Shown: positions 1 through 50,215 of the stretch, piece by piece
How positions within the stretch are numbered: the stretch's first letter is position 1
How the letters are laid out: each line of letters starts with the position of its first letter
Assembly: GCA_030539175.1 (NCBI GenBank)
Contig: JAUNSN010000005.1
Coordinates: forward strand, 1 to 50,215
DNA: 50,215 nt
Direction: 5' to 3'
Source: a bacterium
GTDB taxonomy: Bacteria; Bacillota_I; Bacilli_A; RF39; UBA660
The notes under the pieces: generated by a model
The model's input: only the letters and a program-made list of their open reading frames with translations
Databases searched by the model: none
What the model was told of the DNA's origin: nothing
Translations under genes and position numbers: made by a program

Positions 1-1
1 T

Positions 2-1555
2 GATACAATCATAAAGAACAATGATAAAGTGATTACATTAGGTGGAAGTGCGATATATTCTAGTTTTTCAGCTAGAAGTTGTTATGATGGAACAATTGCA
101 GTAATTGGTAATATGAATAAAGAAACAAATAAAAAATTAATTATGAAAAAAATTACTCATATTGGCAAAACAAATAAAAAAATGACGTCATTTATTATAA
201 ATGAATCATTAGATACTTGTGTTTCAACGAAATACGAAAACAATAAATTTATATTAACAGATAAAATCATAATTAAGCATTTACACATTTCTTTTAGAAA
301 AGGTGTTGATATCGATGCCATTTTAAATAATCCATATTTAAAATATAAATCTCTTTCAATTGATGTAATGATTCATAGTGTTAAAGAGTTTATTCCCAAA
401 ATAGTAAAATATATAAATAAAATTGATATTATTTTTTGTAATATGAAAGAGTATTCACTTATAAAAGAATATATTGAGGATATACCATTAAAAATAATTA
501 CTAATGAGGATAAACCAGTTATAGTAATTAATAAAGAAAGTATTACTTTTTTTGAAATTAAAAAAATAAATAATATAGTTTCATTTACTGGAGCTGGCGA
601 TACTTTTATTGGAGGCTTTTTAGCAAAATATATTAAAAATAAAAACATTAAATTATCAGTCAAACAAGGAATAGTTAATTCAAGAGAAAAACTAAAACAT
701 TTTGGTCCGTTATACAATGAAGTTAATTGGAAAAATAACATTTTAATAAAAGAATATGAGCTTCCTAATAATATTATTGTAATTGGTAATTCGTGTGCTG
801 GTAAAACAACGTTTATTGACTGTTTTAAAGAAAAATATAATATATTTTCTGATATTGATGATTTAGAACCTTTATTGGAAGTGTTTAAATTGGATGACCT
901 TTTATATGAAAATAAAATAGAAGATTTTTTAAATATTAAAGAGCATTTAATTTATTCTTCATTCATATGGGAGGAATATAATAGAGATTTAAATAATGTA
1001 TTGCATTATACCAAACCTTCCAAAAGTGGTAAAGGACATGATATTATTAGGCCTATATTATGGGATTATATTATAAAATTTGCTGTAGCAAAATGTAATA
1101 ATAATAACATAATCCAATTTTCACGAGGTTATGATGTTAATTATACCAAAGAATATAAAGATAATCCCTATGTTAGAAGCTTATCATCTTTTATTAGTAA
1201 AATTAACCAAAATCTTATTATTATAAATTTGACTTCAGACCTTAAAACTAGAAAAGAAAGAAACATAATTAGATTCAATAATGGCGGACATTATGTATCT
1301 GAAGAAACAATGGATAGTGTATATGGCACTGATTTATTCTATTATACAAAAACAAAGAATAATAATGGATATATCATTATAAATAATAAAGAATATCCTG
1401 TATATAATATTATAAACAATAAAAATTTATCAAAAATTGATTTAAATAAATTTATGTTTTATAATGTTAATGAAGTTATAAAATATTATAATGAATTTAA
1501 GGAGGATGAAAAAAATGAATTTAAAAAAGGTTCAAAAGGAAATATGGCAAAATAA
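2..1555 (+). CDS. PfkB-family kinase fused to a P-loop kinase (5' partial)
   Basis: The frame is open to the left edge, so the true start lies upstream; the first possible start here is a GTG at 29. The N-terminal half looks like a PfkB (ribokinase-like) sugar or nucleoside kinase: an early LGGSAIYSS segment and, near codon 195, the signature FTGAGDTFIGGF with the catalytic Asp of GAGD. The second half opens with a Walker A motif, GNSCAGKTT, near codon 255, followed by about 240 residues resembling a small-molecule or nucleotide kinase (SRGYD, DLKTRKERN). PfkB enzymes phosphorylate sugars or nucleosides; a second kinase in the same chain would suit two successive phosphorylations, but no substrate can be read from the sequence. 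It overlaps the MazG-like gene by 41 bases, so the two are probably co-translated. The domain calls are fairly secure, the role is not. Confidence 0.7.
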   Translation, partial: DTIIKNNDKVITLGGSAIYSSFSARSCYDGTIAVIGNMNKETNKKLIMKKITHIGKTNKKMTSFIINESLDTCVSTKYENNKFILTDKIIIKHLHISFRKGVDIDAILNNPYLKYKSLSIDVMIHSVKEFIPKIVKYINKIDIIFCNMKEYSLIKEYIEDIPLKIITNEDKPVIVINKESITFFEIKKINNIVSFTGAGDTFIGGFLAKYIKNKNIKLSVKQGIVNSREKLKHFGPLYNEVNWKNNILIKEYELPNNIIVIGNSCAGKTTFIDCFKEKYNIFSDIDDLEPLLEVFKLDDLLYENKIEDFLNIKEHLIYSSFIWEEYNRDLNNVLHYTKPSKSGKGHDIIRPILWDYIIKFAVAKCNNNNIIQFSRGYDVNYTKEYKDNPYVRSLSSFISKINQNLIIINLTSDLKTRKERNIIRFNNGGHYVSEETMDSVYGTDLFYYTKTKNNNGYIIINNKEYPVYNIINNKNLSKIDLNKFMFYNVNEVIKYYNEFKEDEKNEFKKGSKGNMAK

Positions 1556-1814
1556 AGTTAATAAAGGATTTAATACTATGGATGTAAATAAGGAATTTTG
1601 TTTGTTATATGGTGAAGTTGCAGAGGCTTATGAGGCCTATAGAAAAAAGAAAGATGATTTGGGTGAAGAACTTGCTGATATTGCTATATACTTGATGGGA
1701 TTATCTGAAATGCTTGGTTTTGATTTAGAAGAGCAAATAGAATATAAAGTTAACAAAAATTCTAAAAGGGTTTATAAGAATATTGATGGAGTTAATGTTA
1801 GAGTTAGTGATTAA
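1515..1814 (+). CDS. MazG-like nucleotide pyrophosphohydrolase
   Basis: A 99-aa all-helical protein with the MazG-type metal-binding pattern: GEVAEAYEAYR followed by GEELADIAIYLMGL, giving the paired ExxE and ExxD motifs that bind Mg2+ and hydrolyse NTPs or dNTPs to monophosphates. The length fits a single-domain MazG-like enzyme. I chose the ATG at 1515 because AAGGAGG at 1499-1505 sits about nine bases before it; an in-frame ATG at 1491 lies upstream of that site. It overlaps the preceding kinase, which suggests a nucleotide-metabolism pair (kinase plus house-cleaning pyrophosphatase). The substrate is unknown. An intrinsic terminator follows directly. Confidence 0.75.
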   Translation: MNLKKVQKEIWQNKVNKGFNTMDVNKEFCLLYGEVAEAYEAYRKKKDDLGEELADIAIYLMGLSEMLGFDLEEQIEYKVNKNSKRVYKNIDGVNVRVSD

Positions 1815-1839
1815 CAAAAACATAAAAACAGTTATAAAA

Positions 1840-1865
1840 CTAAACAGAAATGTTTAGCTTTTTTT
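1840..1865 (+). terminator. intrinsic terminator after the MazG-like gene
   Basis: A perfect 7-bp stem (CTAAACA/TGTTTAG) with a GAAA tetraloop is followed by CTTTTTTT. It lies 25 bases after the MazG-like stop codon and separates that transcript from the SHOCT/recombinase pair. Confidence 0.85.
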
Positions 1866-1939
1866 ATGGAAAAATAGTTTATAAGAATATTTTTTTCATA
1901 TTTAAAAAACCTTTATAATAAAATTTAGAGGAGGTAATC

Positions 1940-2077
1940 ATGAAAGAAATAATCAAAGAATTAAAATTAATAATTAACAAAGAATTATACCAAAAGAAAA
2001 TTATTAGTTTTGAAGAATTTAAATTAATGAACGAAGAACTACTAAAGGAGCAATGTGATGAATGTATTACAAGTTAG
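1940..2077 (+). CDS. 45-aa SHOCT-like protein upstream of the recombinase
   Basis: A short ORF preceded by GAGGAGGT at 1929-1936. The peptide (starts MKEIIKELKL, then YQKKIISFEEFKLMNEELL) matches the SHOCT-type pattern of two short helices around an 'I-ISxEEF' turn, a fold usually involved in oligomerisation or protein contact. It overlaps the recombinase start by 20 bases (ATG at 2058), so they are translationally coupled. The same small-protein-then-recombinase order recurs at 48.3 kb, where the protein is 64 aa (KLKFNSELYEQKVISSEVFKEYRQK). The conserved pairing suggests a recombination accessory role (inference). A likely -10 (TATAAT, 1914-1919) lies just upstream, with no clear -35. Confidence 0.7.
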   Translation: MKEIIKELKLIINKELYQKKIISFEEFKLMNEELLKEQCDECITS

Positions 2078-3641
2078 AAATGAATTACTAAGAGGTAAAA
2101 CAATTTTTGATATGAATCTTAATGTTGGTTATTATGCAAGAGTATCAACTGAAAAAGATGATCAATTAAATAGTTTAGAGAATAAGTCTAATAATTTTAA
2201 AGATATGATTATGGAAACTTAAAATTGTACTTTAGTAGGTGAATACATTGATGAAGGAATAAGTGGAACAAGTGTAAAAAATAGAGAGAAATTTTTAAAA
2301 ATGATTGATGATTCTGCTTCAGGTAAGTTAGATTTAATAGTTACAAAAGAAATATCAAGATTTTCTAGAAATGTCGTAGATAGTATTAAATATACAGAGG
2401 AATTATTAAATAATGGAACGGTAGTTTTTTTTATAAGTGATAATATTAATACGATATATCCAGACAGTGAATTTAGGTTAGCACTTATGTCATCTTTAGC
2501 TCAAGATGAGGTAAGAAAATTAAGTGAAAGAGTTAAATTTGGAATCAAAAGAATGATTAAAGATGGAAAAATTATTGGTGGAAATCTTACTGGATATTAT
2601 CGTAAAGATGGAAAAATGATAATAAATGAAGAAGAAAAGCCAATTATAGAAATATTATTTAATTTATATGCAACAGGAAAGTATTCTTTTGAAAAAATTT
2701 CAGATATTCTTTATAAAAAGGGTTATAAAAATAAAAAAGGCAATCCATATTCAGGTACAACATTAAAAAAATTCATTTTAAATCCAAGATATAAAGGATA
2801 TTATACTGCAAATATGTCTAGAGTAGAAAGCTATAAAACCCATAAGAAAATAGATATTCCCAAAGAAGAGCAAATAATTTATAAAAGCAAGTTAATTGAA
2901 CCGATAGTGTCTGAAGAATTATGGAATAAAGCAAATGAATTATATAGAAAAAAACGTAGTTTAAGGAACATTAATGTTGTTACTTCACAAAAAGTAATTG
3001 ATGAATCAATTTATACTAATAAACTAATATGTAAAAATCACAATGAATATTTTATAAGATGCGCTGGAAGTAATAGAAAAAGTAATCCTTCATGGGTATG
3101 CAAAAAATATAAAAACAAGGGAGTATTAGAATGCAACTCGCCTATAATAAGAGAGAAATGCTTAAATATCTTTCTTGCTAATATTATAGAAGAATATATT
3201 AAAGATAAATTATTTATTACGAAAAATGAAATTATTGATTTATATAATGAAATATTTTTTAAAGCTAATAATAAACTAAAAATAGAAATTGTTGAAAAAA
3301 TAAAAGATTTAAGGTCAAATAGAGATAAATTAATTGATCTTAATTTATCAAATATTATATCAAGCGATGAATTAAAAAAAAGACTGTTAAAAAATGATAA
3401 AGAAATAAACAAGGCACAAGATTTATTAAATAATATGGATTTAAATAATAATTATTATGATAGATTAAAATGCATAGATTTAGAAATAGATAAGTTGTCA
3501 AGTATAAAAGATAATCTGAAAATCTATATAGATTTGTTAATTGAAAAAATAGAAATAAGTAAATTAAATACTAGATTTAAAATGAATTTAGATATTCATT
3601 TTAGAAGCGGAGAAATAAAAAATATTTATTATGAAAATTAA
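2058..3641 (+). pseudogene. large serine recombinase interrupted by a nonsense codon
   Basis: Read from the ATG at 2058, this is a large serine recombinase aligning along its length with the intact gene at 48.5 kb. It has the catalytic motif YYARVSTEKD, then YIDEGISGT, SRFSRN and LAQDEVRKLSERVKFG of the resolvase domain, a recombinase domain (NPRYKGYYTANMS), a zinc-ribbon-like Cys region (LICKNHN...WVCKKY...LECNSPI) and a C-terminal coiled coil. Codon 55 is TAA (2220-2222). The homologue has Lys at this place in DAKNWTF, so one AAA-to-TAA change explains it, and the frame stays open on both sides. The long downstream ORF (from 2301) lacks the nucleophilic Ser and cannot catalyse strand exchange. 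It would have integrated or excised the element lying to its left. Confidence 0.9.
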
Positions 3642-3678
3642 ATATTATGTCGAATAATTTTTTTTAGAGGAAAAATCA

Positions 3679-3873
3679 GTGCCTAGCAACCCAGGGTTTG
3701 TAGAATTAGGAAATCGACTAGGGAAAGAAACATTATTTTCTTACATAAAGAATTTTGGATTCGGTGCAAAAACCAATGTTGACTTAAATGGTGAAGCTAA
3801 TGGTATACTGTTTCCATTATCCAAAGTTGGTCCTTTAGAATTAGCCACTACTGCCTTTGGTCAAGGTATATAG
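3679..3873 (+). pseudogene. penicillin-binding protein transpeptidase fragment
   Basis: This 64-codon stretch (SNPGFVELGNRLGKE, FGFGAKTNVDLNGEA, VGPLELATTAFGQGI) is the part of a class B PBP (PBP2/FtsI/SpoVD type) transpeptidase domain from the SxN motif to just before the KTG motif. In the family the text before SNPGF would supply the first Ser of SxN; here it is Pro, and further upstream the sequence is unrelated and hits a stop at 3655. After GQGI the family continues with residues like xVTPLQ; here the next codon is TAG. The fragment is therefore cut at both ends. It has no ribosome binding site of its own. It most likely marks the chromosomal gene used as integration target, a hybrid attachment site beside recombinase 1. 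Typical PBPs exceed 500 aa, so it is non-functional. Confidence 0.8.
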
Positions 3874-3968
3874 CAAGAGAAACATTTAAGTTTAAAAAGC
3901 ATAATGGAATCAAGAAAGTTGATGTAGAATATATTTACATAATTAAACTAAGAACAGAATATTCGTAA
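3873..3968 (+). other. 31-codon open frame abutting the PBP fragment, probable remnant
   Basis: Immediately after the PBP fragment, in another frame, an open stretch reads ARETFKFKKHNGIKKV then DVEYIYIIKLRTEYS and stops at 3966-3968. Its composition resembles the C-terminus of a basic protein. It has no start codon or ribosome binding site and I cannot assign a family. It may be the tail of a gene cut by the same junction, or the first unique sequence of the element that begins here. Confidence 0.3.
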
Positions 3969-4009
3969 CAATTTTAATAACAAAAACCATTTTTGAAATT
4001 AATTATATA

Positions 4010-4018
4010 TGTTATACT
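4010..4018 (+). promoter_or_regulatory. extended -10 promoter for the 79-aa gene
   Basis: TGTTATACT ends 23 bases before the ATG at 4042. The TGT just before the hexamer is an extended -10; I see no good -35. The same arrangement precedes several other genes in the window. Confidence 0.5.
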
Positions 4019-4041
4019 TATGTTAATAGTGGTGATATTTA

Positions 4042-4281
4042 ATGAGTATAGAGGAATTAAAAAAAATATTTTTGGATGCAGGAGAAGTCAAATTTAGATT
4101 ATATAGTTTGGATTATGTTATAACAAAAACAGATAATGGTGTTATTATTTATCCAATCATATATGATAAAAAACAAATCAAATATGATTCTATTGATGAG
4201 TTATTAAATAGTTATTTAATATATAACGAAACTATTATACAAAACGAAAATAAAATTATGAAAATAGAACAAAATGTGTAA
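4042..4281 (+). CDS. 79-aa hypothetical protein
   Basis: A small protein starting MSIEELKKIFLDAG, with alternating strand-like segments (EVKFRLYSLDYVITK, GVIIYPIIYDKKQ) and a helical end (SIDELLNSYLIYNE). There is no signal peptide or membrane segment. I do not recognise the family. GTGG/GTGAT precedes the ATG as a weak ribosome binding site. The gene stands alone, convergent with the HTH gene across a shared terminator, close to the presumed left end of the larger element. Confidence 0.65.
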   Translation: MSIEELKKIFLDAGEVKFRLYSLDYVITKTDNGVIIYPIIYDKKQIKYDSIDELLNSYLIYNETIIQNENKIMKIEQNV

Positions 4282-4290
4282 TAAAAAAAG

Positions 4291-4319
4291 GAAATATAAT
4301 TAACTTATATTTCGATTTT
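4291..4319. terminator. bidirectional terminator
   Basis: A 9-bp stem (GAAATATAA/TTATATTTC) with a 5-base loop is preceded by an A-run and followed by a T-rich stretch. It can end both the 79-aa gene and the convergent HTH gene, whose stop codon lies in the loop. Confidence 0.8.
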
Positions 4320-4767
4320 TTGTTTTTGATAAAATCCAATCAATTGATATACCATATCTTTTTGCTATATTTGATATATATGATGTTGTTATTAAAGCTT
4401 TGTTACTTTCATATTTATGGCAATTTGATTGACTAAATCCAACTACTTCAGCAAATTCTGCTTGTGTTAATTGCAAACTTTCTCTGATTTCTTTTAATTT
4501 TTTTGAAACTTCCATACTATTAATTTCGTAATTAATTGGATTATAAAATTTAGTGTTTGAAAATCCTAGTAAATAATCAATGCTTATATTGTAGTAGTTT
4601 GAAAGTTTATTCAATTGTCTTAAAGGAATAATATCTTTTCCACATTCCCATCCAGCATAAGTAGATCTTTTTACATCTAAGATTTTAGCAATTTCTTTTT
4701 GTGTTAATTCTAAATCTTCTCTCATATTTTTCAATCTGGAAAAAGCATTATCTAAATCCATATACAT
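4300..4767 (-). CDS. tandem-HTH XRE-family regulator
   Basis: 155 aa with two complete Cro/cI-type helix-turn-helix domains in one chain. The first is residues 8-68 (REDLELTQKEIAKILDVKRS, then YNISIDYLLG); the second is about 88-150 (RESLQLTQAEFAEVVGFSQS, then YGISIDWIL). The halves resemble each other, as after an internal duplication. Such a protein could bind a palindrome as a monomer or bridge two sites. An 18-bp perfect palindrome lies 67 bases upstream at 4834-4851 and is a plausible autoregulatory operator (inference). There is no peptidase or sensor domain. It may be the element's repressor, although no excisionase or early-gene promoter is obvious beside it. Confidence 0.85.
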   Translation of the reverse strand: MYMDLDNAFSRLKNMREDLELTQKEIAKILDVKRSTYAGWECGKDIIPLRQLNKLSNYYNISIDYLLGFSNTKFYNPINYEINSMEVSKKLKEIRESLQLTQAEFAEVVGFSQSNCHKYESNKALITTSYISNIAKRYGISIDWILSKTKNRNIS

Positions 4768-4833
4768 ATTAATATCACCAAGATAATTTTCTCATTTAAA
4801 ATAAGAAATACCGTGATGTGTGGTCTATTGTAA

Positions 4834-4851
4834 TTTTGTTTGCAAACAAAA
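4834..4851. promoter_or_regulatory. 18-bp perfect palindrome, possible HTH operator
   Basis: TTTTGTTTGCAAACAAAA is a perfect 18-bp inverted repeat between the HTH gene start and the LysR terminator. The position suits an operator in the HTH promoter region. Binding is inferred. Confidence 0.5.
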
Positions 4852-4876
4852 AAAGTTGCTAATTTGCAACTTTTTC
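4850..4876 (-). terminator. terminator of the LysR gene
   Basis: AAAAAGTTGC/GCAACTTTTT forms a 10-bp stem with a 6-base loop. On the minus strand it follows the LysR stop codon and is trailed by a T-run. Confidence 0.8.
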
Positions 4877-4887
4877 AGAATATTATA

Positions 4888-5772
4888 TTATTTTTGATTT
4901 TCAATTAAATGAATTAATTCTGATGTAGCATAATTTGGAAAATTATTCTTATTAGTTATCATTATTAAGTTTACTGGCTGAAATTCATCTTTCAGTTTTA
5001 TTTCATAAAGTTCTTTTTTTTCTAAATTATCTTGAATAAACTCTTTAATTGCAATCCCTATTCCAAATCCTTCTTTTACAAATTCATATACTAGAGAATG
5101 GCTAGCAAGATTAATGTAGGCTCTATATTGATTTTTATCTGAAAACACAAAGTTAGTTTGAATAGGATTAATTGTATTTAATATTAATTTTTCATTTTCA
5201 ATATCTTTAAATTCAATTTTATGTGTAGAATATTTTTTGTACTTTTCGTTTCCAATTAAACAATAATGTAGTTTTTTGAAGTTATAAACTTTTAACCCTT
5301 CCAATTTTTTATCATCATCACCAGCATATATAATTGCTATATCTATTGCTCCGTTTTTTACCATATTAATTAAATTAGGTGTATAACTTTCTTCAATAGA
5401 TATATTGATGTTTGGAAATGATAGAGAATATTTTTTTAAGTAATCCATTAAAAAATATTTCAAAATTGTATTACTTGTTCCTATTTTAATTTCTCCAATA
5501 TCAAGTTTGGTTATGTTTGAAAATTGATTTTCTGCCTCATATATTTGTTCAACAGCAGGTCGAATATAGTTATAAAAATTTTTACCTTCTTCAGTTAAAC
5601 TAATGCCTTTTTTACTTCTGAAAAACAGATTACCATTTAATTGATTTTCTAAGTTTTTAATTGTTTTAGTAACTGCAGGTTGGGATATTGATAATTTTTT
5701 TGATGCTTCTGTTATACTATTGCAATTTGCTACAACATAAAAAACACGATATAATTCAAAATTTATATTCAT
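4888..5772 (-). CDS. LysR-family transcriptional regulator
   Basis: A full-length 294-aa LysR regulator. The N-terminal winged HTH is intact (ITEASKKLSISQPAVTKTIK at about residues 19-38, then RSKKGISLTEEGKNFY). The rest is the two-lobed periplasmic-binding-like effector domain (IGTSNTILKYFL, IAIIYAGDDD, then VYEFVKEGFGIGIAI near the end). It has its own GGAGGACG ribosome binding site and a promoter facing left. It is divergent from the radical SAM peptide operon, the classic layout for a LysR protein controlling the adjacent operon and itself. The co-inducer is unknown. Confidence 0.92.
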   Translation of the reverse strand: MNINFELYRVFYVVANCNSITEASKKLSISQPAVTKTIKNLENQLNGNLFFRSKKGISLTEEGKNFYNYIRPAVEQIYEAENQFSNITKLDIGEIKIGTSNTILKYFLMDYLKKYSLSFPNINISIEESYTPNLINMVKNGAIDIAIIYAGDDDKKLEGLKVYNFKKLHYCLIGNEKYKKYSTHKIEFKDIENEKLILNTINPIQTNFVFSDKNQYRAYINLASHSLVYEFVKEGFGIGIAIKEFIQDNLEKKELYEIKLKDEFQPVNLIMITNKNNFPNYATSELIHLIENQK

Positions 5773-5793
5773 ATAATACGTCCTCCAGTTATA

Positions 5794-5822
5794 ATTATAC
5801 CAAAAAATATTATTTTAACCAA
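5794..5822 (-). promoter_or_regulatory. promoter of the LysR gene
   Basis: On the minus strand TTGGTT and TATAAT are spaced by exactly 17 bases, with the -10 about 22 bases before the LysR start. Confidence 0.65.
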
Positions 5823-5824
5823 CT

Positions 5825-5840
5825 ATTTTAGTTCAAAAAT
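5825..5840. promoter_or_regulatory. candidate LysR box
   Basis: ATTTTAGTTCAAAAAT is an interrupted dyad of the T-N11-A type used by LysR proteins. It lies between the divergent promoters and touches the -35 of the peptide operon promoter. Binding is inferred. Confidence 0.4.
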
Positions 5841-5868
5841 TGCTTTATCCATAACTTTTTGTTATAAT
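5840..5868 (+). promoter_or_regulatory. promoter of the peptide operon
   Basis: TTGCTT and TATAAT are separated by 17 bases, with an extended -10 (TGT before TATAAT). It is the best promoter upstream of the 26-aa peptide ORF and leaves a leader of about 65 bases. Confidence 0.75.
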
Positions 5869-5939
5869 GAATATGAGAAATTTGTATAAAAAGACTTGTA
5901 AATGTTATTGTATAATATTATTCGAGAGGAGGGTGTGCA

Positions 5940-6020
5940 ATGAAATCTTTAAATAAAAAAGTTGTTGTTAAATCTGAAAATGTTACAACAAGTAATGCTT
6001 CTTGTCATTACCATATCTAA
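5940..6020 (+). CDS. 26-aa candidate RiPP precursor peptide
   Basis: A short ORF with an excellent ribosome binding site (GAGGAGGG at 5925-5932). The peptide has a basic N-terminus (MKSLNKKVVVK), a polar middle (SENVTTSN) and a distinctive C-terminus, ASCHYHI. One Cys, two His and one Tyr in the last five residues form a plausible core for radical SAM modification, such as a Cys thioether or aromatic/His crosslink. It is the first gene after a LysR-controlled promoter and lies 81 bases before a radical SAM/SPASM enzyme, the usual precursor position. A 12-bp stem-loop separates the two. No homologous family is known to me, so precursor status rests on context and composition. It could instead be a leader peptide controlling the operon. 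Confidence 0.65.
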   Translation: MKSLNKKVVVKSENVTTSNASCHYHI

Positions 6021-6048
6021 TAACATTGATAATTTAACTGGTCTAAGG

Positions 6049-6076
6049 ATATAGGGGAATCCTAATTCCCCTATAT
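6049..6076 (+). promoter_or_regulatory. 12-bp stem-loop between precursor and maturase
   Basis: ATATAGGGGAAT and ATTCCCCTATAT pair perfectly around a CCTA loop. No T-run follows, so it is not a standard terminator. Such hairpins between a RiPP precursor and its enzyme often protect the short transcript or limit read-through, so that more peptide than enzyme is made (inference). Confidence 0.7.
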
Positions 6077-6101
6077 AAAATTTGAAATAAGAGGTGTTTT
6101 T

Positions 6102-7460
6102 ATGTTTTTTGTAAGAGAAGTTGAATTTATCGAATATGAAAATTCAGAATATATAATGATTAATTTAATTAATGGTGCAACAGATATTATTGAAAAGAGT
6201 ATATATGAAAAAATCATTAATAAAGAATTTGATAATTTAAATCAAGATGTCATTGATAATTTGCTTGAAAGAAAGTATTTGTTTTCTGATGAGAATGAAT
6301 ATAATAAATTTATTGAAAGTATTGATACAAAGTTAGAAGACTTGGAAAAAAGAGCTACTCCGAACTTTTTAGTTGTTCCTAGTTATGCTTGTAATTTGCA
6401 TTGTATTTATTGTTATGAGCAAACATATATGATAAAGGGTACTACTGATATTGATCCCTTAAAAATGGTTGATTTGCAGTTTGAACGTATTGATAAAATA
6501 ATGAAACAATATGAAACTAAATATGGAAAAACAAAAGAAGATATACGTATTACAATAATGGGGGGAGAACCATTGTTAAGGTGTAATATTAAAACAATAG
6601 CATATATTTTTGAACAAACAAAGAAAAGAAATTATTCATTAGATATTGTTTCTAATGGAGTTGATTTAAATTACTATATTGAATTATTTAATGAGTATAA
6701 AGACACCCTTAAACATATACAAATTACCGTTGATGGTGTAAAAGATATTCATGATAAAAGAAGAATTTTCCATGATGGTAGAGGAAGTTTTGATTTAATA
6801 ATGAATAATATTAAATTATCACTTCAGAATAATATTCAAATAGTGTTAAGAGTTAATGTTGATTCAACCAACATTAATGAATTATCTGATTTAGCTGATA
6901 CATTAATAAAAGAGTTTAATTACGATAAGAATTTATTACCATATTTATATTTATTACAAGATGGTGGATGTTCTGGAGAATCAAATATTGTAAATGAAAA
7001 AGTGGGAATTGAAAAGATATTTGAATTAGAAGATAAAAATCCTAACATGGCAATATTTAGAAAAAAATTTCATCCAGCAGATTTTATTGAAAGTATTTTC
7101 AATGATGTTCCTTATCAACCCGTTTTGAGACATTGTGGTGCAGCAAAAAATCAATTTATTTTAGATTGCAAATCAAATGTATATAAATGTTGGCATGGTA
7201 TAGGAAATAACGGTTATAGAGTGGGAACATTTTATCCTAAATATGAAATAGATGATGAAATAATTAATCAATGGTTTAATAGAAGTGTTAAAGTTTTAGA
7301 CAAATGTAAAAATTGTAAATATAGATATATTTGTGGAACTGGATGTCCTGCTGCTAAACATATGAGTGATGATAAAATGGATATTACTTCACCTAGTTGT
7401 GTTGAATATAATGAATTAATAAAAACAATTATGTTAGAAAAATTAAAAAGAATTAAATAA
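6102..7460 (+). CDS. radical SAM/SPASM peptide maturase
   Basis: 452 aa. The N-terminal ~85 residues (VREVEFIEYENSEYIMI onward) are small and mixed, the size and place of a peptide-recognition domain. The radical SAM core follows with CNLHCIYC at residues 97-104, giving the CxxxCxxC 4Fe-4S motif, and MGGEPLL for SAM binding. The C-terminal SPASM region has HCGAAKN, then CKSNVYKC, then CKNCKYRYICGTGC and a last Cys in SPSC, enough for two auxiliary clusters. Such enzymes typically modify ribosomal peptides, making thioether or carbon-carbon bonds or epimers, or act as sulfatase maturases; no sulfatase is nearby. The 26-aa ORF just upstream is the obvious substrate. The start at 6102 has an AAGAGGTG site. 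Confidence 0.9.
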   Translation: MFFVREVEFIEYENSEYIMINLINGATDIIEKSIYEKIINKEFDNLNQDVIDNLLERKYLFSDENEYNKFIESIDTKLEDLEKRATPNFLVVPSYACNLHCIYCYEQTYMIKGTTDIDPLKMVDLQFERIDKIMKQYETKYGKTKEDIRITIMGGEPLLRCNIKTIAYIFEQTKKRNYSLDIVSNGVDLNYYIELFNEYKDTLKHIQITVDGVKDIHDKRRIFHDGRGSFDLIMNNIKLSLQNNIQIVLRVNVDSTNINELSDLADTLIKEFNYDKNLLPYLYLLQDGGCSGESNIVNEKVGIEKIFELEDKNPNMAIFRKKFHPADFIESIFNDVPYQPVLRHCGAAKNQFILDCKSNVYKCWHGIGNNGYRVGTFYPKYEIDDEIINQWFNRSVKVLDKCKNCKYRYICGTGCPAAKHMSDDKMDITSPSCVEYNELIKTIMLEKLKRIK

Positions 7461-7490
7461 AATATAGTATAATAAATGGAGGTGATTAAA

Positions 7491-9509
7491 TTGGATAGAA
7501 AAGAAAAAAAGGTACTTACTTTAGGAATTTTTGCACACGCAAATGCAGGTAAGACTACTATTACTGAACATTTACTGTATCATACTGATGTTATTGATAA
7601 TGTTGGTAGAGTAGATACTGGAAATACAGTAACTGATAATATGAAAGTTGAACAGGAAAGAGGAATAACAGTAAGGGACTCTCTAGTTTCTTTTGAACTA
7701 GGAGATAAAACTATTCAACTAATAGACACTCCAGGTCATGTTGATTTTTCAGCAGAAGTTGAAAGAGCTATAAGTGTTTTAGATGGAGCAGTTTTAGTTA
7801 TTTCTGGGGTTGAGGGGTTAGAAGCACAAACTTATACAATTTGGAGAGCTTTAAAAGAAAAAAATGTTCCAGTAATTATATTCATTAATAAAATGGATAG
7901 AAAAGGAGCAGATTTTTCAAGAGTAGTTGCTGAACTACAAAACAATTTAAATGTTAATACAATCACACTTATGAACGTTATTCAAAATAGTGATTCATCA
8001 TTAACTATTCAACAATCAAAACTTGAGGATATAGTTGAAGAAGTGTCAATGGTAGATGATGATATACTTGGAATGTATATTAATGGTGAAGATTTAGATA
8101 CAGATAAACTTGCAAAAAAAATAATTGAGTTATCTCATACTTGTAAATTATTTCCAGTAATTGGAGGTAGTGCTTTAATTGATGTTGGAATTGAAGATTT
8201 AGTTTCTTCTATTTCAAGATATATTCCAGCCACAAAAAAGGATTTGGAAAAAGATTTATCAGCTTATGTGTTTACTATAAGAGTTGATGAAAATGGTAAA
8301 AATGCCTATGTTAAAGTTCTTAATGGTAGCATTGGATTAAGAGATGTTATAACTACTGGAACTGATACTACTAATAAAATAAAAAGTTTGTATATTGCAG
8401 ACGGAACAAAATTAGTTCCAACAGATAGAGTTTATAGTGGAGATATTGCGGTTATTAATGGTCTTGATGTAAAATGTGGTCAAATAATTGGAAATTCAAC
8501 AGGTATGGATAAATATATAAGTTTTGTTAAACCTTTACTGACAATGGAAGTTAATCCTATAAATAAAAATGAAACTATTGAACTTATGAATGCTTTAAGA
8601 ATATTAAATGAGGAAGATCCATATTTAAATGTTAGATATAATGAAAGAACTAGTTCTATATATTGTAGTTTGATGGGTGAAGTTCAAGCACAAATTGTAA
8701 AGACTTTATTAGAAGAAAGATTTGGAATTCAGGTTAATATAGAAAATCCTGTTATTATTCATAAAGAAGTTCCAACAGTTTCTGCTAATGCAAAGGCAAC
8801 ATATACAACCGTATCTGGAATAGGATTGGAAGTTACACCGCTTGAAAGAGGAAGTGGGTTTAGATATGTTTCAAAAGTATCAACTGACTTTTTACATTTA
8901 AAATATCAAAGACAAGTTGAAAGATTAATAAATTATTATTCTCAGCAAGGATTAAATGGATGGGAATTAACTGATATGGAAGTAGCTTTGGTAGATGGAC
9001 AATTTGATTCGATGGGAAGTGATCCAATGCACTTTAATATTATTACCCCATTGGCTTTATTTAGATGTTTAAAGCAAGCAAAAATGAAATTGCTTGAACC
9101 AATTTCACAATTTATATTGACTACACCAGAGAAAGATTTGAGTGGAGTTATAAAATTATTGTCATCTAAAAATAGTACATATGAAATTGCAAAACATTTT
9201 GATGGAGTAATTACTATTGAAGGAGAGGCCCCAGCATCTAATATGATGAATTTTCCTCTTGAGTTATCAATGTCAACTAGTGGTAGGGGTACATATACAT
9301 CATCTATATCAAGGTATGAGATAAGTAGAAATCAAGATGCTTCAATAGAATTTATAGGAGCAGATCCAAGAAACGAAACAACTTTTGTTATTAATGATAT
9401 GAAAGCAAGTATGGAACCGTTAGATAAGACTTTGATGAAAAAGAAAAAAGAAAGCCGTTCTAAATTTGCTAGACAGCAAAAAGAAAAGGATTATGGCATT
9501 AAAAGATAG
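7491..9509 (+). CDS. TetM-like ribosomal protection GTPase, atypical
   Basis: A translational GTPase of the EF-G/Tet(M) class with the normal domain order: G1 AHANAGKTT, G2 ERGITV, G3 DTPGHVDF, G4 NKMD, then the EF-G-like domains ending SGRGTYTSSISRYE. Length is 672 aa from the TTG at 7491, chosen because GGAGGTG (7478-7484) sits seven bases before it; the ATG at 7476 lies ahead of that site. Tet(M) has about 639 aa. Family members dislodge tetracyclines from the 30S A-site. In G1 the usual Asp (AHVDAGKTT) is Asn, and the C-terminal tail is long and basic (MKKKKESRSKFARQQKEK), so this is a divergent branch. Its place between a radical SAM maturase and tailoring enzymes makes immunity to a ribosome-targeting product as likely as tetracycline resistance (inference). 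Confidence 0.85.
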   Translation: MDRKEKKVLTLGIFAHANAGKTTITEHLLYHTDVIDNVGRVDTGNTVTDNMKVEQERGITVRDSLVSFELGDKTIQLIDTPGHVDFSAEVERAISVLDGAVLVISGVEGLEAQTYTIWRALKEKNVPVIIFINKMDRKGADFSRVVAELQNNLNVNTITLMNVIQNSDSSLTIQQSKLEDIVEEVSMVDDDILGMYINGEDLDTDKLAKKIIELSHTCKLFPVIGGSALIDVGIEDLVSSISRYIPATKKDLEKDLSAYVFTIRVDENGKNAYVKVLNGSIGLRDVITTGTDTTNKIKSLYIADGTKLVPTDRVYSGDIAVINGLDVKCGQIIGNSTGMDKYISFVKPLLTMEVNPINKNETIELMNALRILNEEDPYLNVRYNERTSSIYCSLMGEVQAQIVKTLLEERFGIQVNIENPVIIHKEVPTVSANAKATYTTVSGIGLEVTPLERGSGFRYVSKVSTDFLHLKYQRQVERLINYYSQQGLNGWELTDMEVALVDGQFDSMGSDPMHFNIITPLALFRCLKQAKMKLLEPISQFILTTPEKDLSGVIKLLSSKNSTYEIAKHFDGVITIEGEAPASNMMNFPLELSMSTSGRGTYTSSISRYEISRNQDASIEFIGADPRNETTFVINDMKASMEPLDKTLMKKKKESRSKFARQQKEKDYGIKR

Positions 9510-9518
9510 GGGGCTATA

Positions 9519-10535
9519 ATGAAATCATTTTGTAATAAAAAACCATACGACTATTATGAAGAACTAGAAAAGTTAGAAATTGATATATACAATCAATTGT
9601 ATTTTGATAGTTCAAGTATAAATAGTGTTGAAAAAATAAATTACAATACTTTAAAAGAAAAAACAATAAATGTTTTTGAAGATTATGATTATAATCAACC
9701 ACAAAATATTTTTATTATAAAAAATTTTGAAGGTAAGATTATTGTTGGTAGAAAAATTAGATCAGTTTTACGTATTGAAAATAAAATTAACGCAATAAAT
9801 TGTAGTATGATAACTGCCCCTATGATTTTGGGAGTTTTAGTAAAAAGAGCAAAAACTAATCGTAAAATAAGAATTGAATATTATCCTTTTTCCGATTCTG
9901 AAAAAAAATATGTTTTTGACAAAATAAAAAATGATAGGACCTTTGATATTTATTATCCATATAAATATCGTGATTTTTATACAGAAAAAGAAGAAAACTC
10001 TCCAGAAACTGGGTGGTCTTTCAATCCTGATAAAAAAGAATATTTGGGATATGGTGAGGTACATTTAAGAAATTTCACAACTACTTATTTTAAAAATAAA
10101 TCTTTAGATAATAAAATAGTTTATGATCCTGCTTGTTCAACAGGAGAATTCTTGAATGAATTTAAAAGTTATCATAAAAACTGTTATACAATAGGACATG
10201 ATTTAAGCAAAGAGATGATAGATTATGCAAAAGATTATGTAGATGAGGCATTATGTTGTAATGCAATCGATTCACCATTAAAAGATAATAGTGTGGATAT
10301 TATGTTTTTAAGATTTTTAAATTCAGAAGTAGTTACAACTCGTCTAGCATATAGAATTATGAAAAAATTGTTGTCAAAAATGAAAAAAGGTTCTTTAATT
10401 GTTTGTTTTGGACATACCCCAGTATTAATAACTAAAGAATGGTTTGAAAAAAATGGTTTGAAAAGTATAATATGTAATGGTTATGATGAAGAGAGAAATG
10501 CCATATTTCAATATTATGTTTTTGAGGTGCAATAA
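9519..10535 (+). CDS. SAM-dependent transferase with a long N-terminal domain
   Basis: 338 aa. Residues about 200-330 are a class I methyltransferase fold with motif I YDPACSTGEF (202-211), acidic GHDLSKEMIDYA and NSVDIMFLRF. Residues 1-190 are a separate region (RSVLRIENKINAINCSMITA, then ETGWSFNP and YLGYGEVHLRNFT) unlike common methyltransferases. This organisation reminds me of enzymes that move the aminocarboxypropyl group of SAM (isonocardicin synthase and MccD type), but I cannot confirm that by eye. It starts nine bases after the GTPase gene and its stop codon overlaps the next start (TAATG), so it is part of the operon. The peptide product or the ribosome are both possible substrates. 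Confidence 0.75.
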   Translation: MKSFCNKKPYDYYEELEKLEIDIYNQLYFDSSSINSVEKINYNTLKEKTINVFEDYDYNQPQNIFIIKNFEGKIIVGRKIRSVLRIENKINAINCSMITAPMILGVLVKRAKTNRKIRIEYYPFSDSEKKYVFDKIKNDRTFDIYYPYKYRDFYTEKEENSPETGWSFNPDKKEYLGYGEVHLRNFTTTYFKNKSLDNKIVYDPACSTGEFLNEFKSYHKNCYTIGHDLSKEMIDYAKDYVDEALCCNAIDSPLKDNSVDIMFLRFLNSEVVTTRLAYRIMKKLLSKMKKGSLIVCFGHTPVLITKEWFEKNGLKSIICNGYDEERNAIFQYYVFEVQ

Positions 10536-11641
10536 TGAGTAATAGTTGTCGTGCTACAAAATTGATTATTGAAAAAAAATGTATATTAAAAAATATAGAA
10601 AATATACAAAAATATTTAGGCAATAATGTGGAAATAATGCCGATTCTGAAAGCAAATGCGTATGGAACTTATATAAACAAAGAGTTGGATATAATAGAAA
10701 AGTTCAATATTGTAGGTGTATCTTTAGTAGATGAGGCAATAGAGATAAGAAAGTGTGGTTATAAAGGTGATATTTTAATTTTATATCCACCAGTAGAGTC
10801 AGAAATTGAAGATATTATAAAATATGATTTAACAATAAATGGATGTAATTTTTCTTTTTTAAAATTACTTAATAATAAGTTAAATAGAAAAATTAAAATT
10901 CATTTAGAAATAGAAACAGGAATGGGAAGAACTGGTGTATTAATATCCAAACTAAATGAATATTTAAAAGAAATGAAAACATTAGATAAAATTGAATTGG
11001 AAGGACTATTTACTCACTTCTCATCAAGTAGTAAAGATGAAGAATTTTCAAAAGTTCAAATATTTAGATTTGAAAAAGCCCTAAAAATTATAAATGAAAA
11101 TAATCTTTATCCAAAATTCATTCATATTTGTAATAGCGGTGCGATTTTTAATTATAAAGAATATCTATATAATATGGTACGTATAGGAATTATGATATAT
11201 GGTTATTATCCTAATCCAAAATTTAAAGATATTATAAAACTATATCCTTCAATGACATTAAAAACTAGCATTAGTTTTATAAAAAAAATAGAACCTGGAG
11301 ATACTGTTGGATATAACAAAAATTTTGTAGCAAAACGAGATACAATAGTAGCTACTATTCCATTTGGTTTTGGAGATGGATTTATAAGTCTTGAAACTGG
11401 ACAAGCTTATGTTTTAATTAATAATAAAAAAGCTCCAATAATTGGAATTTGTATGGATAATATGATGTTAGACATTACTGATATTCCAGATGTTGATTAT
11501 AATACAGAAGTATATATATGGGATAATAAGAATATTACTGTTGAACAAATAACTGATTGGTGTAAAGATTTATGTAATTATGAAATATTAAGTTCATTAT
11601 CTGATAGGATACCAAGATATATAGTTGGTGATAAAAGATGA
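10535..11641 (+). CDS. alanine racemase-fold PLP enzyme
   Basis: 368 aa, close to the usual length of Alr. PILKANAYG carries the PLP-binding Lys39; HLEIETGMGRTG, ICNSGAIFN and MVRIGIMIYG follow the fold-III barrel; the C-terminal domain begins at TVGYNKNFVAKRDTIVATIPFGFGDGF with the catalytic Tyr near residue 260, and ICMDNMMLDITD also fits Alr. The reaction would be L/D-alanine interconversion, or racemisation or decarboxylation of another amino acid. It overlaps genes on both sides (TAATG and ATGA), so it belongs to the peptide operon and is not a housekeeping gene. It may make a D-amino acid for the product, or be a spare copy if the product inhibits alanine racemase (both inference). Confidence 0.88.
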   Translation: MSNSCRATKLIIEKKCILKNIENIQKYLGNNVEIMPILKANAYGTYINKELDIIEKFNIVGVSLVDEAIEIRKCGYKGDILILYPPVESEIEDIIKYDLTINGCNFSFLKLLNNKLNRKIKIHLEIETGMGRTGVLISKLNEYLKEMKTLDKIELEGLFTHFSSSSKDEEFSKVQIFRFEKALKIINENNLYPKFIHICNSGAIFNYKEYLYNMVRIGIMIYGYYPNPKFKDIIKLYPSMTLKTSISFIKKIEPGDTVGYNKNFVAKRDTIVATIPFGFGDGFISLETGQAYVLINNKKAPIIGICMDNMMLDITDIPDVDYNTEVYIWDNKNITVEQITDWCKDLCNYEILSSLSDRIPRYIVGDKR

Positions 11642-12591
11642 AAAATATAAGAGTAATTGCATTTTCAAGAAGTTTAAAAATGATATGTGATAAAAATATA
11701 AATTTATCTAAAAACAAGCTCGAATCTTTAGGATATAATGTATCATTTTCTAAAAATTCAAGTGTGTGTGATTTGTTTATTTCTTCCAGTATAAGTTCAA
11801 GAGTATCGGATTTAAATGATGCAATTTGTGATAATAATATTGATATTATTCTTTCTGTTTTGGGAGGCTATAATAGTAATCAATTATTAGATTATATAGA
11901 TTATGATTTGATTAAAAAAAATCCGAAAAAGATTTGTGGATATTCAGATATTACTGCACTATTGAATGCTATATATTCTCAAACTGGTATTATTACTTAT
12001 TTAGGTCCAAATTTTCATAGTTTTGCAATGAAAGAAGGCTTGGATGGAACAATAGAATCATTTCAAACTGTAATTAATGGTAATGAGTATGTTTTAAGTG
12101 ATCCTGAATTTTATAGTAGTGACAAATGGTATGATGACCAAGAAAATAGAAAATTTATAAAAAATAATGGGATGTATATTATAAATGAAGGACAAGCAGA
12201 AGGATTAATAGTTGGAGGTAATCTATGTACTTTTAATTTATTACAAGGCACAAAATATATGCCAGATTTGACAGATAAAATTTTGTTTTTAGAAGATGAT
12301 TCATTAGTTGGTAAAGAGTATCCATATGAATTTGATAGAAATTTACAATCGTTAATTCAACAACCTAATTTTAATAAAGTAAAAGCAATAATAATTGGGC
12401 GGACACAAGATGCAACTGAAATGAATATAACAAAATGGAAAAAGATATTAAAATCAAAAAAAGAATTAAAAAAAATACCAATTATTATAAATACTAATTT
12501 TGGTCATACTACACCAATGGCTACTATTCCGATAGGAGGAAAATGTCGTATAGATACATTTGTTGAAAATAAAATAATAATCAATTGTTAG
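11638..12591 (+). CDS. S66-family serine peptidase, MccF-like
   Basis: 317 aa with the S66 hallmarks: VLGGYNSNQLLDYIDYDLI, the nucleophile in CGYSDIT (about Ser103), a Glu in ILFLEDD (about 219) and a His in FGHTTP (about 289), the Ser-Glu-His triad of LD-carboxypeptidases. GGYNSNQLL and the long middle insert fit the MccF subgroup better than LdcA. MccF cleaves the peptide-nucleotide antibiotic microcin C and its processed form, giving immunity; LdcA trims murein tetrapeptides. There is no signal peptide, so it acts in the cytoplasm. Four-base ATGA overlap with the racemase gene. I favour self-protection by hydrolysing the mature product, or recycling of it, by context. Confidence 0.87.
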   Translation: MKNIRVIAFSRSLKMICDKNINLSKNKLESLGYNVSFSKNSSVCDLFISSSISSRVSDLNDAICDNNIDIILSVLGGYNSNQLLDYIDYDLIKKNPKKICGYSDITALLNAIYSQTGIITYLGPNFHSFAMKEGLDGTIESFQTVINGNEYVLSDPEFYSSDKWYDDQENRKFIKNNGMYIINEGQAEGLIVGGNLCTFNLLQGTKYMPDLTDKILFLEDDSLVGKEYPYEFDRNLQSLIQQPNFNKVKAIIIGRTQDATEMNITKWKKILKSKKELKKIPIIINTNFGHTTPMATIPIGGKCRIDTFVENKIIINC

Positions 12592-12602
12592 GGGGATAGG
12601 AA

Positions 12603-13370
12603 ATGAAAACTATTGTAGAAAATCCAAGTTTATATGATTTGCTTTATTTAGATATTAGGGAAGATATTGAAATGTATAGAGGAATATTAAAGGAAAGTGC
12701 AAATATTTTAGAATTTGGAGCTGGAACAGGAAGAATTACAATTCCATTAGCAAAAGATGGACACAATATTTGTGCTGTTGATTTATCAAAAGAAATGTTA
12801 ACAGGCTTAAAAGAAAAAATATCAAGTGATCCGTTATTATTTAAAAATATAAAACCTGTTTTAGCTAATATGTGTAGTTATCAATCTAATATAAAATATG
12901 ATGCTGTTATTATTCCATTGACTTCTTTTAATTATTTATTGACTAAGGAGGAACAATTAGCTTGTCTTAAATCAGTAAGACAAGCATTATCTAGCAGTGG
13001 TTTTGCAATTATAGAATTACTATCAAAAAAAACTTTTTTAGATACTAACCAATCGAGTGATTTTACTTTTGTTAAAAGAATTAGTGTTGATAATAATTCA
13101 TATTATGATTACTACAGAATAACAAAATTAGATTTTAATAGTAGAACAATAACACAAAATAGACTTTTTAAATACTATAAAAATAATCAATATATATCTT
13201 CTGAAGAATATTTATGGAATAATCGATTTGTTACAGTAGAAGATTTTACATTATTAGCAAATGAGGTTGGTTTAGAAATTGATGAAGTATATGGCAATTG
13301 TCAATTAGAAAAGTATAATGATGAAAGTGAAGATGTATTTGTAAAAGTTAGGGGGAAAAATAATGAATAA
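12603..13370 (+). CDS. class I SAM-dependent methyltransferase
   Basis: 255 aa with canonical motif I ILEFGAGTGRITIPLA (residues 36-51), acidic AVDLSKEML, motif IV-like YDAVIIPLTSFNYLL and post-motif SSGFAIIELL. It resembles small-molecule or peptide O/N-methyltransferases of the broad methyltransferase-25 type, and the substrate cannot be read. GGGGGATAGGA precedes the ATG. It overlaps the MORN gene by eight bases and lies eleven bases after the S66 gene, so it is the second SAM-dependent transferase of the operon. Confidence 0.85.
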   Translation: MKTIVENPSLYDLLYLDIREDIEMYRGILKESANILEFGAGTGRITIPLAKDGHNICAVDLSKEMLTGLKEKISSDPLLFKNIKPVLANMCSYQSNIKYDAVIIPLTSFNYLLTKEEQLACLKSVRQALSSSGFAIIELLSKKTFLDTNQSSDFTFVKRISVDNNSYYDYYRITKLDFNSRTITQNRLFKYYKNNQYISSEEYLWNNRFVTVEDFTLLANEVGLEIDEVYGNCQLEKYNDESEDVFVKVRGKNNE

Positions 13371-13707
13371 TGTTAAAAAAATTTATTATAAAGATGGCAA
13401 AGTTAAAAAAGAAATACCTTATGTTAATGGATTAAAGACTGGCAGAAGTAAATTGTATTATGAATCTGGAATTATTAAATGTGAAGTTGATTATACGGAT
13501 GGGAAAAAGAATGGATATGTTAGAACATATTATGAAGATGGAACAATTGAATCACAAGAAACATATAGTGATGGACAAAAAAATCATGATTTAATATGTT
13601 ATGACAGAATGGGTGCAATTTCATATTCAAGCAATTTAAATATAGATACTAGAGATAGTTTATGTGATTATCATGATTCATATTTTTTTGAAAGAAGACA
13701 TTTATAA
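13363..13707 (+). CDS. MORN-repeat protein
   Basis: 114 aa made mostly of MORN_2-type repeats: KIYYKDGKVKKEIPYVNG, KLYYESGIIKCEVDYTDGKK and RTYYEDGTIESQETYSDGQK, each with the Y-x-DG-x-hydrophobic pattern. Such repeats form beta-hairpin ladders and occur in YwqK-like proteins. There are no catalytic residues, signal peptide or membrane segment. It overlaps the methyltransferase start to end and precedes the aminopeptidase, so it is inside the peptide operon, perhaps as a scaffold or immunity component. The last 30 residues after the repeats are not recognisable. Confidence 0.7.
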   Translation: MNNVKKIYYKDGKVKKEIPYVNGLKTGRSKLYYESGIIKCEVDYTDGKKNGYVRTYYEDGTIESQETYSDGQKNHDLICYDRMGAISYSSNLNIDTRDSLCDYHDSYFFERRHL

Positions 13708-13723
13708 AATTAAGGAGGAAAAA

Positions 13724-14830
13724 ATGAAAGTAGATGGAATATTAAATTATTCTTTGAATATTAAACCTGGTGAAAAAATTTTTATATTTGCAGATGATAA
13801 ATCAAAGGATTATTGCAATTTGTTATGTGATAAAATTGTTGGTATGGGTGCAATTCCGTTCGTTTTATGGAATGACTTCACATTTAATGAATCATTAATA
13901 AATTATAAAAATGATAAAGTTTTAAGAGAATTATATACAATGTATGAACCAATGATTGATTTATGTGATGTTGCAATTATGCTTGATAATAATTTGGAAA
14001 CTTATTGTGAACATGGAATTAGTTCAGATGATTTGTTGAATTTTAAAAATAAGTATTATTTAAAAATATTTAAAAAAATTATGAATTTTAAAAGATGGGT
14101 ATATTTAAGATATCCACAAAAAGAGTTAGCAGAACTTTATGGATTAAGTTATGAAGATCATGTGAAATTATTAGAAGATGTATCTAATTTTGATTATAGT
14201 AGTTTGTCAAAATCAGCAACACTTTTGAAAAATAAATTAGATACTACTAATAAAATCCGTGTTGTTCAAGGCTTAACAAATGTTGAATTTTCTAAATCTG
14301 GTATTTCTTCTGAAGTTTGCTGTGGAAAATTAAATTTACCAGATGGAGAAGTTTTTACAGCTCCTGAAAAGCATTCAATGAATGGTATAATTAATTTCAA
14401 TGTTGATTCTTTCTTCAGAGGGAATGTATATAAAAATATTATTGTTGAAGTGAAAGATGGTAAAATAATTAATTCTTCTTGTAATATTAGTGAAGAGTTT
14501 AAAAAAATATTGGATTCCGATGCAGGTGTTAGATATTTTGGAGAATTTGCTTTTGGATTAAACCCATTTATTAAAAGAAATTATAATGATAATTTATTTA
14601 ATGAAAAAATGGCTGGAACTGTTCATTTTGCTGTAGGTTATCCACATTATCAAACTGATAATGGTAATGAAAGCCTGATTCATTGGGATTTGATTGTGGA
14701 TATGAGAGATAATAGTGCAATATATTTTGATGACACATTAATTCAAAAAGATGGAATTTTCGTTATTGATGAATTACAAGATTTAAATTTTAATAAAAGT
14801 AAAAATAAAACAAAAAAATTAACTTTATAA
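13724..14830 (+). CDS. M29-family metallo-aminopeptidase
   Basis: 368 aa from the ATG at 13724, chosen for the AAGGAGGAAAAA just before it; an in-frame ATG at 13664 lies inside the MORN gene. M29 (AmpS/thermophilic aminopeptidase) features are present: KPGEKIFIFADD near the start and, in the C-terminal half, the metal-binding sequences LPDGEVFTAPE, YFGEFAFGLNPF, GTVHFAVGYPH and IHWDLIVDM, which supply Glu, Glu, His, His and Asp for the two-metal centre. Family enzymes remove N-terminal residues from peptides. As the last gene of the operon it may trim the leader from the modified peptide (inference). A short terminator overlaps its end. Confidence 0.88.
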   Translation: MKVDGILNYSLNIKPGEKIFIFADDKSKDYCNLLCDKIVGMGAIPFVLWNDFTFNESLINYKNDKVLRELYTMYEPMIDLCDVAIMLDNNLETYCEHGISSDDLLNFKNKYYLKIFKKIMNFKRWVYLRYPQKELAELYGLSYEDHVKLLEDVSNFDYSSLSKSATLLKNKLDTTNKIRVVQGLTNVEFSKSGISSEVCCGKLNLPDGEVFTAPEKHSMNGIINFNVDSFFRGNVYKNIIVEVKDGKIINSSCNISEEFKKILDSDAGVRYFGEFAFGLNPFIKRNYNDNLFNEKMAGTVHFAVGYPHYQTDNGNESLIHWDLIVDMRDNSAIYFDDTLIQKDGIFVIDELQDLNFNKSKNKTKKLTL

Positions 14831-14842
14831 AAGTTTTTTTTA
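14821..14842 (+). terminator. terminator of the peptide operon
   Basis: A 6-bp stem (AACTTT/AAAGTT) with a 3-base loop runs into eight Ts and overlaps the aminopeptidase stop. The stem is weak but the T-run is clear. Confidence 0.6.
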
Positions 14843-14888
14843 TTATGTACAAATTTACAAAAAAGTGTGGGCTAAAATAATAAAATTA

Positions 14889-14897
14889 TGTTATAAT
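14889..14897 (+). promoter_or_regulatory. extended -10 promoter of the SpoVT-like gene
   Basis: TGTTATAAT lies 50 bases before the ATG at 14948 with no good -35. TAGTAAATCGTAGTAAAT just downstream is a short direct repeat (two TAGTAAAT) that could bind the AbrB-type product. Confidence 0.6.
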
Positions 14898-14947
14898 AGT
14901 TGTGTAGTAAATCGTAGTAAATATAATTAGGAGAGGATTAAAAGTAA

Positions 14948-15442
14948 ATGAATGTAAGAATGGATGAACTAGGAAGAGTAGTTATTCCCGCTCCAGTTAG
15001 GGATTCATTAGGATTGAAAAAGAATAGTAAACTCAAAATGAAAATTGATGAAACTGGAACTAAATTATTTATCGAGAAAGGTCAACAGGAACTTAAATTA
15101 GATTATGTATCAAAAGTAATTGTTAATTCTATAAATAATCGATTTAAATATGATTGCATAGTAACTAATAGAGATTTTATTATATGTACAACACAAAAAT
15201 ATAAAAATTTAAATAATGAGCATATTTCAAAAGAAATAATAAAAAATCTTGAAAGCTCAGCGTTTTTTATGAAAAGAGTATATTCGTTACACATTTGTGA
15301 AAATGAAGTGATTAGAGGAAATTTATATATTTTTCCTATAAGAGAAAATGATGATAATGTTGGGGCATTAGTAGTCGATTATACTTCTGAAAGATATAAT
15401 CATGATTTTTTTGAATTCATAGGAGATATAATTGATTATTAA
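14948..15442 (+). CDS. AbrB/SpoVT-like transcriptional regulator
   Basis: 164 aa. Residues 1-45 are a swapped-hairpin AbrB DNA-binding domain (VRMDELGRVVIPAPVRDSLG, then LKMKIDETGTKLFIEK). The remaining ~115 residues (DYVSKVIVNSINNRF, DCIVTNRDFIICTT, LYIFPIRENDDNVGALVVDY) have the pattern and length of a GAF-like domain. The AbrB-plus-GAF build is that of SpoVT (about 178 aa), a sporulation-stage regulator, but I do not claim orthology. A GAF domain would sense a small ligand. It has its own promoter and is followed 22 bases later by an unknown gene. Confidence 0.8.
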   Translation: MNVRMDELGRVVIPAPVRDSLGLKKNSKLKMKIDETGTKLFIEKGQQELKLDYVSKVIVNSINNRFKYDCIVTNRDFIICTTQKYKNLNNEHISKEIIKNLESSAFFMKRVYSLHICENEVIRGNLYIFPIRENDDNVGALVVDYTSERYNHDFFEFIGDIIDY

Positions 15443-15464
15443 AAATAAAATATTAGGAGGAAAA

Positions 15465-16016
15465 ATGAAAAAAACAAAAACTATTAATATTGACAATAAT
15501 GATGATAAAAAATTATCTGATAAAATTATTGATTTATGTTTATGGTATCAAATAGAAGATTCTCATAGATGGATGGATATAATTAATTTGCAAATAGAGA
15601 GTTGCCAAATGCAATTAAAATTTTTAGAGGAAAATAAGCCATTTTGGTTTCAAAAGAAAAAATTAGAAGAACATAAAAAACAGGTGGAAGAACTAGAAAA
15701 TCAAATTTATAAGTATTATGAAAATTTAGGTAATGAAGTTGATATGATTTTTAAATTACAACAAGCACTTAACAAAGAGGGAACAACAATAAGTTATGAA
15801 AAATTAGTGGAATTATTGAAAAATAATAATGCACCTATAGAAGTCGAGTTAATATTAGGTAAAAAGCATAGAATTTATACTTTATCTAAAGAGGGTTATT
15901 ATGTATTAAAAGACAAAAAAGATGAAGATGAAATGTTTAGTTATTGGTTAAGAGATTGTCTATTAGATACTGAAAATGATACTAAATGTATAAAAATCAT
16001 TAAGTATAATTCATGA
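15465..16016 (+). CDS. 183-aa hypothetical coiled-coil protein
   Basis: The ATG at 15465 follows AGGAGGAA; an ORF start at 15432 lies inside the upstream gene. The protein is helical and charged: DSHRWMDIINLQIESCQMQL, then a strong heptad-like stretch (QKKKLEEHKKQVEELENQIY) at about residues 64-85, then a more compact end (VELILGKKHRIYTLSKEGYY). There is no signal peptide or membrane segment. I do not recognise the family. It is almost certainly co-transcribed with the SpoVT-like gene and may be its partner. Confidence 0.7.
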   Translation: MKKTKTINIDNNDDKKLSDKIIDLCLWYQIEDSHRWMDIINLQIESCQMQLKFLEENKPFWFQKKKLEEHKKQVEELENQIYKYYENLGNEVDMIFKLQQALNKEGTTISYEKLVELLKNNNAPIEVELILGKKHRIYTLSKEGYYVLKDKKDEDEMFSYWLRDCLLDTENDTKCIKIIKYNS

Positions 16017-16053
16017 TACAATAAGTATTATATATAAAAAATCGAGGAAAATA

Positions 16054-16062
16054 TGTTATAAT
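16054..16062 (+). promoter_or_regulatory. extended -10 promoter for the ligase/kinase pair
   Basis: TGTTATAAT ends 30 bases before the ATG at 16093, again without a clear -35, matching the other promoters nearby. Confidence 0.6.
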
Positions 16063-16092
16063 TTATATATAATTAAAAAGTGAGGAAATACA

Positions 16093-17919
16093 ATGAAAAA
16101 TTTGAGAATTAATAATGAGTTTTTTCAAAATAATTCTAATAGTCTAAAAATCGATAGAGATACTAGTAAAAAAATAACTGGATATGCTTCCATTGATAGA
16201 CCATGGCTACAGTATTATGATGTAACTCCAGAAAGTGTGGAAATACCTAATCAAAAATTATACCAATTTATTTATGAGAATAATAAAGCACATCTTGATG
16301 ATGTTGCTATAAATTATTATCACAAAAAAATAACATATCGTGAATTATTTAGTAATGTGGAAAAACTAACAGCTAATTATTTAAAATTAGGAATTAAACC
16401 TGGAGATGTTGTTCCAATTTGTAGTTTGACAACACCAGAAATGTTATATAGTTTTTTTGCATTAAATAATATTGGAGCTATTGCAAATATGCTTGATCCT
16501 CGTACTGGTATTGAAGGATTAAAAAAACATATTAATGAAAATAATAGCAAGTTTTTAATTACTTTAGATGTTTTTAGTTCAAAATTAAATGAATTTATAA
16601 ATGATACAACTCTTGAAAATATTATTAGTTTTTCATTAGGGGATTCATTACCAAAAATAAAAGAATTTTTATTGTCAATGAAAATGAAAAAACAAATAAA
16701 ACCTTTTAATTTTAAGGGAAATGTTATAAACAGTGATGAAGTATTAAAAAAAGCAGTATTGAAAGATAATCTAACAAATAAACAAAATGATGTTGCTTGT
16801 ATAGTTTATACAGGAGGAACAACTGGAGAACCTAAATCTGTTATGCTATCTAACAAAAATTTTGTGGCAATGGCTATTCAATATTCTAAGTTAAAATTAA
16901 ATATGAAAAGGGGAGATACTTTTTTAAGTATTATTCCACCATTTTTCCCATACGGGATATGTGTTTCCACTTATGTACCAATTGCATTAGGGCTAGAAAC
17001 AATCATAGTTCCGAAATTTGATGCAAGTATATTTCCAGAGTTAATGATGGAATATAAACCAAATCATGTTACAGGAGTACCTAAATATTGGGAAGCATTG
17101 ATGAAAGGTCATACTAATAAAAAAACAGATTTATCTTTTATAAAAAGTGCTGGTTGTGGTGGAGATGGTATGAATGCAGAATTAGAAACCCAAATAAATA
17201 ATTTTTTGAAAGCACATAAATCAACATCAAAAGTAATGAAAGGTTATGGTATGACAGAAGTTTCAGCGGCTGCAGTAACTTGTACTGATAATTGCAACGA
17301 AATAGGAAGTGTTGGTATCCCACTTATATGTAATAATGTTTCTATATTTGATAAAGATACCGATCGTGAATTGTCATACTTATCTGATGAAAAAGGTGAA
17401 ATATGTATAAGTGGTCCATGTACAATGTATGGATATAAAGATAATGAACTTGCTACTAATGAGTTAATAAGAACTCATAGTGATGGTGAAAAATGGGTTC
17501 ATACTGGTGATTGTGGAAGAATGGATGAAAACGGAAATCTCTTTGTTGAGGGAAGATATAAAAGAGTTATTGTAAGAAGAGGAATGAATATTTATCCTCT
17601 TGCTATTGAGAATATTATTATGCAAAGTAAATTCATTGATTCAGTTGCAGTAATCGGAATGGAACATCCTGATTTAGTAAGTGTTCCTGTTGCTTGTTAT
17701 ACGGTTAAAGAAGAATATAAGCAAGATTTAGACAGAGTTATTGCAGATATTCAAAATTTATGTTGTAGGGAACTTCCTGACTATTCACTTCCTTATAATT
17801 ACATGATGATTGACTCTATGCCGTTTACATCAGCAGGAAAAATTGATTTTCGTTCTTTAGAAGATATGGTTAATCAAAAAGAAAGCCCTGTTAAAAAGTT
17901 AATTTTACAAAAGGAGTGA
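16093..17919 (+). CDS. AMP-forming acyl-CoA ligase-like enzyme
   Basis: 608 aa adenylate-forming enzyme with the core motifs in order: ACIVYTGGTTGEPKSVML (A3 P-loop, about residue 235), KGYGMTEVSAA (A5), GEICISGPCTMYGY, WVHTGDCGRMDENGNLFVEGR (A7/A8) and the C-terminal Lys of TSAGKIDFR (about 583). It would activate a carboxylic acid as acyl-AMP and pass it to CoA or a carrier. No carrier protein is adjacent, and the substrate pocket cannot be read by eye. The start has GTGAGGA. Its stop lies four bases before the membrane kinase-like gene, so the two are co-translated, an odd pairing that suggests the ligase makes or senses an acyl signal. Confidence 0.88.
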   Translation: MKNLRINNEFFQNNSNSLKIDRDTSKKITGYASIDRPWLQYYDVTPESVEIPNQKLYQFIYENNKAHLDDVAINYYHKKITYRELFSNVEKLTANYLKLGIKPGDVVPICSLTTPEMLYSFFALNNIGAIANMLDPRTGIEGLKKHINENNSKFLITLDVFSSKLNEFINDTTLENIISFSLGDSLPKIKEFLLSMKMKKQIKPFNFKGNVINSDEVLKKAVLKDNLTNKQNDVACIVYTGGTTGEPKSVMLSNKNFVAMAIQYSKLKLNMKRGDTFLSIIPPFFPYGICVSTYVPIALGLETIIVPKFDASIFPELMMEYKPNHVTGVPKYWEALMKGHTNKKTDLSFIKSAGCGGDGMNAELETQINNFLKAHKSTSKVMKGYGMTEVSAAAVTCTDNCNEIGSVGIPLICNNVSIFDKDTDRELSYLSDEKGEICISGPCTMYGYKDNELATNELIRTHSDGEKWVHTGDCGRMDENGNLFVEGRYKRVIVRRGMNIYPLAIENIIMQSKFIDSVAVIGMEHPDLVSVPVACYTVKEEYKQDLDRVIADIQNLCCRELPDYSLPYNYMMIDSMPFTSAGKIDFRSLEDMVNQKESPVKKLILQKE

Positions 17920-17923
17920 GAAA

Positions 17924-19831
17924 ATGGGTACTGGTGTTTTACTAACAATATGCAGTTTACTTTATGTAATTATACTTGGAATTGTATATTTTAAAAAGAA
18001 AAAAATAGATTCTTATGAAAATAAAATCTTTAGCAAAATAATAATTTCAAATGTAATAGGTTTGATTTTGCATTTATCATTATATTGTTTAATGTCGTTT
18101 TTTGGAACAAATAATGTTTATACGATTGTCGTATCAAAAGTTTATTTAATTTATTTAATAACTTATATGATACTATTTACAGGATATGTTTTCATTATTT
18201 CTATGAAAAACAAAACAAATATAGAAAAAAAATACAAATTGTTGATGATTTGTTCATTAATAATAATAATTTTGTTATCATTTATTATTTGTTACTTACC
18301 AATTGAATTTCATAATGAAATTGGAAAAATGTACTCTTATGGCAAGTCTGTTACTGTGGTATATTTAGTTGGTTTTGCAGTGATATTTTTGAATGTAATT
18401 TTTCTTTTAAGAAATTTGAATAATGCATTAGATAAAAAATACTATCCTTTATTTTTATATTTTCTTTTAGGATTGGTTACAACATTAATTCAATTTAAAT
18501 ATCCTTATATACAATTAATAACTGCAAAGGATTCTTTAATTATATTTTTAATGTATTTTACAATAGAAAATCCAGATATTAAAATGATTAAAGAATTGAC
18601 TTACTCGAAAGAAGTAGCGGAAAGATCAAAAAATGAAACTATCAATATTTTAAATGATATGTCTAAATATTTAAAAACATCATTAGATAAACTTATATCT
18701 TTTGGTTATAAGAAAATAAATAAAAATAATTTAGAAGAAGTAAATAAAGAAATAAATTATTTTCAAAAATTTTCACTTACTTTAGCTGATAGAATTTCAA
18801 GTTTAATAGATATTGCAAAAATTGAAAGTAGTGATTATATAGAAACTAACAATAAATATGATACTTATGAAATGTTGAATGATTTAAAAGAACTTATAAA
18901 TTATAAAAAAGGCAATAAGAAAATTACTATTACAACAGATATTAGTGATAATATAAATAAGATATTATATGGTGATGATGAAAAAGTTAAGAAGGTAGTA
19001 TTATATGTTACTGGTATTATTGTTGAAATGATGAAAACAGGAACAGTTAATATTACAATTGATAATATGACAGTAGGAAGATTTTGTAAATTAAAATTTA
19101 ATTTTCATGTAGATAATCCCATAATTAAAGATTATATAGAATTTGATGATTCACATACTTTTAAAGATGCTTTTGAAATTTCAGATAATAATGGAAATTT
19201 TATAAAGAAAAACATAAATGAATTTGAATTAAATCAAAAGATAGTTGGTAAATTATTAGGTTTATTAAATGGGGAGATAGATTTTAAAACAGAGGATAAT
19301 TATACCGAAGTAATTGTGTCTTTAAAGCAAAGGGTAGTCCCTGAGTATGATATAGAACCAGAAGTAGTTACGGAAGAAAATATTAAAATAAAATACTTTG
19401 ATGTAAGTGATAAGAGAATTCTTGTTGTAGATGATAATAATACTAAAATAAAAGAATTAATTAGAATATTAAGACCTTATAAGGTAAAAATTGATATTGC
19501 AAGAAATGTAGATGAATTGAAATCAGCAGTAGAGAGTAATAAGGTTTATGATCTAGTAATGGTAGATGATATTATTCCAGAACCAATGGATGATGTTGAT
19601 GCTTATGGGGATGTTTTAGAATATTCATACTCTATTAAAAAGAAAACAAAAGATTTAATAACAAGAGCAAAATATGATATTCCACTAATTATAATGGTAA
19701 CTCCTAATAAAAATTCATACGAAGAAAAATATTTAAAATCTGGATTTGATGATTACCTTATAAAACCAATAAAGAAATCTGATGTAAATAATATTATGAA
19801 AAAATATTTTAAAAAAAACAATAACAGATAA
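17924..19831 (+). CDS. membrane hybrid histidine kinase with degenerate catalytic motifs
   Basis: 635 aa. Residues 1-215 hold about seven hydrophobic segments (LLTICSLLYVIILGIVYF first), a 7TM sensor. A DHp-like helical hairpin follows, but at the phospho-acceptor place (typical NMSHELRTPL) it reads NDMSKYLKTSLD, with Lys for His. In the ATPase-like domain GDDEKVKKVVLYVTGIIVEM replaces the usual GDxxRLxQVLxNLLSNA, losing the N-box Asn. The C-terminal REC domain (about 497-632) keeps key residues: RILVVDDNN, LVMVDDIIPEP, the Thr of MVTPN and the Lys of LIKPI. So phosphorylation input by its own kinase looks lost while the receiver looks competent. It is co-translated with the ligase, and a terminator follows. 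Confidence 0.8.
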   Translation: MGTGVLLTICSLLYVIILGIVYFKKKKIDSYENKIFSKIIISNVIGLILHLSLYCLMSFFGTNNVYTIVVSKVYLIYLITYMILFTGYVFIISMKNKTNIEKKYKLLMICSLIIIILLSFIICYLPIEFHNEIGKMYSYGKSVTVVYLVGFAVIFLNVIFLLRNLNNALDKKYYPLFLYFLLGLVTTLIQFKYPYIQLITAKDSLIIFLMYFTIENPDIKMIKELTYSKEVAERSKNETINILNDMSKYLKTSLDKLISFGYKKINKNNLEEVNKEINYFQKFSLTLADRISSLIDIAKIESSDYIETNNKYDTYEMLNDLKELINYKKGNKKITITTDISDNINKILYGDDEKVKKVVLYVTGIIVEMMKTGTVNITIDNMTVGRFCKLKFNFHVDNPIIKDYIEFDDSHTFKDAFEISDNNGNFIKKNINEFELNQKIVGKLLGLLNGEIDFKTEDNYTEVIVSLKQRVVPEYDIEPEVVTEENIKIKYFDVSDKRILVVDDNNTKIKELIRILRPYKVKIDIARNVDELKSAVESNKVYDLVMVDDIIPEPMDDVDAYGDVLEYSYSIKKKTKDLITRAKYDIPLIIMVTPNKNSYEEKYLKSGFDDYLIKPIKKSDVNNIMKKYFKKNNNR

Positions 19832-19848
19832 AGTTGTTATTGTTTTTT
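19813..19848. terminator. bidirectional terminator
   Basis: A 13-bp stem (AAAAAACAATAAC/GTTATTGTTTTTT) with a 10-base loop overlaps the ends of two convergent genes and can serve both strands. Confidence 0.85.
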
Positions 19849-20610
19849 CTTATTTAAAATAATTCTATGATTGTTTTTGTCAAAGTTTATATCATTAGTT
19901 GAATATTTAAATAGTTCACATAATATTGGTAATCGTTCTCTTATTGATAATTTTTCATCTAAACATTTTAGATATAATTCTATAAATTCTTGTGGTGGTT
20001 TTTCTTTTTTTATAGCATTTCTGTAATCGTCATTTTGCATTACCTTTAATGCTTTTGTTCTTGAAACTCCAGGGAGAGCATTATAAGAAAAGTAAAAATC
20101 TTTGATTCTTTCTAATGTTAAGTGAAATATATGTGTGGAATAAATATCATTGATTGAAATTAAATTAATTAAATCATCAAAAAAATTATTAATTATTGCA
20201 ATTTGCTCTTTGGCAGTTTCTATATCTATGCTTGGCATAGGTAATGAATATAATTGACTAATATAGTCCTGTAATTTAGCAATATTACCGTTAATATCTA
20301 CAATTACATTTCCAAATACTATCATAGAAACCACTGCATTACCTTGATTTTTAAATTCATTTAAAGATTTGTCATACATACTTTTTAAACTTTTTTCAAA
20401 ATATTCTATTCTTATGTTATCAATAAGAATAGATCCTCTAACTTCCTGTTCTAAATCATTACTAAATATAATATGTAAATCTAAATCCGAATATGAATTA
20501 CTAAATCCAGTTTGATTACTTCCATAAAATATGATGCCTTCTAGTTGTTCATTATTTAGATACCCCATTTTATTCACAAATGTTTCAATTATATTTGTGA
20601 ATTTATCCAT
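19837..20610 (-). CDS. nucleotidyltransferase-fold protein
   Basis: 257 aa. GIIFYGSNQTGFSNSYSDLDLHIIF (residues 23-47) is the classic GS-x(n)-DxD signature of minimal/KNT-type nucleotidyltransferases; the first two carboxylates (SDLDLH) are present and a third could be in IRIEYFEK. The rest is helical (IAIINNFFDDLINLI, then LGV-like SRTKALKVM). Relatives include aminoglycoside and lincosamide adenylyltransferases, but also toxin and regulatory enzymes, so resistance should not be assumed. GGAGGG precedes the ATG. It is divergent from the 150-aa gene across a palindrome-containing gap. Confidence 0.75.
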   Translation of the reverse strand: MDKFTNIIETFVNKMGYLNNEQLEGIIFYGSNQTGFSNSYSDLDLHIIFSNDLEQEVRGSILIDNIRIEYFEKSLKSMYDKSLNEFKNQGNAVVSMIVFGNVIVDINGNIAKLQDYISQLYSLPMPSIDIETAKEQIAIINNFFDDLINLISINDIYSTHIFHLTLERIKDFYFSYNALPGVSRTKALKVMQNDDYRNAIKKEKPPQEFIELYLKCLDEKLSIRERLPILCELFKYSTNDINFDKNNHRIILNKKKQ

Positions 20611-20632
20611 AAAATTTTACCCTCCTAAAATA

Positions 20633-20641
20633 ATTATAACA
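20633..20641 (-). promoter_or_regulatory. extended -10 promoter of the nucleotidyltransferase gene
   Basis: On the minus strand TGTTATAAT lies about 22 bases before the start codon, with no clear -35. Confidence 0.55.
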
Positions 20642-20713
20642 GAAATGGAAAATATTTTAGTTTAAATTGTCTGAAATGTTCATTTTTTTGCATAAATGGT
20701 TAATTTGTATCAC

Positions 20714-20729
20714 ATAAGTTAACTTATGG
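20714..20729. promoter_or_regulatory. 16-bp perfect palindrome
   Basis: CATAAGTTAACTTATG is a perfect inverted repeat in the divergent gap at 20611-20815, upstream of both start codons. It is a candidate operator for an unidentified dimeric regulator. Confidence 0.45.
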
Positions 20730-20754
20730 TAATAAATAAATAAATATAAAAACA

Positions 20755-20783
20755 TTGTTGTATTGGTTAAAATGTTGTATAAT
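20755..20783 (+). promoter_or_regulatory. promoter of the 150-aa gene
   Basis: TTGTTG and TATAAT are separated by exactly 17 bases, and the start codon is 32 bases downstream after AAAGGAGG. Confidence 0.65.
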
Positions 20784-20815
20784 AATATACTAACACAAAA
20801 GGAGGAATATACGGT

Positions 20816-21268
20816 ATGAACTCTGATTTTGAACTTTTTTTATCTAATATAAAAGTTAAACTTAATAGCACTGTTTTACAACAAGATAATAATGACATTC
20901 CAAAAGAAAATATAGAAAAGGCTAGAGAAAAAATAATATTTTTCGAGGAAAGAATTTTAGAAGATTTTAATTTTGGCGTTGTTACTTTAGAGGTAGAACA
21001 TCCTACAATTTCTTTGGAAGAAATAATTTTAAAACAAGGGAAGGTTAATATGCCTATTAGTGAACTTGGATATGACACTTCGTTAATAATTATATATCAT
21101 GATAAGGAGAAAAACGTAGATCATACTATTTCCGATTTGTTTTATTCAAGTAAAAAAACCAAAATTGAAGCACAAAATGAATATAATAAATTACATGATA
21201 TTATATTTAATGCTAAAACAGTTAGTGATATTTTTAAAATATTAAATAAAACCCTAGAAAATGTATAA
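20816..21268 (+). CDS. 150-aa hypothetical protein
   Basis: A soluble acidic protein with a strong ribosome binding site (AAAGGAGG). It begins MNSDFELFLSNIKVKLNS, continues with a helix (KENIEKAREKIIFFEERILE) and strand-like segments (FGVVTLEVEHPTISLEEIIL, TSLIIIYHDKEK), and ends helical. There is no signal peptide or membrane segment. I do not recognise the family. It is transcribed alone from a near-consensus promoter and is the last gene before the conjugation module. Confidence 0.65.
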   Translation: MNSDFELFLSNIKVKLNSTVLQQDNNDIPKENIEKAREKIIFFEERILEDFNFGVVTLEVEHPTISLEEIILKQGKVNMPISELGYDTSLIIIYHDKEKNVDHTISDLFYSSKKTKIEAQNEYNKLHDIIFNAKTVSDIFKILNKTLENV

Positions 21269-21278
21269 AATTAATTGA

Positions 21279-21320
21279 TTTATACATAAACAAACAAAAT
21301 TTATACAAAAACAAACAAAG
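21279..21320. repeat. 21-bp tandem repeat, two copies
   Basis: Two adjacent 21-base units, each starting TTTATACA and ending AAACAAACAAA plus one base, differ at two positions. They lie in the gap of about 480 bases between the 150-aa gene and the conjugation module. Confidence 0.65.
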
Positions 21321-21370
21321 TTATATCATTATTTTGTTGCAATTTAATTGTCAAGTGGTAGAATATAGTA

Positions 21371-21413
21371 AACTTGAAAAAATTATGCAAATAAGCAATT
21401 GCTTTTTCAAGTT
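21371..21413 (+). other. 11-bp stem with a long loop
   Basis: AACTTGAAAAA and TTTTTCAAGTT pair perfectly around a 21-base loop that holds a smaller GCAATTGC palindrome. No gene overlaps it. It could be a transcript end or a protein-binding cruciform. Confidence 0.5.
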
Positions 21414-21432
21414 AATATATGTTTTTAATCTT

Positions 21433-21470
21433 AAAAGACTATAAAAACAACGAATTATAGTCTTTTTTAT
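21433..21470 (+). terminator. intrinsic terminator upstream of the conjugation module
   Basis: A 12-bp stem (AAAAGACTATAA/TTATAGTCTTTT) with a 10-base loop ends in a T-run. It isolates the conjugation promoter at 21501 from upstream read-through. Confidence 0.85.
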
Positions 21471-21500
21471 ATGATTTTAAAACAAAATAATAAAAAATTA

Positions 21501-21529
21501 TTGACAAATACTGGAAAATAAAGTAGCAT
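21501..21529 (+). promoter_or_regulatory. strong promoter of the conjugation module
   Basis: A consensus TTGACA and a TAGCAT are 17 bases apart, the best -35 in the window. The transcript would start near 21536 and run through a 41-codon ORF with an attenuator-like hairpin. Confidence 0.75.
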
Positions 21530-21603
21530 AGATAACCTAATTTAAAAAAGCGAGAAGTTTCTATAGCTGCTTATTTTAGGAGGATAAGTTAGGTGGTGAA
21601 ACA

Positions 21604-21729
21604 ATGAAAAAGGAGATTTTATATCTAAATTTCAAACAATTATTAGTTTCGGTTGGTCTGTGTTTTGATGTTGTTATTCATTGGAAAAGAGAGAAGTACC
21701 CTAGGGTGTATTTCCCTCTTTTTTCATAA
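21604..21729 (+). CDS. 41-aa leader-type ORF
   Basis: ATG at 21604 follows TTAGGAGGA and TTAGGTGGTGA sequences. The peptide starts MKKEILYLNFKQLLVSVG and ends KYPRVYFPLFS, with no resemblance to a known family. Its last 14 codons form one arm and the loop of a long terminator-like hairpin, the geometry of translational attenuation (stalled or slow ribosomes prevent the hairpin). It may therefore act as a sensor and need not make a functional protein. Leader ORFs control Tn916-type elements upstream of tet(M) in a similar way (family knowledge). Confidence 0.55.
   Translation: MKKEILYLNFKQLLVSVGLCFDVVIHWKREKYPRVYFPLFS
21685..21724 (+). terminator. attenuator-like hairpin inside the leader ORF
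   Basis: AAAAGAG pairs with CTCTTTT and an inner segment (GAAGTACC/GGTGTATTTC) continues the stem with few mismatches around CTAG, followed by a T-run. It lies at the end of the 41-codon ORF and before the first ICE gene. Confidence 0.65.
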
Positions 21730-21753
21730 TTAGGATTTCAGGGGGAGCAATTT

Positions 21754-22236
21754 ATGAATGAATCAATTGTATTAGAATTTAAAATAGGTGATGAATTTAT
21801 TGATAATGCTTTAATACCAAAAAAAGAAATATTAAAGTATGATATAAATTATTGCTTTGAAAAAGTTGAGGAAAAAATAGACAATTATATTACTGCCCAA
21901 TGTGATTTTCCAAATATAAAAAGACCGACTATTACTTCTAATTATGAAGTAAGATATGAATGCTATGTTCCAAGAAAAACTGACAAAGTAGGTTCTTATG
22001 TTATTAATAAAGTTGATAAAGAAATAGAAATAGTAAGACTTTATAGTGATATAGCAACTGCTTTAGAAAGTTTAAGTAAAGATGAATTCAATTATTTTCT
22101 TCAATGTTTATATTACAAAAAATCAGAAAATTATGTAATTACATTGATGGATACAACAAGATTCCTTTTTGGACACATCAAAAATAGTTGTATTTTAAAG
22201 TTAGCAAAATCATTAGATGTTGCTAAAAAATTATGA
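21754..22236 (+). CDS. 160-aa protein with a possible ArpU/sigma-like C-terminus
   Basis: Starts with GGGGGAGC before ATG. The N-terminal ~90 residues (VLEFKIGDEFIDNALIPKKE, then KRPTITSNYEVRYEC) are unfamiliar. The C-terminal part, SLSKDEFNYFLQCLYYKKSE then FGHIKNSCILKLAKSLDV, has the helix pattern of phage ArpU-type or sigma region-4-like DNA-binding regulators, though the recognition helix is poorly conserved. As the first gene after the attenuator it could be the activator of the conjugation module. An intrinsic terminator follows. Confidence 0.55.
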   Translation: MNESIVLEFKIGDEFIDNALIPKKEILKYDINYCFEKVEEKIDNYITAQCDFPNIKRPTITSNYEVRYECYVPRKTDKVGSYVINKVDKEIEIVRLYSDIATALESLSKDEFNYFLQCLYYKKSENYVITLMDTTRFLFGHIKNSCILKLAKSLDVAKKL

Positions 22237-22244
22237 TAAAAATT

Positions 22245-22269
22245 GTATAGTTAACTCTATACTTTTTTT
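22245..22269 (+). terminator. intrinsic terminator
   Basis: GTATAG/CTATAC with a 6-base loop is followed by seven Ts, eight bases after the stop of the 160-aa gene. Confidence 0.85.
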
Positions 22270-22532
22270 ATGAGTTTATAGTGATCTCATTGTCAAAAAA
22301 CTAAATTATTCTTTTAACACATTTAGACTGACTCGGTCGAATAGAGTAAAATAATGAAATGATGTTAGAAGAATAAATATTTATTTTGTAGGGGGTGATG
22401 TAAATATGATTTAATTTTATAAAAAGTATTGACTTTTCTTTACTTTTGAGTGATTAATAATATGGAAGAAATCATTGATTATTCCTGATTAATTTCTTAT
22501 TTAAGAAGATTAAGGAAAGGTGTTGATGACCA
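22270..22532 (+). other. non-coding gap before the membrane protein gene
   Basis: No gene-sized ORF is visible. It has a TTGACT at 22429 with only poor -10 candidates, and a GGGGGTGATG at about 22392 that looks like a ribosome binding site but leads only to a two-codon ORF (ATG ATT TAA). Confidence 0.4.
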
Positions 22533-23084
22533 GTGAGTATCAAAAAGAAATGTCTTATAGTAGTGCTGTTTTTAATTGTTATAAGTGGCATATTTATAGT
22601 TATAAATAATAAAGATAAAACAGAATTAAAATCAAATAACAAAACTATAAATAAGCAAGAAACAATTGTTGAAGAAAAGAAAGAACAAACAAAAGATATT
22701 ATAGAAGATGAAGTAAAGGAAGAAAAACAAATTGAAGAAAAAGAAACAAAAAAAGTAGAAGAAAAATCTACAAAAGAAAAAGAAAAAAATAATGATAATA
22801 ATGCAATAGAGAAACCGATTAAGGAAGAAACTATTCCAGTCGTTGAAGATAAGAAAGAAGAAGCTGTGCAAACTCCTACTTGTACTCCAAAAAAATTTGT
22901 ATGGAGTTGGGTAGTTCCTGAATTTACTTCTGAAGAAAGTTGTGTAGCAAAAGGAAATACATTCACACCTGAATATGGATTTCAATGTGATTCTTATCAA
23001 GATGACTGTGGAGACTATTATTATATGTTAAAACTATTTGATGACAATTCTAGTTTAATTGATTGGCATACAATAGAAAATTAA
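22533..23084 (+). CDS. membrane-anchored protein with a Cys-rich C-terminal domain
   Basis: 183 aa from a GTG. One hydrophobic segment (KCLIVVLFLIVISGIFIVI, residues 5-24) acts as an uncleaved anchor or signal. A 75-residue Lys/Glu repeat-like linker follows (VEEKKEQTKDIIEDEVKEEK and similar), then a compact domain from about residue 112 with four Cys (PTCTPKK, ESCVAKG, FQCDSYQDDCG) and Trp residues, probably disulfide-bonded and displayed outside. No lipobox is present. I do not recognise the domain. It lies between the regulatory gene and the large adhesin, so a surface role in conjugation or mating-pair recognition is plausible. Confidence 0.65.
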   Translation: MSIKKKCLIVVLFLIVISGIFIVINNKDKTELKSNNKTINKQETIVEEKKEQTKDIIEDEVKEEKQIEEKETKKVEEKSTKEKEKNNDNNAIEKPIKEETIPVVEDKKEEAVQTPTCTPKKFVWSWVVPEFTSEESCVAKGNTFTPEYGFQCDSYQDDCGDYYYMLKLFDDNSSLIDWHTIEN

Positions 23085-23093
23085 AAAACATTT

Positions 23094-23118
23094 AAATACC
23101 TTAAGTGGTATTTTTTTT
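23094..23118 (+). terminator. intrinsic terminator
   Basis: AAATACC/GGTATTT with a 6-base loop followed by a T-run, directly after the Cys-rich protein gene. Confidence 0.8.
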
Positions 23119-23136
23119 ATGCAAGAAAGGAGAATT

Positions 23137-25980
23137 ATGCAAAAGAAAATAATAAAATATTTATTTTTATTAGTAGTAGCAATGGGATATATGTTTATAG
23201 GCAGTACAGAAGTAAAGGCTGAAACATCAACATTAACTAGAGATAAAGTTGCTAATTACTATTATGAAAGAACAAGACCAAATTATTATTTTTCATATCA
23301 ACATTCATTTTATACCTTCAATGGTAGAGTAGCGTATTGTATCGAACCAGGTGTAGATATAATTTATTCTAATTATAATGTACATACTGATTTAAATGTA
23401 TCAGGTCTTACTCAAGAACAATTAAATAAAGCAAAATTAATTGCTTATTATGGTTTTGAATTTCCTGGTCATCAAACAACAAAATTTAGGGTGGCAACGC
23501 AAAAAATGCTATGGGAATCGGTTTCCGATTTTCATTTTGAATATTATACAGAAAGATATGGAAATGGAAGTTATATAAATTTATCACCTGAAATTAATGA
23601 AATATCTAATTTGGTTGCAAATCATTATAAAAGACCATCTTTTAACGGAACAACCGTAACAACAGAAGTTGGTAAAACTACAACAATAACTGATACTAAT
23701 GGGGTATTAAGCAATTTTGAAGTTTATGGTGAAAATATTGCAAATGTAACAATTGAAGGAAATAATTTATCTTTTACACCTCAAACGGTAGGGGATATAA
23801 AGTTATCATTTGTTAAAAAGCAATATCAAAATCGAGTATCAGTCGTTTATACTTCTGGAGCATCACAAAAAATGTTATCATCTGGAACACTTGATCCTGT
23901 ATATACTATTTTAAACGTAAATAGTTTAGGAGGAACAGTTGAACTTAATAAAAAAGATAGCATAACAAAAACTATAACACCATCAGGGGAGGCGAGTTTA
24001 AATAAAGCAATATATGGAGTTTATGATAATAATAATGTTTTAATTGAAAGAATAACAACTAATGAAAATGGGTTGGCAATAAGTTCACCCTTACCATCAA
24101 CTGGAACATTTTATATACAAGAAATTAGTCCTAGCACTGGGTATCAATTAGATACTACGAAGTATTATTTTGAAAGTGTTATTGGTGAATTACATCCGAG
24201 TATAACAGTCTATGAAAATGTTATCAATAGAGATGTTGAAATAACTAAAGTAGTTGCAAGTAATGAAACAGGAATAATGATACCAGAAGTTGGTTCAAAG
24301 TTTGAATTTTATAATAATAAAGGAGTTTTGGTTGATACACTTACAACTAATAAAGATGGAAAAATTAATATAAATTTACCTTATGGAACTTATAATGTAA
24401 AACAAATTACAGCTCCTAAAGGTTATGAGAAAATGAAAGATTTTAAAATAACAATTACTTCAATGGGGGAAAAAGAAAATATAGTTATTTCAAATGCAAT
24501 GGTATCAGCAAAATTAAAAATAACAAAGGTTGATAGTGAAACGGGGGATACTATTTTACAAGCAGGTGTTAAATTCAAAATAAAAAATACTGATACTAAT
24601 GAATATGTAAAACAAACTGTTACTTATCCTACAAGAATTACTTATGAAGTTTATGAAACTGATGAAAAAGGAATGCTTATAACACCTTATCCACTTGATG
24701 CAGGAAATTATGAGTTAGAAGAAATATCTGCACCATATGGATATTATTTAGATGGATCAAATATTACTTTTACAATAGATGAAAATAGTAATATTATTAC
24801 TGATGAATTATATGGGAAAATATTTTCAATAAGTGTTTTAAATAAAGCAGTAAAAGGTCAGATAGAAATATATAAAAAGGGTGAGGCTTTAACAAATATA
24901 GAAAATACTGAAAAAGGATATAATTTTATCTATAAAAATATAGTTTTGTCAGGTGCAGTATTTAATATATATGCAAATGAAGATATTTATGATATGACAG
25001 GAAATTTGATATATTCAAAAGATGAATTAGTAGAAACTTTAAAAAGTAATGAATTAGGGTATGCTATAACAAGCAAACTACATTTAGGAAAATATTATAT
25101 TTTAGAGCAAACAGCACCAGAAGGATATATACTTGATGAAACAAAGTATAATATATCTTTAGAATATGAAAATCAAAATGCAAGTGTTGTAATAAAAACT
25201 AAAGAAATGTTAAATAATAGAAAAACTGTTGAACTTAATTTAGTTAAATATGGAGAAACTTATAAATTTGAAGATAATAATATTATTTATTCTTATGATG
25301 TTTTAAAAGGTGCAATTTTTGGAGTATATACTAAAAATAATATATATGACTATTTAGGTAATTTATTATTAGAAGAAAACACTTTAATAGATACAATAAT
25401 TTCAAACGAAAATGGAATTGCAAAATTAAATGTTTCACTTCCATTTGGTAGTTATTACATTAAAGAACTAAAAGCTCCAATAGGATATATTATGAGTGAT
25501 AATATTTATGAGTTTGAATTTATAAATACCGATACAAATAATTTAGTAATTGATATTTTAGATAAAGAAGAAAATATTAAAAATAATTTAATAAAAGGGG
25601 GCATTGTTTTAACAAAGAAATCTTCTACTGATGGAAAACTTCTATCTGATGCAATTTTTGAAATCTATATGGAAGATGGAACTTTAGTAGGTACTTTTAA
25701 AACAAATAATTTAGGTGTGATAGAGTTAAATAATATTCCTTATGGTAAGTATTATTTAATAGAAAAACTAGCACCAATTGGATATGAAATAGATAATCAA
25801 AAATATTATTTTGAAATTACTGAAAATGAAAAAATAATTGAATTAGAAATAACAAATGAAGAAACAGTATTACCTAAAACATATTTAGATGATAGTGTTA
25901 TGAAAATTGCATTATCACTATTAGGTATTGGGTGTGTTATTTTAATAAGTTATGCAATAAAAAAGAAAGGGGGAAAATAA
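23137..25980 (+). CDS. LPxTG-anchored thioester/SpaA-repeat surface adhesin
   Basis: 947 aa from the ATG at 23137, which follows AGAAAGGAG (an ATG at 23119 lies before that site). A signal peptide ends near ...EVKA (residue 28). A thioester domain follows with Cys68 in AYCIEPG and Gln122 in RVATQKMLW, which would form an internal Cys-Gln thioester for covalent attachment. Six SpaA/Cna_B-like domains come next, each ending in a pattern such as YYIKELKAPIGY, and many probably form Lys-Asn isopeptides. The C-terminus has the sorting motif LPKTY (912-916), a membrane helix and a KKKGGK tail. It would be linked to the wall by the sortase encoded at 40.2 kb and mediate cell contact during conjugation or host adhesion. 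Confidence 0.9.
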   Translation: MQKKIIKYLFLLVVAMGYMFIGSTEVKAETSTLTRDKVANYYYERTRPNYYFSYQHSFYTFNGRVAYCIEPGVDIIYSNYNVHTDLNVSGLTQEQLNKAKLIAYYGFEFPGHQTTKFRVATQKMLWESVSDFHFEYYTERYGNGSYINLSPEINEISNLVANHYKRPSFNGTTVTTEVGKTTTITDTNGVLSNFEVYGENIANVTIEGNNLSFTPQTVGDIKLSFVKKQYQNRVSVVYTSGASQKMLSSGTLDPVYTILNVNSLGGTVELNKKDSITKTITPSGEASLNKAIYGVYDNNNVLIERITTNENGLAISSPLPSTGTFYIQEISPSTGYQLDTTKYYFESVIGELHPSITVYENVINRDVEITKVVASNETGIMIPEVGSKFEFYNNKGVLVDTLTTNKDGKININLPYGTYNVKQITAPKGYEKMKDFKITITSMGEKENIVISNAMVSAKLKITKVDSETGDTILQAGVKFKIKNTDTNEYVKQTVTYPTRITYEVYETDEKGMLITPYPLDAGNYELEEISAPYGYYLDGSNITFTIDENSNIITDELYGKIFSISVLNKAVKGQIEIYKKGEALTNIENTEKGYNFIYKNIVLSGAVFNIYANEDIYDMTGNLIYSKDELVETLKSNELGYAITSKLHLGKYYILEQTAPEGYILDETKYNISLEYENQNASVVIKTKEMLNNRKTVELNLVKYGETYKFEDNNIIYSYDVLKGAIFGVYTKNNIYDYLGNLLLEENTLIDTIISNENGIAKLNVSLPFGSYYIKELKAPIGYIMSDNIYEFEFINTDTNNLVIDILDKEENIKNNLIKGGIVLTKKSSTDGKLLSDAIFEIYMEDGTLVGTFKTNNLGVIELNNIPYGKYYLIEKLAPIGYEIDNQKYYFEITENEKIIELEITNEETVLPKTYLDDSVMKIALSLLGIGCVILISYAIKKKGGK

Positions 25981-25981
25981 A

Positions 25982-26335
25982 ATGGAAGAAAGACAATTAA
26001 GAAGAAACAGTTCTAGCTTAATTGGAAATATATCTTCAATAGGAGATATTAAAACTAAATCAAATGGTAAAGAATATAGATATATTAATATTGCTCAAAA
26101 TGATAGTTTTAATGATAAAGGTAAGTTCTATCCAATTTTTTTAGAGGGAGAAACATTAGATATGAATAAAGATTTGACAGTTGGGCAAAGAATTTATGTT
26201 TCAGGAAAACTTGAATCTTATGTTAACGAAGATAAAGAAAATGTTTTATATGTTAAAGCATTTGAAATTGAAGAATTAGAAAAAACAAAAACACAAGATC
26301 AAACAGAAGAGCAAGAAAATGATATGCCATTTTAA
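25982..26335 (+). CDS. single-stranded DNA-binding protein
   Basis: 117 aa with an SSB-type OB-fold pattern (SLIGNISSIGDIKTKSNGKE, then RYINIAQND, FYPIFLEGE, GQRIYVSGKLESYV) and an acidic C-terminal tip, EQENDMPF, like the DDIPF tail that recruits partner proteins. Shorter than cellular SSB (about 160 aa). It would coat transferred single strands after conjugation. It starts one base after the adhesin stop, and a GTAA-looped hairpin follows its end. Confidence 0.85.
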   Translation: MEERQLRRNSSSLIGNISSIGDIKTKSNGKEYRYINIAQNDSFNDKGKFYPIFLEGETLDMNKDLTVGQRIYVSGKLESYVNEDKENVLYVKAFEIEELEKTKTQDQTEEQENDMPF

Positions 26336-26357
26336 GGGAACTCGTAAGAGTTCCTTT
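26334..26357 (+). terminator. stem-loop after the SSB gene
   Basis: GGAACTC/GAGTTCC with a GTAA loop, extended by weaker pairs. Only three Ts follow, so it may stabilise the RNA or terminate only partly. Confidence 0.55.
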
Positions 26358-26379
26358 AAAAATATATGAAAGGAGATCT

Positions 26380-26697
26380 ATGGGGGACAAAATATTTATT
26401 ATAGTTGATGATTGTGTATGGAATTATGATGGTTATGTAAATATTGTAGGGATAACTAGAGATAAAGATATTGCAAAACAATTGTTGAACAAATATGTAA
26501 AGAAAACAAAAGAAGAAATAAAATTTGAAGAACTAAATGCTATAAAAGACAGTAATGAGTTAAATTATGATAATTTTGATGGTTGTTGGATTTATAGTCA
26601 AAGTGAAACGGATTTCTTGTTATATCAAAATGGAAAATATAACTCTAATCATATAGATATTAGCATAATTGAAAAAAAGATAATTAGTAATGTCTAA
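26380..26697 (+). CDS. 105-aa hypothetical protein
   Basis: ATG at 26380 follows AAAGGAG. It starts MGDKIFIIVDDCVWNYDGY and contains a helical middle (KDIAKQLLNKYVKKTKEEIK) and an acidic, aromatic end (NYDNFDGCWIYSQSETDFLL). It is soluble, with no signal or membrane segment. I do not recognise it. It is the first of four small acidic proteins before the conjugation channel genes; such ICE genes often counter host defences or host responses, which is only an inference here. Confidence 0.65.
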   Translation: MGDKIFIIVDDCVWNYDGYVNIVGITRDKDIAKQLLNKYVKKTKEEIKFEELNAIKDSNELNYDNFDGCWIYSQSETDFLLYQNGKYNSNHIDISIIEKKIISNV

Positions 26698-26729
26698 ACA
26701 AATTACAATTAAATTAAAGGAGGGAAAAG

Positions 26730-27236
26730 ATGAAATACTATGAAACAAGTTATTTGGATTTATTTACAAAAAAAGAATTAGAGAAAATAGGTTTATATAG
26801 TTACGACATAAGAGCTGATGATTTTTGTAATGAACCTGCAACAATTGAAAAACAAGTATATGTAAATAAAATTGGATCAATTATAACTGATAAACCAATA
26901 ATATTTAATGTACATAATTTTAAAGATTATGAAAGTTTTCTTAATGAAAATGAAATTGTCTATGAGTTAGATGAACTAATTGATGATAATAAATATATTG
27001 ATTATGGTGAAATTGATTTAAGTGATGATGAAATGATTAAACACGAATTTAATAATACTTTTAATTCCTGTGATAATTTTGAAGAAATAAGCAAATTAAC
27101 TCCAAAAGAAAAGAAAGAAATGATATTAGAAAGATACCATAATGTTAATGACTATGCTTTAATTGAAAATACCTTAAATAAATATAAATTATTTTATATT
27201 GAAAAAGAAAAGGTATTAGAGGATTTGGAGAGATAA
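26730..27236 (+). CDS. 168-aa protein with an LPD28-like segment
   Basis: The N-terminal third (GLYSYDIRADDFCNEPATIE, then VYVNKIGSIITDKPIIF) resembles the LPD28 domain found in large polyvalent proteins of mobile elements; the match is by eye. The rest is acidic and helical (DEMIKHEFNNTFNSCDNFEE, KEKKEMILERY). AGGAGGG precedes the ATG, and the stop lies two bases before the next gene, so it is tightly coupled. No enzyme motif is seen. LPD-domain proteins are thought to help incoming elements establish; the exact activity is unknown. Confidence 0.6.
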   Translation: MKYYETSYLDLFTKKELEKIGLYSYDIRADDFCNEPATIEKQVYVNKIGSIITDKPIIFNVHNFKDYESFLNENEIVYELDELIDDNKYIDYGEIDLSDDEMIKHEFNNTFNSCDNFEEISKLTPKEKKEMILERYHNVNDYALIENTLNKYKLFYIEKEKVLEDLER

Positions 27237-27237
27237 T

Positions 27238-27927
27238 ATGTTGAAAATAAATAAGGGACAAATATTTCAAGCACAAAATGGTAATTTATATGTATTTCTA
27301 GGATATAAAACCGATAAATCAATATATTATACTAATCTTAATTTTGAAGATGATGAAGAAATTATGCTAAATGATATAGATATAGTAGAAGAAATAAAAA
27401 GTGAATATAATGACTATGTAAAAAACTATACTTGGTATTTCAATTGTAAAGAAGAACTTGATAACTCAACTTTGGAAGAGAAACTCGACAGATGTTTATC
27501 TAATTTTCAAAATGATACAAATGACTGGGAAGAAGAATTAATAGTTGATAATATTGATTTTAGAATTAGTAAAATAGGCAGTTTAGTAAAAGGAATATCT
27601 TATTTTGAACAATATAATCAATTTTATGAAACAATAGGATTTTTAATAGAAACTGAAACTTTTAAGGATAATGAAAGTTTAGAAAAAAACATTGGATTTT
27701 ATGCTATATATCATTCTAATTGCAATATTTATGCACCAAAAACTTTTTTCTATCCATTTGATACTAATGATTTTACTAATAAAAAGTTTTATAACAGAAA
27801 TTCTAAAGACTATATGTGTGTAGAAGAAGTATTAGTTAATCAAAATGATATTAATAAATGGATAAAAGAAAATAATTATGATATTAATAAATATAATACA
27901 AAAGATGAATATGAAATGAACATTTAA
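27238..27927 (+). CDS. 229-aa hypothetical protein
   Basis: An acidic, aromatic-rich soluble protein. It begins MLKINKGQIFQAQNGNLYVF, an SH3-like strand pattern (GxIFxxxNGxxYxFLGY), then has a long acidic helical region and a C-terminal part with LIETETFKDNESLEK and MCVEEVLVNQNDINKWI. I do not recognise the family. It starts two bases after the LPD28-like gene and is translated with it. Confidence 0.6.
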   Translation: MLKINKGQIFQAQNGNLYVFLGYKTDKSIYYTNLNFEDDEEIMLNDIDIVEEIKSEYNDYVKNYTWYFNCKEELDNSTLEEKLDRCLSNFQNDTNDWEEELIVDNIDFRISKIGSLVKGISYFEQYNQFYETIGFLIETETFKDNESLEKNIGFYAIYHSNCNIYAPKTFFYPFDTNDFTNKKFYNRNSKDYMCVEEVLVNQNDINKWIKENNYDINKYNTKDEYEMNI

Positions 27928-27936
27928 GGGGGAATT

Positions 27937-28500
27937 ATGAACAAAGACAAAATAGTAGAATTGTATAATATAATGTTAGGATATGATAGCACTACGATTA
28001 CAAAAACATTTCTTTTATATTCTCGTGGAGAAATTATTAAAGGACATAGAGAGTCAATAACTCCACTTGAAGAATATGCAATAGAAAGAACTTATGAAGA
28101 ATATTTAGATAATGATGATATGAAGTTTATTAATGAAAATTTAGTAGAAATATTTGATGAGTCAAAGTTCAGATTAGCAGATGAAGATTTGTTTGAAGAA
28201 ATTAGTGAATTATTGGATGAACTTGATAATTATGATTTTAATTATAAATTAAAAAAATCCTTTGATATGGATACAAAAGAATCTTTTGATGAGGATAAAA
28301 TAGAAGAAATAGTTTATAGTGATGATTTAGATAAATTGCTTGATTATTTTAAAGATTTAAAAGACAGTGATGAATTGTTTGGTTTAATTGAAAAAAGTGT
28401 ATTTAATAGTGAGTGTTATAATAATATGGTTAATAAAATAATTCCATCACTTGAATATATTGAAGAAAATTTGGATAATGAAAAAGAATTTGAAATGTAA
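27937..28500 (+). CDS. 187-aa hypothetical acidic protein
   Basis: Very acidic and helical (DEDLFEEISELLDELDNYDF, then FDEDKIEEIVYSDDLDKLLD). It starts MNKDKIVELYNIMLGYDST after AAGGGGGA. Such acidic proteins can be DNA mimics that block DNA-binding defence enzymes, but the sequence alone does not show that. No known domain. The stop codon lies within an intrinsic terminator just before the VirB2-like gene. Confidence 0.6.
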   Translation: MNKDKIVELYNIMLGYDSTTITKTFLLYSRGEIIKGHRESITPLEEYAIERTYEEYLDNDDMKFINENLVEIFDESKFRLADEDLFEEISELLDELDNYDFNYKLKKSFDMDTKESFDEDKIEEIVYSDDLDKLLDYFKDLKDSDELFGLIEKSVFNSECYNNMVNKIIPSLEYIEENLDNEKEFEM

Positions 28501-28516
28501 TGTTTCAATTTTTTTT
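28490..28516 (+). terminator. terminator within the ICE operon
   Basis: TTGAAA/TTTCAA with a 7-base loop is followed by eight Ts and overlaps the stop codon of the acidic protein. It may lower expression of the channel genes unless antiterminated. Confidence 0.7.
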
Positions 28517-28536
28517 ATGAAAAGGGGGAATAAAGA

Positions 28537-28818
28537 ATGTTAAATAAAGTATATTTACTGGCAATAGAAAAATTAGAGGGTGGAACATATACAATAGATA
28601 CAATAATTCAAGCAATAAAAACAGTTAATGACTGGGCATTAAGAATAGGGATTGCTCTTGCAGGTGTATCACTTGTAATTGGATTTGTAATGTATGCTGT
28701 TGTAGATGTAGATCAAAAACCTAGAATAAAACAAAGAATAATACAAACTTTGCTTGGAATTGCAGGAATTATATTAGCAATATCACTTGTAAATATAGTA
28801 ATAGATTTATTTTCATAG
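28537..28818 (+). CDS. VirB2/TrbC-like pilin or channel subunit
   Basis: 93 aa with two transmembrane helices (ALRIGIALAGVSLVIGFVMY and GIAGIILAISLVNIVIDLF) separated by a short basic loop (DQKPRIKQRI), the size and topology of VirB2-like T4SS subunits of Gram-positive elements. There is no clear cleavable signal. It starts the channel gene block and is followed by the VirB6-like gene. Its position before VirB6/VirB3/VirB4 genes supports the role more than the sequence does. Confidence 0.75.
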   Translation: MLNKVYLLAIEKLEGGTYTIDTIIQAIKTVNDWALRIGIALAGVSLVIGFVMYAVVDVDQKPRIKQRIIQTLLGIAGIILAISLVNIVIDLFS

Positions 28819-28828
28819 GAGGTAAAAT

Positions 28829-30298
28829 ATGTTATTAAAAGCATTGGATTTACTCCGTACAATTGGATGGGGAATTATTCATTTTATTTTTGATTTAATT
28901 GATTCATTATACGAAATAATGCAAGAATTAAATAGTATAGATATTATTAATACCTTATCTGAAAATACAATATTTACAAAGTTTTATTCGGGAATAATCA
29001 CAATAGCTTTAACTTTGTTTGGATTATTTGTAATATGGCAGTTTGTAAATAAAATAATAGATCCAGAAGAAGGACAAAGTGTAAAACAAATATGTTTAGA
29101 AATAGCAAAATGTGGTCTGTTTATAGTTCTTACAACTTTTTTGTTTTCACAAGTAGCAACTTTTTCAATAAAACTTGCAGGTTATACTTCAAATATATTT
29201 ACCTCGGAAACAAGTTCTGGTCTTGGAACTAGTATGCTTACTATGTATGTTGGCTTTAATGATGCTTATGTTGATAGTGATGAATTTAAAAACGAAAATT
29301 ATGTTTCTACAATTAAGGATAACACATTTACAGATGCAGAAAAATATAATGATAAATTTGTAACTAGTGATAGGTTTATAATTCCAGATAAAAAAGCATA
29401 CAAATATGACATAAATTGGATAATGGCAATACTGTGCGGTGGTTTTTACTTATATACCCTTGTATTTGCAGGAATGATGTTAGGTAGAAGGCAAATAGAA
29501 TTTTTATTTCTATTTGTTATATCACCAGTAATATTTGCAACATCAGTTGGAAATAAACAAAGAAGAGGTGCAGTAATTGAACAATTAGTATCTTTAACCC
29601 TTCAGTCTGCAGTAGTAATGTTGATAATAAATATTACAGCAGTAATTATGATGGAAATAAACAATACCACTTTCTTTACTGGAGATTTTCAAGATGTTGT
29701 TTTAAAATCATTACTCTATATTGGATGTGCTAGTTTCTTACTTACTGGTTCACAAATGATAAATAGATTTATAGGTGCTAATGTGAGTGCAGCTAGTGGT
29801 AGAGAACAACTAATGAGTTTAATGGGATATGGCAATGTAGTTGGAGGAATTGCTGGTAGAGTAGGAAATGCAGGAATAGGTGCTGGTTTACTAGCAGGTG
29901 GAGCAGGAATGAAAGGGTTAAGTAAGGTTGCTGACAAAACACATTTAGGACAAGCACTTGCAAAACCAGTTAATTCTCTTGTATCACAAGCAGGTCAGGG
30001 AATATCAACTTTTGGAGCATCATTTGGAACACCACCAGGTAGTGATAATTCAAGTGGTAATGCTTTATCAAGATTAATGCACTCTACTGGAGATAAAATT
30101 AATTCATTTGGAGCTGGAATATCTTCAAAAGCACAAACTAATATTGCAAATAAAAAAGGTTTTGGTATTAATAGTAAGCTTAATAGAAGTAGCAGTAATA
30201 TGATGAAAAGTGGTGTTTCTAACATTACAAGTGCAATGTCAACAAGACCAATTAGAAGAAACTTTAATAATCCATATTCAAATAGAAACAAGATATAA
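28829..30298 (+). CDS. VirB6/TrbL-like T4SS membrane protein
   Basis: 489 aa polytopic protein. Hydrophobic helices lie at roughly residues 8-30, 55-76, 92-112, 195-218, 222-245, 250-275 and 288-310, with an extracellular loop at about 120-190. A Gly/Ser/Asn-rich tail (GNAGIGAGLLAGGAGMKGL, then basic RRNFNNPYSNRNKI) follows. This is the pattern of VirB6-family inner channel proteins. It lies between the VirB2-like and VirB3-like genes and has GGAGGT before its start. Confidence 0.8.
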   Translation: MLLKALDLLRTIGWGIIHFIFDLIDSLYEIMQELNSIDIINTLSENTIFTKFYSGIITIALTLFGLFVIWQFVNKIIDPEEGQSVKQICLEIAKCGLFIVLTTFLFSQVATFSIKLAGYTSNIFTSETSSGLGTSMLTMYVGFNDAYVDSDEFKNENYVSTIKDNTFTDAEKYNDKFVTSDRFIIPDKKAYKYDINWIMAILCGGFYLYTLVFAGMMLGRRQIEFLFLFVISPVIFATSVGNKQRRGAVIEQLVSLTLQSAVVMLIINITAVIMMEINNTTFFTGDFQDVVLKSLLYIGCASFLLTGSQMINRFIGANVSAASGREQLMSLMGYGNVVGGIAGRVGNAGIGAGLLAGGAGMKGLSKVADKTHLGQALAKPVNSLVSQAGQGISTFGASFGTPPGSDNSSGNALSRLMHSTGDKINSFGAGISSKAQTNIANKKGFGINSKLNRSSSNMMKSGVSNITSAMSTRPIRRNFNNPYSNRNKI

Positions 30299-30314
30299 AG
30301 GGGTGATTAAATAA

Positions 30315-30638
30315 ATGTATATAACAGTTAAAACGATAAAAAGAAATCTAGGATTTAAAGGATTAGAAATAAGTGATTTACTTATTGCTTTTCCTTTTGT
30401 TGCACTTTTTCTTATATTATTTTGTTTTACAAAAATTAAATTAATAGGACTAGCTATTCTGGTAATTGGATTATTTTTATTAATTCCTATAACAGTAAGT
30501 CAAAAAAATAGAATGTATAAAATAATGAAACTTGTTATTGATTATTTGAAAAGAAAAAAGGAGTATATATATTTCAAAGAAGATAAAAAAGATAAAGGAG
30601 GATTAAATGAAATCATTAGAAAAACGATTAAAATATAA
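30315..30638 (+). CDS. PrgI/VirB3-like T4SS protein
   Basis: 107 aa with two hydrophobic helices (SDLLIAFPFVALFLILFCF and LIGLAILVIGLFLLIPITV) and a basic cytoplasmic tail, matching the PrgI family (VirB3-like) that precedes the VirB4 ATPase in Gram-positive T4SS. The 3' end overlaps the VirB4 gene start by 32 bases. Confidence 0.8.
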   Translation: MYITVKTIKRNLGFKGLEISDLLIAFPFVALFLILFCFTKIKLIGLAILVIGLFLLIPITVSQKNRMYKIMKLVIDYLKRKKEYIYFKEDKKDKGGLNEIIRKTIKI

Positions 30639-33099
30639 AAAAACGAAAGAAGAAAAAATAATTGAAAAAACAAAAAACAAATTAAAGAAAAAGCCCAAGA
30701 AACTAATTACAAAACAAAGATTAAATAAAAGAATAAAATCTTCTACTTCGTTTTTAAATACTGATGAAGTTAGAGATGATGGGACAATATATTTAAAATC
30801 TACTGAAGTTGCTAAACTTTTTTCGGTACAAGCAATAGATTTATCACTTAATAGTAATGAACAAAAAGTATCTTTTTTTGAACAATTAAAATATTTATAT
30901 CAAATAAAAGATTTAGATTTAAGAATATATAAATTGGATGATAAAATCAATCTTAATGCTAATAAAGATTATTTATTAGAAAAAATAGAACAGTATCAAA
31001 ATGATCCAGTAAAATTAGAATTTTTACAGGAAAGATATTCATTATTGGAAACACTTGAAAATGATGAGTTTACAGTTACAAGTGGATATTATTTTGTAAT
31101 AGTAGCAAAAAATGAAAAAGTATTAGAACATCAAATTAATGAAGTTAAGAATTGTTGCTCAAGTATTGTTCCAAAATTAGTAATTGATGATATTGTAAAT
31201 AGATTAGAGATATATAAATTTTTAGTGAATTTATATTTTAGTGATTCAACATTGGATCAATTATTATGGACTGATTTAACAGAACTATTAGCACCACTTT
31301 CTATAAGTGAAAAAAATAATTATATTAAATTTGAAGATAAGGAAGTTCAACTTTTATCTATTAAAAATGTTCCACCATTTATTGATGAATTGTTTTTTGA
31401 ACAAATATTTAATATTCCAAATACAAAAACTTGTATCCATATTAAAGATACGATTAATACTGAAGATTTAGTTAGGGTATTAGATAGTTCATATCAGTTC
31501 TTATTGTCGGATAGAAATACAACAAAAAAATTATCCAATGCAACTGAACTAGATACACAAAAAGATAATTTTCAATATTTAATGAATCAAATAAAAAATG
31601 GTGATGAAAAGATAAAAGAAGTAAACTTTATAATTGCAGTAAGTGGAACTAAAACCCAAAGAGAAGAACTTATAAAAGAAATAAAGAAACTTGCAGATAT
31701 TTATAGAATTAAAATAGATGTTGCGAGATTAAGGCAATATGAAGCTTGGCAAAGTTTTGATATTAGTTCTACAAGTTTAAAAGATTATTCAATATATTTA
31801 CCAACGCTTACATTAAGTGCAGGTTTTCCTTTGACAACAACTGATTTTAATGATGAAAAAGGAATTATGATGGGGTTAGATATTCATACAGCATTACCTG
31901 TTTTCTTTGATATGTTTTATTTAGATTCAAGTAGAACTAGTCATAATATGGCAGTAATATCCTCTACTGGAGGTGGAAAAAGCTATACTTTGAAAAAAAT
32001 TATAACCAATGCAATAAACACAGGTGGAGTAAAATGCTTTATATTTGATGCTGAGGCTGAATATAAAAAATTGGTTGAAAGTAATAATGGAGAATATATT
32101 GATTTATATTCAAAATCTGGTGGAATAATTAATCCATTACAAGTTAGGTTTTTACCTAGTGAAAATGATGAAACAGAAAAAGATGATATTTTAAATTGTC
32201 CACTTCCTAAACATTTAGGATTTTTAGAGGCATTTTTTAAATGTGCTTTTGAAGAAATAAGTGAAAAAGAATTAGTTGTTTTGCTTGAAGAAGTTGAAGG
32301 ACTATATAAGAAATTTGGAATAGATAAAAATACAACAATTTCAAGAATAGAAAAATATAGTGCTAAAGATTTTCCAACATTTACTGATTTAAAGCAACAT
32401 ATTGAAACAAGAAAAAACAAAATAAAATCAAAAGAAAAATTAATTGTGTTAGAACAAGTAGAGTTATTGTTAAATAGATTTTTAGTAGGAACAGATAAGT
32501 TTTTATTTGATGGATATACCAACTTCGATCTTAATAAAAGTGATTTAATAGCATTTAATTTACAAGAACTACTTTATAGTGGTAACCAAAGAATAATAAA
32601 TACTCAAGTTTTAAATGTTTTAACATTTTTAAATAATGCAATAGTTGGTAATAAAATAAAAAATGATAGTGTTAAAAATAGTAATGAAAAAAAGCACATA
32701 ATGGTCGTAGTAGATGAATTCCATTTATTTATTGATGAAGAAAATCCTGAATTATTAAGAAATTTTGGACAAATGGCAAGAAGGCTTCGTAAATATTCTT
32801 CATCTTTTGTATGTGCTACACAGTCTATAAGAGATTTTATAGGAAGTGCAAACATATTAAGAAATGCAACAGCAATATTCAATAATTGTCAGTATCAATG
32901 TATTGGTATGTTAAAAGAAGATGATTTAACAGCATTTATGGAATTGTTTAAACAAAATCCTTTAACAGATACTCAAAAAGCATTTTTATTAAGTGCTAAA
33001 CAGGGGGAGTTTTTACTAAATATAAACAATAAAAAAAGAGTTAGATTATGGGTAAGAGCAACTGAAAAAGAAAGAGAATTAATGGGTGAAAATAAATGA
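30607..33099 (+). CDS. VirB4-like T4SS ATPase
   Basis: 830 aa. A short basic N-terminus (KKTKEEKIIEKTKNKLKKK) is followed by the N-terminal domain of the CagE/TrbE/VirB family. The C-terminal motor has Walker A ISSTGGGKS (about residues 452-460), Walker B IMVVVDEFHLF (about 698-708) and a conserved ATQSIRDF sensor. It powers pilus or channel assembly and substrate transfer at the membrane. It overlaps genes at both ends, and AAAGGAGG precedes its ATG. Confidence 0.92.
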   Translation: MKSLEKRLKYKKTKEEKIIEKTKNKLKKKPKKLITKQRLNKRIKSSTSFLNTDEVRDDGTIYLKSTEVAKLFSVQAIDLSLNSNEQKVSFFEQLKYLYQIKDLDLRIYKLDDKINLNANKDYLLEKIEQYQNDPVKLEFLQERYSLLETLENDEFTVTSGYYFVIVAKNEKVLEHQINEVKNCCSSIVPKLVIDDIVNRLEIYKFLVNLYFSDSTLDQLLWTDLTELLAPLSISEKNNYIKFEDKEVQLLSIKNVPPFIDELFFEQIFNIPNTKTCIHIKDTINTEDLVRVLDSSYQFLLSDRNTTKKLSNATELDTQKDNFQYLMNQIKNGDEKIKEVNFIIAVSGTKTQREELIKEIKKLADIYRIKIDVARLRQYEAWQSFDISSTSLKDYSIYLPTLTLSAGFPLTTTDFNDEKGIMMGLDIHTALPVFFDMFYLDSSRTSHNMAVISSTGGGKSYTLKKIITNAINTGGVKCFIFDAEAEYKKLVESNNGEYIDLYSKSGGIINPLQVRFLPSENDETEKDDILNCPLPKHLGFLEAFFKCAFEEISEKELVVLLEEVEGLYKKFGIDKNTTISRIEKYSAKDFPTFTDLKQHIETRKNKIKSKEKLIVLEQVELLLNRFLVGTDKFLFDGYTNFDLNKSDLIAFNLQELLYSGNQRIINTQVLNVLTFLNNAIVGNKIKNDSVKNSNEKKHIMVVVDEFHLFIDEENPELLRNFGQMARRLRKYSSSFVCATQSIRDFIGSANILRNATAIFNNCQYQCIGMLKEDDLTAFMELFKQNPLTDTQKAFLLSAKQGEFLLNINNKKRVRLWVRATEKERELMGENK

Positions 33100-33647
33100 G
33101 TTTAGATACAAGAAAATTAGCAGATGATATGGTACAATTTGCAAAAAGATATGATTATTATGAATTTATTGATTCGGTTGATGATGAAGAACAGGCATAT
33201 TCAGAGCAATTAACGGAATTAACTAATTTTAAATCAGTAAAAGAAACTATTAAATATTTAAATATTATTAAAGATGATATTGAAGATAATTTAAGAGATA
33301 TATTATTTGATGATTATGTTATAGGTGATGGTTATGGTGATAAAAAAATCGTTGTAGAATTAAAAGATAATTATAAAAGTGTTAATTCAATTTTGAAACG
33401 ATTAGATGAACACATAAATTATTTTTTTGATTTTCAAGAAATTAATAAAGATAATATTTTAGAATTTTTTGATGAACATCATGGTTTTGATTATGATTAT
33501 GAATATGTGGAAAGGTTACAAGATTTTATTGACGAGGAAAAAATGCTTGATGCTTTTGTAGAAGATTATAACTTAGTTCAAGTTGATGATAAATATTATT
33601 TTGTTGAAGATGAAGTAACAAAAGAACTTGATGAAAGAGAAGTATAA
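33096..33647 (+). CDS. 183-aa hypothetical acidic protein
   Basis: Acidic helical protein (LDTRKLADDMVQFAKRYDYY, then EFFDEHHGFDYDYEYVERLQ). It overlaps VirB4 at the start and the M23 gene at the end, so it is translated within the T4SS operon. There are no membrane or catalytic motifs. It may be a T4SS accessory protein or a regulator; no family recognised. Confidence 0.65.
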   Translation: MSLDTRKLADDMVQFAKRYDYYEFIDSVDDEEQAYSEQLTELTNFKSVKETIKYLNIIKDDIEDNLRDILFDDYVIGDGYGDKKIVVELKDNYKSVNSILKRLDEHINYFFDFQEINKDNILEFFDEHHGFDYDYEYVERLQDFIDEEKMLDAFVEDYNLVQVDDKYYFVEDEVTKELDEREV

Positions 33648-34573
33648 TGATTAAAAAATACTTATCTAAAAAAAGTAAAGTTTTAAAAATAATTTTAGGT
33701 AGTAGCACTCTTACAATAATAGCTTTTGGAATAGTCTTGATACCACTTTTAATGCTACTTGATTTCTTTGGAGCAGAGGTAACATCAGATGGATATGTTG
33801 AAGGAAATAGTTATTATGCAGAAGAGTATCAAAGAGTTTTAAATAAATATTTAACTGTTAAAAATCCATTAGGATATGTTCCATTGTCAAGAATATTATA
33901 TTTTTCTTTAGAAGATGAAACATTATCTTGGGATGAAATATATGTTGATAACTTGGATAAGGACACAAAAAGTTTAATACCAATTTCAGAAGTATGTGCA
34001 GAAAATAAATACAAAGATTTTGATGTTTGTAATCAAAGTGAGATAGAAGATAGTGAACAAGACAATGAAGAAATTATGAAACCGTTTACTATACCAATAG
34101 ATTTGTCTTTATCTACTATCACAAGTTATTATGGTCAAGAACGAATAGTTTTTGGTAATGCAGATATTCATTTTGCTTGGGATTTAGCATCACCTAGTCA
34201 AACACCAGTTTATTCAATTGGTGATGGTAAAGTTAAAACAGTTAGTTTTAATTATTCTCAACCAGTAACAAATATTAATGGTGGTGCAGGAAATTATATT
34301 GAAGTTGAATATGAAGTAAATGATAAAATTTATGTTGCAATATATGGACATCTTTATCCTAATTCATCAAAAGTAAAAGTTGGAGATACGGTTAGTTCTT
34401 TTCAAGAATTAGCAGGTGTATCCACCACGGGATATTCAACGGGCGACCATCTTCACATAGCATTATCACAAGATGGAAACAGAGTGGATTTGTTTAACTA
34501 TATAGATTTTACTCAAACACTTGAACATAATATTTTCAAACCAGGATATGAATTACCAAGTTTAAATAGATAA
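33647..34573 (+). CDS. membrane-anchored M23 peptidoglycan hydrolase
   Basis: 308 aa. An N-terminal membrane helix (ILGSSTLTIIAFGIVLIPLL, about residues 17-36) anchors it outward. The C-terminal 150 residues are a LytM/M23 domain with all zinc and catalytic positions visible: HFAWD (HxxxD), YGHLYP and DHLHIAL. It would locally cleave peptidoglycan so the channel can cross the wall; Tn916-type elements use a lysozyme/NlpC enzyme for this. It is the last gene before the oriT-like gap. Confidence 0.88.
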   Translation: MIKKYLSKKSKVLKIILGSSTLTIIAFGIVLIPLLMLLDFFGAEVTSDGYVEGNSYYAEEYQRVLNKYLTVKNPLGYVPLSRILYFSLEDETLSWDEIYVDNLDKDTKSLIPISEVCAENKYKDFDVCNQSEIEDSEQDNEEIMKPFTIPIDLSLSTITSYYGQERIVFGNADIHFAWDLASPSQTPVYSIGDGKVKTVSFNYSQPVTNINGGAGNYIEVEYEVNDKIYVAIYGHLYPNSSKVKVGDTVSSFQELAGVSTTGYSTGDHLHIALSQDGNRVDLFNYIDFTQTLEHNIFKPGYELPSLNR

Positions 34574-34639
34574 ATTAAAAAACAAGAGTGGTCATATATT
34601 TTTAGTCTAAAAGTTAGAAGTAGTCATAATTAAAAAACA

Positions 34640-34654
34640 AGTAGCCACTTTACC
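34640..34654 (+). repeat. 15-bp repeat copy 1
   Basis: AGTAGCCACTTTACC, direct orientation, in the gap upstream of the mobilisation genes. Confidence 0.8.
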
Positions 34655-34694
34655 AAAGGAGAACATTAGTGTTTATAAGGAATTAAAAATACAG

Positions 34695-34709
34695 AGTAGC
34701 CACTTTACC
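34695..34709 (+). repeat. 15-bp repeat copy 2
   Basis: The same 15-mer in direct orientation. Its CCACTTTA pairs with TAAAGTGG to form the hairpin at 34700-34721. Confidence 0.8.
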
Positions 34710-34721
34710 GATTTAAAGTGG
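34700..34721. other. 8-bp stem-loop built from the repeat
   Basis: CCACTTTA and TAAAGTGG pair perfectly around a 6-base loop (CCGATT). It may be a relaxase-recognised hairpin. Confidence 0.6.
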
Positions 34722-34859
34722 TCATTTTTGCAAGTGCAAAAATTGATAGTTAACAATATAAACCCTTTATTTATAAGGATTTAATATTATTTTGTTAACA
34801 CCATCTTATGCCCTTATCTAAATAGTTGTTAAAAATGATAAAAAAAGCACTAATTATGA

Positions 34860-34874
34860 GGTAAAGTGGCTACT
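34860..34874 (-). repeat. 15-bp repeat copy 3, inverted
   Basis: GGTAAAGTGGCTACT is the exact reverse complement of copies 1 and 2 and lies 34 bases before the RHH-like gene, in its promoter region. Confidence 0.8.
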
Positions 34875-34908
34875 CAAAATACTAAAAAATATAAAGGGGG
34901 AATTAATT

Positions 34909-35121
34909 ATGGAAGAAATAATGATTGGTATTAGAACAAATAATTATTTGAAAAGAGAAATAAAAATAATTAGTGAAAAAATAAATAAAAACCTAAATGA
35001 TACTTATGTTGAATTGTTAGAATTAGGAATAATTGAAATTAAAAAAAAGGAAGAAGAAAATATTTCTGAAAAGTTAGATGAAATATTATTATTACTAAAA
35101 GAAATAAAGGAATTAAAATAG
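34909..35121 (+). CDS. 70-aa RHH-like mobilisation accessory protein
   Basis: ATG at 34909 follows AAAGGGGG. The protein (IGIRTNNYLKREIKIISEKI, then a helical acidic tail) has the strand-helix-helix pattern of ribbon-helix-helix DNA-binding proteins. It is the first gene after the repeat-rich gap, so it probably binds there in relaxosome assembly or autoregulation (inference). Ends one base before the next gene. Confidence 0.6.
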   Translation: MEEIMIGIRTNNYLKREIKIISEKINKNLNDTYVELLELGIIEIKKKEEENISEKLDEILLLLKEIKELK

Positions 35122-35122
35122 T

Positions 35123-35458
35123 ATGAATAAAATAAGAATATTTAACGAATTAGAAATAAAGACTTTATTAAAAAATAAAAATATTTTAAGTATTAAATAT
35201 AATAAAGAAATAGAATATGATCCTAATTTTAAATTATGGGCTGTTCAAGAAAAAATAAAATATCCTAATAAAACAGCAAGAGAAATATTTGTGGAAAGAG
35301 ATTTTGATATGACTATACTTGATGAAAAAACACCTCAACGAAGATTAAATAGTTGGATTAAAAAATATAAAATGTTTGGTAATGAATATTTTTACGATTA
35401 CAAAAATAAATCAACATACAAAGCAATAGAAAAAGAGGTTGATAAGTATGAACAATAA
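35123..35458 (+). CDS. 111-aa HTH-like mobilisation-region protein
   Basis: A soluble protein, starting MNKIRIFNELEIKTLL, whose middle (DPNFKLWAVQEKIKYPNK, REIFVERDFDMTILDEK, RRLNSWIKKYKMFG) has a transposase-like HTH pattern. It lies between two RHH-like genes and upstream of the relaxase, so a DNA-binding accessory role fits. The start has only a weak ribosome site, and translation is probably coupled to the previous gene. Confidence 0.55.
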   Translation: MNKIRIFNELEIKTLLKNKNILSIKYNKEIEYDPNFKLWAVQEKIKYPNKTAREIFVERDFDMTILDEKTPQRRLNSWIKKYKMFGNEYFYDYKNKSTYKAIEKEVDKYEQ

Positions 35459-35786
35459 AAAGTTTACTATAAGACTTCCAATTATTATTTATGAAGAATT
35501 AAGAATTAAAGCATTAGAAAATAAATTATCAGCAAATGCCTTATCAAGTGAAATAATTACTAAAGCAATTACTGAAAAAACCACTACTGAAATAAATAAA
35601 GAACTGTTAGATAAAATAAATAGTATGGAACAGCAACTTGAAAAATTGATTAAAAAAAATTATTGGTTGTCTGATGTAATTGTTCAAATATTTTTAAATA
35701 GTTGTTTTGGTGAAAATGTAAAAGAAAAAGATGATGAAGTTTGGAATGAGTTTCTTAATCAAAGAAACAAAAAAGTAAATGAATAA
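35448..35786 (+). CDS. MobC-like RHH accessory protein
   Basis: 112 aa from the ATG at 35448, chosen because AAAAGAGG lies nine bases before it (an in-frame TTG at 35439 is too close). The N-terminus (KKFTIRLPIIIYEELRIKAL) is a ribbon-helix-helix motif, the rest helical with a coiled segment (DKINSMEQQLEKLIKKN), as in MobC/CopG relaxosome proteins. It overlaps the end of the previous gene and the start of the relaxase gene. Confidence 0.7.
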   Translation: MNNKKFTIRLPIIIYEELRIKALENKLSANALSSEIITKAITEKTTTEINKELLDKINSMEQQLEKLIKKNYWLSDVIVQIFLNSCFGENVKEKDDEVWNEFLNQRNKKVNE

Positions 35787-37116
35787 AAATAGTCCTAACA
35801 TTGTTTTAGTATGTAAGTTTAATTTAGGAATAAATAATATTGATAATCAAAATAAAACTGGATTATATAAAGAGTCAAGAAATAATAGTATAAATAAAAT
35901 GCTAAATTATTATTCAAATGAAGAAAAAATAGCAGTTGGTATGTTAGATTATTTTACTGGAAAATATAAAGATAAAAGAATTAATTTAGTTTTAGAAAAT
36001 GGTAGATATGCAACTAAATATGAATTTGAAAAAAGAAAAGAAGAATATAAAAATTATATTGATAATTCTAATTTATGGAAATGTGTATTAAGTTTTAACA
36101 ATGATTATATTGATAGCAAAATTTCATTAAGAGATTTAGAAAAAAAAGTTGCTACTGAAGTTATGCCGAGATTTTTAAAATATTGCGGATTTAAAGATAT
36201 TGATAAAATGACATGGAGTATATCACTTCATTGTGATACTGATAATTATCACTTGCATTTTGCATTTATGGAAAAGGAAGCTAACTATGTTAGTAAAAGA
36301 GGGAATATTTCATATAGAAGAAAAGGTAAATTAAGTACAGATGAAAAAAACTTTTTTAAAAGACAAGTGGCTTTAGCAATAGAAAGGGAAAGTGTATATG
36401 CACCTCTTTTAACTAAAACTAATAAAGATATTGATGAATTAAAAACTTTTTTTAATCCTAATGAAAAAAACTTTATGCTATCTAATATTAAGAATATTGA
36501 AATAGAAGAAAAAATAATAACTTTAGGTAAATTGCTAAAACAATATCGTAGTTTAAACAATAATAAAAGTAAAAATGTGAAATACAATTCGATTAAAAAT
36601 AATCAATTAGGAAAAGACATAAAAATTTTAACTAATGATATAAAAAAAGACTTATTTCAAAATAAAGAATCTACTTTATATAAGCAGAAAGAAACAGTTT
36701 TAGAGAACATAAAAAAATTAAATGATTATTATAATATTCTTAATAAAGAAAACAATATAAAGGAAGAAATTAAATCTAATAAGTTAATAGAACAAAAACA
36801 AGATTATATAAATAATTATATTCTTAATTCTATTGTTAATTATGCTTTAAATGGTAATAAAAAATCTTTAATAACTCTTGATAATGTTATTCAAGAAATT
36901 GCACTTACAAAAACAAAAAAACTTAAAAATAATTCTCTATCTGATATTAAAAAAAATGTTTTATTGAATTATTTTAATAATAGTAATAAAACAAAAAAAT
37001 ATAAATATAAATACGAAATGGAAAAAGCATTAAAGAATATCAATAATGAAATGGATGAAGCTGCTGAAAAGTTCAGTGAGTTATTTAATTATGACATTGA
37101 AAATACAAGACAATAA
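35779..37116 (+). CDS. MobP-type relaxase
   Basis: 445 aa. The metal-binding triple-His motif is visible in LHCDTDNYHLHFAFMEKE (about residues 150-167, H-x-D-x-x-N-x-H-x-H), and the nicking Tyr may be among those near the N-terminus (ETGLYKESRN, KMLNYYSN). The rest is a long Lys/Asn-rich helical tail (KQDYINNYILNSIVNYALNG). Relaxases nick oriT, attach to the 5' end and pilot the strand. It overlaps the RHH gene at its start. It fits the MobP2 group by size and context. Confidence 0.85.
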   Translation: MNKNSPNIVLVCKFNLGINNIDNQNKTGLYKESRNNSINKMLNYYSNEEKIAVGMLDYFTGKYKDKRINLVLENGRYATKYEFEKRKEEYKNYIDNSNLWKCVLSFNNDYIDSKISLRDLEKKVATEVMPRFLKYCGFKDIDKMTWSISLHCDTDNYHLHFAFMEKEANYVSKRGNISYRRKGKLSTDEKNFFKRQVALAIERESVYAPLLTKTNKDIDELKTFFNPNEKNFMLSNIKNIEIEEKIITLGKLLKQYRSLNNNKSKNVKYNSIKNNQLGKDIKILTNDIKKDLFQNKESTLYKQKETVLENIKKLNDYYNILNKENNIKEEIKSNKLIEQKQDYINNYILNSIVNYALNGNKKSLITLDNVIQEIALTKTKKLKNNSLSDIKKNVLLNYFNNSNKTKKYKYKYEMEKALKNINNEMDEAAEKFSELFNYDIENTRQ

Positions 37117-37128
37117 AAAGGAGAAGTT

Positions 37129-37263
37129 ATGAAAATAATAGGGGTAATAGTATTTAGTATATTTATACTACTAATACTATTTTTATTTTGTGCAATGTTT
37201 ATTGCAAAGAAAATTGATGAAGAAATGGAGGAAAATGATGATGGATTTAACAAAGTTGAATAA
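37129..37263 (+). CDS. 44-aa small membrane protein
   Basis: ATG at 37129 follows AAAAGGAG by six bases. One long hydrophobic helix (IGVIVFSIFILLILFLFC) is followed by an acidic tail (IDEEMEENDDGFNKVE). It overlaps the next gene by 26 bases. It could be a T4SS accessory or a membrane anchor for partners; no family recognised. Confidence 0.7.
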   Translation: MKIIGVIVFSIFILLILFLFCAMFIAKKIDEEMEENDDGFNKVE

Positions 37264-37498
37264 CGAATTTGCAGAAATACAAAAAAAATTACAAGATTAT
37301 GATGTAATTAAAAATAAGATTAATCAAAATATTAAAAGAATAGAAAAGGAACTATTAAGAATTAAAGACAAAACAAAAAATGAAAAAAACAATTATTTAA
37401 AAAAGTATTATGAATTATTATTAATAAATAACAATGAAATTATTAGTATATTGAAATCTTTAGTTGAAACAAATGAAAAACAGGAGGTTAGTAAATGA
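37238..37498 (+). CDS. 86-aa coiled-coil protein
   Basis: An earlier in-frame ATG at 37190 lies inside the small membrane protein gene. GGAGG at 37227-37231 favours the ATG at 37238 or 37241. The product is almost entirely helical and charged (NNEFAEIQKKLQDYDVIKNK, then RIEKELLRIKDKTKNEKN), a likely coiled coil. No family recognised. It overlaps the next gene by four bases. Confidence 0.55.
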   Translation: MMDLTKLNNEFAEIQKKLQDYDVIKNKINQNIKRIEKELLRIKDKTKNEKNNYLKKYYELLLINNNEIISILKSLVETNEKQEVSK

Positions 37499-37839
37499 GA
37501 ATATATACAACCTATGATAAAAATGAAATAAAATTTTTAAACTCTTTATTAATTAATATGAAAATCTATGATATGTATTTTAGTAGTTATTATAAAGGAA
37601 TAAAATTATATGATATGTGTGTTGAAAATCCTAATTATAGTAATAAAGATGCAATAGAGTTTTTAATGGAGGAATGTTTAGCTTTTAGTAATGCTTGTTT
37701 AAATGATGAACAAAAAGACTATTTGTTAGAAATATGTGATAAATATGATTATGATTATATGACTTTTTGTCCAGATAAGGAATTAGAAATATTTTGTAAT
37801 CAAAATAAAAAACAAGAAATTAGTGATATAGAAATATAA
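37495..37839 (+). CDS. 114-aa hypothetical protein
   Basis: Starts with ATGA overlap after CAGGAGG. The sequence MRIYTTYDKNEIKFLNSLLI, DMYFSSYYKGIKLYDMCVEN and EEIC-like repeated aromatic/acidic segments is helical and soluble. No known domain. It lies between the mobilisation genes and the XRE regulator. Confidence 0.6.
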   Translation: MRIYTTYDKNEIKFLNSLLINMKIYDMYFSSYYKGIKLYDMCVENPNYSNKDAIEFLMEECLAFSNACLNDEQKDYLLEICDKYDYDYMTFCPDKELEIFCNQNKKQEISDIEI

Positions 37840-37849
37840 GGGGGAAGAA

Positions 37850-38089
37850 ATGTATAAAAGGGGATTTGGAAAAATATTAAAATATGAAAGAAAAAGTTGG
37901 GGAATGAGTCGTAGAAGATTAGCAAAATTATCTCACATAGAAATAGATGATTTAATTGATATAGAAACTGGGAAAAATATAACTCCTAGTTTTTTTGTGT
38001 TATTAAATATTTGTGAAGTTCTTGAAATTAGTGCTTTTGAATTAGTAAATGGTAATACAACAATGAACGAACTATTAAAACAGGAATAG
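37850..38089 (+). CDS. XRE-family HTH regulator
   Basis: 79 aa single Cro/cI-type HTH: GKILKYERKSWGMSRRRLAK, LSHIEIDDLIDIETGK, then LLNICEVLEISAFEL. No additional domain. It sits between the mobilisation genes and the coupling-protein gene, so it may regulate transfer genes, or it may be an adaptor within the operon. AAGGGGGA precedes the ATG. Confidence 0.8.
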   Translation: MYKRGFGKILKYERKSWGMSRRRLAKLSHIEIDDLIDIETGKNITPSFFVLLNICEVLEISAFELVNGNTTMNELLKQE

Positions 38090-38091
38090 TT

Positions 38092-40224
38092 ATGACATTA
38101 AAGTTAGTAATAATATTAGTGATTATCTTAATACTCATTTTATTCATGTATTACATAGAACCAAGAATTTCAAAACAAAAACTAGCAAACAAAAATGAAC
38201 ATGGAAGTGCTAGATGGTCAACTTTTAATGAAATAAAAAATAATTTTAAAAGAAACTCTCTTGATAATATTAAAAGTGTAGGATACCCAGTTTGGTTTAG
38301 TAAAGATTTAAAATATGTTTGGTGGGATTATGAAAGCCCACATCATACCTATTTAGGAAGTTCAGGTAGTGGAAAAAGTTCCACTAGTGTTTTGCCTTTA
38401 TGTTCTTTTATTGCTACTTCCAGTGAAAAAAGAAGTGTATTTATTACTGATCCTAAAGCAGAGATATTTAATAAAGCAAGTAAAATGTTTCAAGATAATG
38501 GATTTGAAATAATAACATTGGATTTTCGTAATCCTGAGTTATCAAATAAAATTAATTTATTAGAACCCAGTATTATTGAGTATGAAAAGTATATGGAATT
38601 ATTAAAACAAACACAAGATTTAGATATTTTGGTAGAAAACTTAAATCAAGAAATAATTAATTTAGAACAAGAAAAAGATTTGTTGAGTAAAAAACGAGGT
38701 AAAAGGGGTAAAAGGTTTTATGAAATACCAGTATTGATAGAACAGAAACAAAAAGAAATTTTGTCTATTCCCAATAAACAATTAATATTAAATAATCAAG
38801 CAATGAGTCATTATGCTGAAAGCAATAGATTAGTTGCATCACTTTCATTGATGATAATGCAGGAAAAAGAAACTAAAGATCCTTTTTGGAATAATAGTGC
38901 TAAAAATTTACTTGAAGGTATAATAGGGATGTTTCTTGAAGATTACAAAGATGGAAAAATTAAAAGAGAGCAAATAACATTATCATCAGTAAAAAAATTT
39001 CAAAATAGTTCTATGACTGAAAGTAATTTTAAAAGGTTTAAAATATACATTGAAAAGAAACCTTATGGAAGTGCTAGTAAAGATAAGTTAATATCTATTC
39101 TATCAACAAGTGAAAATACCTATAAATCTATTACAAGTGTATTTAATGAAAAGATGAGTTTATTTGATGATGTTAATGTAGAAAATATAACTTCTTCTAG
39201 TGATTTTGATTTTGATATATTAGGGAAAAAAGCATCAGTATTATTTTTTATAGTTCCTGATGAAGATAAAATTTACTTTACTTTAATTTCAATAATAATT
39301 GGACTTTTATATAGAGAACTTGTAAAACTAGCAAATAGTAGGGAAGATAAGAGAGTAGAAGTAGGAATTGATTTTATACTTGATGAATTTGCAAATTGTC
39401 CTCCTCTTCCTGATATAGAAACAATTGTATCAGTAGCAAGAAGTAGAGGAATGAGATTTCATTTTTACATACAGTCTTTTGCTCAACTTGATAATGTTTA
39501 TGGAAAAGATACAGCACAAATAATATTAGATAACTGTGCATTAACATATTTAAAAACAAATACACAAGAAACAGCGGAGGCAATATCAAAAAGACTAGGA
39601 AATAAAACAATTGAAAGTGGTTCAGTAAATTATTCAATTAGTCTAACCAATGCTAGTGGAAGTAAAAGTTCAAACTTAATGGGACGACCTCTTTTGACTG
39701 CTGATGAAATAAAACAGTTACATTACAAGACTATTATATTTCCTATTGTAGGTTATCCAATTTTTAGAGATACAATCTTTTATAAAAAGTTTAAATGTTT
39801 TAAAGAAGGAAGAATAGAAAGAACAGAAAGACCATTACAAAAATTGAATAATACTTACTATACCGTAGAACAAATAAATACTTTAACTAATGTTAAACCA
39901 AATAAAAGTAATGGAAATATTATTGATATGACAAAAGAAAAACAAAAACAGACTTTGGATGAATTATTAAATAAATTATTACCATTGATTAAATCAGTTA
40001 AGAAAAATGTTTCTTTTTATGAAAGTGATAATACAGTAGTAGCAGTTATCGAATTTGAAAGAATAATTCCAAATCATATAGTAAACAAGATGTTGAAACA
40101 GGTGGATCAAGATAAATTTGCTTTTAATATTCATATTAGTGATAAAACAGAAAAATATCCTGCAAAAATAGAAATATTTTTAGATGGAAAAGAAATGGGG
40201 GTTGAAAATAGTAATGATAAATAA
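38092..40224 (+). CDS. VirD4/TraG-like type IV coupling protein
   Basis: 710 aa. One N-terminal membrane helix (LVIILVIILILILFMYYI) precedes the cytoplasmic motor: NEHGSARW, then Walker A YLGSSGSGKSS (about residues 87-97), an all-alpha-like insert with a coiled coil at about 165-225, and Walker B VGIDFILDEFANCPPLPDI (about 424-442) with a FYIQSFAQL sensor. It brings the relaxase-DNA complex to the T4SS channel. Its end overlaps the sortase start region. Confidence 0.92.
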   Translation: MTLKLVIILVIILILILFMYYIEPRISKQKLANKNEHGSARWSTFNEIKNNFKRNSLDNIKSVGYPVWFSKDLKYVWWDYESPHHTYLGSSGSGKSSTSVLPLCSFIATSSEKRSVFITDPKAEIFNKASKMFQDNGFEIITLDFRNPELSNKINLLEPSIIEYEKYMELLKQTQDLDILVENLNQEIINLEQEKDLLSKKRGKRGKRFYEIPVLIEQKQKEILSIPNKQLILNNQAMSHYAESNRLVASLSLMIMQEKETKDPFWNNSAKNLLEGIIGMFLEDYKDGKIKREQITLSSVKKFQNSSMTESNFKRFKIYIEKKPYGSASKDKLISILSTSENTYKSITSVFNEKMSLFDDVNVENITSSSDFDFDILGKKASVLFFIVPDEDKIYFTLISIIIGLLYRELVKLANSREDKRVEVGIDFILDEFANCPPLPDIETIVSVARSRGMRFHFYIQSFAQLDNVYGKDTAQIILDNCALTYLKTNTQETAEAISKRLGNKTIESGSVNYSISLTNASGSKSSNLMGRPLLTADEIKQLHYKTIIFPIVGYPIFRDTIFYKKFKCFKEGRIERTERPLQKLNNTYYTVEQINTLTNVKPNKSNGNIIDMTKEKQKQTLDELLNKLLPLIKSVKKNVSFYESDNTVVAVIEFERIIPNHIVNKMLKQVDQDKFAFNIHISDKTEKYPAKIEIFLDGKEMGVENSNDK

Positions 40225-40810
40225 AAAAATAATGTTAATCATAGGACTAACATTTATTATAAGTGGTTTTATTATATATGCAGTAAATTGTTATTTTAAT
40301 TATAGAGTTCAAAAAGAAGATGAAAATTTTGTGGAGCAATTTATGGAACAAGAATTTGCAGATGAAAAAGAAGAAACTGAAATAGAGGAAGAAATAGTAG
40401 AAGATTATACAGGATATTTAGCAGTTTTAGAAATACCTAAAATCGATTTAAAAACAGGAGTAGTAATGTCTAGCAAAGACTATTCTACTATGAATAGAAA
40501 TGTAAGCATTTATCCTACTTCTGATATGCCTAATTATAAGTATGGAAATACAATATTATTTGCACATAATGGAACAAGTAAGGTATCTTATTTTAGAAAT
40601 ATTGATAGATTAGAAAAAGATGATGTAATTTTTATTTATTATGATGAAATTAAATATTCATATAAAGTTATTGATAAATATTATGTAAAAGAGAATAGTA
40701 AAGAACCATTAATGAGAAAAGATGATAAGAGTATTATAACTTTAATAACTTGTAAAAAAGGAAATAATAGATATAGGTTGATAATCGTAGGAGAAAAATA
40801 TTATGAATGA
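40214..40810 (+). CDS. sortase
   Basis: 198 aa from the ATG at 40214; an upstream ATG at 40184 lies inside the coupling-protein gene and its ribosome site is not better. A single N-terminal membrane helix ([18 protein letters not shown]) anchors it. The catalytic residues are visible: His in LFAHNG, Cys in LITCKKG and Arg in [10 protein letters not shown] (TLxTC and RxxIVGE features). Sortases cleave LPxTG-like proteins and link them to the wall or to each other. The LPKTY adhesin at 23.1-26.0 kb in the same element is the likely substrate. It overlaps the giant gene by eight bases. Confidence 0.85.
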
Positions 40811-43800
40811 TGTAATAAGAAATATTATAGAAAATCAAAATAATTTTAATAATTATGTTAAATATGCTAGTAATTTATATAAGCAAGATTTAGATACAAT
40901 ATTTACATTATTTGATAGCGATCCTAAAGGTAGTTATTATGGAACATTTGAAAATTGGAACGGAATTGAAAGAAGAATAAAAAAAGGTGAACATGGAATA
41001 TTAACATACAAAAATGGTAAAAAAGTGTATTTATTTGATATAAGACAAACTTATGGAAAATCAATTACAATGTGGAAGTATGATAATCTAAAAACCGAAA
41101 ATGTGATTAAAGGGTTATATAATCATTATGGGATATATGAGGAAATTCCTGTTAATAAAAATAAAGTTTTATTTTTTAGAGCAATATATAAAATAGCAGA
41201 AGAACAATTAAAAAAACAAAATTATGATTTAAACTTTAATGAAGAAGGAATTGTTGCTAACTTAACAGCACAATTAGTATTAACAAAATGTAATTATAAT
41301 GTTGAAAATTATTCTTCATTACAAATGATGTATTCAACAAGTATAGATGATCTAGCATATCTATTTGATTTATCACATCAAATGTTTCAAGAAATAATGC
41401 CACAGGTCATAAGAATTGAAAAAGCATCTGAAAAAATTATTTCAAAATCCACAGAAAAAGAAAAAAAGATTAGTAGAGAACAATATGTTCAAGCTAGTCT
41501 TTTTAATTTAGAAGAACAAAAAGAAGAATATGAAGAAACGGAACTTGATAGAGTTTTAGTCAAGGGAAGTGGTTTTTCAAAAGGTAATAATAGAATATAT
41601 CATTTAATGACAAGTGATATATCAAAAGATGAGGCAGTTAAAGAATTAAAAGATGAATATGGAATGGGAGGTTGGACACATTATTTTAAAGATGGAACAA
41701 CTGGATATGCAAATCATGATTCAAAAGGAATAAGTATAGAACATCATGAAAGTAATACAACAGCAAACTATTCTTGGAGTCAAGTATATGATAGACTGAA
41801 ATATCTTATTAAAAATGAATTGTATTTGGATGAAAGGAATTTGGAAATACTAAAATCTTTAGAAAATAAAAAAGAGAAAGTATTTAATAATAAATATGGA
41901 ATAACTAATTTAGATGAGTGTGAAAATATATTATCTGCAATATATAATGTAAATGAAGATACTCCAAATGTTTATGAACTATTACTTGAAGTAAAAGAAG
42001 AAAATAAATATGCGGAAAAATATTATGAAACAATAATGTTGGTCGAAAAAACAGTAAATTGTTTAGATGAAATAAAAGATTTAAATATAGATATAAAAGA
42101 ATTAATTGATAATTATTATATTGATGATAATAAAACTTTACATACATTTGTAGGTAATCAAGAAAGCGTATCAATAGATAATGTTAGTGAAGAACAAGTT
42201 CAAAACATAATTGATGATGAAAATGATATTATTAGGAATGATAATCAAAAAGTAATAAAACAAAAATATGATTTTCAAGATTTAGAAAGTGCTTATGATA
42301 CATTAAAAGAAATAGAAAATCCAAATGAAAAAGTTAGCAATTTAATAAACGAAATGGCAGAGGAACTAGATTATGATGATAATGAGCATATTCATGAATC
42401 ATCTCGATTAATTAATGAGGCAGAAAAGTTATTAAACAATAATATTGAACCAGTTAACTATCATATACCAAATAATGAAATTGAGTATGGTGGTGCTAAA
42501 ATAAAATATAAGAATAATGTTGAAGCAATTAAACTTGTTAAAGAACTATATGATAATGATAGAAATGCAACACCTGAAGAACAAGAAATACTTGCTAAAT
42601 ATACTGGTTGGGGTGGAGTTCCTGATGTTTTTGATGATAAAAAGGAAAATTGGAAAGATGAATATCAAGAATTAAAACAACTTTTAACAGATGATGAATA
42701 TGAAAAAGCAAGAAGATCAACATTAACGGCATACTATACACCCAATAATGTAATTAATACTATGTGGGAAATAATTGATAGGATGGGATTTAAAAAAGGA
42801 AATATATTAGAACCATCTATGGGTATAGGAAATTTCTATGGAAGATTACCTGCATATTTTAGTAATTCAAAGTTATACGGAATTGAACTTGATGATATAT
42901 CTGGTAAAATTGCAACCAAATTATATCCAAAAGCAAAAATTGAAATTAATGGATACGAAAATACTAATTATCAAGATAACTTTTTTGATTTAGCAATAAG
43001 TAATATACCTTTTGGAAACATACCAGTTTATGATTCTAAATATAAAAACACAAACTTTCTGGTTCATGATTATTATTTTCAAAAAACATTAGATAAAGTT
43101 AGACCAGGAGGTGTAATAGCATTTGTAACATCAACTGGAACACTTGATAAAAGTGATAATAGGATTAGAAAATACATAGCAGAAAGAGCTGATTTACTAG
43201 GTGCTATAAGATTACCAAATAATACTTTCAAAGAAATAGCAAATACACAAGTATCAACAGATATAATATTCTTACAAAAGAAAGACAAATTAGATTTATC
43301 AGCAAATCCAAATTGGATTAATACAAGTGAGTTAGAAAATGGTGTTCCAGTAAATAATTACTATATAGAACATCCATATATGATGTTAGGGCAAATGGAA
43401 TTTGATAAAAGTATGTATGGTTCTGATAATGTAACATCATTACACCCATTTGAAAATGCTAATTTAGAAGAACAATTAAAAGAAACTATTAGTAATTTTA
43501 GGAGAGATATTTTTAAAGAAGTTGCTCTTGAAGAAGTGAATAGCAATTTAGAAATAATCGAGGCACAACCCGATACCAAGAACAATGCTTATAGAATTAT
43601 AAATGGTAATATTTATCAAAGAGATAATTCAGTAATGATACCAATAGAGAAACAAACTGGTATGGTAGCAGATAGAATTAAGGGAATGTGTGAAATAAGA
43701 GATTGTTTAAAAAGAGTATTTCATATCCAATTATCAAATGGAAGTGATGAAGAACTTGCAAATGCACAAAATTCATTATCTGTTGCTTATGATAAATATG

Positions 43801-46800
43801 TAAAAAAATATGATAGCTTAAATGCAAAAGCAAATATAAAAGCATTTGAAGAAGATCCTGATTGCTTTTTGCTTATGAGTATTGAAGATGAATATAAAGA
43901 AGATGATAAAACTTATTATAAAAAAGGTGCAGTATTTACTAAAAGAACAATAAGAAAACCAATTGTTATAGAAAAAGTAGATAATTCAATGGAGGCATTG
44001 ACAGTTTCGTTAAATGAAAAAGGATTTATAGATTTAGATTATATGAGTGAAATAACTGAACTTGAAAAAGATGATATAGTTAAAGAGTTAGATGGTCTTA
44101 TTTATCAAGACCCAGTAAAGGCAGATAATCCATCAAAAAGTTGGGTAACAGCAAGTGAATATTTAAGTGGTAATGTTAAAGAAAAATTAAATATTGCAAA
44201 ATCTTTAAATGGAACAGAAGAATTATATAAAAAGAATATTGAGGCATTAGAGAAAGTGCAACCAACACCACTTACAGCAGAGGAAATAGATATTAGATTA
44301 GGGGCAACTTGGATACCTAAAGAAATTATCCGTCAATTTTGTTGTGAATTAATAGATATTCCTAGATATTATGAAGATAATTTAAAGATAGAATATGTTC
44401 CAGAGATAAATGCTTGGCTACTTGAACGAAGTGGTGTCAATATGAGATATGGAAGTATTAAAAATACTGAAACATGGGGAACTAAAAGAGCAGATGCTTT
44501 AACACTTATAAAATCATCTTTAAATCTAAAAACAATAACTATATTTGATAGAGATGAAGATGATAAACCAGTATTTAATTATTATGAAACTGCAATAGCA
44601 AGAGAAAAACAAAATGAAATAAAAGAAGAATTTAAAACTTGGATATTTAAAGATCCTGAAAGATCAAAATTATTAGTTGATATGTATAATGAGAAATTTA
44701 ATTGTATTAGATTAAGAGATTATGACGGAGGTAGTATTGAATTAAAAGGAATGAGTTCTGATATAGAACTTAGACCACACCAAAAAAATGCTATTGCAAG
44801 AATTTTATATGGAGGAAATACATTATTAGCTCATTGTGTAGGAGCAGGGAAAACTTTTGAAATGATAGGTGCAGGTATGGAATTAAAAAGATTAGGTATA
44901 GCACAAAAACCTATGTATGTTGTTCCTAATCATTTGACAGAACAATGGGCAAGTGAATATCTAAAACTATATCCCAATGCAAATATACTGGTTGCAGGAA
45001 AAAAAGACTTTGAAAAAAATAGAAGAAAAAAATTGATGAGCAGAATTGCTACTGGAGAATGGGATGCAGTAATTGTAGGACATAGTTCTTTTGGAAAATT
45101 ACCAGTATCAATAGAATTACAAAAAAGACATATTACTGAAGAAATAGAAAGTATTAGTATAGCAATTAAAAGAGTTCAAGAAGAAAATACTGGTAAAGGA
45201 ATTAGTGTTAAAAGGATGGAGAAAACAAAAAAGCAACTGGAAACAAAATTTCAAAAATTACTTGATGATGAAACAAAAGATGACAATATCAACTTTGAAG
45301 AACTTGGAGTTGATTTTTTATTTGTAGATGAAGCTCATGAGTTTAAAAATCTTGCATTATTTTCTAAACTTGCAAATGTTTCTGGTGTAAATAATACAGC
45401 TAGTCAAAAAGCAAGTGATTTATATATGAAAACTTCTTATTTGAATAATATGAATAACGGAAAGGGAATAGTATTTGCAACAGGAACACCAATATCTAAT
45501 TCTATGACTGAATTATATACTATGCAAAAGTATTTACAAATGGATAGATTACAAGAAATAGGATTAGATTATTTTGATAGTTGGGCAAGTGTTTTTGGAG
45601 AAACAATTAACAGTTTTGAAGTTGCACCAGATGGAAGTGGGTTTAGGTCAAAAGTTAGATTTGCAAAGTTCTATAACTTACCTGAACTTTTAACATTATT
45701 TAAAGAGATAGCAGATATTCAAACTATTAAGATGTTGAACTTACCAGTTCCTAAATTAAAGTTTAATAGATATGAAATAGAGTCAGCACCTAAAAGTGAT
45801 GAACTTGGAGAATATATTAATACTTTAGTAGAAAGAAGTGAGGCAATAAAAAGTGGATTAGTTGAACCATATGAAGATAATATGTTAAAAGTAACCAATG
45901 ATGGTAGAAAAGCAGCTCTTGATTTAAGATTAATTGATAAAGATATGCCAGACTTACCTGATAGTAAAGTTAATATAGCAATTAAAAATATTTTTAATAT
46001 ATATAAGGAAACAGAAGATAAAAAATCAGCACAATTGGTGTTTTGTGATTTATCAACTCCAAAAAATGATGGAACATTTAATATCTATACCGATATAAAA
46101 GGTAAACTTGTTGGTATGGGTGTAGATGAAAAAGAAATAGAATTTATTCACAATGCCAACAGTGATCAAGAAAAAGCAGAACTTTTTGAAAATGTTAGAA
46201 ATGGAAAAGTAAGAATATTATTAGGTTCAACATTTAAAATGGGTGCAGGAATGAATGTTCAAAATAAATTAATTGCTTTACACCATCTTGATTGTCCATG
46301 GAGGCCTAGTGATATTGAACAAAGAGAGGGGAGAATTTTAAGACAGGGAAATGAAAATGATGAAGTTCAAATATTTAGATATGTAACAGAGGGAAGTTTT
46401 GATTCATACTCTTATCAATTAATTGAAACAAAAGCAAACTTTATTAATCAAATAATGTCTAGTGGTAGTGGTGGAACAAGAAGTATGGAAGATGTTGATG
46501 AACAAGCATTATCTTATGCAGAGGTTAAAGCAATAGCTACAGGTAATCCTATAATATTAGAAAAGTTTCAAGTTGAAAATGATTTAAAAAAATTACAAAT
46601 GTTGAAAAATAAATATGATTCATCAAAAACAGAAATGATAAATGATGTAAATGTTAGATACCCAATACAACTTAAAAATCTTAATAATAAATTAGATGGA
46701 TTAAAAGAAGATATACCTAAAGTAAAAGACACATCAGCAGATAATTTTTATATAACATTATTAAATGAACCTTATAACGAAAGAAGTAAAGCAGGTGAAA

Positions 46801-47219
46801 AATTAAAACAATTATTTTCTATTTTAAAACCAGAGGAAAGGGTTATAGGAGAAATATCAGGATTTGAGATAATAGGTAGTAAAGATGATGTGTTTAAAAT
46901 GCCATGTATATTTTTGAAAGGTAAAGGAAGATATAAAGTTGAACTTGCAGATAATGCAGTTGGGAATATCTTGAAAATAGAAAATGTCTTAAAGAACTTA
47001 TCGAGTAAAGTAAATGAAGTAGAAGAAGAAATTAAGAAAGTTGAAAAGCAAGTAACAGATACTAATGCAGAAATTAATAGACCATTTGCTAGATTTGATG
47101 AATTAAAGGGATTATTAAAAAGAAAAGATGAAATAGATAGGGAACTTGATATTGACCAAAAAGATAGTGAAATAGTTGCTGATATACCTAGTGAAAATAC
47201 AAATGAAAAAGAAATTTAA
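40803..47219 (+). CDS. giant ArdC-like/N6-methylase/helicase protein
   Basis: 2138 aa. Residues 1-110 (FGTFENW-like [20 protein letters not shown]) resemble the ArdC N-terminal domain that protects incoming [18 protein letters not shown] module (about 290) resembles LPD domains. A DNA methylase core follows: [11 protein letters not shown] (about 667-677) and [10 protein letters not shown] (about 732-741), the latter an N-[I/P]-P-F-type motif IV. The C-terminal half is an SF2/SNF2-like helicase: [10 protein letters not shown] (about 1344), VDEAHEF (about 1508), ATGTPISN and [11 protein letters not shown] (about 1839). The last ~100 residues are coiled coil. Such 'polyvalent' proteins travel with or support ICEs, probably helping establishment in a new host. 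It is the last gene of the transfer operon. Confidence 0.88.
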
Positions 47220-47405
47220 AAAAATGCAAAAAAACTCTTGCAAAATCACTCGGATTAAGTGATAAATAGATTAGCCAAAATTCGTTAGCATTTGCACTTA
47301 AATTAAGCACAGTTTTATTTGGGTATATTGCTTGGATAGTTATATGTTGTTTTGAAAAAAGTTGCTAAAATGAGCCTAAAACGAGTTTGTAAGAAAGGAG
47401 AAAAA

Positions 47406-47648
47406 ATGAAAGAAAAAACAGTTAAATCAATAGACAGCTCATTATTTAATTTCTTGGTAGAAAATATTTCAGTTATGGTGGAGTGTGATCTAGAAGAAAA
47501 GCCATCAGCATTTCCTTATACTATTGCTTGTAGTAATTTTGTAAGAGATTTAAAACACAACCATAATAAAGAGTTTGATGAAGAATTATTTGGTGAAAAA
47601 CTTATAGGTTTTATGGTAGATGAGATTACAGCACAACTACCAAAATAA
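47406..47648 (+). CDS. 80-aa hypothetical protein
   Basis: ATG at 47406 follows AAAGGAG; an ORF start at 47352 lies upstream of this site. The protein (KSIDSSLFNFLVENISVMVE, then PYTIACSNFVRDLKHNH and EKLIGFMVDEITAQL) is small and mostly helical. No family recognised. A gap of about 190 bases with no other gene precedes it. Confidence 0.6.
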   Translation: MKEKTVKSIDSSLFNFLVENISVMVECDLEEKPSAFPYTIACSNFVRDLKHNHNKEFDEELFGEKLIGFMVDEITAQLPK

Positions 47649-47666
47649 AAGAAAGGAAGATAAAAA

Positions 47667-48143
47667 ATGATTGAAGAAAAATCTGAAAAATGTGAAGAAT
47701 TAGTATCATTATTCGAGGAACTAAAAGAAAGTGAAAAACTTGATGTAATGTCCATCTTGTTTGAACATATTGACAATGAACTAATAAATGATGGTAATTA
47801 CGCAACAGGTGATGAAGCACTTGGAAATGATAAAGAAGTATTGACTTCAATAGATATTGGATTTAATACAACTAAACCACTTGCAATACAGTTATTTAAT
47901 TACAAAAGAAAAATGTATAATATGGAAATGTTAGAAATAAAAGATGTTGAAACAAATATCAAAATTACTGATAGCATTAATCAAATATTAAAACAATTTT
48001 ATAAATTACCATTTTGCGATAAATTAGACTTTTTAATTGAAAGTATTTATTTATTGAGTATGATAAAAGAAGTAAATAACAATTTAGATACAAATGAAAT
48101 TATAGGAAATATATTAGATTTTAAAAAAAGAATAAAAGAATAA
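47667..48143 (+). CDS. 158-aa hypothetical protein
   Basis: Acidic, helical, no signal peptide (EKCEELVSLFEELKESEKLD, then IKITDSINQILKQFYKLPFC). It is co-transcribed with the 80-aa gene 18 bases upstream, with GAAAGGAAG as ribosome site. No family recognised. The pair sits between the giant gene and the recombinase module, where element-stability or regulatory genes are common. Confidence 0.6.
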   Translation: MIEEKSEKCEELVSLFEELKESEKLDVMSILFEHIDNELINDGNYATGDEALGNDKEVLTSIDIGFNTTKPLAIQLFNYKRKMYNMEMLEIKDVETNIKITDSINQILKQFYKLPFCDKLDFLIESIYLLSMIKEVNNNLDTNEIIGNILDFKKRIKE

Positions 48144-48172
48144 AAAGAAAAAAATATTAATTATAAATTGTT

Positions 48173-48239
48173 ATTTGAAACTTAGTATAGAGTAATAATT
48201 TATAGTTATTTACTCCCTTAAAAATATTAGAGTTTCAAG
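48173..48239 (+). other. structured leader before the SHOCT gene
   Basis: TTGAAACT and AGTTTCAA form outer arms around a second imperfect stem (AGAGTAAT...ATTTACTC). Together with the terminator just downstream, this may be a regulatory leader RNA for the SHOCT/recombinase genes. Confidence 0.45.
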
Positions 48240-48252
48240 TAATAAAGAAATT

Positions 48253-48278
48253 GGGACTCATAATATTGAGTCCCTTTT
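48253..48278 (+). terminator. intrinsic terminator upstream of the recombinase module
   Basis: An 8-bp perfect stem (GGGACTCA/TGAGTCCC) with a 6-base loop runs into TTTT, 30 bases before the SHOCT-like start codon. Confidence 0.85.
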
Positions 48279-48308
48279 AATATTTTTAAATAAAAGGGGG
48301 TTAAAAAA

Positions 48309-48503
48309 ATGCAAGAAATTGAAAATGAAATAATAAATAATAATTCAAGAAAATTAACTGAAGAAGAAAAAATATTGGAATTAAAATTAAAGTTTAATAG
48401 TGAACTATATGAACAAAAAGTAATATCTTCTGAAGTGTTTAAGGAATATAGACAAAAAATAATAAAACAAATGAATAGGTTGAAAAACCAAAAGAAAGTA
48501 TAA
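48309..48503 (+). CDS. 64-aa SHOCT-like protein upstream of the recombinase
   Basis: A 64-aa helical protein after AAAAGGGGG. The C-terminal half (KLKFNSELYEQKVISSEVFK, then EYRQKIIKQMNRLKNQ) shows the SHOCT-like helix-turn-helix dimer motif seen in the 45-aa protein at 1940. It is 17 bases before the recombinase start. The repeated pairing of this small gene with a large serine recombinase suggests an accessory role in integration or excision. Confidence 0.7.
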   Translation: MQEIENEIINNNSRKLTEEEKILELKLKFNSELYEQKVISSEVFKEYRQKIIKQMNRLKNQKKV

Positions 48504-48520
48504 AGAAAAGAGGAAATCGG

Positions 48521-50215
48521 ATGAATATTATTAAATCAAGAGAAGAACTATCTTTAGGAAAAACTATATATGATATGAATTTACGAGTAGTTTATTATGC
48601 TCGTGTATCAACTGAAAAGGATGAACAACTAAATTCTTTATATAATCAATCACAGTATTTTGAAGATTTGATTAATGATGCAAAAAACTGGACTTTTGTT
48701 AATAGTTATATTGATGAAGGAATTAGTGGAACGGGTGTTAACAATAGAAAAAGTTTTTTAAGAATGATAGAAGACGGTTCAGCAGGTCTTTTTGATTTGG
48801 TTTTAACAAAGGAAGTATCAAGATTTGCTCGTAACACAGTTGATAGTATAAAATATACTCAATTTTTACTTACAAAAGGAGTAATAGTAAATTTTATATC
48901 CGATAATATAAATACAATTTATCCTGATAGTGAATTTAGATTAACTTTAATGGCAAGTTTAGCACAAGATGAAGTAAGAAAATTATCAGAAAGAGTTAAG
49001 TTTGGTATGAAAAGGTCTGTAAAAGACGGCAGACTTTTAGGTGGTGGAAATATAACGGGATATAAAAAATTAAATTGTAAACTGACAATTGATGAAGAAG
49101 AATCAAAAATGGTAGAAATGATATTTGATTTATATGCAAGTGGTAAATATGGATTTAGAATTATTTCACAAAAATTAGCTGAAAAAGGATATTTTAATAC
49201 AGTTGGAAAACCACATAATGAAAACACTTTAAAAAGAATTATTCAAAATCCAAGATATAAAGGTTTTTATACGGCAAACCAAAGTTATGTTGAAGATTAC
49301 AAAACACATAAAAAAGTAAGAATTCCTAAAAGTGAATGGATATGTTATAAAGATGATAATATTCCTGCAATAGTAAGTGAAGAAGTTTGGGATAAAGCAA
49401 ATAAGATTTTAGATGAAAGGGTAAAAAAAACGAATAGTAATATTTTAAATAAAGAATGGTTTTTAGAAAATAAAAAATATACTTCTAAACTTATATGTTT
49501 GGAACATAATACAACTTTTATTAAAAAAGGTTGTGGAAGATATACAAGAAGTCCAGTTTGGGTATGTAATGAATATTTAAGAAGGGGACTTAAAGGGTGT
49601 GCATCACCTATAATTTCAGAAGAAGATTTAGATACAATATTCTTAAGACTATTAGATGGTTTTGTAAATAATAAAAAAGCACTTTTAGAAAATATGATTA
49701 ATGACTATAAAATGGTGATATTAAATGTTAACAAAAAAGAAGATTTAGATGTGCTAGTAAACAAAATAAATTATAAAGAAAAGATGAAAGATAAACTATT
49801 AGAATTAGTAACTTCTGGTGATATACCCAATAATGAATTTAAACAAAAAAATGATAAGATTAATGATGAATTATTAATTTTAAAACAGGAACTTATTGAA
49901 AAACAAAACATAAGGGTTTCAGTAAATTATTATGAAAAACAAATAGAAAAAATAAAGAAGTCATTAGAACCTAAGTTAAATATAAAAGACAATTTTAATT
50001 ATTTACTTGATTTATTAGTTGATAAAGTTTATATCTCAAAAGTAAATAATGATAGAAATCATATAAAAATGCAAGTTATTTATAAACTTGATAAAGCAGA
50101 TGAAGTTATAGAACTAGATATAAGCAAAAAAAATCGTAAAGATGGCAAGAGAGAGTCCTTATCAAATGAGGACATTAAAAAAAACAAAGAGTTTCTCTTG
50201 TCAGATACCAACAGG
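48521..50215 (+). CDS. large serine recombinase (3' partial at the window edge)
   Basis: 565 codons without a stop to the right edge. From AGGAAATCGG ATG: catalytic region YYARVSTEKDEQ with the nucleophilic Ser of RVST, YIDEGISGTGV, SRFARN and SLAQDEVRKLSERVKFGM; recombinase domain with NPRYKGFYTANQS; zinc-ribbon-like Cys set (LICLEHN, GCGRY, WVCNEY, GCASPI); coiled coil near 410-490; and a C-terminal strand region. It matches the broken copy at 2058 throughout but lacks the nonsense codon. Most such recombinases end within a few dozen codons of this point. It would integrate and excise the element spanning the rest of the window. Confidence 0.9.
   Translation, partial: MNIIKSREELSLGKTIYDMNLRVVYYARVSTEKDEQLNSLYNQSQYFEDLINDAKNWTFVNSYIDEGISGTGVNNRKSFLRMIEDGSAGLFDLVLTKEVSRFARNTVDSIKYTQFLLTKGVIVNFISDNINTIYPDSEFRLTLMASLAQDEVRKLSERVKFGMKRSVKDGRLLGGGNITGYKKLNCKLTIDEEESKMVEMIFDLYASGKYGFRIISQKLAEKGYFNTVGKPHNENTLKRIIQNPRYKGFYTANQSYVEDYKTHKKVRIPKSEWICYKDDNIPAIVSEEVWDKANKILDERVKKTNSNILNKEWFLENKKYTSKLICLEHNTTFIKKGCGRYTRSPVWVCNEYLRRGLKGCASPIISEEDLDTIFLRLLDGFVNNKKALLENMINDYKMVILNVNKKEDLDVLVNKINYKEKMKDKLLELVTSGDIPNNEFKQKNDKINDELLILKQELIEKQNIRVSVNYYEKQIEKIKKSLEPKLNIKDNFNYLLDLLVDKVYISKVNNDRNHIKMQVIYKLDKADEVIELDISKKNRKDGKRESLSNEDIKKNKEFLLSDTNR

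Follow-up and report, generated by a model that had tools for sequence, protein, structure and literature searches.

A mobile gene cluster in uncultured gut Bacilli is a likely new RiPP variant

Main Finding

In a genome of the GTDB order RF39 we detected a block of nine genes at positions 5940–14,830, behind a divergent LysR gene. Positions refer to the window, which is the whole analysed stretch of 50,215 nucleotides from contig JAUNSN010000005.1 (assembly GCA_030539175.1). Judged by two testable features of its sequence, a precursor gene and a maturase, the block is a RiPP cluster, and it likely represents a new RiPP variant. Our preferred reading, held with moderate confidence, is a mobile RiPP pathway that makes a cross-linked, modified and trimmed peptide, with an S66 peptidase and a TetM-like GTPase protecting the producer. 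The unit, its conservation, the families of its proteins, their kept catalytic residues and its mobility can be read from the DNA itself.

Operon Organization and Distribution

The precursor gene and the eight genes after it lie on the plus strand. After the radical SAM gene the intergenic gaps are −8 to +30 bases, which bears out the tight packing and overlap described in the initial annotation. The LysR gene, the 26-aa ORF, the hairpin and all eight other genes named there lie where they had been placed. The LysR-type regulator (4888–5772, minus strand) is divergent from the cluster and remains its neighbour in loci L003, L004, L005 and L011. The conserved core contains no exporter. A SpoVT/AbrB-like regulator lies just 3′ of the cluster (14,948–15,442), and in L005 it does not belong to the conserved unit.

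Orthologues of the radical SAM protein with 71–82% identity occur in Candidatus Pelethosoma merdigallinarum (L003, the same as L010; L004 is of that species or one very close to it), in an uncultured Bacilli MAG (L005) and in two further genomes from this family. L011 comes from G416; L012 comes from G120, and its contig ends within the radical SAM gene. The cluster is complete in two loci only, the window and L005, while the remaining loci are cut by contig ends. L005 has the full gene set with the M29 gene shifted ahead of those for MT2 and the MORN protein, and the order in L003/L004/L010, L011 and L012 agrees with the window as far as the contigs extend. The flanks vary. In the window they belong to an integrative conjugative element; L003/L004 have a dacA-like gene there, L005 has an ftsW-type gene plus a sigma factor, and L011 carries an ATP-grasp-like gene with housekeeping genes. 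The block is one conserved, transferable unit: its gene set recurs in other lineages of the family, and its surroundings differ.

The unit is rare. At the thresholds used it was present in 2 of 193 family genomes and 3 of 385 order genomes, and among 395 class genomes in this genome only. Relatives of the radical SAM protein were absent from viral contigs, and plasmids yielded only a Muribaculaceae protein with 30% identity in an unrelated setting. No close plasmid copy of the TetM-like GTPase was found.

In the window an integrative conjugative element (3873–50,215) carries the cluster at its left end. The element encodes a VirB4-like protein (30,607), a relaxase (35,779), a T4CP (38,092), a large serine recombinase (from 48,521 rightward), a sortase and an LPxTG-like surface protein. 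The left end, at about 3865–3875, is inside a PBP gene. The element appears to split this PASTA-bearing, SpoVD-like gene at the codons of its FGQG motif; a C-terminal PBP half lies at a contig edge (L020, G000:C43, 6497–7237) beside the chromosomal alanine racemase gene. Directly left of the PBP fragment lies a second, N-terminally shortened serine recombinase (2301–3641), which suggests insertion of a further element into this PBP gene. In P. merdigallinarum (L003, 8207–8602) a dacA-like D,D-carboxypeptidase gene is interrupted at its ASGND motif by the DNA to the left of the cluster; here too the insertion site is a cell-wall gene. At 16,093–19,831 the window also encodes an acyl-CoA-synthetase-like, AMP-binding enzyme and, after it, a receiver-domain membrane protein; these are accessory genes of the element and are not conserved with the cluster.

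Precursor Gene and Its Upstream Signals

The precursor gene (5940–6020) lies directly 5′ of the radical SAM gene and has a strong RBS, GAGAGGAGGG, at about 5924–5933. Its 26-aa product reads MKSLNKKVVVKSENVTTSNASCHYHI in the window; the other three lineages (L003, L005 and L011) have MKSVNKKVVVKAENVTTSNASCHYHI, MKSVNKKVVVKAENVKTSNASCHYHI and MKSINKKVVVSAKNVAASNASCHYHV. Pairwise comparisons give 3–6 silent codon changes; the window and L003 differ by five silent codon changes and two residue changes. Frame, length and product are kept across the four lineages, which shows that the ORF did not arise by chance. The tail SNASCHYH is invariant and is followed by a final I or V. The core has exactly one Tyr, also invariant, and the whole precursor has only one Cys. 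The initial annotation asked whether a small ORF with a CHYHI-like end always precedes the radical SAM gene, and it does so wherever the region is available; the observation thus survives the refutation test set there. Thus all four lineages have a short precursor gene beside a modifying enzyme.

This bears on the idea that the block is not biosynthetic but is a resistance or stress island which adjoins a short ORF by accident. Several of its genes do belong to families with resistance members. However, a precursor conserved through silent changes and a RiPP-type radical SAM enzyme always stand first in the transcript, and we regard an accidental island as highly improbable.

Upstream of the peptide gene lies a LysR-type palindrome, ATAACTTTTTGTTAT (5851–5865), kept in all four lineages in the form ATAACTNNN[AT]GTTAT. 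A −10-like TATAAT was spotted by eye 3′ of it (5911–5916); a sigma-70 scan, whose promoter-like matches were at chance level, did not report the 5911 site. Between the precursor and radical SAM genes there is an RNA hairpin of 12 pairs (6049–6076, plus strand). Four of the pairs have changes on both sides with pairing kept, in a comparison of four sequences only. No U-tract follows the hairpin, which rules out a transcription terminator, and for this reason it is probably an element of processing, stability or stoichiometry. An Rfam search of the leader region gave no match.

Modifying Enzymes

The radical SAM/SPASM protein (6102–7460) has the motif CNLHCIYC, and its CX3CX2C and SPASM cysteines are kept in all orthologues. 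The best family models were CefB, Clo7bot, TIGR04463 and PapB, all below cut-off: CefB matches over the full length (E 1.8e-42, 145.7 of 600 bits) and PapB reaches 101 of 340 bits. The protein also matches the CteB-type structure 5wgg. The nearest curated models are thus peptide maturases, several of them thioether-forming. The full-length SPASM match places the protein among RiPP-type maturases at family level, with no equivalog cut-off reached, that of ranthipeptide maturases included; because every family model stays below its cut-off, the profiles do not fix the reaction. In the test for an RRE, the N-terminal 90 residues align with the N-termini of SPASM maturase models, and the structure model was too poor to add to this. 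With a pLDDT of 48, the AlphaFold models of the radical SAM protein and MT1 were of insufficient quality to be searched by fold, because few relatives are available. An anti-phage defence system was considered and rejected, as comparison with known systems gave nothing beyond weak, generic matches to radical SAM proteins and methyltransferases.

MT1 (9519–10,535) had been annotated as a SAM transferase. A SAM-dependent enzyme is indeed encoded, but not an ordinary methyltransferase. General libraries show only a weak methyltransferase domain; isonocardicin synthase (NAT, 8zhu), whose acceptor is a phenol, matches residues 25–335 of 338 with E 7e-38, and the next match has E 0.065. MT1 contains DPACSTGEFL, GHDLS and GHTPVL, sharing DxACSTGxFL and GHTPVL with NAT. 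On this sequence evidence it is a homologue of the isonocardicin-synthase-type aminocarboxypropyl transferases. In the NAT reaction SAM donates its aminocarboxypropyl group (PMC10491745). Since NAT is the only characterised close relative found and identity to it is low, the donor group and acceptor of MT1 could differ.

MT1 was absent from 296 class and 344 phylum genomes except for this one, and phages had no NAT-like enzymes. Plasmid NAT-like enzymes of Apilactobacillus, Pantoea and Acinetobacter were set aside, being weak matches with other neighbours. On the Apilactobacillus kunkeei plasmid OX335149 (L013, 8091–14,485) a weakly NAT-like transferase shares an operon with ATP-grasp ligases, an aminotransferase and transketolase subunits, which looks like a small-molecule pathway.

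The enzyme first described as having an alanine racemase fold (10,535–11,641) can be placed more exactly: it is a true member of the PLP-dependent alanine racemase family, with 294.2 bits against a TIGR00492 cut-off of 168, and keeps the catalytic Lys (KANAYG) and Tyr (VGY). In both readable clusters the HG of KANAYGHG is lost, whereas the chromosomal copy retains it. The chromosome keeps its own alanine racemase, and an additional one in a genome of only 1.29 Mb suggests a dedicated task. The group left by aminocarboxypropyl transfer is a free alpha-amino acid, on which this racemase could plausibly act. It may instead make D-Ala or resist a racemase inhibitor.

Could these two enzymes point to a metal-chelating RiPP? 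In such a metallophore CHYH would bind the metal, the racemase and the aminocarboxypropyl transferase would mimic staphylopine logic, and the S66 and M29 proteins would mature or recycle the product. The core is Cys-His-Tyr-His, and a racemase and aminocarboxypropyl transferase together with His recall CntK/CntL in outline. Aminocarboxypropyl transferases do occur in metallophore synthesis (PMC10491745). However, MT1 resembles NAT, which is non-homologous to CntL and nicotianamine synthase (PMC10491745), the conserved unit has no metal importer, exporter or metal regulator, and the TetM-like GTPase is left unexplained. We consider a metallophore improbable.

For the class I methyltransferase MT2 (12,603–13,370) the nearest model is that of the daptide N,N-dimethyltransferase (E 3e-25); among solved structures the nearest are CcbJ, YunM and the cypemycin methyltransferases (CypM). 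MT2 groups with N-methyltransferases, some of them from RiPPs, and by these matches is probably N-methylating. The MORN_2-repeat protein (13,363–13,707) is kept in L005.

Peptidases and GTPase

The initial assignment of an S66 peptidase (11,638–12,591) is supported by its domains and by an intact MccF-type triad of Ser (GYSDIT), Glu (FLEDD) and His (FGHTTP). It belongs to the MccF-like subgroup BA_5613/Lmo1638 and matches the MccF-like structures 5usd/4e5s with E 1e-101, against 6e-20 or weaker for muramoyltetrapeptide carboxypeptidases. MccF cleaves microcin C, both intact and processed (PMC9239234). The shortened M29-family metallo-aminopeptidase (13,724–14,830), whose start we corrected to ATG 13,724 behind AAGGAGG, keeps the metal ligands in EVFTAPE, FGEFAF, VHFA and IHWD. 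Both peptidases, as possible leader peptidases, keep their catalytic residues, and the M29 protein is our candidate leader-trimming enzyme.

The GTPase (7491–9509) matches TetM/TetO over nearly its whole length (E 1e-100, vs 1e-73 for EF-G). Judging from the starts of homologues, the probable start codon of its gene is TTG 7491, preceded by GGAGGTGA. The earlier label, TetM-like, is right as to class, but the protein scores 534.8 of 775 bits with NF012153 and falls short of the curated cut-off for tetracycline protection. G1 is an unusual AHANAGKTT, while DTPGH and NKMD are intact. At the domain IV tip the SPVSTP of TetM is replaced by SMGSDP, and the basic C-terminal tail is conserved. Such a tip loop and G1 make a ligand other than tetracycline likely. 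The gene also differs from Tet(M)/Tet(O) in its position inside a biosynthetic operon.

Two more explanations are to be weighed here. A cell-wall-directed product, or an adjustment of the cell wall, would make peptidoglycan the target or the site of resistance. NAT comes from the biosynthesis of nocardicin, a beta-lactam, the Alr and S66 (LD-carboxypeptidase) families act on peptidoglycan precursors, and the Alr of the cluster might serve as a second, resistant enzyme; a nocardicin-type aminocarboxypropyl group on Tyr would point the same way. In contrast, the S66 protein is much nearer to MccF than to the muramoyltetrapeptide carboxypeptidases, and the TetM-like GTPase is present in every locus long enough to include its position. 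A cell-wall role therefore seems unlikely to us.

The other explanation is an intracellular small molecule or signal derived from a RiPP, as with PQQ or mycofactocin, for which two exopeptidases would trim the precursor to a few residues and the GTPase would adapt translation rather than give immunity. An aminopeptidase next to an LD-carboxypeptidase-family protein, the lack of an exporter and the very conserved short core would suit it. However, the unit has no dedicated enzyme that uses such a molecule, and its patchy distribution and carriage on an integrative conjugative element better fit an accessory weapon. We give this possibility little credence.

Relation to Known Pathways

Like the ranthipeptides and other SPASM RiPPs (PapB, CteB/SCIFF, CefB), which provide the nearest profile and structure matches, the cluster has a short precursor directly 5′ of a SPASM radical SAM enzyme. 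PapB acts on a Cys-X3-Asp/Glu motif (PMC9413430), and a Cys-X3-residue spacing is present at the C terminus of our precursor. Here, however, there is only one Cys, the acceptor would be Ile/Val rather than Asp/Glu/Thr, profile scores are far below the cut-offs, and the other tailoring enzymes do not belong to those families.

Nocardicin is paralleled by MT1, a near full-length NAT homologue, and by the adjoining PLP enzyme, which could epimerise the transferred amino-acid group. Nocardicin biosynthesis includes a homoseryl epimerase, which is outside the alanine-racemase family. It is also non-ribosomal, whereas the acceptor here would be the Tyr of a ribosomal peptide.

Microcin C (mccABCDEF) likewise combines aminocarboxypropyl transfer, a PLP enzyme and MccF (PMC10491745, PMC9239234). 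The likeness extends to a ribosomal peptide, transfer by MccD, the PLP enzyme of the MccE N-domain and, in our proposal, S66-type immunity and a translation target. However, MccD and NAT are not homologous (PMC10491745). None of the genes of the unit encodes an MccB-type nucleotidyltransferase, there is no MccC exporter, and a radical SAM enzyme is present instead. Without the defining nucleotidyltransferase and exporter the cluster is not a member of the microcin C group. Daptides, to which only MT2 is near, are defined by an oxidative decarboxylase, an aminotransferase and a C-terminal Thr (PMC10036551), all lacking here.

The initial annotation knew of no described family with this gene set, and we found no such description either, in a literature coverage that is incomplete and leaves out most subscription journals. 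Under the same limit, which makes it weak evidence, we found no precedent for an aminocarboxypropyl group in a RiPP or for TetM-type proteins in RiPP clusters, and no record of radical SAM cross-linking together with nocardicin-type transfer.

Proposed Pathway and Its Significance

Each reaction, the order of the reactions, the target, the roles in immunity and the export are what we infer from these families. In the mobile RiPP pathway that we prefer, the LysR protein would switch on a transcript encoding the 26-aa precursor, with a predicted leader of about MKSxNKKVVVxxxNVxx and a core SNASCHYH[IV]. The radical SAM/SPASM enzyme would form a cross-link, most likely a thioether linking the sole Cys with a carbon atom of a residue close by; a His/Tyr cyclophane would be the alternative. 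The C-terminal Ile/Val is an attractive thioether acceptor, since that position holds only residues whose beta-carbon is tertiary. MT1 would then place the 3-amino-3-carboxypropyl group of SAM on the phenol of the invariant Tyr. The second alanine racemase may epimerise the resulting free amino-acid end, as the epimerase does in nocardicin A synthesis, and MT2, daptide/CypM-like, may N-methylate an amine. The M29 aminopeptidase would remove the leader. The MccF-like S66 peptidase and the TetM-like GTPase would shield the producer, and protection of this kind suggests a small product acting on translation.

A bolder version is offered only tentatively, and we think it rather doubtful: a new RiPP class marked by O-(3-amino-3-carboxypropyl)tyrosine made by NAT-type transfer, brought into the D form by a recruited racemase, acting as a translation inhibitor, with TetM-type and MccF-type protection of the producer, and spread by conjugation.

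If the proposal is right, a very short peptide would combine cross-linking by a radical SAM enzyme with aminocarboxypropyl transfer of the nocardicin type. A TetM-class ribosome protector could then serve as self-immunity of a producer against its peptide, which would bear on the origin of ribosomal protection genes. The product could be made from nine small genes and is directly testable, and its producers are uncultured gut Bacilli with reduced genomes.

Follow-up and report, generated by a model that had tools for sequence, protein, structure and literature searches.

A conserved 26-residue peptide gene heads a radical SAM RiPP-type cluster with predicted acp-transfer and ribosome-protection genes in uncultured gut bacteria

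Nocardicin is a nonribosomal β-lactam, in whose pathway isonocardicin synthase transfers the 3-amino-3-carboxypropyl (acp) arm of SAM to a phenol and an epimerase acts on the arm. An excerpt of PMC6895100 describes the acp arm of SAM as used for nocardicin and microcin C; in microcin C, according to an excerpt of PMC12250964, MccD transfers this arm and MccF confers self-immunity. Among radical SAM maturases, PapB makes Cys-Asp/Glu thioethers in Cys-X3-Asp/Glu motifs and tolerates Cys-X0-6-Asp (excerpt of PMC9413430). Here we analyse a cluster in a 50,215-nucleotide stretch of bacterial DNA (the window) that sets a radical SAM maturase beside relatives of isonocardicin synthase and of TetM. 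No published account of this cluster, or of acp transfer in a radical SAM RiPP, was found in open-access papers. To our knowledge, crosslinking of a peptide by radical chemistry, acp transfer as in nocardicin and ribosome protection of the TetM type have not previously been seen together, and we know of no earlier radical SAM RiPP with acp transfer and ribosome-protection immunity.

The original prediction for this locus singled out a 26-residue ORF ending CHYHI, with a strong ribosome binding site and its own promoter, directly before a maturase gene. An ATG-to-TAA frame is present as described and encodes MKSLNKKVVVKSENVTTSNASCHYHI, whose C terminus, C22 H23 Y24 H25 I26, places one Cys, two His and one Tyr within the final five residues. 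An AGGAGG that is invariant across four clusters precedes it, and the radical SAM/SPASM ORF begins 81 nt past its stop codon. The precursor, the maturase and the elements around them are as follows:

4888–5772, − strand: divergent LysR-type regulator gene (Pfam HTH_1 and LysR_substrate), adjoining the precursor in 4/4 clusters
5851–5865, unstranded: ATAACTT-N3-GTTAT inverted repeat, recurring in 4/4, a probable LysR box
5911–5916, + strand: TATAAT, a possible −10 element, recurring in all four without a good −35
5927–5932, + strand: AGGAGG, ribosome binding site of the precursor
5940–6020, + strand: RiPP precursor gene, 26 residues, with the leader at about 2–17 and the core, SNASCHYHI, at about 18–26 (boundary placed by conservation)
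6049–6076, + strand: 12-bp hairpin in the precursor–maturase gap, with a similar hairpin in 4/4 sequences and no T-run
6102–7460, + strand: radical SAM/SPASM peptide maturase (CxxxCxxC at C97/C101/C104; SPASM Cys; Pfam Radical_SAM)

The precursor ORF sits upstream of the maturase in all four distinct clusters with a readable upstream region (the window, L010/G260, L012/G872 and L014/G271). These supply the only four distinct precursors known, MKSLNKKVVVKSENVTTSNASCHYHI (window), MKSVNKKVVVKAENVTTSNASCHYHI, MKSVNKKVVVKAENVKTSNASCHYHI and MKSINKKVVVSAKNVAASNASCHYHV; the L011 ORF is identical to the L010 copy, and in a fifth copy, G120, the sequence breaks within the maturase gene, with the upstream part missing. 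The orthologues, from three further genera, occupy the same location and end SNASCHYH(I/V). Alignment of small ORFs upstream of related radical SAM genes, the comparison on which the original prediction had staked itself, shows the frame and the C-terminal residues kept, with mostly silent changes. Residues 18–25 are invariant in 4/4, leaving V for I at position 26 as the sole difference within the final nine, against several changes in the leader half, indicating that the core is more constrained than the leader. Identity within the ORF is 81–94%, compared with 57–71% in the 170 nt upstream and 28–79% in the 75 nt downstream. Across six pairs, which are non-independent in both tests, pN/pS is 0.07–0.41, and neutral shuffling of the observed substitutions gives P values of 0.006–0.095, below 0.05 in four pairs and weakest for window–G872 (0.064) and window–G271 (0.095). 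Searched as an exact DNA pattern, NASCHYH turns up in 4 of 386 sampled family genomes, precisely those with a full maturase and acp-transferase; the reversed-pattern control had 0 matches in every row. The conserved coding frame and the invariant core are direct observations. With frame, length and SNASCHYH invariant in four genera beside a radical SAM/SPASM enzyme, the precursor-like reading holds, and the ORF very probably encodes the conserved precursor peptide of a RiPP cluster. Conservation of the core extends to its nucleotides, and some of the constraint could therefore act on RNA; a fold test with longer context gives no support, in the four sequences, for an RNA function common to the species.

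The surroundings of the ORF bear out the proposed promoter in part. The TATAAT and the ATAACTT-N3-GTTAT box recur, the latter ending 72–74 nt before the precursor ATG in 4/4 and adjoining the divergent LysR gene, whose orthologues in L013, L014 and L012 are 65–71% identical. However, a sigma-70 scan listed no + strand promoter just before the ORF, and the TATAAT was not among its calls. In the precursor–maturase gap, the G271 hairpin has a changed pair (GGGG/CCCC to AGGG/CCCT). Lacking a T-run in the scanned window, the hairpin was dismissed as an intrinsic terminator; it may protect the precursor message.

The maturase matches PF04055 and TIGR04085, and in a four-row alignment C97, C101, C104 and eight Cys between C345 and C433 are invariant. 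Its best NCBIfam models are RiPP maturases (CefB 145.7, Clo7bot 124.6, TIGR04463 122.4 and PapB 101 bits), with scores below every listed equivalog cut-off (best 145.7 bits against 600), and by curated cut-off it falls outside CefB, Clo7bot, PapB and SCIFF. Like these thioether systems, the locus sets a CxxxCxxC radical SAM enzyme with SPASM beside a short Cys-containing precursor; unlike them, it has a single Cys in 26 residues, scores far under the cut-offs and carries additional tailoring enzymes. Judged by its sequence, this is a RiPP-type system, yet one that no named maturase family covers. No PqqD-type (RRE) Pfam domain was found in the maturase at 0.01, its profiles aligning from residue 9, and the AlphaFold model from the four-row alignment was poor (mean pLDDT 47.8). 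The residue four past the Cys of SCHYHI is I/V; Cys22 could form a thioether with I/V26, with His or Tyr, or in the backward direction with Ser or Asn.

Eight of 291 same-family genomes match the maturase at 1e-20 or better: its own genome, G260 (82% identical), G271 (76%), G120 (partial, 71%) and four distant ones (29–32%). Scanning genome contigs with the maturase returned L010 (the G260 contig, Candidatus Pelethosoma merdigallinarum), L011 and L012 (the G872 contig). At E 1e-60 an order-wide search gave 3/385 (own genome, G260 and G271) and a phylum-wide search 1/392 (own genome), with no close maturase beyond the family in either set. Relatives were not found in viral contigs, and plasmid and phage records held distant maturases only (21–31% identical). 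The window's genome also carries a second, distant radical SAM/SPASM gene (G000:C18:13550–14707, L020; 28% identical).

Downstream of the maturase, the cluster continues with seven genes:

7476–9509, + strand: TetM-like ribosome-protection GTPase, probable self-immunity (NCBIfam tet_protect 534.8 bits; TetM 1.6e-100)
9519–10535, + strand: isonocardicin-synthase-like SAM acp transferase (PDB 8zhu, 7.1e-38)
10535–11641, + strand: alanine-racemase-family (Alr) PLP enzyme, candidate epimerase (TIGR00492 294 bits, cut-off 168)
11638–12591, + strand: S66 peptidase of the BA_5613/Lmo1638 MccF-like group, candidate for immunity or trimming, in 3/4 clusters
12603–13370, + strand: class I methyltransferase, candidate for N-terminal methylation (NCBIfam daptide_MTase 89 bits, cut-off 175), in 3/4
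13363–13707, + strand: MORN-repeat protein (PF07661), in 3/4
13724–14830, + strand: M29 aminopeptidase, candidate for leader trimming (PF02073; PDB AmpT/AmpS/PepS), in the cluster in 3/4

All four readable clusters share the precursor, maturase, GTPase, acp-transferase and Alr genes; the conserved cluster and the enzyme families of its members are observed directly. L012 runs LysR (divergent), precursor, maturase, TetM-like GTPase, acp-transferase, Alr, S66, M29, methyltransferase, MORN, and the window has the same gene set but with M29 at the end. The G260 cluster is split across two contigs and lacks M29, the only match in that genome being 37% identical with in-frame stops. Also split, the G271 cluster has acp-transferase, Alr and M29, with S66, methyltransferase and MORN absent from the cluster contig; S66 was not found in this genome, whose assembly is 82% complete. 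The G120 copy comprises the maturase end, the GTPase and the acp-transferase start. Gaps between cluster genes are short. No exporter gene was found among the conserved cluster members, and no second conserved small ORF able to feed the maturase was seen. Window genes from 14948 on (SpoVT-like, h194, AMP-ligase and sensor kinase) were excluded from the cluster because they have no orthologue in the others. Distant M29 paralogues lie at G260:C15:9497–10588 and G000:C2:9847–10926, with matched frames reported to contain in-frame stops.

The five cluster-bearing genomes represent five genera of one family; NCBI places Candidatus Pelethosoma in Mycoplasmatota. The different neighbourhoods of the clusters in five genera fit horizontal movement. 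In the window, a fragment at 3679–3873 that we take to be penicillin-binding-protein (PBP)-like lies behind a serine recombinase gene and breaks off at FGQG (L034:6497–7240 is the counterpart region), and on contig C43 of the same genome a PBP-like C-terminal part starts at TGQGVSVTP. The window also carries a coupling protein and a MobP2-like relaxase; together with the two PBP-like parts, these suggest that the cluster lies on a conjugative element inserted in a PBP gene. Upstream of the conjugation genes, window:23119–25980 encodes a large surface protein that carries a thioester domain along with six SpaA repeats. The G260 cluster is flanked by a short (L013:4783–5178) and a long (L030:5094–6263) copy of one gene start, MKKKLISIFMTI..., presumably of a D-Ala-D-Ala carboxypeptidase, as would result from entry of the cluster next to or into this gene.

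The protein encoded at 9519–10535 resembles a methyltransferase in Pfam and NCBIfam, and its sole strong PDB relative is isonocardicin synthase (Nat). The alignment covers residues 25–335, including the non-methyltransferase N-terminal part, and the other PDB matches have E values of 0.065 and above. The gene occurs in 5/386 family genomes, all five with the maturase. As in the nocardicin pathway, a predicted acp-transferase, homologous over nearly its whole length with the N-terminal domain included, has a racemase-type partner, paralleling the epimerase of the nocardicin arm; unlike in nocardicin, the arm would go onto a ribosomal peptide, and the candidate for epimerisation belongs to the alanine racemase family. 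This Alr is the second copy in the genome (the other, at G000:C43, is 28% identical), and it keeps in 4/4 the lysine of LKANAYG/VKANGYG/VKSFGYG and the tyrosine of VGYN/IGYN, which we take to be the PLP lysine and catalytic tyrosine of alanine racemase. The single Tyr of the precursor core, kept in 4/4, is the candidate acp acceptor, and on balance we favour acp transfer onto the core peptide. The methyltransferase at 12603–13370 has weak PDB matches to small-molecule and peptide methyltransferases, including the cypemycin N-terminal methyltransferase.

Elsewhere, Pantoea (L035:6537–8753) and Acinetobacter (L036:6715–8753) plasmids pair a YcaO gene with an isonocardicin-synthase-like gene. For L035, where a 43-residue ORF precedes the pair, the only PDB relative of the YcaO partner at E 0.1 is isonocardicin synthase (2.3e-15). 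The pair is possibly another peptide pathway with acp transfer.

The TetM-like GTPase is found in 5/5 clusters. It resembles the tetracycline ribosome-protection proteins TetM, TetO and OtrA in aligning with TetM full-length and keeping the GTPase motifs; unlike them, it scores under the tet_protect cut-off (534.8 against 775 bits), is tied to a RiPP cluster and has the domain IV tip FDSMGSDPMHF in 5/5 copies, where TetM has YYSPVSTPADF. The differing tip suggests a ligand other than tetracycline. The S66 peptidase is closest to the BA_5613/Lmo1638 group (PDB 5usd/4e5s, about 6e-101) rather than to the more distant MccF itself (1e-39 to 1e-42). Its membership of the MccF superfamily and the predicted acp transfer from SAM recall microcin C as described in the excerpt of PMC12250964. 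In contrast to microcin C, no MccB-type ThiF adenylyltransferase was found among the cluster genes, which include a radical SAM maturase, a racemase and ribosome protection.

From homology we infer the chemistry and target of the product, as we do each reaction, the reaction order and the self-immunity roles. The N-terminal part of the precursor (MKS-NKKVVV...) would serve as leader, with SNASCHYH(I/V) holding the core. The radical SAM/SPASM enzyme would crosslink the core, with a thioether between the lone Cys and a residue close by as the most likely link, after which the isonocardicin-synthase homologue would move the acp arm of SAM onto the Tyr phenol, or alternatively onto His or Cys. The dedicated racemase-family enzyme may invert the α-carbon of this arm, the M29 aminopeptidase would take off the leader and the second methyltransferase, where present, may cap the N terminus. 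A small peptide able to bind the ribosome close to its A site is the probable product, against which the TetM-like GTPase and the MccF-like peptidase would protect the producer. Taken whole, a crosslinked, acp-armed, ribosome-directed RiPP with dedicated self-immunity is the likely reading. For the ribosome as target, considered by itself, we put the chances slightly short of even. More tentative, with the balance somewhat against it, is a RiPP class of a new kind, in which a peptide of five to nine residues carries a Cys crosslink and O-(3-amino-3-carboxypropyl)tyrosine, its arm perhaps in the D configuration; this peptide would block the bacterial ribosome close to the A site, and a TetM-type GTPase dedicated to the cluster would counter it. 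What weighs most against an antibiotic product is the missing exporter gene, and Alr and S66 could serve cell-wall metabolism.

That absence would suit a metal-binding peptide with Cys, two His and the acp arm as ligands and a housekeeping-like GTPase and S66 peptidase. The Cys-His-Tyr-His core is rich in ligands, and nicotianamine-type chelators carry acp-type arms. Such a product would, however, leave a ribosome-protection GTPase in 5/5 clusters unexplained, and no metal transporter was seen in the cluster; we consider it unlikely. Slightly less likely still is an ordinary Cys-crosslinked ranthipeptide or sactipeptide beside an unrelated operon of acp-transferase, Alr and GTPase. Although the best maturase matches are Cys-directed families and a hairpin separates precursor from maturase, precursor, maturase and GTPase are contiguous in 4/4, the acp-transferase joins maturase and GTPase in the three clusters unsplit there (window, L012 and G120) and is seen only alongside the maturase (5/386 family genomes), and the intergenic gaps are short. 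Very improbable is a regulatory leader peptide, at whose CHYH codons a stalled ribosome would free the maturase ribosome binding site and so control the downstream resistance gene, as in the attenuation known from erm or cat: a TetM-like gene does lie downstream, minimum-free-energy folds in 3/4 sequences pair core codons with the maturase ribosome binding site and 87% of that site pairs inside the ORF in the window, but with longer context pairing is strong only in the window (shares paired inside the ORF 0.87, 0.00, 0.19 and 0.00) and does not exceed that of synonymous recodings (16, 141, 108 and 95 of 200 at or below native), so that attenuation found no support across species, while a terminator-like site is absent, the leader half of the peptide is conserved too and no alternative conserved small ORF able to supply the maturase was seen.

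The original prediction did not include the genes for acp-transferase, racemase, S66 peptidase and ribosome protection, and these alter the likely product. An easily overlooked 26-residue ORF can unlock the reading of a whole cluster. The hosts are uncultured gut bacteria with genomes of about 0.9–1.4 Mb, known here only as assembled genomes. If the favoured reading of a ribosome-directed RiPP is true, they would offer a testable ribosome-targeting peptide, together with a hint that some ribosome-protection genes provide the self-immunity of peptide producers.
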